From Sphaerochaeta halotolerans (GTDB lineage Bacteria > Spirochaetota > Spirochaetia > Sphaerochaetales > Sphaerochaetaceae): a stretch of DNA of 64,000 bases. Every line of letters begins with the position of its first letter. The first letter of the stretch is position 1. The position numbers and the translations under genes are program-made. Of this stretch, positions 1 to 64,000 are shown in pieces. Below the pieces are notes generated by a model. That model was not told the origin of the DNA and searched no databases. It saw only the letters and a program-made list of their open reading frames with translations. Location: the NCBI RefSeq assembly GCF_003429665.1, contig NZ_QUWK01000008.1, forward strand, positions 62,001 to 126,000, read 5' to 3'.

Positions 1-567
1 CTTTCCACTCAGCTGTATCACCGATGATAGATTATATCCAGTGGTTGCATTAATTGAGATTAAAGGAGAGCCAATATTACTTAAAGTAGGGGTAGGGGCC
101 ACATCAAAATCATATAAATAAAAATTAGTATTTCCATCTTTTACAAGCACCAATCCATTTGGAAGCAACTGCACATAATCAAATTCAGAGAAATCATAAG
201 TAGGTCCTGCTACACCAGAATTAGTAACAGTCTTTATCGTTTTATAGCCTTCATTCTCATTGCTATTTACCTGATACGCGATTGTTGTTGTTCCATCGAG
301 GGCCGCTGTCTCAATGATATTGTTCTCAGCATTAGCTACAAGTTTCGTTGAACTAGATCCATCTGTCTTATATAGGCCATCATCAGTCAGATAATAGAGT
401 GTTCCTGAATCCAGTTCCACAATCTGCTTGTAGACTATGCCAACCGGTGCAGATGCATTGCTTATCTGTCGAAACAGGCCTGCTGTTGCATCGGCATTAC
501 AACTGAGCAACATGAATGAGAGGAGCAGGGAAAGGGCTATTGATGTCAATATAAATTTTTTCTTCAT
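1..567 (-). CDS. Putative outer-envelope lipoprotein, 3' part cut by window edge
   Basis: An open minus-strand frame starts at ATG 567 and runs off the window without a stop, so only the N-terminal 189 residues are seen. The product begins MKKKFILTSIALSLLLSF and continues to a lipobox-like LLSC at about residues 20-23, so it should be cut by signal peptidase II and lipidated on Cys23. The mature part has phrases such as LDSGTLYYLTDDGLYK and LLPNGLVLVKDGNTNFYLYD, which look like short beta-strand repeats of a propeller-like surface protein, but I recognise no family. It lies just downstream of another exported protein on the same strand, 11 bases away, so the two are probably co-transcribed. 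Lipoprotein assignment is fairly secure; function is unknown. Confidence 0.75.
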   Translation of the reverse strand, partial: MKKKFILTSIALSLLLSFMLLSCNADATAGLFRQISNASAPVGIVYKQIVELDSGTLYYLTDDGLYKTDGSSSTKLVANAENNIIETAALDGTTTIAYQVNSNENEGYKTIKTVTNSGVAGPTYDFSEFDYVQLLPNGLVLVKDGNTNFYLYDFDVAPTPTLSNIGSPLISINATTGYNLSSVIQLSGK

Positions 568-578
568 CTGAAGGACTC

Positions 579-1175
579 CTATTGTCTATAACTGATAGAG
601 AGAGTGATGGGCACAAAACCGGCAAGTGCATTGTCTTGCTGCAAATTTTCATAGTAATTGAACTCTGGGATCAGCCAAAGTCCAGTGTTGAGGCCGAAGC
701 CCCAATTCTCTCCTGGAAACCAGGTAACACCAACTTCCATGTTTGCATACATGGTCATTAGCGATGCATCGTTGTATTTGATGTATGCACCACCAAGACC
801 AAAGGAAATTGGAATGTCCCATCCCCCTTGGACCGGGATATATGTATATTTTGCATAGAAGGGGACAGCAGTAAACAACATCTTTGCTGCAGAAAAATTG
901 AAGTTATACCCAATTTCTCCACCAATTGCTGTTTTTGAGGTATTGAATACCTGGTAGCTAATTCCTCCGTATCCTCCAACCTTCATACCCGTATTTCCTT
1001 CTCCAGGTCCTACCAAAGTGGAAGAAGAATTATCCGAAAAGAAGTAAGTAAACGTAGGAATTGTGGTTCCTATATTAAAAGAGAAGATTTGATTTCCTTT
1101 ATCATAGGTATCAGCAGCAAAGAGGGAAGCTGAAAGCAAAACAAGGAATAACGGTAATAGTAGTAATTTTTTCAT
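579..1175 (-). CDS. Small outer-membrane beta-barrel-like protein
   Basis: The product has 198 residues and starts at ATG 1175. A longer upstream frame exists, but MKKLLLLPLFLVLLSASLFA is a textbook signal peptide ending at an A-x-A-like site (FAAD). The mature chain alternates hydrophobic and polar residues in strand-like stretches separated by Gly/Asn/Asp turns (IFSFNIGTTIPTFTYFF, GGYGGISYQVF, IGGEIGYNFNF, WGFGLNTGLWLIPEF, FVPITLSISYRQ), as in 8-stranded outer-membrane barrels. It is the first gene of a minus-strand pair with the lipoprotein downstream. I infer an outer-membrane location from signal peptide and strand pattern; no specific function can be given. Confidence 0.7.
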   Translation of the reverse strand: MKKLLLLPLFLVLLSASLFAADTYDKGNQIFSFNIGTTIPTFTYFFSDNSSSTLVGPGEGNTGMKVGGYGGISYQVFNTSKTAIGGEIGYNFNFSAAKMLFTAVPFYAKYTYIPVQGGWDIPISFGLGGAYIKYNDASLMTMYANMEVGVTWFPGENWGFGLNTGLWLIPEFNYYENLQQDNALAGFVPITLSISYRQ

Positions 1176-1299
1176 TCGGTACCTCAGTATATGTACAAGA
1201 AACAAGATGATTTCCTGTCAGTTACAATAGCATAGCTTTATACCCACTGGGAAGTATAGTAAGAGAAGTAACGAAAAGCAAACGGACGCTTTGACTTTG

Positions 1300-1329
1300 T
1301 TGCCATACTTTGTCATTTTACGGTACTGT
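1300..1329 (+). promoter_or_regulatory. Possible sigma-70 promoter for folD
   Basis: TTGCCA at 1300-1305 and TACTGT at 1324-1329 are separated by 18 bases, giving an expected transcription start near 1336, just ahead of the GAGGAG ribosome site and ATG 1352. The match is partial (five and four of six), so this is a moderate call. Confidence 0.35.
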
Positions 1330-1351
1330 ATTGGGTGTTGAGGAGCAAATA

Positions 1352-2236
1352 ATGCAGATACTCTCAGGAAAAGAAGTAGCACAACACGTGTATGATACAC
1401 TCACCGAGGAAGCAGAACAGTTCTTGGAGGATTTTGGGTATGTCCCAACCCTTGCTGTAGTCCTGGTAGGTGAAGATCCGGCAAGCCAGAGCTATGTGGC
1501 AGGAAAGAAGAAAGCCTGTCTTTCTCTGGGCTTCGGCCATAAAGACTATCATCTACCCGCAGATACATCACAGGAACAGCTTCTAGATCTAATCCATCAA
1601 TTAAATGAAGACTCCTCAGTCCATGGGATCTTGGTTCAGATGCCACTACCAGATGGGCTTGATCCTGATAAGGTTATTCAATCTATTTCTGTCGAGAAAG
1701 ATGTGGATGGATTCCATCCTCAAAGTGTCGGGAACCTTCTGATCGGCAATCCTGGCTTCGTAAGCTGCACACCACAAGGAGTAATGGAAATCCTTGACTA
1801 TTACCACATTGCGACCGCTGGCAAGCATGCTGTAATTGTAGGAAGAAGTAATATTGTAGGAAAGCCCATGGCAAGCCTCTTGGTCCAGAAAGGGAGAGAT
1901 GCAACAGTTACCATTTGCCATTCAAAAACAAAAGACCTTCCGTCCATCACTCGTCAGGCAGATATTCTCATTGCTGCTATTGGCAAACCACATTTTGTTA
2001 CCTCAGATATGGTGAAAGAAGGCACAGTGGTTATTGATGTAGGAATCAACAGAATTGAAGATGCCAGTCGAAAACGTGGGTATCGTCTGGTAGGGGATGT
2101 CGACTATGATCAGGTTGCACCCCACTGCAACGCCATTACCCCTGTCCCTGGTGGGGTTGGGGTAATGACCATTGCAATGTTAATGAAGAATACCATGCAA
2201 GCTGCAAGGCAGTTTGCAAACAAGGAAGTGAAATGA
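1352..2236 (+). CDS. folD: Methylenetetrahydrofolate dehydrogenase / methenyltetrahydrofolate cyclohydrolase
   Basis: This 294-residue bifunctional cytoplasmic enzyme interconverts 5,10-methylene-, 5,10-methenyl- and 10-formyl-tetrahydrofolate, feeding purine and formyl-methionine synthesis. The family length is normal. Visible motifs are SQSYVAGKKKA with the catalytic lysine, VQMPLPDGLD, EKDVDGFHP, the NADP-binding GRSNIVGKPMA and the terminal PVPGGVGVMTIAML. ATG 1352 is chosen over an upstream in-frame codon because a GAGGAG ribosome site lies about 8 bases before it and the chain then begins at the usual MQILSGKEVA. The stop overlaps the next start by four bases (ATGA), so folD and miaB are translationally coupled. 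Confidence 0.97.
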   Translation: MQILSGKEVAQHVYDTLTEEAEQFLEDFGYVPTLAVVLVGEDPASQSYVAGKKKACLSLGFGHKDYHLPADTSQEQLLDLIHQLNEDSSVHGILVQMPLPDGLDPDKVIQSISVEKDVDGFHPQSVGNLLIGNPGFVSCTPQGVMEILDYYHIATAGKHAVIVGRSNIVGKPMASLLVQKGRDATVTICHSKTKDLPSITRQADILIAAIGKPHFVTSDMVKEGTVVIDVGINRIEDASRKRGYRLVGDVDYDQVAPHCNAITPVPGGVGVMTIAMLMKNTMQAARQFANKEVK

Positions 2237-3528
2237 TTCACACATATTGGCTTGAGACCTACGGTTGCCAGATGAACATCGCAGAGAGCAATGCACTGGA
2301 ATTGCAACTCAAAGGCGCCGGTTTGGTCCCTTCGGCAAGCGCTGAACAAGCAGATTGCGCAATATTGAATACATGTACTGTACGTAAGAGTGCCGATAAT
2401 CGTATTTGGGGACGACTTGGATTCTTCGGTCGGATCAAGAAAGAAAGGCCCCTTACCTTGATTGTGACCGGATGTATGGCTGAACGCCTCAAGGAAGACC
2501 TGAAAGACGAAGCTCCCCAAGTAGACTATGTGATTGGAACAAATGACAAACAACGTATCGTCAATATTCTTACCAGTAAAGATGGGAAAATGGATGAGCA
2601 CTCCCAGTCGTACACATTTGGGTCATCGTACTATCAAGAAGGGGAGTTTAGTTCATTTATTCCCATCATGAATGGCTGCAACAATTTTTGTGCATATTGC
2701 ATTGTCCCCTATGTACGTGGACGAGAGGTATCCCGTCCAGTTGAAGACATTGTCAAGGAATTTGCCTTCCTCGATTCCAAGGGAGTGAAAGAAATAACCC
2801 TGCTTGGACAGAACGTGAACAGTTATCACTTTGAACAGGAAGGTGAGATTATCAACTTTCCCAAGTTGTTGAAGATACTGGCTGCACAGAAACACTCCGT
2901 CAAATGGATTCGCTTTGAAAGTCCCCATCCTAAAGACTTCACCAGCGAATTGGTACAGGTGATCAAGGAAGAACGGATTATTGCCCGACACTTGCATATT
3001 CCATTACAGAGTGGGTCGACAAGGATTCTTTCCCTCATGAACAGGAAATATTCCCAAGAGCAGTTTCTCTCACTAATCAATGAAATAAGGGAAGCCGTCC
3101 CGGAAATTACGTTCTCTACCGATGTAATGGTTGGGTTTCCCTCCGAAACAGAGGAGGAATATCAAGAAACTTTGAGCGTTCTCTCCCATATGCGATGTCT
3201 TGAGGCATTCATGTACTACTTCAATCCCAGAGAAGGGACCAGGGCTGTAGCTATGGAAGACCAAGTTGATGAGGAAGTGCGAAAGAGACGGTTGAGCGAA
3301 CTCATCGCATTCCAACATGCCATTTTTGCTGAAGAAAAATCGAAGCGTAGTCATGCGGAGGTTGAAGTCTTGGTTACCCAGGTTTCCAAGCATGACGATT
3401 CCCAGATGCTCGGTAAAACTGAACACAACGAAATGGTAGTCTTCTCCGGTTCTGTTGAACCAGGTAGTATTGTTACCGTTCGTCTTACTGGATTGAAAGG
3501 AAACACATATAACGGAATGTTGGTATAA
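2233..3528 (+). CDS. miaB: tRNA-2-methylthio-N6-dimethylallyladenosine synthase
   Basis: This 431-residue radical-SAM methylthiotransferase converts i6A37 to ms2i6A37 in tRNAs reading UNN codons. The N-terminal UPF0004 domain supplies three cysteines for one iron-sulfur cluster (YGCQMN, NTCTVR, VTGCMAE). The radical-SAM core has CNNFCAYCIVPYVRGRE near residue 150, the CxxxCxxC site of the second cluster. A C-terminal TRAM-like region ends in SGSVEPGSIVTVRLTGLKG. The opening TYGCQMNIAES is diagnostic of MiaB rather than RimO or MtaB. It overlaps folD by four bases. Confidence 0.97.
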   Translation: MIHTYWLETYGCQMNIAESNALELQLKGAGLVPSASAEQADCAILNTCTVRKSADNRIWGRLGFFGRIKKERPLTLIVTGCMAERLKEDLKDEAPQVDYVIGTNDKQRIVNILTSKDGKMDEHSQSYTFGSSYYQEGEFSSFIPIMNGCNNFCAYCIVPYVRGREVSRPVEDIVKEFAFLDSKGVKEITLLGQNVNSYHFEQEGEIINFPKLLKILAAQKHSVKWIRFESPHPKDFTSELVQVIKEERIIARHLHIPLQSGSTRILSLMNRKYSQEQFLSLINEIREAVPEITFSTDVMVGFPSETEEEYQETLSVLSHMRCLEAFMYYFNPREGTRAVAMEDQVDEEVRKRRLSELIAFQHAIFAEEKSKRSHAEVEVLVTQVSKHDDSQMLGKTEHNEMVVFSGSVEPGSIVTVRLTGLKGNTYNGMLV

Positions 3529-3539
3529 TTTGTAGTGTT

Positions 3540-4337
3540 ATGGAAAAACAGCTAGCTTTTGAAAAAAAATTCAATACACTGAAAGCAATGATCAGGGGGT
3601 CCCGTTCCCTGGTTGTCCTTACTGGTGCAGGTATCTCAACGCTCTCAGGAATACCTGACTTTCGTAGCAATACAGGTTTATATGCCAAACGGTGGAATGA
3701 GTATCGCGTAGAAGATATTTTAAGCATTGGTTTCTTCCATGCACATCCTGAACTTTTTTACGAATGGGCAAAAGATTTTTGGTATAAATTGGATTCCTAT
3801 CAACCGAATGTAGTACATACCAGTCTTGCCGTCTTGGAGAGGAAAGGATACGTTCAAGGTGTTTTTACGCAAAACATAGACATGTTGCACAAGAAAGCGG
3901 GAAGCCAAAAGTGTTATGAATTGCACGGGAGTGCAGAACATCATCATTGCACCAATTGCAACAGCTACTACTCTTATGAGTCGATTGCTCCTATCGTATT
4001 GAACGGGGAAGTCCCACGATGTAGGCAGTGTGGATCAATCATCAAACCGGATATCACCTTCTATGGTGAGAACCTTGACCCCCTGGTGCTTGCAAAGGCC
4101 TATGAAATGTTTAGTCATAGTGATCTTACGCTGGTCTTAGGATCATCATTATTGGTACAACCAGCTGCAAACCTTCCATACCATTCACTACAGAACAGCG
4201 CTCCTCTGGTAATTGTCAATAAGCAGGAAACTGGATATGATCGTTCCGCTATCTTACATTTCTCCGATCTACAGCAGTTTGGAAAAGCACTTGAAACATT
4301 TGCAGAATCACTTGAAGAGAGAAAATATCGGGTTTGA
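3540..4337 (+). CDS. NAD-dependent protein deacylase, sirtuin family
   Basis: This 265-residue cytoplasmic sirtuin removes acyl groups from lysines while consuming NAD+. The Rossmann motif LTGAGISTLSGIPDFRS lies near residues 28-44, FTQNIDMLHKKAG carries the NAD-contacting Gln-Asn-Ile-Asp, and ELHGSAEHHHC holds the catalytic histidine. A complete structural zinc site follows (CTNC ... CRQC), then KPDITFYGE and VLGSSLLVQPA. Length is normal for bacterial CobB/NpdA-type enzymes. It starts 11 bases after miaB, so probably belongs to the same transcript. Acyl specificity cannot be read from the sequence, so no cobB symbol is given. Confidence 0.93.
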   Translation: MEKQLAFEKKFNTLKAMIRGSRSLVVLTGAGISTLSGIPDFRSNTGLYAKRWNEYRVEDILSIGFFHAHPELFYEWAKDFWYKLDSYQPNVVHTSLAVLERKGYVQGVFTQNIDMLHKKAGSQKCYELHGSAEHHHCTNCNSYYSYESIAPIVLNGEVPRCRQCGSIIKPDITFYGENLDPLVLAKAYEMFSHSDLTLVLGSSLLVQPAANLPYHSLQNSAPLVIVNKQETGYDRSAILHFSDLQQFGKALETFAESLEERKYRV

Positions 4338-4374
4338 CTTTCACTCCCTTGCCTTTCACCGTACAATAGTAGGT

Positions 4375-5904
4375 ATGAAAGTACTTGTAGCTGATGATGA
4401 AAGAAGAGTGTGTGCACTCATTTGTGCTTTGATTGACTGGGAAGGATTATCCCTACAGAACGTTGGAACCGCATATGATGGTTTGGAAGCATTGGAAAAA
4501 ATCAAAGAGGAGAAACCAGACCTTGTTATTACAGATATTCGTATGCCCGGTCTTGATGGTTTAGAATTAATCAGCCAAGCTAAAGCACTCCAGCCAAATT
4601 TGCAATTCATTATCATTAGTGGCCATAAACAATTTGATTACGCTCAAAGTGCCATCAAATACGGAGTAGCCGAATACCTCTTGAAGCCAATTAAAAAGCA
4701 AGAATTGAACCAGACACTACAACGGATGAAGAAGTTATATACAGAGCAAACTTCATCAATGATCCTTCAAAAAAAAATAAAGGAAGACAGAGAGTATATA
4801 AAAGGAGCAAGTTTCTTATCGTTTTTAAAAAGCCTTGATTCTCAGATTCTTTCACCGTGGGTCACAGAAAATGTATTACTTCGTATCCTCGTAATTGGAA
4901 TACAGAGTCCTTCGAAAGTCCCTGTAATTCAACTTCTACAACAGAAAGTCCGTACTGCTATAGAAAAAGATTCGCTCAATGTCTGTGTTCAGGCATATCA
5001 GGGAGATTTGTATCTGCTCTATACTTATAAGCAAGAACAGAGGTCCCAGTTAATTTCACAAGCCGAAACCTTGGTTGAAATTCTCAAGGTGCAGGCGCAA
5101 ATCTTTCAAGATTTACGAAGCACTGTAGCCCTAGGTTTGGAGGTACAGCAACTGGAGGATCTTCCTTCATCTTTGCTATCAGGAAAACAGATCCTCTTAA
5201 GAAGATTGGTAGACGGGCATCATCGCATGTTCGAAGCAAATATGTTAGAAAAACCTGACTTAGAGCCATATCTGGATTTTATTGCTTCTTGGTTTGAACA
5301 GTGTTGCGCACAAGAAAGCCTAAACATGAGACAGTTCTGCCTAGATTTGTTTGATAAGCTTGAGGAAAACCGAATTTCACTCTATGCTACTATGGAAATT
5401 TTCCTACAGTCATACCGGCAAGCTTTGCATTTCGCCAAGGAACAGTGTGCACAGGAGAATGCAGTACAGAACAATGAGCAATTAATTAATGAGGCTGAAT
5501 CCCTTGAGGCTGCAAAAGAAGCGTACTGTAACGTGATGAATAGTCTCATATGTCAGTATCGCGAAGCTCGTGAAGTTCTGGTGAGCAAACCCATCAGGCT
5601 CTCTATAACCTATCTCCAAGAGCATTATAAGGATGAGATGCTTAGTCTGGAACTATTGAGTGAGCATGTCAATCTCAACAGTTCATATTTCAGTGCTCTC
5701 TTTAAAAAGAACATGGGTGTAGGCTTTAGCGACTATGTACTTACCTTAAGGATACAGGAGGCAAAGCGATTATTGGTTGAAACAAATAAAGGTATTGCAG
5801 AGATTGCTTTGGAAATCGGATATCATGATCCTAAACACTTCACCAAGATATTCAAGAAGAACTGTCAGATAAAACCCAATGAGTATAGGAAGCTCTATGG
5901 TTGA
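4375..5904 (+). CDS. Response regulator with AraC-type DNA-binding domain (YesN-like)
   Basis: This 509-residue protein has a receiver domain with acidic pocket D7/D8, phosphoacceptor D54 (VITDIRMPG) and conserved K104 (YLLKPI). A roughly 270-residue linker with coiled-coil character follows, then a C-terminal AraC double helix-turn-helix (LSLELLSEHVNLNSSYFSALFKKNMGVGF and IAEIALEIGYHDPKHFTKIFKK). ATG 4375 is chosen because the receiver fold begins there; the frame stays open upstream into the sirtuin gene. It partners with the kinase that follows and probably activates the sugar-transport genes downstream. The stop overlaps the kinase start by eight bases. Confidence 0.93.
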   Translation: MKVLVADDERRVCALICALIDWEGLSLQNVGTAYDGLEALEKIKEEKPDLVITDIRMPGLDGLELISQAKALQPNLQFIIISGHKQFDYAQSAIKYGVAEYLLKPIKKQELNQTLQRMKKLYTEQTSSMILQKKIKEDREYIKGASFLSFLKSLDSQILSPWVTENVLLRILVIGIQSPSKVPVIQLLQQKVRTAIEKDSLNVCVQAYQGDLYLLYTYKQEQRSQLISQAETLVEILKVQAQIFQDLRSTVALGLEVQQLEDLPSSLLSGKQILLRRLVDGHHRMFEANMLEKPDLEPYLDFIASWFEQCCAQESLNMRQFCLDLFDKLEENRISLYATMEIFLQSYRQALHFAKEQCAQENAVQNNEQLINEAESLEAAKEAYCNVMNSLICQYREAREVLVSKPIRLSITYLQEHYKDEMLSLELLSEHVNLNSSYFSALFKKNMGVGFSDYVLTLRIQEAKRLLVETNKGIAEIALEIGYHDPKHFTKIFKKNCQIKPNEYRKLYG

Positions 5905-6913
5905 AAAATTACAGTATATTGAGACACGTATACTCCTTATTGCCTTTTTTCTTGGCGTTCATATCTCACTCATGATTGTGGGTATGTTTCTTTATATGGA
6001 AGAACGCATACAATCGCCATTGTTTCTTCTATGGTCTCTTCTTGGACTTATATTTCTTATGGCAGTTAGCTATTGGTGGATTGTTCTGCCCTATAGAAGG
6101 ACAAAGCATATCTGGCAATTATTTGCTACTGGATATACCTTTCGATCAATTATCGATGAACAAACGCCTCTGGCAAAAGAGCTGGTGGCAGTCAATACGA
6201 CTATCCAGACAGTACTTAATACTGACCATCTGATGAATGCGAGCAAACGGCAGGCACAGTTTTTAGCGCTCCAAAATCAAATTAATCCACATTTTCTCTA
6301 TAATACCTTGGAAGGAATCCGTAGTGAGGCTCTTCTTGGTGGGTTAGAGTCAGTAGCCACTATGACTGAAGCACTATCCACATTCTTTCGCTATACCATA
6401 AGCAATGTTGAAAATTTGGTTACTCTTGGACAGGAACTGGAAAACACTAAGAACTACTTCTTTATACAACAGTTTCGGTTCGGAACGAGAATCAAACTTA
6501 CCATTTTGGTTGATGAAGAAGATACCATTGATATCTTGCAGTACCGCATACCCAAACTCGCCCTTCAGCCAATTGTAGAAAACAGCATTATTCATGGGCT
6601 TGAATGCAAGGTAGGAGAGGGACATTTACAGATACGCCTGGAACGTACTCAGTCTAGGCTCATTGTTACCGTCAGCGACGATGGAGTCGGCATGGAACTT
6701 CCTATGTTGGAAAAAATACAGAAAGAGTTGAATACCAGAAGCTTCGACTATGTGAAGCATGAAGATAAAGAAAGTGGGATTGCCCTGGTCAATGTCAATA
6801 ACAGAATCAAGTTACTGTTCGGTGAACAGTATGGTTTAACCGTTACCAGCCAGAAAGAAGTTGGAACTGATGTAATAATCTCCTTACCTGCCAGTAAACC
6901 GGAGGAAGCTTAA
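5897..6913 (+). CDS. Sensor histidine kinase of the His_kinase/HATPase (YesM-like) type, without an extracellular sensor domain
   Basis: The product has 338 residues, with ATG 5897 preceded by AGGAAG. Two transmembrane helices at about residues 11-33 and 41-66 are joined by only about seven residues, so almost nothing faces outward. There is a short cytoplasmic linker, then FLALQNQINPHFLYNTLEG with the phosphorylated His132, and an ATPase domain with N-box LALQPIVENSIIHG and G-box VSDDGVGM plus SGIALVNVNNRI. YesM relatives usually carry a large extracytoplasmic domain, and its absence here is notable. By architecture it resembles intramembrane-sensing kinases that take their signal from a transporter. 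It is followed three bases later by a degenerate ABC-ATPase homologue. Confidence 0.93.
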   Translation: MVEKLQYIETRILLIAFFLGVHISLMIVGMFLYMEERIQSPLFLLWSLLGLIFLMAVSYWWIVLPYRRTKHIWQLFATGYTFRSIIDEQTPLAKELVAVNTTIQTVLNTDHLMNASKRQAQFLALQNQINPHFLYNTLEGIRSEALLGGLESVATMTEALSTFFRYTISNVENLVTLGQELENTKNYFFIQQFRFGTRIKLTILVDEEDTIDILQYRIPKLALQPIVENSIIHGLECKVGEGHLQIRLERTQSRLIVTVSDDGVGMELPMLEKIQKELNTRSFDYVKHEDKESGIALVNVNNRIKLLFGEQYGLTVTSQKEVGTDVIISLPASKPEEA

Positions 6914-6915
6914 AA

Positions 6916-8373
6916 ATGAAGGAAGAGGTTTTTCGTCTTGAACAGGTTTCACTCCCTCCCTATCTTCATGATATCAACATACACCTATTCAAAGGAGAAA
7001 TTGTTGGACTTATTGGTTTGAACGCCTTGGGGATAGAACAGTTGCTAACAATATTCCAGAAGAATATCTCACTACATTACGGGCACGTTTATTGTAAGGA
7101 TGAATTGGTAAACGACTACCTATCAAGCAATCATAAACAGAACAATATCACAGTAATCGAACGTAAATCCATGCTTATTGATACTTTGAGTGTTGAAGAG
7201 AATCTGTTCATTCTTAAGAAAGGGTGTAAGCAGCATTTAATTAGATATTCATTGCTTTCTAACCAAATGCAACAACTTTTAGCTCCTTTGCATTTAAAAC
7301 TAGCAAATAAGACACTTGTAGCGGAGCTTACTTCTTTTGAAAAATTGGTCATCCAATTTATCAAAGCACAACTGAGCAGAAGTAGCATGGTTATTCTCAA
7401 AGACATCTCAACATTCGTCAGTGAGATTGACTTGGCAAAATTGAAACCTATCTTGGATTACTTTAGTGCAAATGGAATGACTTTCCTCTACGTTTGCAAC
7501 CATCATCAAGAAGCTTTCCATTTCTCAAATCGTTGTTATCTCATGCGAGAAGGAAAAATCATTAAACACCTATATCCTGATCAAATGAATGATACCATCA
7601 TTAGCCAATATTCATATGAATTCAAGGAATCTATTGAAGAAGGTAGTCGCCAAGACCAATATAGCAAGCCTCCACTATCATCCAGAGATTTGGTCTGCAG
7701 TAATCTATGGTATCATGATATCAAACAGCTTAATATTGAGTTGCATGCAGGGGAAACTGTTGTCCTGTTGGATAGTGAAAATATGATACTTGATCAACTG
7801 TTTGTGTTACTTAGTGGAGTAGATGTTGCAGATTCAGGAAGTTTGCTAATCCATGGAAAACGTCCATCACTAGCAGATCGATCAATTGCTCTAGTTCCTG
7901 AAAAACCAGATCAGAGCCTCATATTTCCTCAACTCTCAGTCATGGATAATCTGCTCTTCACGAGCGATCATAAGGTTCCACATCTTTGGCTTAATAGAAA
8001 ACGGAGAGCCGCTTTAGGATATGAACTTCAGAAGCGCTTTGGAAATAGGCTGACAGATAAAGTTCCTTCTGATTTTCCTCAATCATATAGACTTAGGCTA
8101 GTATATCAGAGAATACTCCTGCAAAAGCCTACTTTCCTTTGTGCTGTTCAACCATTTGCTTCAATCGATATGTACCAACGAATGGAACTAATTTCTACTT
8201 ATGATGTACTGAAACAGCGCGGAACTACAATTCTTATCCTCGCAGTTTCATTATCCGATACTCTACAAATAGCCGACCGATTATTACTTTGCAAAAATGG
8301 TCAAATTGAACGCCAGCTTTTACGTCATGAGTTTTCTCAATACAACGGCATTGTTGGTTCACGTCCTACATAA
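6916..8373 (+). CDS. Catalytically dead tandem ABC-ATPase homologue (RbsA-like pseudo-ATPase), putative signalling partner
   Basis: The 485-residue chain has the length and two-domain plan of sugar ABC ATPases (RbsA/MglA) and the same landmarks: FRLEQVSLPPYLHDINIHLFKGEIVGLIGL, later LHAGETVVLLD, and the SIALVPEKPDQSLIFPQLSVMDNLL that answers to the APEDRKKDG...LSVRENI of the true ATPase. Every catalytic motif is gone. Walker A reads GLNALGIEQ and LDSENMILD, the signature regions read LTSFEKL and FPQSYRL, and the Walker B regions read VILKDIST and LCAVQPFAS. The frame has no stops or frameshifts over 485 codons, so it is maintained, not a pseudogene. It starts three bases after the kinase and 74 bases precede the genuine ATPase. 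I infer a regulatory role, passing transporter state to the kinase. Confidence 0.85.
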   Translation: MKEEVFRLEQVSLPPYLHDINIHLFKGEIVGLIGLNALGIEQLLTIFQKNISLHYGHVYCKDELVNDYLSSNHKQNNITVIERKSMLIDTLSVEENLFILKKGCKQHLIRYSLLSNQMQQLLAPLHLKLANKTLVAELTSFEKLVIQFIKAQLSRSSMVILKDISTFVSEIDLAKLKPILDYFSANGMTFLYVCNHHQEAFHFSNRCYLMREGKIIKHLYPDQMNDTIISQYSYEFKESIEEGSRQDQYSKPPLSSRDLVCSNLWYHDIKQLNIELHAGETVVLLDSENMILDQLFVLLSGVDVADSGSLLIHGKRPSLADRSIALVPEKPDQSLIFPQLSVMDNLLFTSDHKVPHLWLNRKRRAALGYELQKRFGNRLTDKVPSDFPQSYRLRLVYQRILLQKPTFLCAVQPFASIDMYQRMELISTYDVLKQRGTTILILAVSLSDTLQIADRLLLCKNGQIERQLLRHEFSQYNGIVGSRPT

Positions 8374-8447
8374 TCTAAAGAACAACTACCTTTTTCAAAA
8401 GAAATGTCACCTATCGATCTAGTATATCACATGTAATAATTTAGGAC

Positions 8448-9971
8448 ATGGAAGATGAAGCATACATTGTAGAGATGGAACATATAGTAAAAACATTTCC
8501 TGGTGTTAGAGCACTGGATGATGTTCAGTTCCATCTGAAAGCCGGTCAGGTTATGGCATTGCTTGGTGAAAATGGGGCCGGTAAATCAACTTTAGCAAAG
8601 ATTCTCAGTGGTGTTTATACGAGAGATAGTGGAACTATGCGCTTATTTGGAAAAACCATAGAAGGTGATTTGAGTCCAAAACAGGCACAGGAAATGGGAG
8701 TATCTATCATTCATCAAGAATTAAATATGTGTTCACACCTAACCGTGTGTCAGAATATCTTTCTTGGGCACGAAAAAACAAAAGGAAGTTTACTTGATAA
8801 TAGAAGTATGCGGAAACAAGCTCAAGAAGTTCTCTCATCATTAGAAATTGACTTAGACCCAGATATACAGGTAGGTGATTTAGCTGTCTCAAAACAGCAA
8901 ATGGTCGAGATTGCTAAAGCACTGCAATCAAATGCAAAGGTTCTTATTATGGATGAACCGACTAGTGCATTGACTAGTGTAGAAATTGAACAGTTGTTTC
9001 ATTTGATCAGAGGACTACAATCTAAAGGGGTTGGTATTATCTATATTAGTCATCGTTTGGAAGAATTGCAACATATTGTAGATGTAGTGACAATAATGAG
9101 GGATGGAAAATATATTCTTGAGAAACCGTTTAAAGAACTCTCCATGAATCAAATAATTTCTAATATGGTAGGAAGAGAGATAAAGGAAAAGTTTCCACGA
9201 ATTCCCTCACACCGTGGGAAAAAGGTATTCAGCGTCCAAGACTTATGTGCTGGTCCTTTAGTGAAGCATATACATTTCGACGTTTATGCAGGAGAAATTC
9301 TCGGTGTAGCCGGCTTAATGGGTGCAGGGCGAACTGAGATGACAAGAGCTATCTTTGGAGCAGACCCAAAGGAAAAGGGAAGGATAATACTAGATGGGAA
9401 AGAAATTGCTATTTCATGTCCTGAAGATGCAATTCGTCATGGATTGGTTCTTGCTCCTGAGGACCGAAAAAAGGATGGCCTTTGTGTTAAACTATCAGTT
9501 CGTGAGAATATTGCCTTACCAAATTTAGATTTATTATGTTCAAAGGCTGGAATTGTAAATCGAAAGAAAGAAACAGAAATGGTAGAGAAAGCCATTAAGG
9601 ATTTAAAGATCAAGCTTTCGAGTACTGAAGCCAATGCTTCATCGCTGTCAGGAGGGAATCAACAGAAAGTAGTGGTAGGTAAATGGCTTGCAAGAAATAG
9701 TAAAGTAGTTATTTTCGACGAACCAACTCGAGGAATTGATGTTGCTGCAAAAGTTGAGATTTACCAATTAATGAACCAATTGAAAGAGTCAGGAATTGCA
9801 GTCATGTTTATTTCCAGTGAAATGCCGGAAATCCTAGGTTTCAGTGACAGGATCATGGTGATGTGCGATGGTCGAATCACTGGGGAATTAACACGAGAAG
9901 AGGCAACGCAGGAGAAAATACTGGAGCTTGCAACTCAATTTGAAAATAAATTTGAAACCCAGGTGGGGTGA
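8448..9971 (+). CDS. Sugar ABC transporter ATP-binding protein, RbsA/MglA family
   Basis: This 507-residue tandem nucleotide-binding protein energises import of a monosaccharide or related ligand (CUT2 class). The first half has an intact Walker A GENGAGKST, Walker B VLIMDEPTSAL and H-loop YISHRLEEL. The second half has the usual weakened Walker A (GLMGAGRTE), signature LSGGNQQKV, Walker B VVIFDEPTRGID and the APEDRKKDG insertion typical of the family. The start at 8448 follows an AGGAC site. It forms one unit with the permease and binding protein that follow. Substrate cannot be told from the sequence, so I give no symbol. Contrast with the motif-less homologue just upstream. Confidence 0.95.
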   Translation: MEDEAYIVEMEHIVKTFPGVRALDDVQFHLKAGQVMALLGENGAGKSTLAKILSGVYTRDSGTMRLFGKTIEGDLSPKQAQEMGVSIIHQELNMCSHLTVCQNIFLGHEKTKGSLLDNRSMRKQAQEVLSSLEIDLDPDIQVGDLAVSKQQMVEIAKALQSNAKVLIMDEPTSALTSVEIEQLFHLIRGLQSKGVGIIYISHRLEELQHIVDVVTIMRDGKYILEKPFKELSMNQIISNMVGREIKEKFPRIPSHRGKKVFSVQDLCAGPLVKHIHFDVYAGEILGVAGLMGAGRTEMTRAIFGADPKEKGRIILDGKEIAISCPEDAIRHGLVLAPEDRKKDGLCVKLSVRENIALPNLDLLCSKAGIVNRKKETEMVEKAIKDLKIKLSSTEANASSLSGGNQQKVVVGKWLARNSKVVIFDEPTRGIDVAAKVEIYQLMNQLKESGIAVMFISSEMPEILGFSDRIMVMCDGRITGELTREEATQEKILELATQFENKFETQVG

Positions 9972-9981
9972 GGAATATTAC

Positions 9982-10995
9982 ATGGTACTATTTATTGAAA
10001 AACCATTCAAAAGATTAATGAGAATTCGAGGAATCGGACAGGTACTGACAGTTACAGCAGGGCTTGTGGTCTTAAGCATTATTTTTGGGATTATGAATCC
10101 TATTTTCTTTTCCTCAAGAAATGTTGCAAACTTACTTCGTCAAATTGCTCCTATTTTGTTGATTGGAATCGGACAATCCTATGTCCTCATTACAGGTAAC
10201 ATCGACTTGTCTATTGGGTCGGTTGTAGGCATGAGTACAATGATTAGTGCAACCTTGATGACTAAGGGTATTAATCCTTGGGTTTCTGTCCTAATTACTA
10301 TAATAGCATGTCTTGGTGTAGGATTGTCTAATGGTTTGTTGGTCTCGTTTGCAAAACTTCCTCCCTTTATTGCGACGCTGGGGACCATGACCATTGCAAG
10401 AGGTATCGCACAAATAGCAAATAACAATTACAACACTGATTCCATAGGTGAAGCTGCCCAAGGATTGAGAGATTTCTTTTATTACGGAAAGACCTTTGGG
10501 CTCTATAATACTATCTGGATTGCTCTGGTTTTATGGGCAATTTTCAATTTTATTCTTACACGCACAAAGACGGGAAGACATATTTATGCCATTGGCTCCA
10601 ATGCCGAGGCGGCTAGGCTTAGCGGTGTAAACTTAGTTTCAACAACTACAAAGGCATATCTTGTCTCTGCTTTTGTTTCCTGTGTAGTAGGACTTATCAC
10701 TACTGCAACTAGTGGAATGGGAACAATGGATGCAGGAAATTCATATGAATTGTATGCTGTAGCTGCTTCAGTAATCGGAGGGGTATCTACTCTTGGTGGT
10801 CAAGGCATGCTCTTTGGAACCATAATTGGTGCGTCAATTTGGGGTGTTTTACAGAATGGTCTTCAGTTTGCAGGAGCACCAGTGGCAATAAGGAATATTG
10901 TTATTGGAATTATCGTCGTAATCTCAGTCTTGCTCGATGTAATTGTCCGGTCGGGTAGGGGAGCCAGGAAAAAACGGATAGAATCAACAACATGA
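9982..10995 (+). CDS. Sugar ABC transporter permease, RbsC-like
   Basis: The product is a 337-residue inner-membrane permease with about eight to ten predicted helices. Typical CUT2 permease motifs are visible: GQSYVLITGNIDLSIGSVVGMSTM near residues 62-85, LPPFIATLGTMTIARGIA, YAIGSNAEAARLSGVN (the coupling loop that contacts the ATPase) and AASVIGGVSTLGGQGMLFGTIIGA. ATG 9982 is preceded by GTGAGGA, and a longer frame reaching into the ATPase gene is unlikely to be used. It lies ten bases after the ATPase stop, in the same operon as the kinase, regulator and binding protein. Confidence 0.95.
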   Translation: MVLFIEKPFKRLMRIRGIGQVLTVTAGLVVLSIIFGIMNPIFFSSRNVANLLRQIAPILLIGIGQSYVLITGNIDLSIGSVVGMSTMISATLMTKGINPWVSVLITIIACLGVGLSNGLLVSFAKLPPFIATLGTMTIARGIAQIANNNYNTDSIGEAAQGLRDFFYYGKTFGLYNTIWIALVLWAIFNFILTRTKTGRHIYAIGSNAEAARLSGVNLVSTTTKAYLVSAFVSCVVGLITTATSGMGTMDAGNSYELYAVAASVIGGVSTLGGQGMLFGTIIGASIWGVLQNGLQFAGAPVAIRNIVIGIIVVISVLLDVIVRSGRGARKKRIESTT

Positions 10996-11000
10996 TTATA

Positions 11001-11015
11001 TTCACCATAGGTGAA
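11001..11015 (+). repeat. Short inverted repeat before the binding-protein gene
   Basis: TTCACC, three bases (ATA), then GGTGAA lies between the permease stop and the AAGGAG site of the binding-protein gene. It could form a small mRNA hairpin that protects the downstream message or serve as a protein site; either is inference. Confidence 0.4.
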
Positions 11016-11038
11016 AATTAAAAAAGGAGCGTATAGAT

Positions 11039-11950
11039 ATGAAGAAATTGAGTATGGTACTGCTGGTACTGCTAATTGCAGGCACAATGTTCGCACAGGG
11101 GACAAAAGAGAATGCATCTGCATATAATATCTACTTGATCACGATGGATCAGATGGACCAACACTGGGTGAATGTAGACAAAGGAGCACAGAAGGCTGCT
11201 GAAGAGTTGGGAAATGTTAACTATAAGTGGTTGGCCCCTGATGTCAAAGACGATGCAAAACAAATCGAAAGCATCAACAATGCAGTTGCTGGTGGAGCGG
11301 ATGCAATTCTCCTTGCCGCAAATGGACCCAATGCTGTAACAGCTGCATTAAAAGAAGCAGCCGACGCTGGGGTCACAATTGTCTATGTAGACTCTGCAGC
11401 AAATTTCCCTGCAGTACAGACATTGGCAACAGACAACACTGCAGCTGGAACTACTGCTGCTAATGTAATGATTGCAGCACTGAAAGAGAATGGTGTTACC
11501 TCAGGAAAGATTGGCATTATTTCTGTCAATAGCGCTACTGCGAGCACTGTTGCGCGTGAGGCAGGTTTCCGGAAAGCTTTTGAAGGAACCTCATTTAACA
11601 TTCTAGAGACACAGTATTGTAATGGTGATGCTGCCGTTTCCAAGGATATGAGTGCAAATTTCATCACTCAAGGGGTTGTTGGACTCTTTGGTGCAAATGA
11701 AGGATCAACAGTTGGAGTAGGTAATGCTATTGCTGAAGCTGGGACCGGCGTCATTGGCGTTGGGTTCGATAAGAGTGATATGATTTTATCACTGATAAAG
11801 AATGGATATATTCTTGCTACTATGGCACAAAATCCTGATGTCATGGGATATGAAGGGGTTAAAACTGCTTATCGTGCTTTGAATGGTGAGGTCATTTCCC
11901 CAGAATATGTAGACACAGGTGTTTCAGTATTAACAAAAGCAAATTTGTAG
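11039..11950 (+). CDS. Periplasmic sugar-binding protein, RbsB-like (type I PBP fold)
   Basis: This 303-residue exported substrate-binding protein begins MKKLSMVLLVLLIAGTMFAQG, a signal peptide with a cleavage site at FAQ-G and no lipobox cysteine, so it should be soluble in the periplasm. The mature chain has the Peripla_BP_4 pattern: YLITMDQMDQHWVNVDKGAQKAAEEL, AVAGGADAILLAANGPNAV, ATDNTAAGTTAANVM, GIISVNSATASTVAREAGFRKAF, TGVIGVGFDKSD and ILATMAQNPDVMGYEGVKTA. An AAAAGGAG ribosome site precedes ATG 11039. It is the last gene of the transport operon and is followed by a strong terminator. The ligand is probably a sugar, but could be autoinducer-2 or a related small molecule. Confidence 0.95.
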   Translation: MKKLSMVLLVLLIAGTMFAQGTKENASAYNIYLITMDQMDQHWVNVDKGAQKAAEELGNVNYKWLAPDVKDDAKQIESINNAVAGGADAILLAANGPNAVTAALKEAADAGVTIVYVDSAANFPAVQTLATDNTAAGTTAANVMIAALKENGVTSGKIGIISVNSATASTVAREAGFRKAFEGTSFNILETQYCNGDAAVSKDMSANFITQGVVGLFGANEGSTVGVGNAIAEAGTGVIGVGFDKSDMILSLIKNGYILATMAQNPDVMGYEGVKTAYRALNGEVISPEYVDTGVSVLTKANL

Positions 11951-11974
11951 AAAATCAAGGAAAAGTAAAATCGC

Positions 11975-12008
11975 GCAAGGAGGACTTAATGTCCTCCTTG
12001 CCTTCTTT
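11975..12008 (+). terminator. Intrinsic terminator of the sugar-transport operon
   Basis: A perfect 11-bp stem (GCAAGGAGGAC pairing with GTCCTCCTTGC) with a five-base loop is followed by CTTCTTT. It sits 24 bases after the binding-protein stop. Confidence 0.85.
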
Positions 12009-12026
12009 AAGAATTGTGAGTATAGT
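11999..12026 (+). promoter_or_regulatory. Probable promoter of the tmRNA gene
   Basis: TATAGT at 12021-12026 lies 16 bases after TTGCCT at 11999-12004, which overlaps the 3' arm of the upstream terminator. The predicted start near 12033 gives a leader of about 22 bases carrying a 16-base palindrome (12038-12053), presumably removed by RNase P. The -35 match is weak. Confidence 0.4.
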
Positions 12027-12054
12027 TTAGATACCTCAAGGGATTAATCCCTTT

Positions 12055-12428
12055 GGGGGTGTTTCGGTTTCGACTGGCGGAAGATCAGGCCAGGGGCTGC
12101 AAGCGGAGCGCCAACTCCTAAAACTAGCAAAACATTTAACTGCCAAAAAAGAAGACGAAGTCTCCTTCGAAGCAGAATACGCCCTCGCTGCGTAATAGCA
12201 CGATGACGTACAGGCCCGTCAGCTGCCGCTCTTAAGCGTCGGATACCTGTAAAAGTAAGAGCTTACCCAACCCAGTGCCTATGGGGGGAGGGGACACTAA
12301 AGTAGGCTACAAAGAGTGGACGTTTTGCCGGTGAACCTGCCGCACTTTGGAACTATTGATCACCAGCTAAGCTTGTAGACGTCACTGGGTGGCACGTTAG
12401 GACGGGGGTTCGAATCCCCCCACCTCCA
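12055..12428 (+). ncRNA. ssrA: Transfer-messenger RNA (tmRNA)
   Basis: This 374-base RNA rescues stalled ribosomes and tags their incomplete proteins. The tRNA-like ends are clear: GGGGGTG at 12055 pairs with CACCTCC at 12421-12427, the D-like region starts TTTCGGTTTCGACTGG, and the T arm is GGGGG-TTCGAAT-CCCCC. The discriminator is A12428 and CCA is not encoded. The tag frame runs from a GCC resume codon at 12142 to TAA at 12193, preceded by TTAACT, and encodes AKKEDEVSFEAEYALAA, ending in the conserved YALAA degradation signal. At 17 residues the tag is long compared with the ten encoded in E. coli. SmpB, its partner, is encoded at 24375-24845. Confidence 0.97.
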
Positions 12429-12436
12429 GAAACACA

Positions 12437-12465
12437 GCCCGTCTTCTTCGGAAGGCGGGTTTTTT
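12437..12465 (+). terminator. Intrinsic terminator of ssrA
   Basis: The stem CCCGTCTTC / GAAGGCGGG (one G-U pair) has a TTCG tetraloop and is followed directly by six T residues, eight bases after the tmRNA end. Confidence 0.9.
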
Positions 12466-12634
12466 GATGTCTCATGGGATACCACGGCACTACCTATATA
12501 AGAATACGAATACATTCCAGATGTCAAAAAAATGGTTTTCAGGAAGGAGTGCCACAAAAAGCCTCTATACTGTTTCCATGCCGACGACTGTAGTGACATA
12601 ACCCCTCTGCTAAAAGCTCCTCTCTGAGCTAGCA

Positions 12635-12849
12635 CTACCAGTAAACAGACAGGGTGTAGGATCTGCCGCTATACATCCACTTCTTTTTCAGAATCTGGTT
12701 TTCCATCTTGGCATTCTGGAGTTCCTGGCAGGTCTCCTCAATCTTCCGCTGGGCTTCGGCAAGCTCTTTCTTCAGCTGCCTTACTTCCTTGGAAAAGCCT
12801 CCAGCGCTACTTCTTTCTTGAAAGAATCTGTGAATGTTTTCTTTCCCAT
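12635..12849 (-). pseudogene. Remnant of an insertion-sequence OrfA (IS3-type) transposase gene
   Basis: From ATG 12849, preceded by an excellent AAGGAGGAG site, the minus strand encodes MGKKTFTDSFKKEVALEA and then stops after FPRK. The next frame continues as SKEVRQLKKELAEAQRKIEE and QELQNAKMENQILKK, a leucine-zipper segment of the kind that ends OrfA proteins. The middle, where the helix-turn-helix should be, is missing, so an out-of-frame deletion has joined the two ends. No OrfB or terminal repeats are seen nearby. Between this gene's start and the DUF819 gene (12850-13415) I see no convincing coding sequence, only AT-rich DNA and a 16-base palindrome. Confidence 0.6.
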
Positions 12850-13174
12850 CTTGTTTGCTCCTCCTTATAAGGTAGCAAATATTCCTTAATTTTATAATCT
12901 CCTGTCCAAAACTACGTCTAAGTACAATCTGTTTTCCTACCATTTGACTAAAAAGTACTATATGATAAGAACACTGCATGATGCTCAATGACTTTTATTT
13001 CAACCACACAAGTTGAGATTATTACATTGCACTTGCATTTTGTATTACAATTTTCTATACGTTCTCATATGTGAATAAACAGACTGATAATAAAGATGGA
13101 ATAGTAATTGTGAACAACAAAAGGAAAAAAAGAGCCTATATAAAGGATGCGGTGTACATAGAGAATCGGGGAAA

Positions 13175-13190
13175 TGCTTTTGCAAAAGCA
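13175..13190. repeat. 16-base perfect palindrome upstream of the DUF819 transporter
   Basis: TGCTTTTGCAAAAGCA is its own reverse complement and lies about 225 bases before the transporter start in DNA without a gene. It could be an operator for an unlinked regulator; no regulator gene is adjacent. Confidence 0.3.
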
Positions 13191-13415
13191 ATGTCGGGTT
13201 TATGGTTTCCTATGAAAATCTTTGCTTATATCGCAGAATCTCTGTGAGCCTGAAGAAGGCAACCCTTTTCGAATGTGGTTTGGTACGGCAAAGGGGTATC
13301 AGAGTAGAAAAAGATCTAAATCTGGAACTGATGCTACATTGGATCTAGTTTATATCATCTCAGTACAAGAAAATGAATCCTCCAATTTCCTGAAATGCAA
13401 ATAAGGAGAAAATGC

Positions 13416-14582
13416 ATGGTTTTAAACGTTGTAGCCGCCGTCGCGTTTGTTCTTTTTCCGGCTCTGGTCATTTTGCTCAGTTCTAGATTCGAAATTCTTC
13501 AGAAAATGGGTCCGGTCCTTATCTGCTACCTCGGTGGCATGATAGTAGGGAATATCGGAGTTTTACCTGCAGGCTTTGCCGCCGTGCAATCGACGATGCA
13601 GGACGTTAGCGTCGCGCTTGCGCTGCCGCTTCTTTTGTTCTCTCTCGACGTAAAAAGATGGCTCAGGATATCTGGATCGGGTCTGCTATGCATGCTTCTT
13701 GCAGTCATAGCTATCGTCCTGACGACGTTCATACTTCAGTTCACAATTGCATCTGGGCTGCCGGACGGCTGGAAGCTTGGGGGCATGTCGGTAGCTGTCT
13801 ACGCTGGAGGCACCCCGAATATCGCTGCTATAAAGACTGCGTTGGGCGTGGACAATGACACCTATATCCTCTTCAATACGTACGATATGATGTTCTCGCT
13901 CATCTATATCTTTTTTATGGTCTCCGTTGCGAGACCGTTTTTCCAGAAAGTGTTCAAACTCAGGCCATACGAATCCGTCGTGAACAGTGATGACGCCCAG
14001 GCATCGGAAATGGGAGACGATTCACTCGAAACATATTCCAAAATGTTTGAACCCAAGATTGTGAAAGGCTTGTTGCTCGCGTTTTTGCTCTCGGCCGTCA
14101 TATTGGCCCTGTCGTTTCTTATAGGCGGATTCTTCCCCGCTGTTTTCGGCACAGCGGCCACGATACTGCTTATTACGTCCTTCGGCATTGCGTCCTCGTT
14201 TATAAAGCCCGTGCGTAGGCTACGATATACCTTCCCTTTCGGTATGTACATCATCTATGTGTTCTGCTTCACCGTCGCATCTATGACGAGATTCGACGTG
14301 CTGATACACATTAACTGGACCATACTGCTGTACGTTGTGATATCAATCTTCGGTAGCATGCTCATTCACGCCCTGCTCTGCAGGATGTTTCATATCGACT
14401 CCGATACGATGATAATCACGTCGGTATCGGCCGTATGCTCACCACCATTCGTACCTGTTGTGGTAAGCAGACTCAAAAACCGCGACATCTTAATAAGCGG
14501 GCTTGTGACGGGCATCATCGGCTACACTATCGGGAACTATCTCGGAATCGGATTGGCCATGATTTTCAGGTCGTTCGGATGA
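13416..14582 (+). CDS. DUF819-family integral membrane transporter, probably horizontally acquired
   Basis: The product is a 388-residue polytopic membrane protein with about ten helices. GPVLICYLGGMIVGNIG, ALALPLLLFSLDVKRWLRISG, AVYAGGTPNIAAIKTALGVDN and TSVSAVCSPPFVPVVVSRLKN are hallmarks of DUF819 (YjcL-like) proteins, whose substrate is not established. ATG 13416 is chosen because AAGGAG lies seven bases before it; an in-frame ATG at 13395 has no such site. Codons with CG (gtcgcg, tcg, acg, gcg) are far more frequent than in neighbouring genes. Insertion-sequence debris lies upstream and a gene scrap downstream, so recent transfer is likely. Confidence 0.85.
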   Translation: MVLNVVAAVAFVLFPALVILLSSRFEILQKMGPVLICYLGGMIVGNIGVLPAGFAAVQSTMQDVSVALALPLLLFSLDVKRWLRISGSGLLCMLLAVIAIVLTTFILQFTIASGLPDGWKLGGMSVAVYAGGTPNIAAIKTALGVDNDTYILFNTYDMMFSLIYIFFMVSVARPFFQKVFKLRPYESVVNSDDAQASEMGDDSLETYSKMFEPKIVKGLLLAFLLSAVILALSFLIGGFFPAVFGTAATILLITSFGIASSFIKPVRRLRYTFPFGMYIIYVFCFTVASMTRFDVLIHINWTILLYVVISIFGSMLIHALLCRMFHIDSDTMIITSVSAVCSPPFVPVVVSRLKNRDILISGLVTGIIGYTIGNYLGIGLAMIFRSFG

Positions 14583-14601
14583 TGGGGTTTATGGTAATTG
14601 A

Positions 14602-14730
14602 AGGGAAACAAAAAGGCAGAATACAAATGCATCCATACATAAAAAAGGCAGGTCTTACGAAGAACTCAACAAATTCGGCGAGGACAATTCCCTCCACAAA
14701 GAGTACACCGAAGTATTCTCGACGGAGTAA
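14602..14730 (+). pseudogene. Possible 3' fragment of a lost gene
   Basis: An open frame without a credible start ends at TAA 14730 and encodes ...GRSYEELNKFGEDNSLHKEY... with the C/G-ending codons also seen in the DUF819 gene just upstream. It looks like the C-terminal end of a protein whose body was deleted, perhaps the next gene in the donor operon. I cannot identify it. The rest of 14583-14913 holds the hairpin and promoter listed separately. Confidence 0.3.
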
Positions 14731-14806
14731 TGACCTCGGTAAAAGCTACAGCAAGGTGTGTATGCCGAAGACACCTGGGTCAATAGAATCCCATACTGCA
14801 TAGAAG

Positions 14807-14849
14807 CAACATATTGAAAGGTATAGAGCTGTAAGTACCTTATATGTTG
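14807..14849. repeat. Hairpin-forming inverted repeat before sbcD
   Basis: CAACATAT pairs with ATATGTTG and, after a three-base bulge, AAGGTA pairs with TACCTT around a 12-base loop. No T-run follows, so it is not a typical terminator. It directly abuts the -35 box of the sbcD promoter. Confidence 0.4.
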
Positions 14850-14878
14850 TTGAGAATCATCTCCCAACAGCCTATACT
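14850..14878 (+). promoter_or_regulatory. Sigma-70 promoter of sbcDC
   Basis: TTGAGA at 14850-14855 and TATACT at 14873-14878 are 17 bases apart, placing the transcript start near 14885 and giving a leader of about 29 bases before sbcD. Confidence 0.6.
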
Positions 14879-14913
14879 GTGATAACAAGTCCCACACTAC
14901 CACAGGAGCTTTG

Positions 14914-16137
14914 ATGAACATCCTTCATACATCAGACTGGCATATTGGTCGTTCTCTGTTCTCGCAGAAGCGTTATGACGAATTTGCCTCATTTCTCGAT
15001 TGGTTACGAGAAGCCATAGAAAGCCAGCATATCGACATACTGCTAGTCTCTGGTGATGTCTTTGACACCAGCACCCCAAGCAACAGAGCACAACAACTCT
15101 ATTATGAGTTCCTCTATGAAGTCTCCAAGTCCTGTTGCAGAACGGTCGTAATCATCGGAGGGAATCATGACAGTCCCTCGTTTCTGCAAGCTCCGAGTGC
15201 TCTCTTGAATGTACTTAACGTCAAAGTGATAGGATCAAAAAGAGAAACCCCAGAAGAAGAGATTGTTATTGCTGAGAAAGACGGTAAACCGTTGGCCATT
15301 ATCTGTGCTGTCCCGTATCTTCGTGACAAAGACATACGATACGCGGAAGCAGGGGAGACCATTGAAGATAAGAACCGGAAACTCTTGGAGGGAATCAAGG
15401 AACACTACAGTACAGTTTGTGACATTGCTAAAATGAGACAATCAGAACTGGGTAGCGATATCCCCATCATTGCAATGGGACACCTCTTTACCCAAGGAGG
15501 AAAGACCGTTGATGGAGACGGGGTCAGCGAGCTTTACATCGGCTCGCTCGCACATGTAGATAGCTCTGTATTCCCTGATTACCTGGACTATGTAGCATTG
15601 GGACATCTTCATGTACCGCAGCGTGTGGGAGGAAAAGAGACCATACGATACAGCGGTTCCCCAATTCCCATGGGATTTGGAGAAGCAAAACAGCAAAAAC
15701 AGGTAGTTCTGCTCCATTTTGAAGATACTCTTTCTATTGAGCCTCTTTTCGTACCTTCATTTTATCATTTGGAGAGTATCAAGGGGACCATGGATCAGAT
15801 TACCTCTAGAATCCAGTTTTTGAGAGAGAAAGGAGAAGCTGCCTATCTGGAAATCGAGTATACCGCACCTGAGATGATCGGTGATCTGAGCGAACGATGT
15901 GAGGAACTTGTACAAGATTCAAACCTAACCATACTACGAATTCAAAATCGTCAATTTATACAACGTGTCATGTCATCAATGCAGACGCAGGAGACATTGG
16001 AAGACCTAAACCCTGAAGAAGTCTTTACTCGATGCCTGGATACATTTTCAGTAACAGAAGAAGAACGACAACCCTTAAGAGATGCTTATCATGAAATTCT
16101 CTTGGAAATGCAAGAAGAAGACATCCTTGCGGAATAG
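14914..16137 (+). CDS. sbcD: Exonuclease SbcCD, nuclease subunit D
   Basis: This 407-residue Mre11-family metallophosphoesterase cuts hairpins and protein-blocked DNA ends together with SbcC. Metal-binding motifs are in order: HTSDWHIGR, VSGDVFDT, GGNHDSPS, MGHLFTQGG and ALGHLHVPQ. ATG 14914 is favoured over the overlapping TTG at 14911 because AGGAG then has a five-base spacing. A capping domain and a C-terminal SbcC-binding region follow the catalytic core. It lies nine bases before sbcC. Confidence 0.96.
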   Translation: MNILHTSDWHIGRSLFSQKRYDEFASFLDWLREAIESQHIDILLVSGDVFDTSTPSNRAQQLYYEFLYEVSKSCCRTVVIIGGNHDSPSFLQAPSALLNVLNVKVIGSKRETPEEEIVIAEKDGKPLAIICAVPYLRDKDIRYAEAGETIEDKNRKLLEGIKEHYSTVCDIAKMRQSELGSDIPIIAMGHLFTQGGKTVDGDGVSELYIGSLAHVDSSVFPDYLDYVALGHLHVPQRVGGKETIRYSGSPIPMGFGEAKQQKQVVLLHFEDTLSIEPLFVPSFYHLESIKGTMDQITSRIQFLREKGEAAYLEIEYTAPEMIGDLSERCEELVQDSNLTILRIQNRQFIQRVMSSMQTQETLEDLNPEEVFTRCLDTFSVTEEERQPLRDAYHEILLEMQEEDILAE

Positions 16138-16146
16138 GACAACACC

Positions 16147-19100
16147 ATGAAACTACTCGAACTACGACTCAAGAACCTCAACTCACTCTATGGAGAGTGG
16201 ATCATCGATTTTACTCATCCTGAATATATATCAAATGGCATCTTTGCCCTAACTGGACCAACTGGAGCAGGCAAATCAACCATTTTGGATGCAATCTGCC
16301 TTGCTTTGTATGGCGCAACCCCAAGGCTGGGAAGAATTACCAAGAGCAACAATGAAATCATGAGCAGGCAGACAGGAAGTTGTTATGCAGAGGTATTGTT
16401 TGCCTCAAAAGCAGGACGGTTTCGTTGCCATTGGGAACAGAGAAGGGCTAGAAACAGAGCAGATGGAAATCTGCAGGATGCAGAGCATCAGATACTAGAT
16501 GCTGATACAGGAAAACCCATTGAGACAATGAAAAGTCGTGTTGGGATTGTTATTGAAGAGAAGACTGGTATGGATTTTGACCGGTTCACCCGCTCGATTC
16601 TCTTGGCCCAAGGCAGCTTTGACTCATTCTTGAAGGCAGACAGTGAGCAGAAATCCAAGATACTTGAACAGATCACTGGAACAGAAATTTACTCTGAGAT
16701 TTCCATACGAGTACATGAAAGGCACAAAGTTGAACAGGAAAAACTCAAACAGCTCCAGAGTGGAGCGTTGGATATTGTAGTACTGGAGGCAGAGCAAGAA
16801 GTAGCGTTACTCAAAGAACTGGAAGAAAAACTCCAACAAGAGAGTGCCCTTACTGGTAACTTATCAAAAACAAACGATGCCTTGCTCTGGATGAAGAACA
16901 TTCAGAATCTCACCAAGGAAATTGAGGGCCTTACCCAGGATAAAGAAAAACTCAGCAGTGAAATGGAAACTTTCAAACCGAATCGTTCGCTTTTAAGCAA
17001 TGCATTGAAAGCTGCTTCATTGGATGGACTATACGCAACCCTCACAGCCCTTCGCTCACAACAATCTGACGACAAGACTGCTTTGAAGAATGAAGAAGCT
17101 GTCCTTCCTGAAATGGAAATTTCAGCAACTAAACAGAGTGAAGCACTTACAGTGGCAGAACAACTGACAAGAAAAAGAAAAGAAGAACAGCAAACAGCAG
17201 CTCCCATGCTTCAGAAAATCCGTTCTCTTGATCAGAAGCTAGCTGAGTTAGGAAAAACAATATCTGATGAGACAGAGAGCTACTCAAGGGATGTTACTCT
17301 CATTGAAAAAGACAAACAGAATCTACTGAGAGAGAAAAAGAAAAAAACTGAAAGTGAAGTTCAAAAAGAAACTGTAGAACACTATCTTGCAGAGCATTCA
17401 CAGGATGCATGGCTCGTTAGTGGCCTTACCGGTATTGAAGAACAGCTTGGATACCTGCTTGCAAAGCAGAAGGAGATCAAACAAGGGGAGAGAAAACTCG
17501 GCATAGCTGAAAAAGCTGTTGAGATTGCAGCAAAGAATCAAAAAGAAGCAACAAAACAGTGTGATGATACCAAGACTGTACTTGAGAAATGCTCTTCTGA
17601 CCTCCAGAAAGCAAAGAATGAGCTTACGGCACTATTAGGGGATACATCTCTTCGCTCGCTCCGCAATGAAAAGGATTCCTTGCTTCGTGAAATAGCATAT
17701 ATCAAGAAGATCGAAGAATTGGAAAGCCTTCGTGAAAAACTGGAAGATGGGAAACCCTGTCCGCTATGCGGGGCAACAGAGCATCCCTTTGCGAAGGGCA
17801 ATATCCCTGTTCCTGATGAAATTGAGCAACGAATTAAGTTACTGACAAACCTGATCAAGAAAGCGGAAGATCAAGAGGCTCTCATACGGGAGCTCGAACT
17901 AGCAGAAAACAATGCACGTAGCATGTTGCAAGCATGCGAAAAGACAGAGGCCAGTGCTGTCAGCGAAAAGAACTCTAATGAAAGAATATGTGCTGAGATA
18001 CAGACCAACCTTACAAACCTCCGATCCGAATTTGAAGAGCTTACACAATCTGTAGCGGAGAAACTACAACCATTGGGTATTACTGAACTCGTTGCTTCAG
18101 AGGTTACATCTATACGTACATTACTCGCATCCAGACTGAATACCTGGCAGGAACAGACGACACGAAAGACTGATACCGAGAAACGCATCGACAGTATTGA
18201 CAGTGAGGTGAAGCGGCTTGAAGCTGTGATTTCAACCCAGGAGAAAGCTCTGGAAACAAAGAAGAAGCGGTTGGATGATTTGAAACAGCAATATACCAAT
18301 GGTTTAGATGAACGGAAGACCTTGTATGGCGATACAAAACCTGATGAAGAGGAAATTCGTCTAACTACAGAAGTTGATCATGCGGAGGCTGCAGAGAAGC
18401 GGCACAGAGATCTGCACTACAATCTTCAGCAGAAACTGACGACGGCAAAGAGCCATGTAGAATCCCGTAAAAAACGTATTGCACAGAGAATACCAGAACT
18501 TGAAGAAACAGAAAAGAGCTTTCTACAGGCATTGTATTCCTCCAGCTTTACTGATGAGCATTCTTTTAAAGAAGCCAGATTGTCCTATGAGGAACGGGAA
18601 TCCTTATCCAAGAGAGCAAGGGAATTGGATACTGAAGAAACAGAACTCAATACCAAATTGAAAGATCGAAAGAATCGGTTGGACATAGAACAAGCAAAGA
18701 AACTTAGCGCTACTTCGTATGATGACTTACAGGAGCAGGCATCTACCTATGAGGATTCTCTAAAGAAGGTACGAGATGAAATCTCGACCTGCAAGTACAC
18801 CCTACATAGAAACAAGGAAGCAAAGGAACGTCTGAAAGACAAACAGGAGTCAATAGAAGCACAAACACGGCTCTGTGCTCGCTGGAGTAATCTTCATGAC
18901 CTCATAGGCTCAGCCGATGGGAAGAAGTACCGTACTTTTGCCCAAGGCCTCACCTTTGAATTGATGGTAGGCCATGCGAATCGTCAGTTGGAAAAAATGA
19001 CAGACCGCTATCTCCTCATCAGGGATGATTCGCAGCCTTTGGAACTGAATGTCGTTGATAATTATCAAGCTGGTGAGATACGTTCAACCAGAAACCTCTC

Positions 19101-19392
19101 TGGCGGCGAGAGTTTCATTGTAAGTCTTACTCTGGCTCTCGGACTATCCCAGATGGCAAGTAAAAAGGTGAGGGTGGACTCGCTTTTCCTTGATGAAGGG
19201 TTCGGCACTCTTGACGAGGAAACCTTGGAAACAGCATTGGAGTCGCTTTCTGCACTGCAACAGGAAGGAAAGCTTATTGGGATTATCAGTCACGTCTCTG
19301 CGCTGAAAGAGCGGATCAGCACACAGATATCCATAACTCCTCTCTCTGGAGGACGCAGTATGCTTAGTGGGCCGGGTTGTACTAAATGCTAA
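16147..19392 (+). CDS. sbcC: Exonuclease SbcCD, ATPase subunit C
   Basis: This 1081-residue Rad50-like ATPase holds and tethers DNA for SbcD. The N-terminal half-domain has Walker A GPTGAGKST near residue 40. Two very long coiled coils rich in Lys, Glu and Gln flank a central zinc hook, CPLC at residues 538-541, which dimerises two complexes through zinc. The C-terminal half-domain has signature LSGGESFIVSLTLALGLS and Walker B LFLDEGFGTLD. Length fits the family. An IS element begins 60 bases after its stop. Confidence 0.96.
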   Translation: MKLLELRLKNLNSLYGEWIIDFTHPEYISNGIFALTGPTGAGKSTILDAICLALYGATPRLGRITKSNNEIMSRQTGSCYAEVLFASKAGRFRCHWEQRRARNRADGNLQDAEHQILDADTGKPIETMKSRVGIVIEEKTGMDFDRFTRSILLAQGSFDSFLKADSEQKSKILEQITGTEIYSEISIRVHERHKVEQEKLKQLQSGALDIVVLEAEQEVALLKELEEKLQQESALTGNLSKTNDALLWMKNIQNLTKEIEGLTQDKEKLSSEMETFKPNRSLLSNALKAASLDGLYATLTALRSQQSDDKTALKNEEAVLPEMEISATKQSEALTVAEQLTRKRKEEQQTAAPMLQKIRSLDQKLAELGKTISDETESYSRDVTLIEKDKQNLLREKKKKTESEVQKETVEHYLAEHSQDAWLVSGLTGIEEQLGYLLAKQKEIKQGERKLGIAEKAVEIAAKNQKEATKQCDDTKTVLEKCSSDLQKAKNELTALLGDTSLRSLRNEKDSLLREIAYIKKIEELESLREKLEDGKPCPLCGATEHPFAKGNIPVPDEIEQRIKLLTNLIKKAEDQEALIRELELAENNARSMLQACEKTEASAVSEKNSNERICAEIQTNLTNLRSEFEELTQSVAEKLQPLGITELVASEVTSIRTLLASRLNTWQEQTTRKTDTEKRIDSIDSEVKRLEAVISTQEKALETKKKRLDDLKQQYTNGLDERKTLYGDTKPDEEEIRLTTEVDHAEAAEKRHRDLHYNLQQKLTTAKSHVESRKKRIAQRIPELEETEKSFLQALYSSSFTDEHSFKEARLSYEERESLSKRARELDTEETELNTKLKDRKNRLDIEQAKKLSATSYDDLQEQASTYEDSLKKVRDEISTCKYTLHRNKEAKERLKDKQESIEAQTRLCARWSNLHDLIGSADGKKYRTFAQGLTFELMVGHANRQLEKMTDRYLLIRDDSQPLELNVVDNYQAGEIRSTRNLSGGESFIVSLTLALGLSQMASKKVRVDSLFLDEGFGTLDEETLETALESLSALQQEGKLIGIISHVSALKERISTQISITPLSGGRSMLSGPGCTKC

Positions 19393-19443
19393 AGGTCCCT
19401 GTTCATCTTTGATGATTTCTCTTTACTCTATGGGTGGTCTTAA

Positions 19444-19451
19444 AAATGTAA
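19444..19451. repeat. Target-site duplication, left copy (AAATGTAA)
   Basis: These eight bases directly abut the left inverted repeat and recur at 20473-20480 directly after the right one. Eight-base duplications are usual for IS1595-family insertions. Confidence 0.9.
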
Positions 19452-20472
19452 ACTGGGTATCCACTTGACTCAGGTGCACACCACTGCTAGCGTATGGCTA
19501 TGGAAAACCAATATCCAAGGACCTTGGAAGAATTCGAACAGGAATTTTCTACTGAAGAGAACTGCAGGGATTACCTATTTTCAATAAGATGGCCCCACGG
19601 GTTTATCTGCCCCAAGTGTGGGAACGACAAGTATTGGCGGGTAAGGACTGTTCTGATGGAATGCACGAAGTGCCACCATCAGGTATCGGTTGTTGCTGGA
19701 ACCATCTTCCAAGATACCCGCAAGCCACTGGCGATGTGGTTCAGGGCTATCTGGTGGGTTACCGCCCAAAAGAACGGTGCGAGTGCGTTGGGTCTCCAAA
19801 AAATCCTTGGGCTGGGAAGCTATCAGACCGCATGGGCCTGGCTCCACAAACTTAGGACAGCCATGATAAGACCGGGAAGGGACGATCTTTCCGGTTGTGT
19901 TGAGGTTGACGAGACCTATATAGGAGGGGCGAAGGCTGGAAAGAAGGGGCGTGGATCGGAAAACAAGATATTGGTGGCAGTCGCAGTCGAGATGAAGGAC
20001 AACAGAATTGGTAGGATACGGCTGGGTATCGTCGATGATGCCTCATCTTCCAGTCTTCATGGATTCGTGCAGGATTGCGTACAGAAGGGCAGCACGATAA
20101 GAACCGATGGATGGAGTGGATACAAGGGCATTGAATCCTTGGGGTATGTCCATGAGGTCATCAAAATCAAAGGGCAGGATCTGGCTGCATCGGAGCTTTT
20201 GCCCAATGTTCATCTGATCATATCGCTTCTGAAAAGATGGATATTGGGAACGCATCAGGGTTCGGTAAGCAGAAAGCATTATGGGTACTATTTGGATGAG
20301 TTCACGTTTAGATTCAATAGAAGGACTTCAACTTCCCGTGGAAAGCTGTTCTACCGGTTGCTGGAGAATGCAGTATGTATCAAACCAACTACCTATGGCG
20401 ACTTGACTGAGAGAAGCGAAAACTGATGGACCGCTATATGTAGCGTCAACCTGAGTCAAGTGGATACCCAGT
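19452..20472 (+). mobile_element. Complete IS1595-family insertion sequence (1021 bp)
   Basis: The left end (19452-19475) and right end (20449-20472) are perfect 24-bp inverted repeats beginning ACTGGGTATCC, flanked by an identical 8-bp duplication (AAATGTAA). One transposase gene fills the interior. Perfect ends, an intact frame and an exact duplication point to a recent and possibly still active insertion. It sits between sbcC and the antiporter gene and breaks no gene that I can see. Confidence 0.92.
19494..20426 (+). CDS. IS1595-family (ISXO2-like) transposase
   Basis: The product has 310 residues. An N-terminal zinc ribbon (CPKCGNDKYW ... CTKCHHQ) is followed by the helix-turn-helix-like GASALGLQKILGLGSYQTAWAWLHKL, then the ISXO2-type DDE core with VEVDETYIGGAKAGKKGRG, IRTDGWSGYKG and LKRWILGTHQGSVSRKHYGYYLDEFTFRFNRR. 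This order is characteristic of IS1595 elements. The start may be ATG 19494 or ATG 19500; neither has a strong ribosome site. The frame is intact to TGA 20426. Confidence 0.93.
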   Translation: MAMENQYPRTLEEFEQEFSTEENCRDYLFSIRWPHGFICPKCGNDKYWRVRTVLMECTKCHHQVSVVAGTIFQDTRKPLAMWFRAIWWVTAQKNGASALGLQKILGLGSYQTAWAWLHKLRTAMIRPGRDDLSGCVEVDETYIGGAKAGKKGRGSENKILVAVAVEMKDNRIGRIRLGIVDDASSSSLHGFVQDCVQKGSTIRTDGWSGYKGIESLGYVHEVIKIKGQDLAASELLPNVHLIISLLKRWILGTHQGSVSRKHYGYYLDEFTFRFNRRTSTSRGKLFYRLLENAVCIKPTTYGDLTERSEN

Positions 20473-20480
20473 AAATGTAA
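20473..20480. repeat. Target-site duplication, right copy (AAATGTAA)
   Basis: This is the second copy of the eight-base duplication created by the insertion, directly after the right inverted repeat. Confidence 0.9.
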
Positions 20481-20643
20481 TTACAAAACGGCAGTGTTTG
20501 ATGACTTCCAGTATCAACGATGATTGAATAAGCAGAAAATTCTCATTACACTAGCAATTTGTAAAGTAAATGCAGTCTATCAGGTATTGGATGCCGATGC
20601 ATCATGAATACTATAGTTCAGCATTCACAGGAAAGGAACCTAG

Positions 20644-21615
20644 ATGTTACTACCGATTCTTGCCGTCATCGGCGGTCTTATTGTACTGGTATTGAGTTCA
20701 GATAGATTTGTTGATGGTGCTGCAACTACTGCTCGCCATTTTGGAATGCCATCACTGCTTATTGGAATGGTCATCGTAGGCTTCGGTACTAGTTCCCCTG
20801 AAATGGTGGTTTCTACACTTTCATCGATACAAGGCAACCCAGGTATAGCATTGGGAAATGCCTATGGTTCCAATATTGCCAATATTGGCTTAATCCTTGG
20901 AATTACTGCCATTATAAACCCGGTGACTGTCAGCTCCAATATTCTCAAGAAAGAATTACCCATACTTTCACTAATAACTCTACTCTCAGTAGCTTTGCTC
21001 TATGACTTGAATTTCTCACACTTTGATGCAGCGTTGATTCTGGTACTGTTTGTACTCTTGATTTCCTGGAGTGTGTATCAAGGGCTGAAGAATGGGAAGG
21101 ACAGACTTGCTGATGAGATAGATGAGGAAGTACCAAGCCCGTTATCAATGAAACGTGCAGTTCTCTATCTGATCTTCGGTCTTTTATTCCTGATCATCAG
21201 TTCCCGGATTTTGGTTTGGGGTGCTGTGGAAATTGCTAGGTATTTTGGGGTGAGTGATTTGGTGATCGGACTTACTATCGTTGCAATGGGAACCAGTCTT
21301 CCTGAGCTTGCTTCTTCAATACTTGCTGCACAAAAAGGTGAACATGATATTGCATTAGGTAATGTCATTGGTTCAAATCTGTTCAACACAACAGCTGTCG
21401 TAGGCATCGCTGGTGCAATACACCCTTTCGCTATAGATCCAATGGTCATTAAGAGAGACATGCTCGTCATGACCTTGCTTACTATTAGTCTATTCGTGAT
21501 TGGATATCGATTCAAGAAAGATAGACAAGGCCGCGTCAATCGTTTTGAAGGAGTTGGGTTGTTGCTCTGTTATTTCACGTATACAGCATACCTAATCCAG
21601 ACTTCACTTATCTGA
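20644..21615 (+). CDS. Calcium/sodium antiporter, CaCA (YrbG-like) family
   Basis: This 323-residue inner-membrane exchanger has about ten helices in two inverted halves. Both signature alpha-repeats are present: GFGTSSPEMVVS near residue 47 and AMGTSLPELASS near residue 215, each followed by GNxxGSN (LGNAYGSNIANIG, LGNVIGSNLFNT). These acidic and serine residues line the cation site. A cytoplasmic loop rich in Asp and Glu (DRLADEIDEEV) lies between halves. ATG 20644 follows AAAGGAACC. It converges with the phosphoesterase gene seven bases away with no terminator between. Ion choice (Ca2+ against Na+ or H+) is inferred from the family. Confidence 0.92.
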   Translation: MLLPILAVIGGLIVLVLSSDRFVDGAATTARHFGMPSLLIGMVIVGFGTSSPEMVVSTLSSIQGNPGIALGNAYGSNIANIGLILGITAIINPVTVSSNILKKELPILSLITLLSVALLYDLNFSHFDAALILVLFVLLISWSVYQGLKNGKDRLADEIDEEVPSPLSMKRAVLYLIFGLLFLIISSRILVWGAVEIARYFGVSDLVIGLTIVAMGTSLPELASSILAAQKGEHDIALGNVIGSNLFNTTAVVGIAGAIHPFAIDPMVIKRDMLVMTLLTISLFVIGYRFKKDRQGRVNRFEGVGLLLCYFTYTAYLIQTSLI

Positions 21616-21622
21616 GGATTGC

Positions 21623-22357
21623 TTACATTTTCATTTGTTTACCATGTTTCAAGGAATAAAGTAATCGGCCAAAGAGCTGGAATCCTTCTAAAGCGTGTTC
21701 AACTTCCATAATGTAACGATTGATGTCATAATCTACCCTGCGGTGGATACATCTAATATGAGAATCCTCAATATCAACAAGTGCATAACTTGGGCGAACA
21801 TCTCCATCGAAAGAATACCCTACAGCTCCTGGATTAATGAATCTGATCCCATCACGCTGAAAGTCAGCAGGAATATGGGTATGAGCACTAAGAATCAATT
21901 CAACTTTTTCTTCAGCAAGTCTTTTGGAGAGAGCGGGGGAGAAAGGAATATCCTTTGCAATGCCTTCATCCTCATCATAGGGAGTGCCATGACAGCAGAT
22001 CAGCGAGATACCCCCAATATCCAGCCTCTCTACCGAGGGAAGATTGCAAAGTTTTTCTTTTGCTTTTTGATGCATTCTGATGGACGTATATTTCAAGAGT
22101 TTTAAAATCTGTGCGTCATGTTCATTCTTGACTGGAAAAGCTTTGACATTTTCCAGAGAAGAGTCTGTATTTCCCTTGATCATAACCAAAGGTTTTTGTT
22201 CCATGAGTAAATCATAACAGAGTTGTGGATCAAGCCCCATAACCACCAAATCGCCTAGGAAGATTACCTGGTCAACTTTAGAGGCTTTGGCATCATTTAG
22301 CACTGCTTCAAATGCTCTAATATTACCATGGATGTCACCAAGAACAGCCAATCTCAT
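21623..22357 (-). CDS. Calcineurin-like metallophosphoesterase (YfcE/MJ0936-like)
   Basis: The product is a 244-residue soluble metal-dependent phosphoesterase. Motifs are in order: GDIHGNIRAFEAVL (residues 7-20), VIFLGDLVVMG, MIKGNTDSS (Asp in place of the usual His of GNH), CCHGTPYDE and LSAHTHIP, then FINPGAVGYS. ATG 22357 is chosen because GGAGGT lies seven bases before it and the fold begins at MRLAVLGDIHG; a longer upstream frame adds an unlikely leader. Substrate is unknown; relatives cleave phosphodiesters or nucleotides. Confidence 0.88.
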   Translation of the reverse strand: MRLAVLGDIHGNIRAFEAVLNDAKASKVDQVIFLGDLVVMGLDPQLCYDLLMEQKPLVMIKGNTDSSLENVKAFPVKNEHDAQILKLLKYTSIRMHQKAKEKLCNLPSVERLDIGGISLICCHGTPYDEDEGIAKDIPFSPALSKRLAEEKVELILSAHTHIPADFQRDGIRFINPGAVGYSFDGDVRPSYALVDIEDSHIRCIHRRVDYDINRYIMEVEHALEGFQLFGRLLYSLKHGKQMKM

Positions 22358-22549
22358 TGTTGCCACCTCCCAAAAGTGTTGTAAGAATTTTACCATATGG
22401 CCAATTTGAATAAAACCACATGAGCATTCAGTTTTCATCAAATTCTTGTTTTAATGACCTCTATTTTGATTCTTGGACAAGGTGATAGGTTTTCGAGCGT
22501 TGTTTCTTTTCACCATGTAAAAGATAACAATACTTGATGAGAACCCTTT

Positions 22550-23755
22550 TTATAGATTTAGCAGGGGAAGAATCATGTTCTGTTGGGCTAGTTGCACACT
22601 CTCAAGCCCTCGTTGGCTTAAGTGGGTATAGAGATTACTCAGCTGTTCACTGCTATGCCCAATGGTCATTCTCAACACATGCTCATCAACAGTGCCACGC
22701 AAAAGTGTATTTGCCATATGTCTCAGTGAATGGAAGGTGATGTTTCTTTCATTCAGGGTTTCATGACTGAACACTCCACTTCGTATCAATTCTTGTCGAA
22801 AACGTTCAGAGAAATAGTGACTTGACACAAATGATCCATTCTTTTTACTCCAAAACACCAATGCATGGGTATGTGCAAAAGGATTCTCCATGGCGAGGGC
22901 ACGAAGCTCTTCACACAAGAAGGTAGGGCAGGGCACCAATCTTGTCCGTTTCCCTTTAGGGGCTTTCAACCCAGCTCGATCTGCATAGGCTTGCGATATG
23001 GTGATCATCCCATCTCCAATTGCTTCCAAACACAAACCTCTCAACTCTCCAGCACGCATTCCAGTAAGAAGAGCCAAGAGGCACGCAAGATAAATCCGCT
23101 TTTCACTCTTTGTTTTTGCATAATGCATGAATGCTGATAATTCCTTTTCACTGAGTATCCCTCGCTCGACATGTTGTGCTGCAAGATTTTTCATACGTAA
23201 CACCACTGTCGAAGCGATATAACCTTTTCTTTGGGCTTCTCGAAGTGCTACAAGAATTGTCGTTATAGCCATGTTTATAGTCGTATTGCTAATTGCACCC
23301 TCTTGTACAAGCTCCAATTGCAATCGTTCCAATTCTGCAAGCGTTACTTTAGAAAGGAACAGATCCGTGTGGAGTAGTGGAAATACATGGTTTTCCAAAA
23401 GATTAAGTCGCGTAGCAAGATAATCTGGGGAAATTGAACCTGGATCCAATAGATTTCGCCGTTTCGCATATTCACTGGTTTCCCAGGTATAAAACTCCCT
23501 AAGATAGCCCACCAGGGTTTGCTCCGTCTGTTTAGAGAAGATTATTCCTGCATCCAAAGCTTTATAACAGATACGGATAGCTTCGTCTCTCCTTTTAATT
23601 GGAGATGTATCATAGATTCCCAAGTGTTTCTTCAATATCTCCACGCTTTTCTTGTTCGTCCGTTTTCCAGTCTCTGGATCTCGAAATAAAGCATAGTAAT
23701 ATGCCCTTTCCCCTCGGAATATTCTACATAAGGTAAATGGTGCTGGACTGGCCAT
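22550..23755 (-). CDS. Tyrosine recombinase / phage-type integrase
   Basis: The product has about 401 residues. An N-terminal arm and core-binding region precede the catalytic domain, which has LLTGMRAGELRGL (first Arg), HSLRHMANTLLR (His-x-x-Arg) and IGHSSEQLSNLYTHL with the nucleophile Tyr. The start is set at 23755 because AAGGAG lies just before it; an in-frame ATG at 23815 would add 20 residues but has a weaker site. It lies beside a very AT-rich block with a long inverted repeat. No phage structural genes are present, so it probably belongs to an integrative element or an eroded island. Confidence 0.9.
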   Translation of the reverse strand: MASPAPFTLCRIFRGERAYYYALFRDPETGKRTNKKSVEILKKHLGIYDTSPIKRRDEAIRICYKALDAGIIFSKQTEQTLVGYLREFYTWETSEYAKRRNLLDPGSISPDYLATRLNLLENHVFPLLHTDLFLSKVTLAELERLQLELVQEGAISNTTINMAITTILVALREAQRKGYIASTVVLRMKNLAAQHVERGILSEKELSAFMHYAKTKSEKRIYLACLLALLTGMRAGELRGLCLEAIGDGMITISQAYADRAGLKAPKGKRTRLVPCPTFLCEELRALAMENPFAHTHALVFWSKKNGSFVSSHYFSERFRQELIRSGVFSHETLNERNITFHSLRHMANTLLRGTVDEHVLRMTIGHSSEQLSNLYTHLSQRGLESVQLAQQNMILPLLNL

Positions 23756-24319
23756 CTTTGCTCCTTGCATTCGTTGTTTGTTCATTTTTTTGTTCAATCT
23801 GTTATATATGTTCATTTCTTATACTATGCCAAAAAATCTTTTATATTCTATTATTATAGTACTTTAAGAATCTACTTATGTCTAGAGTAATGTTACTATC
23901 TACTTACTGTGACACAGTAAGTACTATATTTGTCTATAAATATTTATATATAGTATATATTTTGCATATTCATTTTATATTAATATATAAATGTTTTTAA
24001 AAATTATGATATACTGGTTAATTAAAATAAATTATATAATATATAATAACCAATTTATATTTTATATTGTAGAAAATATCAATTTAGGATTTAAAAATAT
24101 ATTTTATTGGAAATTTTTTAATAATATATAATACAAGCCATCTATTTTATAATTATAATAAATTTTATTACATTACAATTTTTTACAAAAAATATATAAT
24201 ATACTTTTATATACATTTAAATATTGACACATATTGCACCTATGTATTTTTAAACAACTTGGACTCATTGCTTTTACCTGATTCCTTACAAAACAAAAAA
24301 TCCTTTCATTGCAAATCAC
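23756..24319. other. Extremely AT-rich non-coding block upstream of the integrase
   Basis: About 500 bases, especially 23816-24240, are nearly all A and T in long runs such as ATATATAATATATAATAACC. I find no gene here on either strand. Embedded are AGTAA-TG-TTACT at 23886-23897 and the longer inverted repeat listed separately. Composition is far from the flanking genes, which suggests imported DNA or a curved protein-binding region such as recombination arm sites. Confidence 0.6.
23901..23923. repeat. Perfect inverted repeat with 11-bp arms upstream of the integrase
   Basis: TACTTACTGTG, one central A, then CACAGTAAGTA. It lies about 150 bases upstream of the integrase start in the AT-rich block and shares AGTAA/TTACT half-elements with a shorter repeat 4 bases upstream. 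This geometry fits an operator or recombinase/excisionase binding site; which one is inference. Confidence 0.55.
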
Positions 24320-24357
24320 AACAAAAAGCCACCAGAAAGCTTGTTCCTGATGGCTTT
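24320..24357 (-). terminator. Intrinsic terminator after smpB
   Basis: Read on the minus strand, AGCCATCAG pairs with CTGGTGGCT (one G-U) around an 11-base loop and is followed by five T residues. It lies 18 bases past the smpB stop. Confidence 0.85.
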
Positions 24358-24374
24358 GCATTGAATGGATTGTA

Positions 24375-24845
24375 TTAGTATTGCAGCTGTTTCAACTCAC
24401 GCCGCGTATCACGGTTCAAATCCCGTTCCTTGACTACAGCTCGCTTGTCGTGCAACTGTTTACCTCTACAAAGTGAAATTTGTACCTTTACAAGATTTCC
24501 TTTTAGATAAATGGAAGTAGGGACCAAGGTAAACCCTTTCTCATCAACTTTCCGCTTAAGGCGTTTGATCTCACTCTTGTGGGCTAGAAGACGACGATTT
24601 CGATTAGGCTCATGATTGTTGATATTGCCATGCGTATAGGGCTGAATGGTAAGACCAACCAGTGTCAAACCATCCTTATCGACAGTTACATAACTATCAG
24701 AAAAACTGAAACGCCCACCTCTCAATGATTTTACTTCTGTACCTGCAAGAGCTATCCCACATTCGAGATCTTCTATCACCTCATAATTGAAGTAGGCCTT
24801 TTTGTTCTTCTGGAGAAGCTTGAATTTGTTTCTATCTTGTTTCAT
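24375..24845 (-). CDS. smpB: SsrA-binding protein
   Basis: This 156-residue RNA-binding protein delivers tmRNA to stalled ribosomes. Family motifs are NKKAYFNYEVIEDLECGIALAGTEVKSLR (residues 14-42), PYTHGNINNHEP, RLLAHKSEIKRL and LVKVQISLCRGKQLHDKR, with the basic C-terminal tail that reaches the decoding centre. Start and length match the family. The gene directly follows the formylglycine-type protein gene, whose stop abuts this ATG. Its RNA partner is the tmRNA at 12055. Confidence 0.97.
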   Translation of the reverse strand: MKQDRNKFKLLQKNKKAYFNYEVIEDLECGIALAGTEVKSLRGGRFSFSDSYVTVDKDGLTLVGLTIQPYTHGNINNHEPNRNRRLLAHKSEIKRLKRKVDEKGFTLVPTSIYLKGNLVKVQISLCRGKQLHDKRAVVKERDLNRDTRRELKQLQY

Positions 24846-26294
24846 TTATTCATACCAAGCAACACGGAATCCAATTTGGTCCCCACAAGCATCTGGCTCG
24901 ATTACACCGACCGTGTGCGCGGTGATTGTCTGGGGATCGTTCAGGTAACTGCCACCTTTCACGATGGGCTGCATCTGAAGAGAAAACGCTTCATGTAAGG
25001 CAAGACTTTCCTCATAACCAGTAAGACGGGAAAGGGGAATATACGGCGTCTGGGTGAGCTCCCAGACACCCCCCAACAATGATACAGGACCACTGCTATA
25101 ATCAGGATAAGGGGAAAGTGATGTGTTATAGTTTAATTCATTCTGCTGAAGTGCAGCAAGGGTCCACATCGCCTCCGTAGGGAGGAACACTTTTTTTCCT
25201 GTTTTTTCAGACAGCCAAGCACAGAAGGCTTGAGCTGCATGGTAACTCACATTAAAAACAGGTCTGCTTGTGACAAACACTGGGGAAATGGTCATTCCCT
25301 GCATATATGAGTCATCAACCAATCCTTTGCTGATCAACTCAGCCTTGTTGCTCTTATCCCAATAGGGATTCTCCTCCACGAATAAAGCCCACTGATATTG
25401 GCTGATCTCTGTTGCCCCCAGCACAAAGGAAGGAACAGCTACTGACACACCGGCTTCATTCACCTGAGGATAGGAAGCGGGAGTTTCCCTGCCCATGACC
25501 AATGACGATGAAGGATAGGAAAATCCTGCTAACTGGAAATCACCAGAAGCGAGTGATCGTCTTTCAGTTGTAACTGAAGGGACAGCAGATGCAAGCCCAA
25601 ACGTAGAGCCGGAGTCATTCTTCACTACCGCTTCTGCAATAGTAATCACCTCAAGCATGGTATCACTCATCTCAACAGCCTCAAGCGCCTCTTTCGCTTC
25701 CGAAAGCATGGTCTCATTGCTTATATAACGCAACGCAGTTTCAATGGTTGCTTGGGTGGTATTCTGATCAAGTTCAAGCGCCTGCAAATCCTGAATCAAA
25801 TTTGAAAAGAGAGGACGGCTCCGGTTCACCATATCATAGCTAAGGATTGCACTTGCATCAGCAATTTCCTGAAGGTTGAATTGATTGATAACCGATTTCT
25901 TTTCCTCATCCAAGGCTAGAGAGGGAAGAGGTGCCTCGAGTTTCCGGTGAAAAAGCCAGGTCAAAAAGACAGGATGGTCCACATCAAGTGTATAGGACGA
26001 ATAGGAAATACCAGCCTTCATTACCTGGACTTCATGACTTCCACTCTCAATAAAATACGGATAATCGGTCACTCCAATGTAGGTACCATCAACCACCACC
26101 CCGCTTTCACTGAGTGGAGCACGGAATGTGACGTATCGTCCTCCCTTTATGACTCCAGGGAAGAAGGCTATGAAAAAGAGTACCGCCACAAGGACGATCA
26201 GGAGTATTATAAGGATGAGAACACCCGGCCTCAGACCAAATAGGTGGGGCAATTGCACCTGATCAACCTCAGGAAGTTCGATTCGTCGTTTCAT
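24846..26294 (-). CDS. Membrane-anchored protein with PEGA-like and formylglycine-generating-enzyme (SUMF1) domains
   Basis: The product has 482 residues if started at ATG 26294 (MKRRIELPEVDQVQL); an upstream codon adds 12 residues. One transmembrane helix at about residues 22-44 precedes a short PEGA-like beta segment (FRAPLSESGVVVDGTYIGVTDYPYFIESGSHEV), a helical spacer, and a C-terminal SUMF1 fold: ATEISQYQWALFVEENP, VFNVSYHAAQAFCAWLSEKTGKKVFLPTEAMW, LLGGVWELT, VKGGSYLN and DQIGFRVAWYE. The paired active-site cysteines of true formylglycine oxidases are not apparent, so it more likely binds something in the periplasm. It forms an operon with smpB. Confidence 0.8.
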   Translation of the reverse strand: MKRRIELPEVDQVQLPHLFGLRPGVLILIILLIVLVAVLFFIAFFPGVIKGGRYVTFRAPLSESGVVVDGTYIGVTDYPYFIESGSHEVQVMKAGISYSSYTLDVDHPVFLTWLFHRKLEAPLPSLALDEEKKSVINQFNLQEIADASAILSYDMVNRSRPLFSNLIQDLQALELDQNTTQATIETALRYISNETMLSEAKEALEAVEMSDTMLEVITIAEAVVKNDSGSTFGLASAVPSVTTERRSLASGDFQLAGFSYPSSSLVMGRETPASYPQVNEAGVSVAVPSFVLGATEISQYQWALFVEENPYWDKSNKAELISKGLVDDSYMQGMTISPVFVTSRPVFNVSYHAAQAFCAWLSEKTGKKVFLPTEAMWTLAALQQNELNYNTSLSPYPDYSSGPVSLLGGVWELTQTPYIPLSRLTGYEESLALHEAFSLQMQPIVKGGSYLNDPQTITAHTVGVIEPDACGDQIGFRVAWYE

Positions 26295-26359
26295 ACACGA
26301 TAAGGTATCTTTCTGATGTTCTCTTGTCAACTGAACTCTATTGTGATAGCTTGCTTCCT

Positions 26360-27367
26360 ATGGAATCATTGTTGAGTTTTCTCGAACGTCATACGGTACG
26401 CATACTTACTCATCGCAAGGCATTGAAGGCCTTTGAGAAGTCACAGCGTACTAAACGCACCTTTCTTGGTGAGGTAAAGGGCTGGGTTGATGCCCTGGTG
26501 TTTGCTGTTTTTGCAGTATTGCTCATCAATCAATATATTTTCCAGCTTTTTGTCATCCCTTCCCCTTCCATGGTTTCAACCCTTAACGTGGGAGACCGGG
26601 TGTTTGTAAGCAAGACCATCTATGGCATTGAAGTGTATCCCAGTGGTCCGAAGATTTTTTCTGCAAACAGGCAAGTACAACGTGATGATATTATCACCTT
26701 CTATAATCCTGAATACGACTCCAAGGGACCTGTGTTCGATATACTCTCACAGATTATCTACATGGGGACATTCTCTCTGGTGAATATTGACAAGAATGAA
26801 GATGGTTCCATCGCTGAACGACTGTATGTAAAACGAGCTGTAGGATTTCCCTCTGAGACAATCCGTTTTGTACAGGGTAATGTGCAGGTTCGCCCTGCAG
26901 GTTTTGCGTCATTCGTTGATGAAGCGTCGTTCAGAAATGAGCTTTTTTTGTCAGACGGACCCCATAGAAGTCTTGAATCTTCTTCCTATGAAGGAATTAT
27001 GGCATGGGGAAGTTTGTTTGGGTATCAGGAAGCGGGGGTAGACCTTGCTGCAAGCCCGGCATATCTTAAAAGCCAATATGCAAGCGTACAAGGGGATTCA
27101 TATCCCGATGACATGTATGCATTCGAGACTGCTGCAAAGAGGGCCAAGCATCTTATCAACCCAGCGGATATGCAATCGCGCAGTGATAGCGCAAAATATA
27201 AGAGCGGGATCTATGTACCGCAAGGCTCTATTCTCCCGCTTGGGGATAATCGAGACAACAGCCGTGATGGACGGTATTTTGGCCCTGTGAACCAGAAAAA
27301 AATCAATGGTTCGGTTCGCTTCCGCTTCTGGCCCATCACAAGCATGCGGTATCTAGGGGATGCATAG
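26360..27367 (+). CDS. lepB: Signal peptidase I
   Basis: This 335-residue inner-membrane serine protease removes signal peptides from exported proteins. After an N-terminal cytoplasmic stretch, one helix (WVDALVFAVFAVLLINQYIFQLFVI) leads into the catalytic serine motif IPSPSMVSTLNVGDRV. The catalytic lysine is in YVKRAVGFPSE, and the last box is LPLGDNRDNSRDGRYFGPV. The segment between the two boxes is long, as in other diderm LepB proteins. ATG 26360 is preferred; a TTG at 26324 would overlap the region upstream of the divergent gene. Its stop shares a base with the hemW start. Confidence 0.93.
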   Translation: MESLLSFLERHTVRILTHRKALKAFEKSQRTKRTFLGEVKGWVDALVFAVFAVLLINQYIFQLFVIPSPSMVSTLNVGDRVFVSKTIYGIEVYPSGPKIFSANRQVQRDDIITFYNPEYDSKGPVFDILSQIIYMGTFSLVNIDKNEDGSIAERLYVKRAVGFPSETIRFVQGNVQVRPAGFASFVDEASFRNELFLSDGPHRSLESSSYEGIMAWGSLFGYQEAGVDLAASPAYLKSQYASVQGDSYPDDMYAFETAAKRAKHLINPADMQSRSDSAKYKSGIYVPQGSILPLGDNRDNSRDGRYFGPVNQKKINGSVRFRFWPITSMRYLGDA

Positions 27368-28548
27368 TGCTTACTTTAGGTGGCTGCAAGCCAAAATCAC
27401 TGTATCTCCATATTCCTTTTTGTACTACCCGTTGTTCTTATTGTTCCTTTTACAGTGAGCCCGAGACGAATTGGAAAGGATTTCGGGAAGCGTATGTTTC
27501 CCGTCTTGAACAAGAGATTGCTGTTGTGGTTCAGGAGACTGGTGGATTTGAAACCATCTTTATCGGTGGTGGCAATCCTGGGTCTCTTACGTGTGAGCAA
27601 CTTTCACGTCTGCTCTTGGCAGCAAGAAGTACACAATGCCGTGAAGTTACCATTGAGATGAATCCAGATACTTTTTCTGAAGCATTTTTCCCCTTGTTCG
27701 AGCAAAAACTTGTCACTCGTTTGAGCATGGGTATCCAGAGCATGGATGAGGAAGTTCTCCGCCAATTGGGTAGGAATGCTACACTTGAAGACAACCTACA
27801 AGCAATTGCATTGGCCAAGAAAGCACGCGAACAGTACGGTATCGATCTCTCATTTGATGTGATGGCAGCGCTTCCCGGCCAAACCATGCAAATGGCATTG
27901 CAGGATATCGAAACCGTGGTTTCCCTCAGTGAGGCCGGACATATCAGTCTGTATTGCTTGACCGTGGAGGAAGGGACAGAGCTTGCAAGAAACGTTTCAA
28001 AGCGAGAGGTACAGGTTTGGGATGATGATGGACAGAGAGAACTGCTACAAAGTCTATGGGCAAGACTTGGACAGCTGGGGTATGAGCACTATGAAGTATC
28101 GAACTTTGCACGAGAGGGGAACGTGTGCAATCATAACCTTGTATATTGGGACTTGAATACCTACCTAGGGTTGGGGAGTAGCGCAGCATCCTTTCTTCAT
28201 TCTGGAAACGAGTCATGGCATTACAGCCAGAACCAAGACCTCAAGGATTTTGCTGAAGGTGCTCTCTTCACTGGGTATGACAAAGAGATACTCAGCAGTG
28301 AACAATTGATGGAAGAATACCTGATGATGGCCTTGCGAACAAACCGTGGCATCGAAAAGAAGCATTTTTCAGATCGCTTTTTATTGGATTTCGACTCTCT
28401 TTTCTCCAATACCATTGCACATCTTGATCCTCTTTGGTACAACAATACTTCTCATCTATTTGTATTAACTGAAGTTGGATGGATGGTACTTGATGAGATT
28501 GTCCTAAGGCTCTGCCTTCAAATTCCACAACCCCTTGACCGCCACTAA
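27367..28548 (+). CDS. hemW: Radical-SAM heme chaperone HemW (coproporphyrinogen oxidase-like)
   Basis: The product has 393 residues and starts at GTG 27367, overlapping the lepB stop by one base with AGGGG upstream. The radical-SAM site is LYLHIPFCTTRCSYCSFYS near residue 13, followed by TIFIGGGNPGSL, TIEMNPDTF, RLSMGIQSMDEEVLRQLGR, DLSFDVMAALPGQT and YEVSNFAREGNVCNHNLVYW. These fit HemW, which inserts heme into proteins, rather than true HemN. Both are known from the family; only the HemW-like N-terminus separates them here. Confidence 0.88.
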   Translation: MLTLGGCKPKSLYLHIPFCTTRCSYCSFYSEPETNWKGFREAYVSRLEQEIAVVVQETGGFETIFIGGGNPGSLTCEQLSRLLLAARSTQCREVTIEMNPDTFSEAFFPLFEQKLVTRLSMGIQSMDEEVLRQLGRNATLEDNLQAIALAKKAREQYGIDLSFDVMAALPGQTMQMALQDIETVVSLSEAGHISLYCLTVEEGTELARNVSKREVQVWDDDGQRELLQSLWARLGQLGYEHYEVSNFAREGNVCNHNLVYWDLNTYLGLGSSAASFLHSGNESWHYSQNQDLKDFAEGALFTGYDKEILSSEQLMEEYLMMALRTNRGIEKKHFSDRFLLDFDSLFSNTIAHLDPLWYNNTSHLFVLTEVGWMVLDEIVLRLCLQIPQPLDRH

Positions 28549-28610
28549 CGCATATGATAGGTTGAATGGGCTATAGAATTCATGATATTTTACTAATAAG
28601 AGGTTCAATT

Positions 28611-29360
28611 ATGTCCGGCCATAGTAAATGGGCTACCATTAAACACAAGAAAGGTGCTGCTGACGCAAAACGCGGCCAGAAGTTCACGAAGCTGATTAAA
28701 GAGATTTCCGTTGCTGCCAAGATGGGCGGCGCTGACCCTGACTCCAATGCAAGGCTTCGTACGGCTATTCTCAAAGCACGTACTGAAAATATGCCCAAGG
28801 ACAATATAGATAGGGCAATCAAGAAAGGTTCCGGGGAAATGGAAAATTCCACGTACTATGAATTGACCTATGAAGGGTATGCAATAGGTGGAGTAGCACT
28901 CATCATTGACACGCTTACCGACAACAAGAACCGCACAGCCAGTGATGTTCGTTCCACCCTTACGAAAAACGGTGGAACGCTCGGGAACAGTGGGTGCGTC
29001 TCCTACATGTTCCAGACAAAGGGAATCATAACCTATGATTCTTCCAAGTATACGGAAGAACAGATATTTGAAGTTGCGCTGGAGAACGGTGCCGATGATG
29101 TCACTACTTCTGATGAAGTGATTGAAGTGATTACGACTCCGAGTGATTTTGCAAACGTCCTGGAGGCCATGCAGGCCGCAGGGTTTGAACAGGAGAGTGC
29201 AGAGGTGGAGAAAGTTGCAGACCAGACGGTTACACTTGACACCGAGAAGGCACGCAAAGTACTCAAGATCATTGACAAACTGGAAGAGTTGGATGATGTC
29301 CAGCAAGTTTTCTCCAACTTGGAATTGCCTGATGATTTTGAGGACAGTGACGAAGAATAA
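28611..29360 (+). CDS. yebC: YebC/PmpR-family protein
   Basis: The 249-residue cytoplasmic protein begins MSGHSKWATIKHKKGAADAKRG, the invariant YebC opening, which fixes the start at 28611. Further motifs are ARLRTAILKARTENMPKDNIDRAIKKG, YELTYEGYAIGGVALIIDTLTDNKNRT and FSNLELPDDF. YebC proteins were described as transcription regulators, and more recent work links relatives (TACO1/YebC) to relief of ribosome stalling at prolines. It stands three bases before ruvC, an association seen in many bacteria. Confidence 0.95.
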   Translation: MSGHSKWATIKHKKGAADAKRGQKFTKLIKEISVAAKMGGADPDSNARLRTAILKARTENMPKDNIDRAIKKGSGEMENSTYYELTYEGYAIGGVALIIDTLTDNKNRTASDVRSTLTKNGGTLGNSGCVSYMFQTKGIITYDSSKYTEEQIFEVALENGADDVTTSDEVIEVITTPSDFANVLEAMQAAGFEQESAEVEKVADQTVTLDTEKARKVLKIIDKLEELDDVQQVFSNLELPDDFEDSDEE

Positions 29361-29363
29361 GGC

Positions 29364-29858
29364 ATGCGAATCCTAGGAATAGATCCAGGATATGCACAGA
29401 CAGGCTGGGGTGTTGTCGAATCAGACGGACAGCATAACCGGCCTGTTTCTTTTGGGGTTATCAAAACCAGTACTTCACAACTTGATAGCCAGAGGATACA
29501 CTTCATAGCGAAATCGGTTGGGTTGTTGGCCGAAGAGCACAAAGTGGATATCTGTGCCATGGAAGACATCTTCTTTACCAAAAATGTTAGTTCTGCCATT
29601 CCTGTAGCGAAGGTTATTGGAGCATGTATCCACCAGATGGGATTGCAAGATATTCCGGTACGATTGTACAGCCCTCCGACCATCAAGAGTGCTGTAACTG
29701 GATTTGGAGGTGCTGAAAAGCATCAAGTACAGGAAATGGTTCGTATTCTACTGGGATTTGAAACAATTCCAAGGCCAGACCATGCAGCAGATGCCCTTGC
29801 AGTGGCAATCTGTTTTGCTGTCTATGATTTTTCAAGAATAAGGATGAAATTGCCATGA
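29364..29858 (+). CDS. ruvC: Holliday junction resolvase RuvC
   Basis: This 164-residue endonuclease cuts four-way junctions as a dimer. Catalytic acidic residues are visible in ILGIDPGYAQTGWG (Asp7), CAMEDIFF and RPDHAADALAVAIC. PVRLYSPPTIKSAVTGFGGAEKHQVQEMV is the usual core segment. Length is normal. It overlaps ruvA by four bases (ATGA). Confidence 0.97.
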   Translation: MRILGIDPGYAQTGWGVVESDGQHNRPVSFGVIKTSTSQLDSQRIHFIAKSVGLLAEEHKVDICAMEDIFFTKNVSSAIPVAKVIGACIHQMGLQDIPVRLYSPPTIKSAVTGFGGAEKHQVQEMVRILLGFETIPRPDHAADALAVAICFAVYDFSRIRMKLP

Positions 29859-30487
29859 TAAACGCATTGATTGGAGACATCGTTTCTATTGAAGAAGGGA
29901 CCCTCTTTTTGCGATGTGGCCATATTGAGTACAATCTTTCAATTTCCAGCCAGACAGCCAGTACTTTGAGCAATCTCTCTCTTGAGGCTCGTAGGGGAGT
30001 CCGAGTCATGACGGTATTGGTGCACCGTGAGGATAGTATGTCACTTTTTGGATTCTCTGATGCAGATGAACGGGAAGCATTTCTTCAGTTACAGACGGTA
30101 TCGGGAATCGGTGCGAAACAAGCACTCAAGATTCTCAGTGGTATTAATGTTCGCAACCTTGCTGAGGCGTTGGATAGTGGGAACCTGAAGTTGCTTTCAT
30201 CCATTCCTGGCATTGGTCCAAAAACCGGTCAGAAAATGATTCTTGCACTTCGTAATGTGTTGGTATTGGATGAGGACAAAGTAAAAAGTACATCAGGACC
30301 CAGAAAACAGGCGCATCATCCGTATAGCGACATTATCAACGCACTTGTTGACATGGGTTATGATCGTCGCCTTGTAGAGGAAACTGTGGACAAAGTCACG
30401 GAAAATCAGGCCTCTGAGCTTGAGAAAATGAGTCATCATGATGCCGAGGAACACCTGTTCCGTCTGAGCATCAAGTTGCTCGGATGA
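29855..30487 (+). CDS. ruvA: Holliday junction branch migration protein RuvA
   Basis: The 210-residue junction-binding subunit has three domains. An OB fold starts MINALIGDIVSIEEG. Two helix-hairpin-helix motifs follow, VSGIGAKQALKIL and IPGIGPKTGQKMI, and a C-terminal RuvB-contacting domain contains YSDIINALVDMGYDRRLVEETVD. It loads RuvB on either side of the junction. It lies between ruvC and ruvB in the classic order. Confidence 0.97.
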   Translation: MINALIGDIVSIEEGTLFLRCGHIEYNLSISSQTASTLSNLSLEARRGVRVMTVLVHREDSMSLFGFSDADEREAFLQLQTVSGIGAKQALKILSGINVRNLAEALDSGNLKLLSSIPGIGPKTGQKMILALRNVLVLDEDKVKSTSGPRKQAHHPYSDIINALVDMGYDRRLVEETVDKVTENQASELEKMSHHDAEEHLFRLSIKLLG

Positions 30488-30502
30488 TAGGATAAGAAGC
30501 AT

Positions 30503-31564
30503 ATGGACACCAATCAACCAGACCTCCATGAACTGATCGAGAACTCTGTAATCTCTTCTTCATTCCAGGAAGAGGGGGACAGACAGGAGAATATCCTCAG
30601 ACCAAAGTTGTTGAAAGATTTCCAGGGGCAGCAACGCCTCAAGGATAATCTTGCAGTCTTTGTGCAAGCGGCACGGGAACGAAAAGAACCACTGGATCAT
30701 ACCTTCCTTATCGGCCCCCCCGGACTGGGGAAAACTACGTTGGCTAGTATTATTGCCAATGAGATGGAAGCAGAAATCAGAATGACCAGTGCTCCTGCTT
30801 TGGAAAAGCCAAAGGATCTTGCAGGCATTCTTACCAATGTCACAGAAGGGTCTGTGTTTTTCATTGATGAGATTCATCGGCTCAAACCAGCTCTTGAGGA
30901 GATGTTGTACATTGCCATGGAGGATTTTGAGATTGATTGGGTCATCGGTCAAGGGCCTGCAGCCCGAACCATGCGTATTCCCCTTCCAAAATTCACCTTG
31001 GTAGGGGCTACTACCAAAGCAGGTTCTGTTTCAAGCCCCCTCTCCTCAAGATTTGGTATTACCTGTCATATTGAGTTCTACAATGAAAAGGAACTGGCAA
31101 ATATCATCAAGCGCTCTGCCCAGATCATGGACATACATATTGAGGAAGAGGCAATCATTCTCCTATCTCGATGCAGTAGGGGAACTCCCCGTATTGCTAA
31201 TCGTCTCTTGAGAAGATTGAGGGATTTTGCTTCGGTTATGGGTGATGGCATTGTTACCACTGCCGTCGTTGAACACGGAATGGAACGACTCGGCATCGAT
31301 GCCAATGGGCTCGAGATGCAGGACCGAAATATTCTGAGGACAATCATTGAGTTCTATGACGGGGGGCCAGTCGGTGCAGAAACCTTGAGCATCAGTGTAG
31401 GGGAAGCAATTGAATCCCTCGAGGATTTCTATGAACCCTATCTGATCCAGAAAGGGTACTTGAAACGAACACCTCGTGGTCGTATGACTACTAAGCTAGC
31501 CTATGAATTGCTGGGGTTACCCTGTAAAAGGAATATGGATGAAAATCAAGGAATTCTCTTTTGA
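30503..31564 (+). CDS. ruvB: Holliday junction helicase motor RuvB
   Basis: The 353-residue AAA+ ATPase drives branch migration as a hexamer. Motifs are [19 protein letters not shown], Walker [12 protein letters not shown], Walker [10 protein letters not shown], sensor 1 [21 protein letters not shown] (with the arginine finger) and sensor 2 [17 protein letters not shown], then a winged helix with [16 protein letters not shown]. Its last 26 bases overlap queA. Confidence 0.97.
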
Positions 31565-32579
31565 CCTACCACCACATTTGATTGCACAAACACCTGCTGA
31601 TAAAAGGGGTGAGGATCGTCTCTTGGTTCTGAACCGTTCTGATGGTTCCGTCATTGACGAGCAGATGCATAATTTTGCTTCCTATCTTGATGAAGGCAGT
31701 GTTGTTGTAGTGAACAACAGTAAAGTCAGAAAAGCTCGCGTGTATGCGACCAGTGACACGGGAAGTATGGTCGAATTTCTCTTTTTGGAAGAAAATCTCG
31801 ACAACACCTGGCAGTGCATGGTTACAAAAGCAAAACGTCAGAAAGTGGGAAAACACTATACGTTCAGTGATGAAGAGGGTAGCTACATTCAAAAGGCTTG
31901 GATTACTGAAATCGGTGATGACGGGACAAGAACCGTTGCATTCGAGACTCCCCTGGATGAGGAATTCTTCAGACGGCTTGGACATGTACCGCTACCTCCG
32001 TATATCAAACGGGAGGATTCCTTTGCTGATGAAAAACGGTACCAGACCATTTATGCAGAAAAGGAAGGTTCGGTTGCAGCACCCACTGCTGGGTTGCACT
32101 TCACTGAGGAAATACTCTCTTCTATACAGGAAAAGGGGTGTACAATTGTTCCCATAACACTCCATGTTGGGCCGGGAACTTTCTTACCTGTGAGAACCGA
32201 GCACCTTGATGACCATACGATGCACTATGAGCGGTACAATATTAGCGAAGAAGCTGCAAAGCTCATTACCCAGGCGCATAAGGAAGGTAGAAAAGTCGTT
32301 GCAACAGGAACTACCAGTGTAAGAACGCTAGAGAGCGCCTTCAACAGCGAAACAGGATGCTTGGAAAGTGGGGAAGGGCGGACAAATCTCTTTATCCGCC
32401 CCGAATACCAATGGAAGGTGGTTGATCAACTTTTAACCAATTTCCATACTCCTGAATCCACATTGTTGGTACTCGTTTCCACTTTTGCGGGGAAACAACT
32501 CATAGACAGCGCATACCGGCATGCCGTGGATAAGGAGTATCGCTTTTTCAGCTATGGGGATGCTATGTTTATCCGCTAG
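31539..32579 (+). CDS. queA: S-adenosylmethionine:tRNA ribosyltransferase-isomerase
   Basis: The 346-residue enzyme makes epoxyqueuosine on tRNA by transferring the ribosyl part of SAM to preQ1. Motifs are [83 protein letters not shown] and [22 protein letters not shown] 31539 lies inside the end of ruvB. Tgt, which puts preQ1 into the tRNA, is encoded at 56075. Its TAG overlaps the tmk TAG on the other strand. Confidence 0.97.
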
Positions 32580-33181
32580 AAGAGCAATTCCTGGATTTTT
32601 CTTGCAATCTCCTCCTTCGGGAGGAGCCCATCAAGTCGTACCAGCGTTACTTCCTCACTGAGTGCCTCGAAGATGCGTTCATAATTTTCCTTCACCTTTT
32701 CAAGGAACTCATGACGCTCAAACAGCTCCTCTTGGTCGCCTCTTCCCTTGATCCTTCTCAGGCATTCCTCTACCGGAGTATCGATGAAAAACAAGTACTG
32801 GGGGGAAGGGAAGGCGTTAAGGCTCCGTATGGTCTCGAAATTGCTGTCAACGCTTTGGTAAGCCAAGGAAGAATAAAGATACCGGTCACAAATGACCAAC
32901 TTGCCTTCTTCCAAGTCCCGCATAAGGCCATTAACAGGATTGTTGAGATGGTCCTCGCGGTCCGCTGCATAGAGCATTGCCAAACATAAAGGTGTGGTGA
33001 CGATTTGTTTTCTCAGCACGGAGCGCACAAGTCGCCCGATTGGTTTATCAGTAGGTTCAAAGGTTGCACGGCAGGGACGATCCCTCTGGTCACAATATTC
33101 TGCAAGCAACTGCATCTGGGTCGTGGTACCTGCACCATCCAATCCCTCGAATACAACAAAATTCTGCAATACTGAAGGCAT
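32576..33181 (-). CDS. tmk: Thymidylate kinase with altered P-loop
   Basis: The 201-residue enzyme phosphorylates dTMP to dTDP. The start at ATG 33181 has AGGAG eight bases upstream; an ATG two codons earlier sits too close to it. The P-loop reads FEGLDGAGTTTQ, with Thr19 where the family has the phosphate-binding Lys. The remaining motifs are normal: FEPTDKPIGRLVR, YAADREDHL, VICDRYLYSSLAYQ and YLFFIDTPVEECLRRIKGRGDQEELFE. Because everything else is conserved I consider it active, with another residue taking the role of the lysine, but this is inference. The gene converges on queA. Confidence 0.92.
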   Translation of the reverse strand: MPSVLQNFVVFEGLDGAGTTTQMQLLAEYCDQRDRPCRATFEPTDKPIGRLVRSVLRKQIVTTPLCLAMLYAADREDHLNNPVNGLMRDLEEGKLVICDRYLYSSLAYQSVDSNFETIRSLNAFPSPQYLFFIDTPVEECLRRIKGRGDQEELFERHEFLEKVKENYERIFEALSEEVTLVRLDGLLPKEEIARKIQELLF

Positions 33182-33330
33182 ATTCATATCTCCTCTTGTA
33201 TCTCTATGGTACGGTAAATACATCATAAGGTAAATCAGTTTTTTCACGCAATAATGAGAGATAATCAGGAAAAGAGAGGTGCCCAAGCAATGCACAATCG
33301 GCTATACTGGCAAAGAAAGGAATAAGAGGC

Positions 33331-36300
33331 GTGCGATATCATACAACGTTGAAAGACATAGCCATCTCGTTACTCGTTCTTTTTAGCTGTGCCATTCTCA
33401 CCCTATATGGGATGGTATATCTTGATATGCGCAATCCAAGCCGTTTCCTTTCCGATTACTTGATATCCTCCCTCGATAAATCCGGTTCATTCACCTTCAC
33501 TGCGACCGGACTCGAACGAACGTTTCTCAAGGAATTGATAGTTCTCAACCCCTCCTTGAAAAAGGATGAAACAGTTCTCGTATCCGCAGAAGAGGGGACT
33601 ATCGAGGGAGGGGTTCCCTTGTTGGTGCAATCATTCGTGCAAGGAGGCAAACGTGTCTCTCTTGAATTGGAACAGGCACAGGTGAAACTCGACGATTCGT
33701 TCTCCATCCCACAGGGTGGGGGATCCCCACCTACGCTTATCAGCCATTGGTTGGAAGAAAACACGTTCCAAATACACTCAAACTCTTTGGAAGGGACCTT
33801 CAATTCATCTGTTTTCACTGCAGAGATACATCAAGCAGCATTCAATTTTGAGATGGAAAGAGGGAATGAACTTCCTTCGTTGCAAGCAAGAGCAGGTGTG
33901 GTTTCCCTGCAGTTTGTTGATTCAGCTATAGCACTGGAAGGCACAAATCTCAACCTAAATAAGCAAGGAGATGTTTCCTTTACTTCCTCTCACACGATGT
34001 TCACGACTCAGCAAGGGAACGGAAGCATGGAAGACCTTGTCGCCCAAGGTTCCATCACAGGCTTCAACCTTCCCGACGATGTAAGTACATTTTCTCTCTC
34101 CGCCTCTGTTGTTGCTGTACAGATGCCCAACCTATCTATTTCTGTTCCAGAGTTCAGTGGTACTGCATTTCTTGAACTTGGGATTCCACGACGGGCAACC
34201 CTCTCTTTTGACCAGATGATTCTCAGCAGCGACGAAATGGAATTACATGCGCCAACAACCACATTACAAGGGACCTGGAGTAATGGACTGTTTTCTCTCG
34301 ATGCGGCAACCAGAAGGGGAGAACCTCTTACCTTCATTTTACATGACATACTCGCTTTACACAGTGAAGACCTGATTCTCGATGCCCGATACATGGGCGA
34401 TGGGGAGCATATCGAAGCGACTGTATTGCTTGATCAAGTGACCTACAGCAGAGAAGATCTTACAGCCCGGTTGGACTCTGTTTCCATTACTGGTGACGCA
34501 CAATTGAAAGATACAATGGTGGAAAGTGCTTCTGTACACTTGACAGCTTCAAGTATGCTTTCTCTGGATTCTCAGGGAATTCAGGCTACTTCTCCTCTCA
34601 CCTCAAGCTTACGGTATGAGCGGGAACGGTCTGCGTTGAGCGCATCCTTTACTTTTGAGGAACTGGCCTCATCTTTTACAGATATACCTCTTTATACCCG
34701 CCTTTCTTACCAAGGAAATGCTCAGGATAGACAGTTGCAGGCGGAAATCTCACTTGATGAGCGGTTCAATCTTCTTTCAGTGTACAACCTACCATATGAA
34801 GGAAATGGTTCCCTCCATATCAGCACACGTATGGACGAATTTCCGCTCTCATTTCTTTCTCCCTCGATTATACGCTATGCCCCATTCTTACAACCGTATT
34901 ATGATGATGCAACGAACTTGATTGGAAACATCACGTTCCAGTCAGAAACAGGGAATGGTACCGTCATGCCATTTGATGGTACTTTGGCTATTGACCTGGC
35001 ACTTCGAGAGATGAAGGTCGGTAAGCTTGAACTTGATGCCGGTTTTATTTTCCAGGGGTACGTAGCCCAGGATGTTCTGGATGTGGAAGCTTTGACGATT
35101 GCTACCAGTGGTTATCGTTTGGTGTATTCCGGAAAAACAGACCTGACTGATTGGCTGCCAAGTGGGCAGTTGGACCTCTTCAGGAGCTTTGACGGGCAAC
35201 TGCTTGGAAGTATCAATTTCGATAAGGAACCACCAAAACAGTATCGTTTCATGATAACCACTCCTTTTGAGCGCTCACTCTCCATTGAGGGGATGGTCAG
35301 CTCCTCCCCCCAGAATCTCTTGCTTGGAAATGCCCAACTCGATATTTTTGATACACGCTATCCTTTCTCCTTTCGTCTTCAGACCAATACATTACAGCTT
35401 TCCATCAACCAGGAAAAGGCATTCTCACTTTCCACAAATCTAGCGCCTCCGATTATGGCAGAGATCACCAGTAGTGGTTTGACCTTGCCAAATCAAGGAT
35501 TCTTCGCCAATGCCGAAATTTCAGGTGATCTACGGATTGGTTTCAACAATTCCCGCAGTTGGAATGTGTTAAGTGATCTTATTACCATCGGTGGTGTAGC
35601 ATTCCAGGGACACACTTATACACTACAAACTGCCGTATTACTAACACAAGACACACTATCTCTTCCTGATATCTCGCTTACTGATGAACAGAATACAGAA
35701 CTAAGGAGCAAGCTTTCCTATACTGGCTCAGATTTCCTTACCCTGGGTGAACGCTCCTTCCTTGCACCCTTCGATGCATCGTTTACGCTAGAGGCCAACA
35801 ACGAGCGAACCATTGCCATCTCCCTTATGGGTGAAGATTCACGTATCAGTGCACTTGTAAAACTTGATGAATTGCCTCTTGATCGATTTTTCACGTTCAC
35901 AGAAGGTGTAGTCGTTGATTTGGATCTCCTAGGCTATACCGATCTCAAACAGACAATCAGTGCTGACGGCATACTGAATCTCAGAAGAGGAGACGGGACA
36001 TTGTCCACCAAGATTGAAGCTGGGAATACAACGCTCAACCTATTCGATTCGCAATTTTCACAAGGAGACCTTTCCTATGCAGGCAATCTGTTGCTCATCA
36101 AGGGAAACAAAGCCTTAAGCGAGGGTACATTCTCTCATATTCGCCATCTTTCCTATAAAGACCAGGAAAGTACACTCAGCTATACCCTTGCACTCGATCT
36201 GGGAATGATGGAAAGTCTCTTAGACCTCCCTTCTGCAATATCCCCAATCCTAGGGGGAAAGGCAAAGGCTGTACTTTCGCTTTCAGACATCCTGCTTTAT

Positions 36301-37974
36301 GGAGAGGGAGGGGTTGCCGATGGTGTCTATACCATTTCTCTGGATAAGCCGAACCTTTCTATTGAAAGTGATCTTCTTTCATTCAATTACAACCTAAGCA
36401 CACAGCAGCTCAAGGGAGAGGCAGATCCCTTATTTGGTGTTGGTTTATCTGTAGAGGGGTCCCTTGCAGAAGAAGACTTCGGCCTTATTGTGGAAGATAT
36501 ATATTTCCCGTTGCATCTTCTCAACAGGACCATCCAGAAACCTGTATTCAGTTTTCTGGATGGTATTGCAGAAGGTGAGGTTTTCATTGGAGGAAGGAAG
36601 GATGCCATCCGTATCTATGGACAAGTTGCTGTTGACACAGCAAGGATGGAGCTGTTCTGGCTTCCTGAAGATATCATCACCATGAACAACGCTATAGCAA
36701 CCCTGGATGGGACTAGGGTCATGACACCAAAGATTCCTTTCTTCTTAACCAATACTATCACAGGAAGAACTAGTGAAGGCTATGGTACCTTTGGTGCAAA
36801 CTTCGATGGGTTTCATCTGCTCAATTATGAGATGCATGCAGACAGTGGGGAAGACATGGTCTATGTCTGGATTCCGATACAGGAAGTCGATGTGGACATC
36901 CGTACGTATGCCGGAGGTACCATAAACCTCTTTGGCGTGGGATCTGAGACGAGGCTCGAAGGTGATGTAACTGTTCAGAACAGCACTATAAGCCTGGGAA
37001 TCAAGGACCTTCCCTCCTGGTATGTTGGAAGTTATCCAACCTATACCGAAATTTCCATAGTAACCGGTAGGAATGTGTCCTTTTTATACCCAAATACACC
37101 GAATCCCTTCATCCAGGCAACCATCACTGAAAACCAGAAGATCAATTTCTCCTATGATCTTATTGCCGATGATTTTGTCATTGATGGTGATCTCACCTTT
37201 AGAAGCGGGGAGTTTTATTATTTCCAAAAGAACTTCTTCATTACCGAAGGTTCGCTCTCGCTCCATAGTGATGCACTCTCTGGTCAGAACACCATCCAGC
37301 CAACAATCAATATGAGAGCAAAATTGACAGATTTTGATGCACAGGGAAATAGGGTGGACATTTTTCTTGTCCTAAGGGATTCAAGCCTTACCAATCTTAA
37401 TCCACAATTTGAATCGACGCCGCCAAAGGATGTGAACGAAATACTTGAGATTCTTGGTCAGTCGATTCTTCCGACCGGTGCTTATGGACAGGTGAATCTG
37501 TATAGTGTTGCCAGTCTTGCAGCTGCTGCTACTGATGTAGCCGAGAGACTTGGGTATTTACAAACCAGCCAATCTACCCTACTCACTGATTCAATCCGCA
37601 TTTCACTTGGACTCGATATGTTCAGCATCCGTAGCAATATCTTGCAGAATATTCTCATCGACGCCCTACCGGGAGCAAGCTTGGCCAACCTCAGCCCACT
37701 GGCACGGTATCTGAACAATACCACGATATTCATGGGCAAGTACGTAGGAGAGCAATTCTTCCTGCAAGCATTGGTGCACCTTACTGCTATCGACGGAACT
37801 GAAGCTACCCGAACATTCATCTATCCCGACCTTTCACTTGACCTTGAGCTGTCACTTGACTGGCAGAACCCAATAGGGACATTCTCCTTTTTTACCCAAC
37901 CCAACGAGTTGTCGTTCGTCAATATTTTGGATACCATTGGTTTTAGTGTAACCAGAAGGTTTGTTCTGCGTTAA
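33331..37974 (+). CDS. tamB: TamB-family (DUF490) envelope translocation/lipid-transfer protein
   Basis: The 1547-residue protein starts at GTG 33331, with a TATACT box at 33303-33308 as a likely -10 element. One N-terminal signal-anchor helix (DIAISLLVLFSCAILTLYGMVYL) is followed by about 1200 residues of repetitive beta-strand sequence, as in the long hydrophobic-groove taco fold of AsmA/TamB proteins that span the periplasm. The DUF490 end is recognisable from LVLRDSSLTNLNPQFESTPPKDVNEILEILGQSILP to TFSFFTQPNELSFVNI. It probably acts with BamA, encoded next, in outer-membrane protein assembly or phospholipid transport; the two roles are both proposed for the family. Confidence 0.9.
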   Translation: MRYHTTLKDIAISLLVLFSCAILTLYGMVYLDMRNPSRFLSDYLISSLDKSGSFTFTATGLERTFLKELIVLNPSLKKDETVLVSAEEGTIEGGVPLLVQSFVQGGKRVSLELEQAQVKLDDSFSIPQGGGSPPTLISHWLEENTFQIHSNSLEGTFNSSVFTAEIHQAAFNFEMERGNELPSLQARAGVVSLQFVDSAIALEGTNLNLNKQGDVSFTSSHTMFTTQQGNGSMEDLVAQGSITGFNLPDDVSTFSLSASVVAVQMPNLSISVPEFSGTAFLELGIPRRATLSFDQMILSSDEMELHAPTTTLQGTWSNGLFSLDAATRRGEPLTFILHDILALHSEDLILDARYMGDGEHIEATVLLDQVTYSREDLTARLDSVSITGDAQLKDTMVESASVHLTASSMLSLDSQGIQATSPLTSSLRYERERSALSASFTFEELASSFTDIPLYTRLSYQGNAQDRQLQAEISLDERFNLLSVYNLPYEGNGSLHISTRMDEFPLSFLSPSIIRYAPFLQPYYDDATNLIGNITFQSETGNGTVMPFDGTLAIDLALREMKVGKLELDAGFIFQGYVAQDVLDVEALTIATSGYRLVYSGKTDLTDWLPSGQLDLFRSFDGQLLGSINFDKEPPKQYRFMITTPFERSLSIEGMVSSSPQNLLLGNAQLDIFDTRYPFSFRLQTNTLQLSINQEKAFSLSTNLAPPIMAEITSSGLTLPNQGFFANAEISGDLRIGFNNSRSWNVLSDLITIGGVAFQGHTYTLQTAVLLTQDTLSLPDISLTDEQNTELRSKLSYTGSDFLTLGERSFLAPFDASFTLEANNERTIAISLMGEDSRISALVKLDELPLDRFFTFTEGVVVDLDLLGYTDLKQTISADGILNLRRGDGTLSTKIEAGNTTLNLFDSQFSQGDLSYAGNLLLIKGNKALSEGTFSHIRHLSYKDQESTLSYTLALDLGMMESLLDLPSAISPILGGKAKAVLSLSDILLYGEGGVADGVYTISLDKPNLSIESDLLSFNYNLSTQQLKGEADPLFGVGLSVEGSLAEEDFGLIVEDIYFPLHLLNRTIQKPVFSFLDGIAEGEVFIGGRKDAIRIYGQVAVDTARMELFWLPEDIITMNNAIATLDGTRVMTPKIPFFLTNTITGRTSEGYGTFGANFDGFHLLNYEMHADSGEDMVYVWIPIQEVDVDIRTYAGGTINLFGVGSETRLEGDVTVQNSTISLGIKDLPSWYVGSYPTYTEISIVTGRNVSFLYPNTPNPFIQATITENQKINFSYDLIADDFVIDGDLTFRSGEFYYFQKNFFITEGSLSLHSDALSGQNTIQPTINMRAKLTDFDAQGNRVDIFLVLRDSSLTNLNPQFESTPPKDVNEILEILGQSILPTGAYGQVNLYSVASLAAAATDVAERLGYLQTSQSTLLTDSIRISLGLDMFSIRSNILQNILIDALPGASLANLSPLARYLNNTTIFMGKYVGEQFFLQALVHLTAIDGTEATRTFIYPDLSLDLELSLDWQNPIGTFSFFTQPNELSFVNILDTIGFSVTRRFVLR

Positions 37975-37996
37975 ACAAGAATATAGAGGAGCTATC

Positions 37997-40540
37997 ATGA
38001 ACAAGCGGAAATCGCGCCGACTTTTTTGCGCAATCCTTATCCTACTTTTTTCCCTTTCTCTGGTTAGTGCCGCTGAAGAGACCCCATGGTACATGGGTAA
38101 ACGAATTGCATCTTTTTCCAATACAGGACTGCAAAATGTTGAAGAAAGCATTATCTTGGATATTCAGTATGCATACTTGAACGAACCTTTCAGTGATGCG
38201 TTGTTCAATAAATTGCAGGGAGAACTCTACGCTCTCGATTATTTCTCATATTTCCTTGCAGAAGCACAACGAACAGGGGAGGGTAACAATGAACTTAAAA
38301 TAGCCATGGAATTTCATGAGTTGCCCTATATCAGCCAAGTTACGATTCAAGGCAATGCTGGGATCAAGACAAAGAACATCAAAGATGTCTTGCTCAGCAA
38401 GGAAGGAACATTCCTACAAGAACAGAATATTGAACTTTCCAAGAATGAGATTCGGGGGCTCTATGAAGAGAAGGGATATGCCGATACGGTTATATCATCC
38501 TCGTATGAAATTGATGAAACATCAAACACTGTGAGTCTGGTGTTTACCATAGAGGAGAACAAACAGAAACGTATTGGTGAAATAGTCTTTGAAGGTAATA
38601 CACAATTAGCAAGCGATCAGCTTGCAAAACAACTTTCCTCAAAGACTATCAGTTATTTCAACAGTGGCTACTATAATCCATCAACCATAGAGACTGACAA
38701 ACGGAACCTTATCACGTTCTATCAGAGTAAGGGCTTTGTAGATGCTACTATCTCTGATGTAAAGACAGAAGATATCAGCAGAGAGGATGATGAGTATACG
38801 AGGTTGAGGGTCATCTACCAGATAGATGAAGGAGAGCAATGGCGCTTCGGTGGCATCCAGGTCGAGGGGAACTCTGTATTCAGCGATGAACAGTTCCAAA
38901 GCCTCATCAGCATGAAAGAGGGGTCAATTCTTGACATCTCTCGGGTCCAGAAAGAGATAGAGGCCGTTACGGACCTGTATTGGAACAATGGGTATATTTT
39001 CAATGTAATCTCAAGTGACATGGTACGGGATGAAGAGAACAAGGTCATCACATTCGTTCTAAACGTCCAGGAAAACCAGCAGGCCGTTGTGGAAGATATT
39101 CGCATCGAAGGACTCACCAAAACAAAGCCCTATGTATTCGAACGTGAGTTGACCTTCAGCAGAGGTGATGTTTTCAGCAAAGAAGCATTGATCCGCAGTG
39201 CACAGAACATCTACAACACACTGATCGTCACTGATGTCAAATTTGACATTATCAATGGCAGTGAGCCAGGAACAGTCATACCTGTCTATACCGTTGTGGA
39301 AGGGAACCAAATGGATATCCAGTTCGGAGCTACCTTCGGTGGTAATGTGGATGGATTCCCCGTCTCTGGATTCCTGCAATGGTCTGACAAGAACTTGGGT
39401 GGTACTGGTAGGGATCTTGCGATTACCACCAACCTCAGCCCTGACACACAGAACTTCTCCATATCATTCACTGATGGATGGTTTAAGGATTATCGTTGGT
39501 CAAATGGTTTGACCTTCAATTTCGAGAGAAGCAAAAAAGAGAGAGTCTTGCAACGAGGTTTGGGAAGTGACTACTACACTGGTCATGATGATACTGCGTA
39601 TCCCCTTGGATACAACAGTTATCTCAGTTATCTGGCCGCAGATAAAGCACTTCCTGCAAACTCGTATTTGATGAACTATCTATACTATCGGGTTTCCCTT
39701 GGTTACAACACCGGGTATACATTCATGTTCCGCCCCGGTGCCCTCACAGTCGGTGGAGGGCTTTCCATCGGTTTGAACTATGCTGATTACAATCATGCTG
39801 TTTATGACCCATTTGAGCGCTTGATCAAGGCATATGGAGAGCGTTGGCAGTTCAGTAACCGTCTCAGCCTCTCCTTTGCGTGGGATGGCCGTGACCGGAT
39901 AGAGAATACCAGCAGGGGGTACTATCTAAGCCAGAGTTTCACCTATGCTGGTGGCATTCTTGGAGGCCTTTCCAACTACATCAAGTCTTCAACGTCTGCA
40001 AGTGGGTATGTTACGCTCTTCACATTTACCCTTGCAGAGAAAGATGCCAATGTCGTATTGGGTGCCACTACCACTGTCAGTGCTATGCTCCCACAGTACT
40101 ATAATAACAAATATGATACACAGGGTTGGGATTGGTACGATGCAAAACAGGGTGCTACCCGCTATGAGATGCTTTATATCGACGGTATGAATACCGGTCG
40201 TGGTTTCTCCGTCATCTTTGACCAGGCGTACCTTTGGGACAACCAGGTTTCTGTCAGCTGGCCACTTGCACATAATGTACTTTCTGCAGAAATCTATGGA
40301 AGTGCTACGGGCGTCAGCACTGATTTGCAGAATATTGCTCCCTCTTCCCTTGCTTGGTACTACTCCATGGGAGCGGGGATCAAGCTGAAGGTACCAGGAT
40401 TCCCTCTGGGATTGTATCTGGTGAAGAACGCAAGTTTTATCGACGATACCTTTTCTTGGGATGGTGGAACCATTTTCAAGGGAAGCAGTGAAGACAGTGG
40501 GTTTAAACTGGTACTTGCGATCACCACGACTTTGTATTGA
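37997..40540 (+). CDS. bamA: Outer-membrane protein assembly factor BamA
   Basis: The 847-residue Omp85 protein folds beta-barrel proteins into the outer membrane. A signal peptide (ending LSLVSAAEE) is followed by about five POTRA repeats, for example YISQVTIQGNAGIKTKNIKDVLL, RIGEIVFEGNTQLASDQLAKQL, RFGGIQVEGNSVFSDEQFQSLI and VVEDIRIEGLTKTKPYVFEREL. The barrel starts around FGATFGGNVDGFPVSGFLQWSDKNLGG and ends GFKLVLAITTTLY with an aromatic last residue. ATG 37997 follows AGAGGAGC; an upstream in-frame start in tamB is less likely. mutS starts two bases after its stop, with no skp/ompH gene between. Confidence 0.95.
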   Translation: MNKRKSRRLFCAILILLFSLSLVSAAEETPWYMGKRIASFSNTGLQNVEESIILDIQYAYLNEPFSDALFNKLQGELYALDYFSYFLAEAQRTGEGNNELKIAMEFHELPYISQVTIQGNAGIKTKNIKDVLLSKEGTFLQEQNIELSKNEIRGLYEEKGYADTVISSSYEIDETSNTVSLVFTIEENKQKRIGEIVFEGNTQLASDQLAKQLSSKTISYFNSGYYNPSTIETDKRNLITFYQSKGFVDATISDVKTEDISREDDEYTRLRVIYQIDEGEQWRFGGIQVEGNSVFSDEQFQSLISMKEGSILDISRVQKEIEAVTDLYWNNGYIFNVISSDMVRDEENKVITFVLNVQENQQAVVEDIRIEGLTKTKPYVFERELTFSRGDVFSKEALIRSAQNIYNTLIVTDVKFDIINGSEPGTVIPVYTVVEGNQMDIQFGATFGGNVDGFPVSGFLQWSDKNLGGTGRDLAITTNLSPDTQNFSISFTDGWFKDYRWSNGLTFNFERSKKERVLQRGLGSDYYTGHDDTAYPLGYNSYLSYLAADKALPANSYLMNYLYYRVSLGYNTGYTFMFRPGALTVGGGLSIGLNYADYNHAVYDPFERLIKAYGERWQFSNRLSLSFAWDGRDRIENTSRGYYLSQSFTYAGGILGGLSNYIKSSTSASGYVTLFTFTLAEKDANVVLGATTTVSAMLPQYYNNKYDTQGWDWYDAKQGATRYEMLYIDGMNTGRGFSVIFDQAYLWDNQVSVSWPLAHNVLSAEIYGSATGVSTDLQNIAPSSLAWYYSMGAGIKLKVPGFPLGLYLVKNASFIDDTFSWDGGTIFKGSSEDSGFKLVLAITTTLY

Positions 40541-40542
40541 GT

Positions 40543-43143
40543 ATGAGCGCAGATGAAATTTTGACTCCAATGATGGTCCAATACCATCAGATAAAGGAGC
40601 AACACCAAGGGGAAGTACTGTTCTTCCGCCTTGGTGATTTCTATGAGATGTTCGAAGATGATGCAAGGGAAGTTTCACGACTTCTCAACCTTACCCTCAC
40701 GAAACGTAATGGTCAGCCGATGTGTGGAATTCCCTATCATGCGGCAAAGACTTATATCAAACGGTTGCTCGAGGCCGGCAAGAAAATTGCAATCTGTGAA
40801 CAAATCAGTCTTAATCAGGATGGTGGGAAAAAACTTGCGACACGTGAAGTGGTGCAGGTAATCACCCCTGCAACGGTTATCGAAGATGACTACCTTGATG
40901 CAGAACAATCCAGCTATGTCCTGAGCATCTCATTCCAAAAGCAAGGGATTGCAGTCAGCTATGCAGATATCACCACAGGGGAGTTCTCTCTGAGGACTGT
41001 AGCGAAAGATGATCATTATGGGTCACTGCTTTCAGTTCTGGAACAAATCCGTCCCAGGGAGATATTGGTCAATGAGGATGATTACTTTCTCTACCAGGAC
41101 TTCCAAGGTCTCCTTGATGCCCAGCAGGCAATGGTCAGTAAACTTCCTCCTTGGCGTTTTTCAATCATTGATGGATACAGTTTACTGTGCAACCATATAG
41201 GCAGCACGAGTCTGAAAGCCTTTTCGTTGGAAGAGAAGGACCATCGTCTTTCCAGCGCCGGGGCATTGCTCTGGTATTTGCGGGAGACCGCCAAGACAAG
41301 CTTGAATCAAATTGAGTCGTTTACCGTGGTTGAAGAGAACCATTTCCTGCATATCGATGAAGCAAGCAGGAAAAGTCTTGAACTTGTCAGCAATACCAGT
41401 GACGGTAGTGAAAAATTCACGCTTTTCTCTGCAATCAATGCCACACTCACCAGCATGGGGACACGGCAATTAAAAAATTGGATCACTCGTGCCCTTACTG
41501 ATGTCGATCAAATCCGTGAACGTCAGAGATGGGTCGAAATGCTTGTTGAAGATCGCGATGAACTCAGCCGGGTCAGGTCAATCCTGAAACAGGTATTGGA
41601 TATCCAGCGTCTGACGACAAGGATAGCCATGAATAGGCAGGTCCCAAGGGATTTGACAGGAATCGCTCAGTCAATCTCAGCCTTTTTCCATTTGGTGGAT
41701 GAACGGTATCAGGATCTTCTCCCAACAAAGTTGGAAGAAATGCAGCTCCAGACTTTACTGCAACTTGCCTCAGAAATACAGAAAGCAATCAACGATCAGT
41801 GGCAGGGACCTTTTGAGGAAGGGAAGGTCATCCTCAAGGGTTATGATGCACAACTGGATACACTGAGAAAAACCAAAACTGGTGGAAAGGAGTTGTTGGA
41901 CTCCTATTTGCAGCAGGTAAAGGAAGAGACTGGTATTCCTACCATAAAACTCGCTTCAAACAAGATTCTTGGCCACTATATGGAGGTTACCAAGACGCAT
42001 GCCGCAAAAGTTCCTGCCACCTTCTATCGCAAACAAACGCTGGTAAATGCCGAACGATTCACCAGTGATGCGTTGATCAAGCTGGAGCAGCAGATCTTAC
42101 AGAGTGCTGCCTTGGCGGAAGAGAGAGAGAAAGAAGTCTATGAATCCTTGGTTTCCAAGACCAAGGACGTGCAACAGATGCTGCTCTCCATCAGTAGTTT
42201 TCTCAGTGACTTGGATTGTTTACAGAGCTTTGCAAGTACGGCAATCACCCACCAATATACCAAACCGAGTTTTGCGGAAGAGGATGTGCTCATTCTGGAA
42301 GGCGCAAGGCATCCAGTGGTTGAACAACATCTCCCTCCAGGGGAATTCGTTCCAAATGACCTTACGATCAAGAGTACAGGCAAACGGTTCTGTTTGATTA
42401 CGGGCCCGAATATGGCAGGTAAGTCAACGTTCCTCAGGCAAAGTGCCTTGCTTGTTGTACTTGCACAAATTGGAAGTTTCGTACCTGCAACCAAGGCTAA
42501 TCTTTGTGTAGTCGACCGTCTCTATTGCAGGGTGGGTGCCAGTGACAATCTTGCTCGTGGGGAGTCCACCTTCCTTGTTGAGATGCAGGAAGCCGCCCAT
42601 ATTCTCAGGACGGCAACAAGACATTCACTGGTTATTGTTGATGAACTGGGAAGAGGTACCAGTACCCAGGATGGCATGTCAATTGCCTATGCCATGATGC
42701 AGAAACTCCTTTCGATGAATTGCAAAACGCTGTTTGCTACTCATTACCATGAACTAGCCAGAATCGATACCAGTGCCATCCAACTCTTGACGTTACAGGT
42801 TAGTGAACAGGGAGGGGAGGTTAAGTTTCTGAGACGGGTCATTGAGGGAATTGCCAACAGCTCCTACGGATTGAACGTTGCAAGAATGGCAGGGGTGGGG
42901 CGTGATGTTATAAAACAAGCCCGCCAATTTCAGAGACAACACTTCGCTGAATATGACTTTGCAGCCATGCAACCGGATTTATTCAGTGCTGCAACTGAGG
43001 GTGATGAATCTTCTTATACTGCATTTGACACAAATGAAAGCGAAGTCATTGATGCCTTGGAATCATTCAACATTGATCAGTCCTCTCCCTTGGAGGCACT
43101 CTTGTTCCTGAAAGAATTACAGGAAAAACTGCAAGCGAAGTGA
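40543..43143 (+). CDS. mutS: DNA mismatch repair protein MutS
   Basis: The 866-residue mismatch sensor ATPase begins with LTPMMVQYHQIKEQHQGEVLFFRLGDFYEMFEDDA, which carries the mismatch-wedging Phe-x-Glu. Core and clamp domains follow, then Walker A GPNMAGKSTFLRQ, Walker B LVIVDELGRGTSTQDG and the helix-turn-helix end with AGVGRDVIKQARQF. The C-terminal tail (ALLFLKELQEKL) is a dimer/tetramer segment. ATG 40543 is used; a TTG lies six bases earlier inside the bamA stop region. Confidence 0.97.
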   Translation: MSADEILTPMMVQYHQIKEQHQGEVLFFRLGDFYEMFEDDAREVSRLLNLTLTKRNGQPMCGIPYHAAKTYIKRLLEAGKKIAICEQISLNQDGGKKLATREVVQVITPATVIEDDYLDAEQSSYVLSISFQKQGIAVSYADITTGEFSLRTVAKDDHYGSLLSVLEQIRPREILVNEDDYFLYQDFQGLLDAQQAMVSKLPPWRFSIIDGYSLLCNHIGSTSLKAFSLEEKDHRLSSAGALLWYLRETAKTSLNQIESFTVVEENHFLHIDEASRKSLELVSNTSDGSEKFTLFSAINATLTSMGTRQLKNWITRALTDVDQIRERQRWVEMLVEDRDELSRVRSILKQVLDIQRLTTRIAMNRQVPRDLTGIAQSISAFFHLVDERYQDLLPTKLEEMQLQTLLQLASEIQKAINDQWQGPFEEGKVILKGYDAQLDTLRKTKTGGKELLDSYLQQVKEETGIPTIKLASNKILGHYMEVTKTHAAKVPATFYRKQTLVNAERFTSDALIKLEQQILQSAALAEEREKEVYESLVSKTKDVQQMLLSISSFLSDLDCLQSFASTAITHQYTKPSFAEEDVLILEGARHPVVEQHLPPGEFVPNDLTIKSTGKRFCLITGPNMAGKSTFLRQSALLVVLAQIGSFVPATKANLCVVDRLYCRVGASDNLARGESTFLVEMQEAAHILRTATRHSLVIVDELGRGTSTQDGMSIAYAMMQKLLSMNCKTLFATHYHELARIDTSAIQLLTLQVSEQGGEVKFLRRVIEGIANSSYGLNVARMAGVGRDVIKQARQFQRQHFAEYDFAAMQPDLFSAATEGDESSYTAFDTNESEVIDALESFNIDQSSPLEALLFLKELQEKLQAK

Positions 43144-43165
43144 CCATAATCCCTACTTGAAGGGT

Positions 43166-43822
43166 ATGTGGTGCCGTATGTGTAAAACACTTTCTGATGC
43201 AACACTCTGTCCATCCTGTGCGCAGTCAATCAGAAAAGCAGGGTATGCGTTTCTTTTCAAGCATCGTTGTCCAGTCTGTGGAAACCCGGTGCTTGATTCC
43301 TCGTATGTATGTCCTGTCTGTACGACTGGGATGCTCGCATACGGACCCTATGAGAAAACACTTGCATCGTTGATCAGAAGGTACAAATTCGGGGGTGAAA
43401 TTGCTCTTGCCCCGCTCCTCGCTGGATTGTACCTACCTCTGCTCTCTTCGCTGGAATCTCCACTGCTTCTTCCTATTCCCTGTTCCAGAGAGGGATATAA
43501 GAGACGTGGGTTTGACCAGATGGAGGTAATCACTTCATATCTTGCAAGAAGAGAGGGCTATGCACAGCTATCTCTCTTCACCAAGCATAAGGGTACACAA
43601 TATAAGTTGCTTTCCAAGGAACAGCGTTCCCTTGAACATGCATTACAATTAACCAGTTCAAGAAGAAAGAAAGAACGATTCTCCCAGTTTTTGTCTGACG
43701 GTTACACGGCGGTGCTTCTGGATGATGTAGCTACCACGGGTACCACCTCAAACCAAGCGAGGGAGTTGTTACGATCATGTTTTGGGTGTAATGCAACGAT
43801 TGTGGTACTTGCTGATGTATAA
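43166..43822 (+). CDS. comF: ComF-family phosphoribosyltransferase-like protein
   Basis: The product is 218 residues with ATG 43166; ATG 43178 is an alternative. The N-terminus binds zinc through paired cysteines (CRMCKTLSDATLCPSC, CPVCGNPVLDSSYVCPVC). The C-terminal half is a type I phosphoribosyltransferase fold with PIPCSREGYKRRGFDQMEVI and the PRPP loop AVLLDDVATTGTTSNQA. ComF is linked to late steps of DNA uptake in competent bacteria, but it is widespread without competence, so function here is uncertain. It is last in the tamB-bamA-mutS-comF cluster. Confidence 0.9.
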   Translation: MWCRMCKTLSDATLCPSCAQSIRKAGYAFLFKHRCPVCGNPVLDSSYVCPVCTTGMLAYGPYEKTLASLIRRYKFGGEIALAPLLAGLYLPLLSSLESPLLLPIPCSREGYKRRGFDQMEVITSYLARREGYAQLSLFTKHKGTQYKLLSKEQRSLEHALQLTSSRRKKERFSQFLSDGYTAVLLDDVATTGTTSNQARELLRSCFGCNATIVVLADV

Positions 43823-43836
43823 GTGTACGTGCATCG

Positions 43837-43865
43837 TTGACAAAGATAGGGGTTATCGATACTAT
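43837..43865 (+). promoter_or_regulatory. Strong sigma-70 promoter of the rimP-nusA-infB operon
   Basis: A consensus TTGACA at 43837-43842 is followed after exactly 17 bases by TACTAT at 43860-43865, so transcription should start near 43872, leaving a leader of about 69 bases before rimP. Confidence 0.8.
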
Positions 43866-43889
43866 TTTGACAGGATTAGTTGTTTATTG

Positions 43890-43918
43890 GGGATCGCCAA
43901 CAGGCGCATCCCTTTTTT
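43890..43918 (+). terminator. Terminator-like hairpin in the rimP-nusA leader (possible attenuator)
   Basis: GGGATCGCC pairs with GGCGCATCCC (one bulged base) around the loop AACA and is followed by six T residues. It lies after the operon's own promoter and before rimP, so it could end most transcripts unless read through. It may also end transcription from comF. Confidence 0.75.
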
Positions 43919-43940
43919 ATGAACTTTTTTCAGGAGTAGT

Positions 43941-44441
43941 ATGATACAGAAAGGAATTGAAGAAACACCTTTGTTTCGTGAATATGAACCTCTGCTCAGT
44001 GCAATGGGTATTACGTTGGTGGACATAGACGAGCTTATTCGTGGAAACAGTGTCCTGGTTACCATTGTGATCATGGCAAAGGAAGAAGAAGTAAACGTCG
44101 ATCATTGTGCCAAGGTGTACCGTTTGGTGTATCCTCGAATGGAACTGACATTGGGAGACCGTGATCTTCAACTTGAGGTCACCACACCGGGACTGCAACG
44201 TACGATTAAGGATTTCTATGAGTTTAGCTTGTTTACCGGCAGGCGTGTACGGGTTTATGATACGAGTAAGCCGGCATGGGTAAGTGGCATCATCAAAGCA
44301 TGTGATGACCATGCACTCACGCTTGACGAGGTATATATTGAGGATGGAAAAGAGATGATTGCAACGATGGTCGTCGAGTTGGCTAGTATACAAAAAGCTA
44401 AACTCGATTATAGATGGGAGGACAATTCACATGGCAACTGA
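43941..44441 (+). CDS. rimP: Ribosome maturation factor RimP
   Basis: The 166-residue cytoplasmic protein assists 30S subunit maturation. It has the two-domain DUF150 plan: EPLLSAMGITLVDIDELIRGNSVLVTIVIM, VDHCAKVYRLVYPRMELTLGDRDLQLEVTTPGLQRTIKDFYEFSLFTGRRVRVY and a C-terminal Sm-like fold ending near IQKAKLDYRWE. An AGGAG site precedes ATG 43941. Its end overlaps the start of nusA by 11 bases. First gene of the operon. Confidence 0.95.
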   Translation: MIQKGIEETPLFREYEPLLSAMGITLVDIDELIRGNSVLVTIVIMAKEEEVNVDHCAKVYRLVYPRMELTLGDRDLQLEVTTPGLQRTIKDFYEFSLFTGRRVRVYDTSKPAWVSGIIKACDDHALTLDEVYIEDGKEMIATMVVELASIQKAKLDYRWEDNSHGN

Positions 44442-45933
44442 AATTGGTGACGCTATTAGAAGTATGGTAGCGGAAAAGAACATTTCCGAGGAGCTGGTTA
44501 TCAGCACCATTGAGGATATACTCCGCGCAGCATACAAAAGAAAATTCGGTACCGATGAGAATGCCGTCATAGAGTTCAGTGAAGACTATACCAGCGTTGA
44601 ACTCGCAAGCAGACGCCAGATTGTCGATGATGACGAATGGTATAATGAAGTAACTGAAATTCCACTCAGTGAGGCAAAAGAAATCCATGAGGAGTGTGAG
44701 ATTGGTGATGAGCTGCTCATTCCTGTTGACCTCAAGGAATTCGACCGCATCAGTGTGCAGAGTGCAAAACAACGAGCCCATCAGAGCTTTCGAGATATCC
44801 AGAAGGATACACTGTACAGCGAATTCAAGGCAAAAGAAGGTCAGCTGATCATTGGTTACTATAGAAGACAGTCTCCTACCGGTGATATCTATGTCGATAT
44901 CGGGAGTACCGAAGGACTTTTGCCCAGGAGAAACCAGTCCAGTAGGGAAAGTTACCAGAGCAATGACAAGATCAAGTGTTATGTAGAGAGTGTAGAGAAG
45001 GCTGAGCGTGGTGTACGGGTCATCCTCTCGAGAACAAGCAGCGAATTGATTCGCAAGCTTTTCGAGGTTGAGGTACCGGAAATTGCACAGAACCAGATTG
45101 ATATCATCAAGATTGTCCGTGAAGCAGGATACCGTACAAAGGTGGCTGTGGCATCACGTAATGATGATATTGACCCTGTAGGCGCCTGTGTTGGGTTGAA
45201 GGGAAATCGAATTCAGACTATCATGAGCGAGATAGAGGGTGAGAAGATTGATATCCTTCGCTACGATCCCAACCCGATCAACTATATCCGCAATGCGCTC
45301 TCACCTGCGCAAGTAAAGGATGTAGTGATTCTTGACAAGAATATCTATCATGCAGTGGCCATTGTGGAAGACACTCAACTTTCATTGGCTATTGGAAAAC
45401 AGGGCTTGAACGTTCGTTTGGCAAACAAGCTGGTTGACTGGATGATTGATGTAAAAACCCAAGCTCAGTTTGACGAGATGGATATTGCCAAGGAAGCTCG
45501 TAGTAGGGCAGAAAGCATTTTCCTCGATGAGCAGGAGTATTATAACGAAGAGCTCGTTGCACAGAATGCAGGTGATATGCTGGAGACACAGGAAGGTGAA
45601 GTTGCCCTTCAGGAGAGTTTCGTCGATGAGGATGAGATTGCCCTCACTGAACTTCCTTTGGATGAGATGTTGCTGAAGAAACTCCATTTCCATGATGTGT
45701 ATAGTGTTGAAGAGTTCATCAATCTCAGCGAAGAGGATCTTGCGAGCTTCAGTGATTTGAGCGAGGAAGAGATTATTGCAATCAAGGATACTATCAATGA
45801 GTATGTTGATATTGTTGAAGATGAAGAGGAAACTGAGACTGAGTATGTCTGTCCCAATTGTGGTTCTTCCATCACAGAGGATATGAATGTGTGCCCAAAC
45901 TGTGGTACAGGTCTGGTATTTGAGGTAGAGTAA
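44431..45933 (+). CDS. nusA: Transcription elongation/termination factor NusA with C-terminal zinc ribbon
   Basis: The 500-residue protein binds RNA polymerase and controls pausing, termination and antitermination. Domains are the N-terminal polymerase-binding domain (from MATEIGDAIRSMVAEK), S1 (about residues 140-210, YVDIGSTEGLLPRRNQ) and two KH domains (DPVGACVGLKGNRIQTIMSEI, LAIGKQGLNVRLANKLVDW). A helical region then carries one helix-hairpin-like repeat (KLHFHDVYSVEEFINLSEEDLASF). The last 30 residues are a zinc ribbon with C474, C477, C488 and C491, not part of the standard NusA plan. ATG 44431 follows GGGAGGA; the frame is open further upstream in rimP. Confidence 0.95.
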   Translation: MATEIGDAIRSMVAEKNISEELVISTIEDILRAAYKRKFGTDENAVIEFSEDYTSVELASRRQIVDDDEWYNEVTEIPLSEAKEIHEECEIGDELLIPVDLKEFDRISVQSAKQRAHQSFRDIQKDTLYSEFKAKEGQLIIGYYRRQSPTGDIYVDIGSTEGLLPRRNQSSRESYQSNDKIKCYVESVEKAERGVRVILSRTSSELIRKLFEVEVPEIAQNQIDIIKIVREAGYRTKVAVASRNDDIDPVGACVGLKGNRIQTIMSEIEGEKIDILRYDPNPINYIRNALSPAQVKDVVILDKNIYHAVAIVEDTQLSLAIGKQGLNVRLANKLVDWMIDVKTQAQFDEMDIAKEARSRAESIFLDEQEYYNEELVAQNAGDMLETQEGEVALQESFVDEDEIALTELPLDEMLLKKLHFHDVYSVEEFINLSEEDLASFSDLSEEEIIAIKDTINEYVDIVEDEEETETEYVCPNCGSSITEDMNVCPNCGTGLVFEVE

Positions 45934-45948
45934 ATTATAGAGGAAATA

Positions 45949-48723
45949 ATGTCGGAAGAGAATAACAAGCCAAAAGCAACGTTGATCAAACATGTTGTGA
46001 ATCCTGTGGAGCACAACAAAGAGCAGATGAGTCCCGCCAAAGAACCTGAGTCAAAACAAAAGGCCACTGAAAAACGTCGAGTGGTCGTGGTAAAGAAGAA
46101 GGTTGTCGTGGTGAAGCCTCAGGCTCGCAAGGAGGCTGAAAAGCCCGAGAAAGAGAAGCAGGAGAGTCAAAAAACCTCCAAGGAAGAAGGTACTAAGGAA
46201 GCAATTGAAAAGAAAAAGACAGCTTCTGAAGGCCGCACAAGCAGTGTGGTACGAAAGGCCCATCGCCATAGTGGGTCAGACAGCCTATCCTCTTCTCCCT
46301 TGCATAATGGTCCGGTCGTAATCAGACCGACCAATCTGCCACCGGTTCCCAACCAGGGATTAACGGTGAAGGATCATAAAGAGTTGCAAAGCAAAAACCC
46401 AGGAGGGATCTCTTCCAAGGAGAGTCCGGTGCCCAGTACAGGTCCTCGTGTTGCTGGCATGGTTGGTGGGCGTCCAGCTCCTGGAACCAGGCCTCCATAC
46501 CGCCCCAACAACAATAGGGGTGGGTATCAAGGCCAGGATTCTCGTGGACCTGCAAGACCTGCAGGCACTGGATATCAGGGACAGGACAGCCGTGGGCCTG
46601 CAAGACCTGCAGGCACGGGATATCAGGGACAGGACAACCGTGGACCTGCAAGACCAGGCGGGTACAGACCAAATTCCAATGGTCCTTCTAGGGGTGGGGC
46701 ACCCTTTCAACGTGGCGGTGGATTCAGAGGGCCAGGTGGTCCGAGGCCTCCATTTGGTGGGCCTCAAGGTGGAGGCAATACCTCTCCCATGCAGGATATG
46801 GCTCCTGTAAACCAGCGGACCAATAAAAAGAGTTTCAAGAAAAAGAACAACGCTACCTATAAGAAACGGAACGCCGAAGAAGAAAAGGAGTTCCAGATTC
46901 AGAGACGCAAGCAACAGGCAGCAGCCAAGCTTGCTGCTGTACCCAAGTCCATCGACATGATGGAGGTCATTACAGTAAGTGACCTCGCCAAGAAGATGAA
47001 TTTGAAAGCAAATGAAATCATTGCAAAACTCCTCAAGATGGGCATGATGGTTACTATCAACCAGCAGATTGACCATGAGACAGCTGAAATTATTTGTAGC
47101 GAGTACAACTGTAAGGTGAATCTGGTCTCACTCTATGATGAAACATTGATCGGTCGTGAACTGGACAAGGATGAAGACCTAATTGATCGTGCACCAATCG
47201 TTACGGTTATGGGACACGTCGACCATGGTAAGACCAAGTTGCTCGATGCAATTCGTTCAACCAAGGTAGCCGAAGGTGAGTATGGGGGGATTACCCAGCA
47301 CATTGGTGCCTACAAGGTTGATCTTCCTGGAAGAGGGGAGGTTGTATTCCTTGATACTCCTGGACACGCAGCCTTCTCTATGATGCGTGCTCGAGGTGCA
47401 CAGGTTACCGATATCGTCATCCTGGTAGTTGCTGCCGATGATGGTGTGATGCCACAAACCCGTGAGGCTATTGACCATGCCCGTGCTGCCAATGTACCCA
47501 TCATAGTTGCAATCAATAAGTGTGACCTGCCTAACGCGAAGCCTGAGCGAGTCATGCAACAGCTCTCTGATCTTGGTTTGATGCCGGAAGCTTGGGGCGG
47601 TCAAACGCTTTATTGTGAAATTTCTGCACTGAAAAAGATCGGTATTGATGAATTGCTTGATACAATCCTCCTCCAAGCAGAAATGCTTGAATTGAAAGTC
47701 AATGCAAACTGCAGGGCTGAAGGAAAGATCATTGAGAGCCGAATCGACCAGGGTAGGGGTATTGTTGCCTCCGTCTTGATTGAACGAGGAACCTTGAGAC
47801 AGGGTGACCATTATGTAGCCGGTATTTATCCTGGCCGTGTAAGAGCCATGTTTGATGATAAAGGTAACAAGATTGAAGAAGCTGGTCCTTCCACTCCTGT
47901 TGAGATTATCGGACTCTCGGATATACCGGGGGCCGGAGATCCATTCCAGGTCACGGAAGATGAGAGACAAGCCCGTCAGGTTGGTAACAAGCGTCAGGAG
48001 CTTGAGAGAATCGGGGATAGCCGTAATGTGAAGAAGGTTACCTTGGACAATCTCTACTCCAAGATCAAGGAAGGAACCATCCAGGAGTTCAATGTCATCA
48101 TCAAGGGTGATGTACAGGGCTCTGTTGAAGCCTTGCAGGGCGCACTACAGAAACTCTCCAACGATGAGATCCATCTCAATGTCATCCATGCAAGTGCCGG
48201 TGCAATCATCGAGAGTGATGTCACCTTGGCCAGTGCATCTGCTGCCTTGATAATCGGGTTCAATGTTCGCCCGACTCCCAGAGCCCAGGTACTCGCCGAC
48301 CAGGAGAAAATCGAGATTCGTAAATACAATATCATTTATGATGTTGTTGACGATATCCGCAGTGCCATGGAAGGCATGCTCAAACCTGAGGTACGTGAGG
48401 TTGAAATCGGTACTGTTGAAGTCCGTGATACCTTTAAAGTACCCAGAATTGGAACGATTGCCGGATGTATGGTTACCAGTGGAAAGGTCAAGAGAAATGC
48501 TTTTGCAAGGGTCTTCCGTGATTCCGTCCAGCTCACTGCTGACAAGGTCAAGATTTCGAGCTTGAAGCGGTTCAAGGATGATGCGAAGGAAGTTGCTGAA
48601 GGTTTTGAATGTGGTATTGGACTTGAGAATTTCAACGATTTGCATGTTGGTGACATTCTGGAGATCATTGAGACTGAGGAAATTGCCCGTAAGTTGGAAA
48701 CAAAAAGTGAAAAACAACAATGA
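45949..48723 (+). CDS. infB: Translation initiation factor IF-2
   Basis: The 924-residue GTPase places initiator tRNA on the ribosome. The first ~380 residues are low-complexity: a Lys/Glu/Val-rich part, then a Gly/Arg/Pro-rich part with three tandem 16-residue repeats. An IF2_N helix module ([26 protein letters not shown]-like) precedes the G domain with [27 protein letters not shown] and NKCDLP. Domains II to IV end with the initiator-tRNA-binding C2 ([15 protein letters not shown]). The stop overlaps rbfA by four bases. Confidence 0.97.
46522..46665 (+). repeat. Three tandem 48-bp repeats inside infB
   Basis: The unit codes for [16 protein letters not shown]. Copies start at 46522, 46570 and 46618; the second and third are almost identical at DNA level and the third diverges at its end (PARPGG). 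Recent duplication or slippage, and likely variation in copy number between strains, is inferred. Confidence 0.85.
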
Positions 48724-49082
48724 GTGAATATAGTCAGAAACGAATAGAAGCAAAACTCTCTGAGGCGATCAGCATGTTGATCGTCACAGGAGAGGTTAAA
48801 AATCCCCTGGTAAGCACACTTTGCTCAGTAAGCAAAGTGGAGCTTTCCCAGGATAATGCCTATGCAACCGTTTACATCTCCTCTGTTCTTGATGACAAGA
48901 GCCTCGAGGAAAGTGTAGCCGGATTGCAGAATGCGAGTGGATTTATTCAGAAACGCGTAGGAGCATTCCTGAAAACCCGGAATACTCCTGTGCTCAAATT
49001 CAAAGCAGACTTTTCTCTTAAAGAAGGGCAAAAGATCAATGCCTTGATTGATTCATTGGTGGAAGATGGGAAAGAACGCTAG
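48720..49082 (+). CDS. rbfA: 30S ribosome-binding factor RbfA
   Basis: The 120-residue KH-like protein matures the 16S 5' end in cold and normal growth. It begins YSQKRIEAKLSEAISMLIVTGEVKNPLVSTLCSVSKVELSQDNAYATVYIS, the typical RbfA fold, and includes RVGAFLKTRNTPVLKFKAD. It overlaps infB by four bases and truB by 17 bases. Confidence 0.95.
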   Translation: MSEYSQKRIEAKLSEAISMLIVTGEVKNPLVSTLCSVSKVELSQDNAYATVYISSVLDDKSLEESVAGLQNASGFIQKRVGAFLKTRNTPVLKFKADFSLKEGQKINALIDSLVEDGKER

Positions 49083-49968
49083 TATTCTCCTCATCAAAAA
49101 AAAACGGGGACTGACCAGTTTTTCCAGTCTGAACGATATCAAGCGTACCATAGACCCAAAAGTAGGGCATGCTGGTACGCTTGATAAGTTTGCAGAGGGG
49201 CTCTTGATTGTGCTCACGGGGAGTATGACCAAGCTGAATGTTCTATTTTCCCGGATGGATAAGCAGTATCGTGCACACATCCAGTTTGGAACAGAGACTG
49301 ATACCCTTGACCCGGAAGGTACAGTAATCGCAGAAGCATCTATACCTCACTATGACACCATCTTAGAAGCCATTCCCAGCTTCATCGGTGAAGGAGAGCA
49401 GGAACCACCTGCCTATAGTGCTTTGCATATCAATGGGAAACGGGCGAGCGAGCTTGTCAGGCAAGGCAAGCAGGTTGTCATGCCTAAACGACCGATAACA
49501 ATCTACGCTTTTTCCCCGATCAGCTACCAGAATGGTGTACTGGTTGCAGATATTCATGTTTCAAAAGGTACCTACATTAGAAGCATTGCCAGGGATTTAG
49601 GAAAAGCATGTGGAAGCAGGGCTCATCTTACTTCCTTGGTTCGTACGAGCATTGGGCCGTTCTCCTTGGATGAGGCGGTTGATGCAAGGAATACGGAAGC
49701 ACTTGTATCCTCCATGCAATATACTGATGCATATTTGAAACGGTTGGAAGATGTCAGTGTGTTTGAAATGCCTGAGAGTGAATTGTTTCGGGTAGCCAAC
49801 GGGTCCTATCCCCATACGGTTACTTGCATCAAGGAAGGTAAAGATGCTGTCTTTGGGGCCTTGTATAGCAAGGACGGTGTCTTACGGGCTGTATCCAACC
49901 TTCAGGAGAAACGTCTCATTGCCCAGATACATCCATATACAGGGGGAAAACAGTATGAAACGATATGA
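49066..49968 (+). CDS. truB: tRNA pseudouridine-55 synthase
   Basis: The 300-residue enzyme makes pseudouridine 55 in the T loop of tRNAs. Motifs are KKRGLTSFSSLNDIKR, HAGTLDKFAEGLLIVLTG (the Asp is catalytic), YRAHIQFGTETDTLDPEGTV, PPAYSALHINGKRASELVRQG and VSKGTYIRSIARDLG. ATG 49066 lies inside rbfA, and the stop overlaps ribF by 14 bases. Confidence 0.95.
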   Translation: MGKNASILLIKKKRGLTSFSSLNDIKRTIDPKVGHAGTLDKFAEGLLIVLTGSMTKLNVLFSRMDKQYRAHIQFGTETDTLDPEGTVIAEASIPHYDTILEAIPSFIGEGEQEPPAYSALHINGKRASELVRQGKQVVMPKRPITIYAFSPISYQNGVLVADIHVSKGTYIRSIARDLGKACGSRAHLTSLVRTSIGPFSLDEAVDARNTEALVSSMQYTDAYLKRLEDVSVFEMPESELFRVANGSYPHTVTCIKEGKDAVFGALYSKDGVLRAVSNLQEKRLIAQIHPYTGGKQYETI

Positions 49969-50791
49969 TTTCATGCATCTCTCAGCTCATCCAGTTCTCT
50001 GGCAAGTGCCCATGGTGGTTTCCATCGGTGTATTCGATGGCATCCACCGTGGACACTTAACTATTCTGGACCGCACAATCTCTTTTGCAAAAGAAAATGG
50101 GTGGGAAAGCATGGTGATCACATTCGACAAGAACCCAAAGATGGTGACAAAAAGCCAACCCTACCATTCCAAACTCACCACAGAGGCGCAAATGCAGGAA
50201 ATCCTTGCCAATCTTGGTGTTAACCATATGGTAGTCATTGACTTTTCTGCTGATTTCAGTAAACTCACAGCTGAGGAGTTCCTTGCTTTGGTTTGTGCTT
50301 TTTGCCAAGTCAAAGCTATGGTTGTCGGAGAAGATTTCCGCTGCGGTGCCCCGGCGTCAAGTGCCGGACCTGTTCAGCTGCAGGAACATCTGAACCGATT
50401 GTCACCAGGTGCGATTGTGGAAGTTCCTCCTTTTGTCCGAACAGACAAGAGAGAGGTTGTTTCAAGCACATTGGTGCGTAAAAAACTTCTTGAGGGCGCC
50501 TTGGAAGAAATCCAAGGTATGCTTGGCAGACCGTATGAATTGGATTTGGTCGCTTATCCCTCCAAATTCACTGAAGACGGGTTGCTGTACCGTACGGCTT
50601 CCTTCATGCAACTACTGCCAATGGCGGGTGTGTATGATGCCTACCTTACACTTTCGGATGATACAAAGGTTCCAGTGAAAACAATCATTGGGAATGAAGA
50701 CCTTCTGATTATTCCAAAAGTTGGGATGTGGGACAGGAAACTGTTACGTACAAAAAGACTTGGCTTAATAGCTAAGGGGAGTAGTTCATGA
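49955..50791 (+). CDS. ribF: FAD synthetase RibF lacking a recognisable riboflavin kinase domain
   Basis: The 278-residue protein has a good N-terminal FMN adenylyltransferase domain: [17 protein letters not shown] with the nucleotidyltransferase Hx[33 protein letters not shown] and [15 protein letters not shown]. After MLGRPYELD, where bifunctional RibF proteins have the flavokinase G-x-x-x-G-x-P-T-A-N loop, the chain reads [20 protein letters not shown] and no such loop exists. Only GVYDAYL recalls the domain. I infer that it adenylylates FMN but does not phosphorylate riboflavin. The start follows AGGGGG; it overlaps rpsO by four bases. Confidence 0.88.
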
Positions 50792-51054
50792 TCTCGAAAG
50801 AACAGAAACAAGAAATCATTACGAAGTATGGTGGTGATGAGAAGAACACTGGATCAACACAGGCACAGATTGCCTTGCTGACCGCCAGGATCAACGACCT
50901 TCAGATTCATTTCAAGGCCAATCCCAAGGACCATGCCGGAACTAGAGGGTTGTTGCAGATGGTCGGACATCGCAGGCGCCTCCTGAAGTATCTGCGCAAC
51001 AACGACATAGACGCTTACCGTGCGCTGATCGCAGACCTCGGTCTGAGAAAATAA
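50788..51054 (+). CDS. rpsO: 30S ribosomal protein S15
   Basis: The 88-residue protein binds the central domain of 16S rRNA. It has the full S15 sequence plan: [63 protein letters not shown]. Start overlaps the ribF stop (ATGA). It is followed by a hairpin and pnp, the classic order. Confidence 0.97.
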
Positions 51055-51085
51055 CGGTGGTGTTTTCACTGTAAATTTGTGTGAA

Positions 51086-51118
51086 TGGCTCCGATGGCTT
51101 TTCAGGCTGTTGGAGCTA
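51086..51118 (+). promoter_or_regulatory. Hairpin between rpsO and pnp, possible RNase processing site
   Basis: TGGCTCCGA (51086-51094) can pair with TTGGAGCTA (51110-51118), nine pairs including G-U. No T-run follows, so it is not a simple terminator. In E. coli the same spacer is cut by RNase III and controls pnp; a like role here is inference. Confidence 0.5.
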
Positions 51119-51170
51119 TTTATATGATATAGTAAAGAAGAACAAAAAGAACGAAGAAAGGAAGAAGAAC

Positions 51171-53279
51171 ATGGAAGTTAAGAAAGTATCTGTACGGATC
51201 GGTAATTCCGACATGGTTTTTGAAACCGGGAAAATTGCCAAACAAGCCAACGGCTCCGTTTATGCCCATTATGAAGGGAGTGCGGTAATCGCAACGGTCT
51301 GCTGTGGCAAACAACCCAACGAAGGCTTGGATTATGTACCACTCAGTGTTGAATATAATGAAAAATACTATGCAGCTGGAAAGATTCCTGGTGGATTTCT
51401 CAAGAGAGAATCCCGCCCCAAGGACAAGGAAATCCTTGTCAGCCGTTTGATCGACCGTCCAATGCGCCCCTTGTTCAACAAGGCTTTTGGCAGGGAAATC
51501 CAGATTGTCCCTACTGCAATCTCCTCTGATATGAGCAATACCCCAGACATCATTGCCATGAACGCAGCCAGTGCCGCAGTCACTATCAGTGATATCCCAT
51601 TTGGTGGTCCAATCGCTGCTGTTCGTATTTCTCTCTTGGATGGCAACTATATTGTCAACCCAACGTTCAGTGAAATTGAAAAAAGCGAGCTTGATATTGT
51701 AGTTGCTGGTACGCGCGACGGGATCACCATGGTCGAAGGTGGTGCAAAAGAGGTGAGTGAAGAGGTGATGCTTGAAGCAATTGCTACTGCTCAGCCTTTC
51801 ATTACCAAGCTCTGTGATGCACAGCTTGAGTTACGCGAACTTGCTGGGAAAGAAAAGCTTCCTATCATAGAGAGCACAGTCGACCTTTCCTGGCTTGCTC
51901 CCGTGAGAGAGTTTGCCTATCCATTGATCAAGAAAGCTTCTTTTGTCAAAGGGAAGATGAATCGCTATGCTGCACTTGCTGAAGTACACGAACAGGTACA
52001 GGAAACGTTTGCAGACCTTATTGGTGAGGATGAAGATCGCCCAAATCAACTTGGTGGTCTTTTTGAAGATCTTGAGTACGAGATTCTTCGTTCCTCGATT
52101 CTCAATGAAGGTGTTCGTACCGACGGTAGAAAGGTTGATGAAATTCGCCCGATTACTTGTGAGGTTGGACTGTTGCCCAGGACTCATGGTTCTGCACTTT
52201 TCACTCGTGGTGAGACACAGAGCTTGGCTGTTACCACCCTTGGTACCGCCAGCGATGAACAGATGTTTGACACTATTGATGGTGAAAAGTCCTTCAGTTC
52301 ATTCATGTTGCATTATAACTTCCCTCCATACAGCGTTGGTGAAACGGGAAGGCTTTCTACCGGAAGACGGGAGATTGGACATGGACACCTTGCCCAGAGA
52401 GCTCTCGAAGCTATCATCCCATCCAAGGATGTCTTTCCGTACACCATCAGAGTTGTAAGTGAAATCATGGAATCCAACGGCTCCTCCTCCATGGCTTCCG
52501 TTTGTGGTGGCTGTCTCTCATTGATGGATGCTGGTGTGCCCATCAAAACTCCTGTTGCTGGCATTGCAATGGGCTTGATCACTGAAGGTGCTGATTACTC
52601 CAAGTATGTGGTTCTCAGTGACATTCTTGGTGAAGAGGACCACCTCGGGGACATGGACTTCAAGGTAACAGGATCTCGTGAGGGTATTACTGCTTTCCAG
52701 ATGGATATCAAGATCGCAGGGGTCACCCCTGAGATTATGAAGAAAGCACTTGAGCAGGCGAAGAAGGGTAGAATTCATATCCTCAATATCATGGAAGATA
52801 CCCTGAAAACTCCTCGTGGGGAAATCAACGAGTATGCTCCCAAGATTTTGACCATGAAGGTCGATCTTGAGAAAATCGGCGCTGTCATCGGCACCGGTGG
52901 CAAGACAATCAAGGCAATCGCCAGCCAGAGTGGTGCTGAGGTCAACATCGCTGATGATGGAACCATCACTATCTACGGCAAGAATGCTGCAGCAGCAAAA
53001 CTTGCCAAGGAACTCGTGCAGTCCATCGTTGAAGAACCTGAAGTAGGGAGAATCTACCAGGGAACGGTTAAGCGAATCATGGACTTCGGTGCATTCATCG
53101 AAATCCTGCCAGGCAAGGAAGGACTCTGCCATATTTCCAAGCTTGCAAAGACTCGTGTCCAGAACGTTGAAGATGTACTTTCCGTCGGGCAGTCCGTACC
53201 GGTAAAGCTTATTGAAATAGACCGTCAGGGTCGTTTGAACCTGAGTTACATTGATGCAATCGAAGGCAATGCCAAATAA
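51171..53279 (+). CDS. pnp: Polyribonucleotide nucleotidyltransferase (PNPase)
   Basis: The 702-residue phosphorolytic 3'-5' exoribonuclease has two RNase PH domains (LVSRLIDRPMRPLFNKAF in the first; RTHGSALFTRGETQSLAVTTLG and MDFKVTGSREGITAFQMDIKI in the second), an intervening helical domain, then KH (IGAVIGTGGKTIKAIASQSGAEVNI) and S1 (VKRIMDFGAFIEILPGKEGLCHISKLA). ATG 51171 follows AAAGGAAG and starts at MEVKKVSVRIG; the frame open further upstream is not likely used. Confidence 0.97.
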   Translation: MEVKKVSVRIGNSDMVFETGKIAKQANGSVYAHYEGSAVIATVCCGKQPNEGLDYVPLSVEYNEKYYAAGKIPGGFLKRESRPKDKEILVSRLIDRPMRPLFNKAFGREIQIVPTAISSDMSNTPDIIAMNAASAAVTISDIPFGGPIAAVRISLLDGNYIVNPTFSEIEKSELDIVVAGTRDGITMVEGGAKEVSEEVMLEAIATAQPFITKLCDAQLELRELAGKEKLPIIESTVDLSWLAPVREFAYPLIKKASFVKGKMNRYAALAEVHEQVQETFADLIGEDEDRPNQLGGLFEDLEYEILRSSILNEGVRTDGRKVDEIRPITCEVGLLPRTHGSALFTRGETQSLAVTTLGTASDEQMFDTIDGEKSFSSFMLHYNFPPYSVGETGRLSTGRREIGHGHLAQRALEAIIPSKDVFPYTIRVVSEIMESNGSSSMASVCGGCLSLMDAGVPIKTPVAGIAMGLITEGADYSKYVVLSDILGEEDHLGDMDFKVTGSREGITAFQMDIKIAGVTPEIMKKALEQAKKGRIHILNIMEDTLKTPRGEINEYAPKILTMKVDLEKIGAVIGTGGKTIKAIASQSGAEVNIADDGTITIYGKNAAAAKLAKELVQSIVEEPEVGRIYQGTVKRIMDFGAFIEILPGKEGLCHISKLAKTRVQNVEDVLSVGQSVPVKLIEIDRQGRLNLSYIDAIEGNAK

Positions 53280-53280
53280 C

Positions 53281-53730
53281 ATGGAGATCCGTTCGGTTGT
53301 GGTAAAGATCAAGAAGCTCAATGAGCATGCTCTCCTTCCCAACTATGGTACGGAGAGAAGTGCAGGTGCTGATCTTTCAGCCTGCCTAGAGGAGGACTTT
53401 CTCCTAAAGGCAGGGTCCTATGCAAAGATTTCCACCGGGTTGAGCATTCAGGTCCCTCCTGGGTACGAGGCACAGGTCAGGCCAAGAAGCGGGCTTGCTG
53501 CCAAGCATGGGATTACGGTCCTCAACAGTCCAGGAACCATTGATAGTGATTATCGTGGTGAAGTGGCTGTCCTCTTGATAAATCATGGGGAAGAGGACTT
53601 TCTCATCCATTGTGGAGACCGTATCGCACAGATGGTTATCGCGCGGTGTGAACAAGCCTCCTTTTTGCCGACTATGGAGCTTGATGCTACAGAACGCGGA
53701 ATTGGAGGCTTTGGTTCAACGGGAGTATAA
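53281..53730 (+). CDS. dut: Deoxyuridine 5'-triphosphate nucleotidohydrolase
   Basis: The 149-residue trimeric dUTPase keeps uracil out of DNA and supplies dUMP. All motifs are seen: AGADLSAC, PRSGLAAKHGI, NSPGTIDSDYRGEV, GDRIAQMVI and the C-terminal Arg-Gly-Gly-Phe-Gly-type ERGIGGFGSTG that closes over the substrate. ATG 53281 (two bases after the pnp stop) is preferred; ATG 53269 would add four residues. Confidence 0.94.
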   Translation: MEIRSVVVKIKKLNEHALLPNYGTERSAGADLSACLEEDFLLKAGSYAKISTGLSIQVPPGYEAQVRPRSGLAAKHGITVLNSPGTIDSDYRGEVAVLLINHGEEDFLIHCGDRIAQMVIARCEQASFLPTMELDATERGIGGFGSTGV

Positions 53731-53732
53731 CG

Positions 53733-54983
53733 TTGAAGCAAGGTGCACGATTCAATTTAGTATATCGCCACATAGGAAGGGAGTACCTCCTTTCCTTTAT
53801 TGTGGCATTCTTTTTTTTCTTTTTCATCTTTTTCATCAACCAGATCCTGCTTATCGCACAACGAATACTTCTCAAACAGGTGGATTATTTCTCTGTATTT
53901 CAACTGGTGTTGCTCTCTATCCCCCAATTTCTGTTATACACCTTTCCGTTTTCCAGCCTCACCGCATCAAGCATGGTAATCGGGGATCTATCGGACAACA
54001 ATGAAATACTTGCTATTCGGAGTAGTGGAATATCACTCAAACATGTTTTCCTTCCTATTATTCTGATTTCACTCATCTTTTCACTCATGACCTTCCTCAC
54101 TGCAGACAAGGCACTTCCTTGGAGCACCAAGAAGTATCGCGAACTGTATAGTGGTCTCATGAGAGAGCTTCCTACATTGGAACTTGCCAGCAACACAACG
54201 AATACAATTGGAAACAAGGTATTGGTCAATAAAGAAGTAGTAGGAAATACTGTACATGACATTGTGTTGTTTGAGACCTCCAACGATCGAAGCGGTCAAA
54301 TTATTAGTGCACCAACAGCAGAAGTAACACTCTATGATCTGAATGCATTCATTTACCAGCTTGATCTGGAAAATCCATTGATGCTAAGAAATGATGGTGA
54401 TAGTCAGTGGGCACTCTCCAAGGCAGACAGCGCAAGGTTCTTTCTCAATTTTTCAGGACAAATTGCCAGTCTTGCATCAGCACTCCCTTCCCAGCTGTCT
54501 ATAAAAGAGTTGCAGGAAAATATCGCAATACATCGATCTGCCCTGGAAAAGGAAACGGCACGCTACGAAGAGAAACTCCAGAAAGCAAGACTGAATCTTG
54601 CTACACTCACACAACAAGAGATGGTCTCTCCTGAACGTGTGGAGGAGGCAGCACAAGAGGTAAGCAATCTTGAGAAGAAAAAACCGATCAACTTCTACTA
54701 CCAGTATTATAGGGCGGAGCTCCACAAGAAATTTGCACTCAGTGCGGCTTGTTTTATGTTGGTGTTTCTGACCTTCTCGTTTTCATTCTTCAAGGTAAAG
54801 CATGGACGGCTTATTGGATTTGGAATGTCCATGCTGGTGGCAGTACTCTATTGGTATCTTCTGTTTTTTTCACAAATGCAGATTTTCAAGTTTCCTATTC
54901 ATCCTGGTCTACTTATCTGGATTCCCAATGTTCTCATGTTCCTCAGTGGTGTCTTGATCATGCTGTTTGCGAGGCGTCTATGA
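53733..54983 (+). CDS. LptF/LptG-type permease (YjgP/YjgQ family), first copy
   Basis: The 416-residue inner-membrane protein starts at TTG 53733 with GGGAG seven bases upstream. Helices lie at about residues 19-39 (LLSFIVAFFFFFFIFFINQIL), 60-80 and 100-120, then a large periplasmic beta-jellyroll region, and three more helices at the end. PFSSLTASSMVIGDLSDNNEILAIRSSGIS is the family's coupling segment. In LPS producers two such proteins with LptB extract LPS. No LPS genes are in view, so cargo is open. The second copy overlaps by four bases. Confidence 0.9.
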   Translation: MKQGARFNLVYRHIGREYLLSFIVAFFFFFFIFFINQILLIAQRILLKQVDYFSVFQLVLLSIPQFLLYTFPFSSLTASSMVIGDLSDNNEILAIRSSGISLKHVFLPIILISLIFSLMTFLTADKALPWSTKKYRELYSGLMRELPTLELASNTTNTIGNKVLVNKEVVGNTVHDIVLFETSNDRSGQIISAPTAEVTLYDLNAFIYQLDLENPLMLRNDGDSQWALSKADSARFFLNFSGQIASLASALPSQLSIKELQENIAIHRSALEKETARYEEKLQKARLNLATLTQQEMVSPERVEEAAQEVSNLEKKKPINFYYQYYRAELHKKFALSAACFMLVFLTFSFSFFKVKHGRLIGFGMSMLVAVLYWYLLFFSQMQIFKFPIHPGLLIWIPNVLMFLSGVLIMLFARRL

Positions 54984-56065
54984 AACTGCATGACCGATAT
55001 GTCACTCGTTCTGTTACCATCGTAGCACTCCTCACCCTTGTACTGTGTACGCTTATGCTACTCAGTGTTGATTTATTCAGCAATCTTGATGCCTATCTCA
55101 CCAATGAGGTCAGCCCCTTCACAATATTGAGTTTGACGTTGCTGTATATACCCCAGGCAGTGCTCTTCGCGCTCGGACCATCGCTCCTGTTCTCTGCTGC
55201 ATATTTTCTCTCTCAACTACAGGCTAATAATGAATACATCTGTTTGTTGGGAAGTGGACTGAGTTATCGTCGCATTGTCACCCCAATCCTGATTTTGGGT
55301 ATACTCTTCAGTCTTCTGGAATTTGGTTTTGGCGAATATGTGTTCATACCTGCTCAAAGGACTCGAGAGATAAAGCAAGATGAACTCTTCGGATTACGCA
55401 GTACCTATGATAATAGAAACATTACCTTACGAGATCCAGAAGGTGGATATGTGGTGCATGCAAAGCAGTATAGTGATGACCAGAAACGGCTTGCCCAAGT
55501 GCTCCTGGTCCTGCTTGATGAAGAAGGGGCAATGCGGGGAAGGGTCGATGCCGCCTGGGCGTACTGGGAAGATGACCGTGAAGATTGGAGAATGGAGCGG
55601 GTACGATTGCAGGAAATTGATAGAGATGGCTTGGTTGTCTCCTCCCGGGAAATACCGGAATTACGTTTGGATGAGTTTACACTTGCTCCTTCTTACTTTA
55701 GGAATCTGAGCAATGACATTACCACCATGGAGCTCGGGACAGCAACCGATTACCTCAGGCGGATGGAAGTGCTTGATCCTTCCCGGTATCCTGAGCTTGC
55801 CACTGATTTCACCAAACGTTTGCTTGATCACCTCAATCCACTCATCCTGTTATTCATTGCCTGCACCATCAGTTATAAGTACAAGAAAAATGTGCTGCTC
55901 TTTAGTATCATCACCAGCCTCTCCATCGCAGTGATCTACTATGTAGTACAAATGGTTACCACCATCATGGCAAAACAAGGGGTTATCGCCCCGATTTGGG
56001 GTATGGTAATCCCGATGATTGTGATAGTATGCATTGCACTGTCAGAAAGAGCAGTGTTACGGTAG
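54980..56065 (+). CDS. LptF/LptG-type permease (YjgP/YjgQ family), second copy
   Basis: The 361-residue partner has helices near residues 8-28, 47-75 and 92-112 and three at the C-terminus around a periplasmic domain. LSQLQANNEYICLLGSGLSYRRIVTPILILGIL matches the coupling segment of the first copy (ISSGIS/GSGLS). ATG 54980 overlaps the previous stop. The pair would form the heterodimeric transmembrane part of the transporter. Confidence 0.9.
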   Translation: MKLHDRYVTRSVTIVALLTLVLCTLMLLSVDLFSNLDAYLTNEVSPFTILSLTLLYIPQAVLFALGPSLLFSAAYFLSQLQANNEYICLLGSGLSYRRIVTPILILGILFSLLEFGFGEYVFIPAQRTREIKQDELFGLRSTYDNRNITLRDPEGGYVVHAKQYSDDQKRLAQVLLVLLDEEGAMRGRVDAAWAYWEDDREDWRMERVRLQEIDRDGLVVSSREIPELRLDEFTLAPSYFRNLSNDITTMELGTATDYLRRMEVLDPSRYPELATDFTKRLLDHLNPLILLFIACTISYKYKKNVLLFSIITSLSIAVIYYVVQMVTTIMAKQGVIAPIWGMVIPMIVIVCIALSERAVLR

Positions 56066-56074
56066 GGGAATTGT

Positions 56075-57196
56075 ATGGCACTATTTCGAACAATCCATCA
56101 GGATACCAGCAGCAATGCCCGACTGGGTATCCTTTCGCTTGGTCATGGGGAAGTGGAAACACCGGTATTCATGCCGGTAGGCACCAAGGGAACGGTAAAA
56201 GCAATGTTCCATGAGGATGTAAAAAAAATCGGGTACAAGCTTATCCTTGGAAACACCTATCATCTCTATCTAAAACCTGGGCTTGAGGTTCTCTCACAGT
56301 TTGGAGGATTGCATAATTTTTCACATTGGGATGGGAATTTACTGACAGACAGTGGTGGTTTCCAGGTATTCAGCCTCTCTGGTCTTCGCAAAATCGGAGA
56401 GAAGGGAGTGACCTTCCAGAGTCATATTGATGGGTCTAAGCATATATTCACCCCTGAGAATGTAGTGGATACCCAAAACGTGATAGGCAGTGATATTGCG
56501 ATGTGCCTCGATGTATGTACCCCTCCTGATATCGATTACCGTGCTGCCACTGAGGCGATGCAGATTACCCACGCATGGGCACAACGGGCGATTGAACATC
56601 GACAACACCTGGGTGAATCGTTCAAAGGCAACTTGTTTGGTATAGTCCAGGGCAACTTCTATGAAGATCTCCGTAAACAGAGTGCTGAATTCTTCAATGA
56701 GATGGATTTCCCTGGGATTGCCATTGGGGGTCTTTCAGTAGGAGAGAGCAGGGAACAATTCTCTCATTTCCTTGGATATACTGCAGAATTGGTAACAAAG
56801 GAAAAACCCAGGTACGTCATGGGTATTGGAAGCCCTGACTACATCCTTGAAGCGGTAGAAAATGGTATTGATATGTTCGATTGCGTCCTAGCAACCCGTA
56901 TGGGACGCAATGGTGGTATTTTTACTGATGACGGGATTATCACACTCAAGAAGGCAATCCATACATTTGATCATGGTCCGCTTGAAGAGGGTTGTACCTG
57001 CAGGGCTTGTACCCAGTACAGCCGTGCATATATGCATCATCTCATCAAGACGGGAGAAATGCTCGGAGGCATGTTGGCAACGGAACATAACCTGACCTAT
57101 TTCTATCGACTGATGGAACGTGTCCGTCAGGCTATTAGGGAGAATCGCTTTGCCTCCTTTAAAAGGGAATACCTTGCAAGATTCTACGCAAAGTAG
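56075..57196 (+). CDS. tgt: Queuine/preQ1 tRNA-guanine transglycosylase
   Basis: The 373-residue enzyme exchanges guanine 34 for preQ1 in tRNAs with GUN anticodons. Motifs are VETPVFMPVGTKGTVKAM, LGNTYHLYLKPG, LTDSGGFQVFSL (catalytic Asp), SDIAMCLDVC, GIAIGGLSVGES, FDCVLATRMGRNG and the zinc site CTCRACTQYSRAYMHHLI. QueA in this window does the next modification step. Confidence 0.97.
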   Translation: MALFRTIHQDTSSNARLGILSLGHGEVETPVFMPVGTKGTVKAMFHEDVKKIGYKLILGNTYHLYLKPGLEVLSQFGGLHNFSHWDGNLLTDSGGFQVFSLSGLRKIGEKGVTFQSHIDGSKHIFTPENVVDTQNVIGSDIAMCLDVCTPPDIDYRAATEAMQITHAWAQRAIEHRQHLGESFKGNLFGIVQGNFYEDLRKQSAEFFNEMDFPGIAIGGLSVGESREQFSHFLGYTAELVTKEKPRYVMGIGSPDYILEAVENGIDMFDCVLATRMGRNGGIFTDDGIITLKKAIHTFDHGPLEEGCTCRACTQYSRAYMHHLIKTGEMLGGMLATEHNLTYFYRLMERVRQAIRENRFASFKREYLARFYAK

Positions 57197-58736
57197 CAAG
57201 ACAGCCAAAAGCAGTATCGCCATCATGCTCTCTACCATTGCAAGCAGATTGTTGGGGATTGTGAAAGCTCGGGTACTCTCATCTGTTTTTGGTGCGAGTG
57301 GGGTAGCGGATGTAATCAACTTCACATTCAATATTCCCAACAACTTCCGTAAGCTTTTTGCAGAAGGTGCTGTCAATTCAGCACTCATACCTGCTTTTTC
57401 CAGTCTCCTCGGGTTGGGAAAGAAGCGAAGCTCCCTCCATCTCTTCAGTCTGCTCTGCACGTATCAGGCAATCCTCTTGATACCCCTGGTACTGCTCTCC
57501 TATTTTTTCGGTGGGCAGTTCATCTCCCTGATCAGTGATTTTGACAGTGCCCAGGTTGCTTTGGGTGCCAAACTACTTCCTTTCTTCATGATCTACTTGG
57601 CAGCGATCAGCATGGGGGCCATCTTCAATGGTGTACTACAATCCCATCACAACTTTCTCCATGCCTATCTTTCCCCTCTGCTTTTTTCGCTTTCTGTGAT
57701 TTTTGGGGTACAATACCTCACACCGTATCTTGGAGCCATGAGCATGGCCTGGGCGACATTGGTAGGAGGATTGCTGCAAGGTTCCTATTCCTACCTTATG
57801 CTTAGGCGATACGGATACCGATTGAAGCCTGCTTTTAAACAGGGTGATACTCCTCTGAAGCCAGTTATCGGAGCATGGTCATTGGTCGTCTTGGGTATGG
57901 GAATGCAGGTGGTCACGCAGTTGGTAACATATCATTTCGCATCCACCTTGAGTGAAGGAAGTGTAACAGCCTTCGCGAATGCGACTATTTTCTACCAGAC
58001 TCCCTACGGAGTTTTCTTTAATGCCATCAGTGCTGTAAGCCTTCCCCTGCTCAGTCGTGCTTTCGCACTAGGGCAGTCGAAGGAAATGCAAAGGCATACC
58101 CGCTCTAGCATTATCCAACTGACGAGCTTGCTCCTCCCTAGTGGAATTATCCTCTTCTTTCTGAGCCAAGAGAGTGTCAGTGTTGTACTGCAGACTGGTA
58201 ATTACACACTGGCAGATGCCCAGCTTACTGCATTGGCTCTCCGCCCATTTTTGCTGTTCATGGTAACCACCAGCTGGTATGCAATGCTGATTCGCCTTGG
58301 CTATAGTGCAAACCGCTATGCATTGATGACCAAGATTACCTTCATACAGAATGGAATAGACATACTTTTGATGTGGATCTTCATCAAGCTGGGGTGGGGG
58401 ATCATCTCACTTCCTCTTGCCAATGGCATAAGCTATGTTGTACTGCTTGGATTCTTGTCATATACGCTGAGGGATCTCTACAATCCGCTGAAGGACAAAC
58501 TGCTGAAGCGAGGATTGTTGCGAGTACTGGTTGCAAACATCCCTATTCTTGTCTGTTGCCTCTTCTATGCCTCATTCCATATGACATGGTATCAATCTGG
58601 ATCAAATTTGAGAAACTTTCTGATACTTTGTCTAATTGCCCTCGGTTCTTTGGTGGTATGGCTGCTTTCATATACAGTGTTCAAGGTAGAACTACTCAAC
58701 CCCTTCCGTTCCAAGAAGCATGACAGCAACTTGTAA
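57174..58736 (+). CDS. murJ: Lipid II flippase MurJ
   Basis: The 520-residue protein has about 14 helices and moves the peptidoglycan precursor across the inner membrane. Conserved segments include STIASRLLGIVKARVLSSVFGASGVADVINFTFNIPNNFRKLFAEGAVNSALIPAFSSL near the N-terminus. I choose TTG 57174, with GGGA six bases upstream, because it gives the family's usual short leader; the frame then overlaps tgt by 23 bases. ATG 57222 would cut into the first helix. It ends the long plus-strand run. Confidence 0.92.
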   Translation: MQDSTQSSKTAKSSIAIMLSTIASRLLGIVKARVLSSVFGASGVADVINFTFNIPNNFRKLFAEGAVNSALIPAFSSLLGLGKKRSSLHLFSLLCTYQAILLIPLVLLSYFFGGQFISLISDFDSAQVALGAKLLPFFMIYLAAISMGAIFNGVLQSHHNFLHAYLSPLLFSLSVIFGVQYLTPYLGAMSMAWATLVGGLLQGSYSYLMLRRYGYRLKPAFKQGDTPLKPVIGAWSLVVLGMGMQVVTQLVTYHFASTLSEGSVTAFANATIFYQTPYGVFFNAISAVSLPLLSRAFALGQSKEMQRHTRSSIIQLTSLLLPSGIILFFLSQESVSVVLQTGNYTLADAQLTALALRPFLLFMVTTSWYAMLIRLGYSANRYALMTKITFIQNGIDILLMWIFIKLGWGIISLPLANGISYVVLLGFLSYTLRDLYNPLKDKLLKRGLLRVLVANIPILVCCLFYASFHMTWYQSGSNLRNFLILCLIALGSLVVWLLSYTVFKVELLNPFRSKKHDSNL

Positions 58737-59017
58737 GGCGATTCCTTTTCTCTCGCTCCGTTGGGGAATCAAATGAGTAGAGAAAGAAGCTGTGTTTTGC
58801 AGTATACACGATCTCAAACAGAACCGCTGGTTACTCATGTATCTCTTTATTATATCAACAGTGTTGGGTTATATCAGGGGTGAGGAAGAGTTTTTAATAG
58901 GTTCTGATTTCGAAGCGTATTGGATTGCTACCCACCGCCTGAGAATGGTAATAGTGTCGTATGAAATGCTTCCTGATATGTGGAGCACTGTCCATCTTGC
59001 CCAATAACAAAGTTTTG

Positions 59018-59291
59018 AGCCTCAAAACCATTTCAAACGAGGTATTTCGTGGAGACACCCCTGAATGCAGCAAGCAAGCCCTTCAAATTGCTATGCAGGT
59101 TGTACCGAACCCTGTCTCTGGAACAATGCTTGCAATTTTGGCATATCGACGGCTATTCCCATGTCTTCCGTTGAATGCTCAACCAAATTGATGGTCCGCT
59201 GATAATTCTCTTTGGAAAATTTCACAGTATGTCGGCTAATGCTTCGAGACTGATGGCTTCTTGTTTGTTGCTTGACATATATTACGTACAT
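59018..59291 (-). pseudogene. Decayed transposase remnant
   Basis: On the minus strand between murJ and the greA-like gene, frame-shifted pieces can be read. One contains HTVKFSKENYQRTINLVEHS; the next frame contains GLLAAFRGVSTKYL followed by a stop where a Trp is expected, a phrase typical of the end of ISXO2-like DDE transposases. No intact frame or terminal repeats remain. The rest of 58737-59329 shows nothing else that I can support. Confidence 0.5.
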
Positions 59292-59329
59292 ATCAAGCTT
59301 TCCGGCTCTTCAAAACATACTACTATAGA

Positions 59330-59365
59330 GAAAAAGAGCCCTCAGCAACTATCTGCCGAGGGCTT
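59330..59365 (-). terminator. Intrinsic terminator of the greA-like gene
   Basis: On the minus strand AGCCCTCGGCA pairs with TGCTGAGGGCT (one G-U) around a six-base loop and is followed by CTTTTTCTC. It lies just past the gene's stop. Confidence 0.88.
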
Positions 59366-59373
59366 GGTGGTTT

Positions 59374-62094
59374 TTAGAAATCTACGACCGAAATCGATTT
59401 GACTGTAAAGTCATAATTCTGATCGTTGAGGGTGAAGGTGAACCGCTCCCCAACCTTATGGTTGAGCAACGCTCTCCCAAAAGGTGCTAGAAGATTGATG
59501 ACATTCTCATTGGGATTGGATTCCCATGGTCCCATGATGGTGAACGTCACTTCTTCGGCATTGATATTGTCCATCATGACAACTTTGGTACCAAACCCAA
59601 TCTTGGAAGAATCAACCTTATCCTTGGTGATGACCGTGGCACGGTCGACCTCTTCAGAAAGTCTGCGTAAGGTGTTGTTTAAGAGATTCTGCTTCTCCTT
59701 GCCATACTTGTACTCGCTGTTCTCTCGCAGATCACCAAGCTCTCTTGCCTCACCAATCTCCTTGGCAACCTCAGGCAGTTCCACATGTTGGATGTGATCA
59801 ATTTCCTTCTTCTTTGCAGCAAGACTGCTAGGAGTACAGAACAGACCTGTAGGAAACACGCTCTGTTTGTTGATCGGCTCCACTTCATCGAAAAACTTGA
59901 ATGAGGGGAACTTTTCACTGATGGCATGCTTAATCTCAATTTTCTTTCCGCCGGGAAGATTGAACACATTTGCAACTAGACTGTAAATCTTCTGTGCCCG
60001 TTCCTCCTGACCCTCTGCAATAAAGTTCAGAACAGCATGCTCATCAAAGAGAATTCCCATAAGAGTTTTTGCATTCTTGCGGTTTTCCTGCACTTCCTTT
60101 CGGTTGTCGATACAACGATTGGTGTAGTCAAGCAACTGCAACTCAGTATATAACAGCTGTTCAGCTGAAACACCGGCTTTCTCCCAGTACTTTTTTTCTC
60201 CATTCTTGAGCAGATAGATCAGTGTATTTCCTTTTTCCTTGAAGTTTTCCACTGCATCGTTGTAAATACCTGCAAGTGCACTGTACTTTTTTTTCTGCTT
60301 ATAGATATCGGGGATGTACCCAGTAAGGTAGGAGTCAAACAGAACTGCAAGGATTTTCTCCCAACCAGGAATTTCTTCGACTACATGGTCAATGAATGCT
60401 TTCTTCAATTCTGGGTCCTTGATTGCCGCAAAAGTAGCCTCAACATTGTCACAACGCTCATAAAGCATGCTGAACGTCAATGCGTCAGGGTAGTTGATAA
60501 AGTTCATATGTTGATGTTTCACCAGATCTTCCAGCAGGAGGTAGCAGCTGAACGTAATATCGTTGGATACTACAATCGGCTTGAAAGCCCCATTCTCCTC
60601 GAAGAAAAGGTCACTGAAGTACCTTACCATTTCAAAGAAGAAGTCACTCTCAACATCACCCTTTGCTGCAATGAAATCCTTTAGGCTCTTGATCTTGTCA
60701 TAGATATTCTTTTCATTCCTGAAGACCTGGAGTTGCTTCTCCTCGTAGCTCACAGGAGTGGAGCGCAAGATATAGGTATCCACATCATTGCCGGAAAGAT
60801 CAAAGAGTGGATTGGTCATCAATTCCTTCTTGGCCTGGTTGAGCCAAGGAGTCCACTCCTTGACATCAAGGATGGAGGGTACCAATTCATTCTTTATCTC
60901 TTTCAGGTTGATTTTTCCCCCATTGCTGGCCATCAACGTCTTCAGTGTCCATGGTATATCTTCCTGGACTTTCTTGCTGAGTTTTTCTCTAGGAAGTGCA
61001 CTCTTAAGTACCCAGATATGATTCTTGGGGAGTGCCTGCAAACTTTTGAAAGCCATCGATGTGGACATTCTGCTTCCATCTTTATTCGGTTGCCCTGCAA
61101 AATCCACGATGACGTCACTTTCATCGATTGATCGTATTCTTCCAATGCGGTTGGTACTGTTCTGGAAAACAAAGGTACCTTTGTCAAACGCAATGTTTGT
61201 TTCGAAATCTTCAATACTGTGGAGAATGTCACGATTGATATTGCTTGTCAGAGCACTGGACTCGAGGCAGCTCTTGAGTCTGGAATGATTCTTGTATTTG
61301 GTCTTGTAGCTCTTGATCAGATTTTCTCTGGCAAAGGTATCTTCTCGGTCAAGGGCAAGCATTTTCTTCTGGCACTCAATTTGATGATCGATATCATCCT
61401 TGCTTGCATTCTCCAGATCACGCAACAATGCGACAGCAGTACTTCTGCTTACAGCCGACACTTGGTCTGCTATGGATATAAAGTAACCGAAGTTATCCTC
61501 TTCCAATTCAAGAAGGGCAGTAAACATTGCTCTCACTGAAGAGACATCCTTTTTCTTGATGAGCCGATGAATGCCTTTTTTATAGAATGAGATAGCCTTG
61601 TCTTTGTTTCCTTTCTGCTTTGCATGTGTTGCCAGCTGGCGGATAATTTCAACTTCCTCATAGTCCACCTTAACCAAACGTTCCCAAAGCTGGAATTTCT
61701 CTTCTTCTTTCCCCATCTGCTCATATGAGTCGGCCAGTAGGCGAAGGGCATGCTTGTTCTCATTACGGCTGAGGATCTTCTGGGAGAGATATTCAACAAT
61801 ATTCCACTTTTTGGCTTCCATGAACATTTCGATGAGGTTGAGCAACTGCAGATAATCATCAGCTCCTCTGCGTTCCAGCTGGATGGACCCGCTGATGTAC
61901 ATGGCAATGATACTGTTTCGTTCCTTCTCATTAAGGTGCTTGTCGCACAAGCTCTTTACTTCAGTTTTCTGTTCCTCGTCCATCTCCGAGATGTGCTTGT
62001 CCAGTTTCTGGAAGCTGCTTGTTGTATAGGTAGTTACGGTGCTTCTAGTCCATTGCTCTTCTTTCAGCAAGTTTTCGATCTCTTGGAATCCCAT
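59374..62094 (-). CDS. greA: Transcript cleavage factor GreA fused to a large N-terminal helical domain
   Basis: The 906-residue protein ends in a complete GreA (about the last 150 residues): HVELPEVAKEIGEARELGDLRENSEYKYGKEKQ, the coiled-coil tip that enters the polymerase channel with its acidic residues, then the FKBP-like domain ending VKSISVVDF. The N-terminal ~740 residues are mostly helical with TPR-like stretches (KHALRLLADSYEQMGKEEEKFQLWERL, DKAISFYKKGIHRLIKKKD). An ordinary GreA has about 158 residues. ATG 62094 is fixed by GGAGGAAACC; an earlier in-frame start would precede the ribosome site. Long GreA fusions are known to me from spirochaetes; the added region's role is unknown. 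Confidence 0.92.
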   Translation of the reverse strand: MGFQEIENLLKEEQWTRSTVTTYTTSSFQKLDKHISEMDEEQKTEVKSLCDKHLNEKERNSIIAMYISGSIQLERRGADDYLQLLNLIEMFMEAKKWNIVEYLSQKILSRNENKHALRLLADSYEQMGKEEEKFQLWERLVKVDYEEVEIIRQLATHAKQKGNKDKAISFYKKGIHRLIKKKDVSSVRAMFTALLELEEDNFGYFISIADQVSAVSRSTAVALLRDLENASKDDIDHQIECQKKMLALDREDTFARENLIKSYKTKYKNHSRLKSCLESSALTSNINRDILHSIEDFETNIAFDKGTFVFQNSTNRIGRIRSIDESDVIVDFAGQPNKDGSRMSTSMAFKSLQALPKNHIWVLKSALPREKLSKKVQEDIPWTLKTLMASNGGKINLKEIKNELVPSILDVKEWTPWLNQAKKELMTNPLFDLSGNDVDTYILRSTPVSYEEKQLQVFRNEKNIYDKIKSLKDFIAAKGDVESDFFFEMVRYFSDLFFEENGAFKPIVVSNDITFSCYLLLEDLVKHQHMNFINYPDALTFSMLYERCDNVEATFAAIKDPELKKAFIDHVVEEIPGWEKILAVLFDSYLTGYIPDIYKQKKKYSALAGIYNDAVENFKEKGNTLIYLLKNGEKKYWEKAGVSAEQLLYTELQLLDYTNRCIDNRKEVQENRKNAKTLMGILFDEHAVLNFIAEGQEERAQKIYSLVANVFNLPGGKKIEIKHAISEKFPSFKFFDEVEPINKQSVFPTGLFCTPSSLAAKKKEIDHIQHVELPEVAKEIGEARELGDLRENSEYKYGKEKQNLLNNTLRRLSEEVDRATVITKDKVDSSKIGFGTKVVMMDNINAEEVTFTIMGPWESNPNENVINLLAPFGRALLNHKVGERFTFTLNDQNYDFTVKSISVVDF

Positions 62095-62286
62095 GGTTTC
62101 CTCCAAACATATTTGTCCAAATCTAAGACGTAAAAGAAACCGGGCAGACCGGGACATAGCCTGCTCGGGTTTTGCATATATAGTTTCTTTTTAATAATAT
62201 AGCACGATTTGGGAAAACTAGCAATTGATTTACAGAAAGTGCATTAATCATATTAACAAATATATAGTATTTCTGAGAACCAATCG

Positions 62287-62315
62287 TTGCAAAACCTTTC
62301 TCTACCTGTTATAAA
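62287..62315 (+). promoter_or_regulatory. Probable promoter of rpe placed directly before the start codon
   Basis: TTGCAA at 62287-62292 and TATAAA at 62310-62315 are 17 bases apart. The predicted start of transcription coincides with the rpe ATG at 62322, and AAGGAG is only one base from that ATG. Confidence 0.5.
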
Positions 62316-62321
62316 AGGAGT

Positions 62322-62990
62322 ATGGAAACAGCTTCACTACTAATCGCACCAAGCATGCTGTCTGCTGACTTTTCGCACACTGCTGAAGAAGTACAGAGCA
62401 TCAATACAAGCAACGCAGATTGGGTACATTTGGATGTTATGGATGGTATGTTCGTCCCGAATATCACCTTTGGCCCCAAGTTCATCCATGATCTCAGGCC
62501 ACACTCAGACTTGGTCTTCGATGTGCATCTCATGATTGATCAACCTGAGCGGTATATCTCTTTGTTCGCAGAGAGCGGATGTGACTATATTACAGTACAT
62601 GGAGAAGCATCTGTGCATCTTCATCGTACCTTGCAGATGATCAAGAGTAGTGGTTGCAAGGCTGGGGTTTCCCTTATACCTTCCACTCCGGTTAGCGTGA
62701 TTGAACCCATCCTCGATATGGTCGATTTGATGCTCATCATGACTGTGAATCCTGGTTTCGGTGGTCAGAGTCTTATTCCTGCCATGCTCCAGAAAGTTGA
62801 AAGGCTCGCTGAGCTGAGAGACAAACATGGTTACAACTACCTAATCAGTGTAGATGGTGGGGTGAATTTGGACACAGTAGGTGAGATTGCAAAGAAAAAA
62901 GCCGATGTGGCTGTATGTGGAAGCGCCTTCTTTGGAGCACCCGACAGGGCTGCATTCATACAGGCGATGAAGGAACGTGCACAGGTATGA
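62322..62990 (+). CDS. rpe: Ribulose-phosphate 3-epimerase
   Basis: The 222-residue TIM-barrel enzyme interconverts ribulose 5-phosphate and xylulose 5-phosphate in the pentose phosphate pathway. Motifs are LIAPSMLSADF, WVHLDVMDGMFVPNITFGPKFI, FDVHLMIDQPERYI, ADWVH-type metal His/Asp sites, TVNPGFGGQSLIPAMLQKVERL and ISVDGGVNLDTV. The start matches the family by its distance to the LSADF motif, although the ribosome site is abnormally close. It overlaps dtd by four bases. Confidence 0.96.
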   Translation: METASLLIAPSMLSADFSHTAEEVQSINTSNADWVHLDVMDGMFVPNITFGPKFIHDLRPHSDLVFDVHLMIDQPERYISLFAESGCDYITVHGEASVHLHRTLQMIKSSGCKAGVSLIPSTPVSVIEPILDMVDLMLIMTVNPGFGGQSLIPAMLQKVERLAELRDKHGYNYLISVDGGVNLDTVGEIAKKKADVAVCGSAFFGAPDRAAFIQAMKERAQV

Positions 62991-63427
62991 AAGCAGTCAT
63001 CCAACGTGTCCAGGATGCAACCGTTTCCGTAGAGGGAACAATTACAGGTCAGATCGACCATGGCTTGTTGGTCTATTTGGGAATCGGACATGATGACACA
63101 GAACAACAACTTACATGGTTATGCGAGAAGATTGTGAAGCTTCGTGTTTTTACAGATGAGCAGGGGAAGATGAACAGAAGCTTGGCTGATGTCAGTGGGT
63201 CCATTCTGGTTGTCAGCCAATTTACGTTGCTGGCGAATCTACGCAAGGGAAACAGGCCTTCCTACAATGATGCAGCACCACCTCAAAAGGCTGAGGCATT
63301 GTATGAACAATCCCTCAAGCAGTTTGCACAGTTGGGATTCCCTGTCGCTTCAGGTCAGTTTGGAGCACATATGAAGGTGTCTTATACCAATGACGGTCCG
63401 GTCACCCTCCTGCTTGAAGCAGAATGA
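62987..63427 (+). CDS. dtd: D-aminoacyl-tRNA deacylase
   Basis: The 146-residue dimeric enzyme removes D-amino acids and glycine wrongly attached to tRNA. It begins MKAVIQRVQDATVSVEG and has VVSQFTLLANLRKGNRPSY and the C-terminal NDGPVTLLLE with the Gly-cis-Pro motif. ATG 62987 overlaps the rpe stop. Confidence 0.96.
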   Translation: MKAVIQRVQDATVSVEGTITGQIDHGLLVYLGIGHDDTEQQLTWLCEKIVKLRVFTDEQGKMNRSLADVSGSILVVSQFTLLANLRKGNRPSYNDAAPPQKAEALYEQSLKQFAQLGFPVASGQFGAHMKVSYTNDGPVTLLLEAE

Positions 63428-63443
63428 ATAGAGTTAGCACTTT

Positions 63444-63449
63444 TATAAT
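63444..63449 (+). promoter_or_regulatory. Consensus -10 box upstream of recA
   Basis: A perfect TATAAT lies 29 bases before ATG 63479 in the short dtd-recA gap. No good -35 box is placed 16-18 bases upstream, so an activator, or a start within the preceding operon, is possible. I see no clear inverted repeat that would suggest a LexA site. Confidence 0.4.
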
Positions 63450-63478
63450 AAGGTTTAAGAGGATTCAAGGAGCATAGC

Positions 63479-64000
63479 ATGGCAAAGAACAGTAAAGATA
63501 CGACATTTCCCACTGACCAGAAGCAGAAGCGGGAGGCATTGGAAGCAGCAAGGGTCCAGATTGACAAACAGTTTGGCAAAGGCTCCTTGATGAAGTTTGG
63601 CGACAACAAGGAAAATCGTAATATTGAAAGCATCTCTTCTGGGTCATTGCTTCTCGATGAAGCACTTGGCATTGGTGGATATCCGAAGGGCAGGGTCATT
63701 GAAATCTACGGACCTGAAAGCAGTGGTAAAACCACGCTTGCTCTGCACGCTATTGCTGAGAGCCAGAAAGCTGGAGGGATTGCAGCATTCATTGATGCTG
63801 AACATGCCATGGATCCCAGCTATGCAAAGAAGCTGGGTGTAAATATAGAAGAACTTTGGATCAGCCAACCGGATAGCGGAGAACAAGCGCTAGAAATCGT
63901 AGAGTCCTTGGTGCGGAGTGGGGCAGTGGACATTATTGTTGTGGACTCTGTTGCAGCCCTTACTCCCCAAGCTGAAATTGATGGTGATATGGGTGATAGC
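63479..64000 (+). CDS. recA: Recombinase RecA, 3' part beyond window
   Basis: The first 174 residues are present. AAGGAG precedes ATG 63479 by six bases. Visible motifs are [15 protein letters not shown], Walker [40 protein letters not shown] and Walker [14 protein letters not shown], and the window ends at the start of the DNA-binding loop (EIDGDMGDS). RecA forms the strand-exchange filament and acts before the RuvABC proteins encoded at 29364-31564. Confidence 0.97.

Follow-up and report, generated by a model that had tools for sequence, protein, structure and literature searches.

The window analyzed here, a stretch of 64,000 nucleotides from Sphaerochaeta halotolerans, carries a gene, referred to as ABCx, whose product is almost certainly a pseudo-ATPase kept by selection. 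This protein has probably been recruited as the third part of a two-component system, where it would couple the state of a transporter to a sensor-less kinase through contacts that we infer. Pseudo-enzymes are well known among kinases. The reading proposed here, if true, would extend the pseudo-enzyme idea to ABC NBDs and would answer what a sensor-less kinase senses.

ABCx is the third gene of an ordered locus, in which a response regulator (RR) and a sensor histidine kinase (HK) precede it and the sugar importer genes rbsACB follow.

4375-5904, + strand: response regulator of the YesN type, with a receiver and an AraC-type HTH (inferred start codon; Pfam)
5897-6913, + strand: YesM-type sensor histidine kinase, 338 aa (inferred start codon; Pfam)
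6916-8373, + strand: ABCx, tandem RbsA-type ABC ATPase homologue, 485 aa (motif alignment, Pfam, AlphaFold2)
8448-9971, + strand: RbsA, the sugar importer's intact tandem ABC ATPase (Pfam, NCBIfam, motif alignment)
9982-10995, + strand: RbsC-type permease (inferred start codon; Pfam, NCBIfam)
11039-11950, + strand: RbsB-type sugar-binding protein (Pfam, NCBIfam)

The RR-HK-ABCx order is kept in the window and in 15 further loci, with rbsACB next wherever the contig continues. HK and ABCx overlap by 4 nt in nine of the 11 loci measured and by 1 nt in another; in the window, ABCx starts 2 nt past the HK stop. The permease matches PF02653 across its whole length, and RbsB is similar to binding proteins for monosaccharides, including those of the ribose type. 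One Pleomorphochaeta locus (L021) has an unrelated gene between RR and HK (3983-5287, - strand), which looks HipA-type kinase-like by eye.

The ABCx frame runs from ATG at 6916 to TAA at 8371-8373 over 485 codons with no internal stop, in agreement with a preliminary description of this DNA that had reported neither stop nor frameshift. The same description named six strings as replacements of ATP-site motifs, and alignment with RbsA found all six at the corresponding motif places. Walker A, signature, and Walker B are lost in both halves of the protein.

7015-7041, + strand: former Walker A-1 of ABCx, GLNALGIEQ (GENGAGKST in RbsA; alignment)
7390-7413, + strand: former Walker B-1 of ABCx, VILKDIST (LIMDEPTS in RbsA; alignment)
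8137-8163, + strand: former Walker B-2 of ABCx, LCAVQPFAS (VIFDEPTRG in RbsA; alignment)

In the same alignment, LTSFEKL occupies the signature-1 place, LDSENMILD stands at Walker A-2 against GLMGAGRTE in RbsA, and FPQSYRL stands at signature-2 against LSGGNQQ. In all 15 aligned family members, which span at least three spirochaete families, the P-loop Lys is hydrophobic (I, V, M, F, or L at Walker A-1), the P-loop Ser (a Mg ligand) has been replaced by Asp or Glu, and Gln (Q412) takes the place of the catalytic Glu in the Walker B of half 2. The Walker B-1 Asp has become K, R, G, or F across the family. Since identical motif losses occur in every orthologue, they are not attributable to chance. 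The broader claim that every active-site motif had gone holds for both halves with two reservations: the first P-loop retains one or two glycines, and the H-loop region of NBD1 has turned into a nearly invariant N-H-H (CNHHQEAF) rather than being erased. The functional neighbor is itself asymmetric, because the second P-loop of RbsA is non-canonical (GAGRTE) and has no Lys.

Despite these losses, both domains of ABCx can be aligned end to end with the neighboring RbsA at 20% identity. The length and domain order described earlier are borne out by this alignment, whereas the spacing is not fully matched, as the stretch from Q-loop to signature in half 2 is shorter in ABCx. The PF00005 (ABC_tran) model detects half 1 only (E 6e-11), and four of the 15 aligned proteins escape it at a threshold of 1e-3. 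Among NCBIfam models, the top matches are those for xylose, LPS-export, arabinose, and ribose-type ATPases, the highest score being 106 bits where the cut-off is 699. As most of these models describe CUT2 sugar ATPases, ABCx clearly descends from an RbsA-like protein. ABCx combines RbsA homology and a tandem NBD fold with the loss of the Walker A, the Walker B Asp and catalytic Glu, and the LSGGQ-type signature of a catalytic RbsA-type ATPase.

Selection on the gene is evident from close Sphaerochaeta orthologues, among which dN/dS is 0.02-0.06 (NG86) or 0.03-0.10 (YN00). By NG86 in the same comparison, RbsA gives a similar 0-0.05 and HK 0.10-0.29, placing ABCx below both HK and RR. These ratios derive from few changes, so that single values are rough, yet all are far below 1; divergent pairs are saturated and were left out. 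The orthologue frames are all open, one of them ending at a contig end, and identities to the window protein range from 76-56% in Sphaerochaeta through 44% in Pleomorphochaeta and 39% in a Treponema MAG to 37-26% in other spirochaete genera. AlphaFold2, run on the 15-sequence alignment, predicts a full tandem NBD (pLDDT 86, pTM 0.76), and the best fold match of this model is ATP-bound DppD (Z 26.7, rmsd 4.0, 449 residues), the other matches likewise being tandem NBDs. No RbsA chain appears among the fold matches listed, which is not evidence of a different fold. Low dN/dS, unbroken orthologues, and an intact predicted fold together lend good support to the suggestion in the preliminary description that selection maintains a non-catalytic role. 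The tie to the sensor-less kinase, which points to the probable nature of that role, does not figure in that description.

Within Spirochaetota, ABCx is uncommon yet widely scattered, being present in 11 of 100 family genomes and in eight of the 393 genomes of the phylum sample; these counts refer to Spirochaetota genomes. Among the matches listed from a tblastn search of plasmids with ABCx, there were only ordinary ABC ATPases for sugars, about 24% identical, and no ABCx; a viral collection gave no match. The open-license literature yielded no account of a protein like ABCx, a source in which absence proves little.

The kinase encoded next to ABCx carries two hydrophobic segments within residues 1-65, separated by a short loop, and an H-box at residue 130. 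It has two TM segments, no extracytoplasmic sensor, and intact catalytic boxes, and Pfam detects no sensor domain in it. Two TM helices, a short linker, and no other sensor domain are the features of intramembrane-sensing kinases, and the pairing of a His_kinase/HATPase_c kinase with a receiver-AraC HTH regulator is that of YesN/YesM systems. Usual YesM kinases have a large outer sensor, whereas the ABCx-linked kinase has only the short loop. This difference is reflected in length: ABCx-linked kinases measure 327-350 aa across loci, the four remaining PF06580 kinases of the source genome have frames of 530-610 aa, and Bacillota YesM kinases on plasmids, of the ordinary type, reach about 585-629 aa (five records). 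Having only two TM helices and lacking an outer sensor domain, the kinase would have to receive its input from a partner.

The distribution of ABCx follows this kinase. Close homologues of the short HK occur in nine of the 393 Spirochaetota genomes, comprising all eight with ABCx and one more (G445) that has a half-degenerate RbsA homologue in the ABCx position. RbsB was found in 17 of the 393. The rbsACB loci that are devoid of ABCx have neither such a kinase nor a YesN-type regulator nearby (one, L077, is uninformative because of a contig end), and in several of them a GlcNAc-2-epimerase-type, PfkB, ROK, or SIS gene accompanies a LacI regulator. Hence, the importer can dispense with ABCx when it lies outside the two-component system. 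In one locus, L078 of G308, RbsA falls in two frames (4488-6053, - strand), either a pseudogene or an assembly error, and adjoins regulator and epimerase-like genes.

Evolutionary rates agree with this distribution. Between-locus distances of six genes in 10 taxa gave a partial rate correlation of 0.69 for HK and ABCx with the other genes controlled (permutation p 0.0015, jackknife 0.64-0.75), against -0.07 for ABCx and RbsC and 0.26 for ABCx and RbsA; no tested pair other than HK-ABCx exceeded 0.26. From the indirect evidence of co-occurrence, gene overlap, and shared rates, we consider it likely that ABCx is a dedicated partner of the kinase.

In an unrooted tree, ABCx forms one clade with 100/99 support, and another 100/99 branch cuts off the true RbsA proteins. 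The half-degenerate homologues (G445; second copies in G441 and G447) fall on the ABCx side, between the ABCx clade and that branch, although long branches leave their exact place unsure. They keep Walker A-1 intact and have lost the other motifs. At L083 (7713-9185), L084 (7710-9179), and L085 (5755-7191, - strand), such homologues follow short YesM-type kinases; signature, Walker B, and half 2 are lost, and an extra RbsC-type gene and then a full RbsA-RbsC importer come next. These cousins resemble ABCx in lying between a short YesM-type kinase and an RbsA-type importer, and differ from it in the retained Walker A-1 and the second permease gene that follows. They may serve as natural intermediates for tracing the origin of the ABCx role.

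Conservation within ABCx is selective. Only 27 of the 114 columns conserved in RbsA are kept, mainly structural glycines, leucines, and the post-Q-loop motif, and nearly all ATP-contacting columns are lost. A further 29 positions are conserved specifically in ABCx, including NHH195-197, D286, P331, and Q412/F414. The post-Q-loop motif, which lies at the permease interface in ABC importers, is present in both halves.

7186-7209, + strand: post-Q-loop motif of half 1, LSVEENLF, with V93, N96, and F98 as in RbsA (VxxNxF; conservation)
7936-7950, + strand: post-Q-loop motif of half 2, SVMDN, with S341 and N345 as in RbsA (SxxxN; conservation)

Between ABCx and rbsA, a gap of 49-154 nt across loci (8374-8447 in the window) holds a direct repeat.

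8387-8416, + strand: putative RR operator, direct repeat TACCTTTTT-N12-CACCTATCG (conservation ahead of rbsA across ABCx loci)

The repeat approximates CACCTTTTC with a 21-bp period, its copies lie at 8387-8395 and 8408-8416, and it is alignable across ABCx loci. Its mean score before rbsA in these loci is 12.55, against 9.77 (sd 0.28) for shuffled sequences, a value that is partly circular since the consensus was derived from the scored loci, whereas the controls are not. Before rbsA in loci devoid of ABCx, the repeat is weak or absent (9.67 against 8.99, sd 0.29), and upstream of RR and rbsB in ABCx loci the scores show no excess over shuffles. The source genome contains one further near-match. 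AraC-type activators use a 21-bp direct repeat adjoining the promoter, and the repeat before rbsA is a probable, though putative, site of the AraC-type regulator. Its position between ABCx and rbsA suggests that RR-HK-ABCx make up a regulatory unit and that rbsACB form a second unit under its control.

These elements can be assembled into a working model, in which an RbsA-type tandem ATPase would have joined a YesN/YesM system as a third component. The simplest candidate for the kinase partner would be ABCx, which is predicted to be cytosolic, is co-made with the kinase, appears docking-competent by motif, and is dead as an ATPase. It would bind the kinase and monitor the state of the RbsABC importer from a docking site on RbsC or on the RbsC-RbsA complex, relying on its retained RbsA fold and on the post-Q-loop motifs with which importers dock on permease coupling helices. 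No part in ATP turnover is expected of it; being catalytically dead, ABCx could remain bound to the permease or the complex as a reporter of its state instead of driving it. Sugar uptake would then be reported to the kinase, and the phosphorylated regulator would activate rbsACB from the 21-bp repeat. We infer the contacts with the kinase and with RbsC, the direction of the signal, and the function of the operator. A conserved fold and conserved motifs do not in themselves identify the bound partner. The step at which ABCx reads out the permease is proposed only tentatively. Its specific form, in which a tandem pseudo-NBD sits on a CUT2 permease, replacing the live RbsA or beside it, and passes conformation to a sensor-less YesM-type kinase with occupancy as the signal, is somewhat less than an even bet. 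If true, signal reading by a pseudo-NBD would represent a new class of transporter-coupled signaling, and the ABCx system would offer a compact model of how bacteria read out transporter activity.

The arrangement is a variant of a known habit, namely the recruitment of transporter parts for sensing. It would work in the manner of Bce modules and XylFII-LytS systems without belonging to either. In Bce modules, an ABC transporter partners a sensor-less kinase and its conformational cycling is sensed (PMC10314905). BceAB-BceS-BceR systems share with the ABCx locus a two-TM sensor-less kinase with input from an adjoining ABC transporter, as well as transporter genes activated by the regulator (PMC10314905, PMC3023708). 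However, they combine an active ATPase with a permease that has a large outer loop, and act in peptide resistance, whereas the ABCx system adds a separate dead ATPase without ATPase motifs to a YesM-type kinase and a sugar importer with an RbsC-type permease. XylFII-LytS-YesN and CuaD-CuaS-CuaR, as described in PMC10384115 and the papers it cites, likewise encode a spare sugar-importer part together with the two-component system by which the importer is induced; in these, the kinase partner is a spare extracytoplasmic binding protein that acts on an outer sensor domain. In the ABCx system, by contrast, the recruited part is a cytoplasmic ATPase with an NBD fold, the kinase has no outer domain, and RbsB is encoded by a separate downstream gene. 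RbsA, MglA, and XylG (CUT2) resemble ABCx in fold, tandem domain order, length, and phylogenetic origin, but retain the ATP-site motifs, and ABCx has an intact RbsA beside it. The kinase and regulator share their His_kinase, HATPase_c, and AraC HTH domains with YesM/YesN systems in general. Agathobacter rectalis (L089) offers a parallel link between a transporter part and a kinase: a substrate-binding-protein gene (8666-9721) stands in the position of ABCx and has a 4-nt overlap with the gene of a YesM-type kinase.

Other explanations share part of this evidence. ABCx could sense a ligand in the cytoplasm: the sites that once held nucleotide would have been rebuilt for a sugar, a sugar phosphate, or another metabolite, and ABCx would control the kinase directly, leaving the permease untouched. 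The new conserved residues in the former ATP sites (N195-H196-H197, D286, P331, Q412-P413-F414) exceed what relaxed loss would leave, and co-occurrence and rate co-variation independently favor a partnership with the kinase. Yet both permease-docking motifs, needless for a pure sensor, are kept, and we regard this explanation as unlikely. A similarly low probability is assigned to a transport role, in which ABCx would be a subunit or brake that limits or shapes import, either by assembling with RbsA or by contending with it for RbsC, with no direct signaling. Its fixed place within the whole operon would also fit such a role. ABCx shares an operon with rbsACB in every locus, retains the docking motifs, and is an RbsA paralogue by descent. 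Against this, close relatives of the same importer exist without ABCx, its rate tracks the kinase rather than RbsC and RbsA only weakly, and the conserved repeat, which seems to mark the start of the transporter unit, comes only after the ABCx gene.

Nucleotide binding at the remodeled site could in principle occur, and ABCx might act as a slow nucleotide-dependent switch. The remaining P-loop glycines, the H-loop-like NHH, and the perfect Walker A-1 of the L083-L085 cousins are compatible with this scenario, but every ABCx has lost the P-loop Lys and Ser/Thr, all 15 carry an acidic residue at the Ser position, and both signature motifs are lost, making it very improbable. The view that ABCx is a recent pseudogene, a decaying RbsA duplicate with a frame open by accident, could appeal to its low identity to the neighboring RbsA, the loss of all motifs, and fast divergence between genera. 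It can be dismissed with near certainty, as the dN/dS values and a conserved family rule it out: frames are intact across families, ABCx-specific residues are conserved, and the proteins form one clade.

The stretch after rbsB (11951-14910) is longer than at the corresponding locus of Sphaerochaeta sp. S2 (L019). It includes a short reverse-strand ORF (12635-12988), which may be an IS-type remnant, and the gene of a 395-aa membrane protein (13395-14582). At the genome scale, G000 (2.9 Mb) encodes about 20 tandem RbsA-type ATPase frames; among the six paralogues examined, LSGG is present in all and Walker A in five, the sixth being read from a late start.
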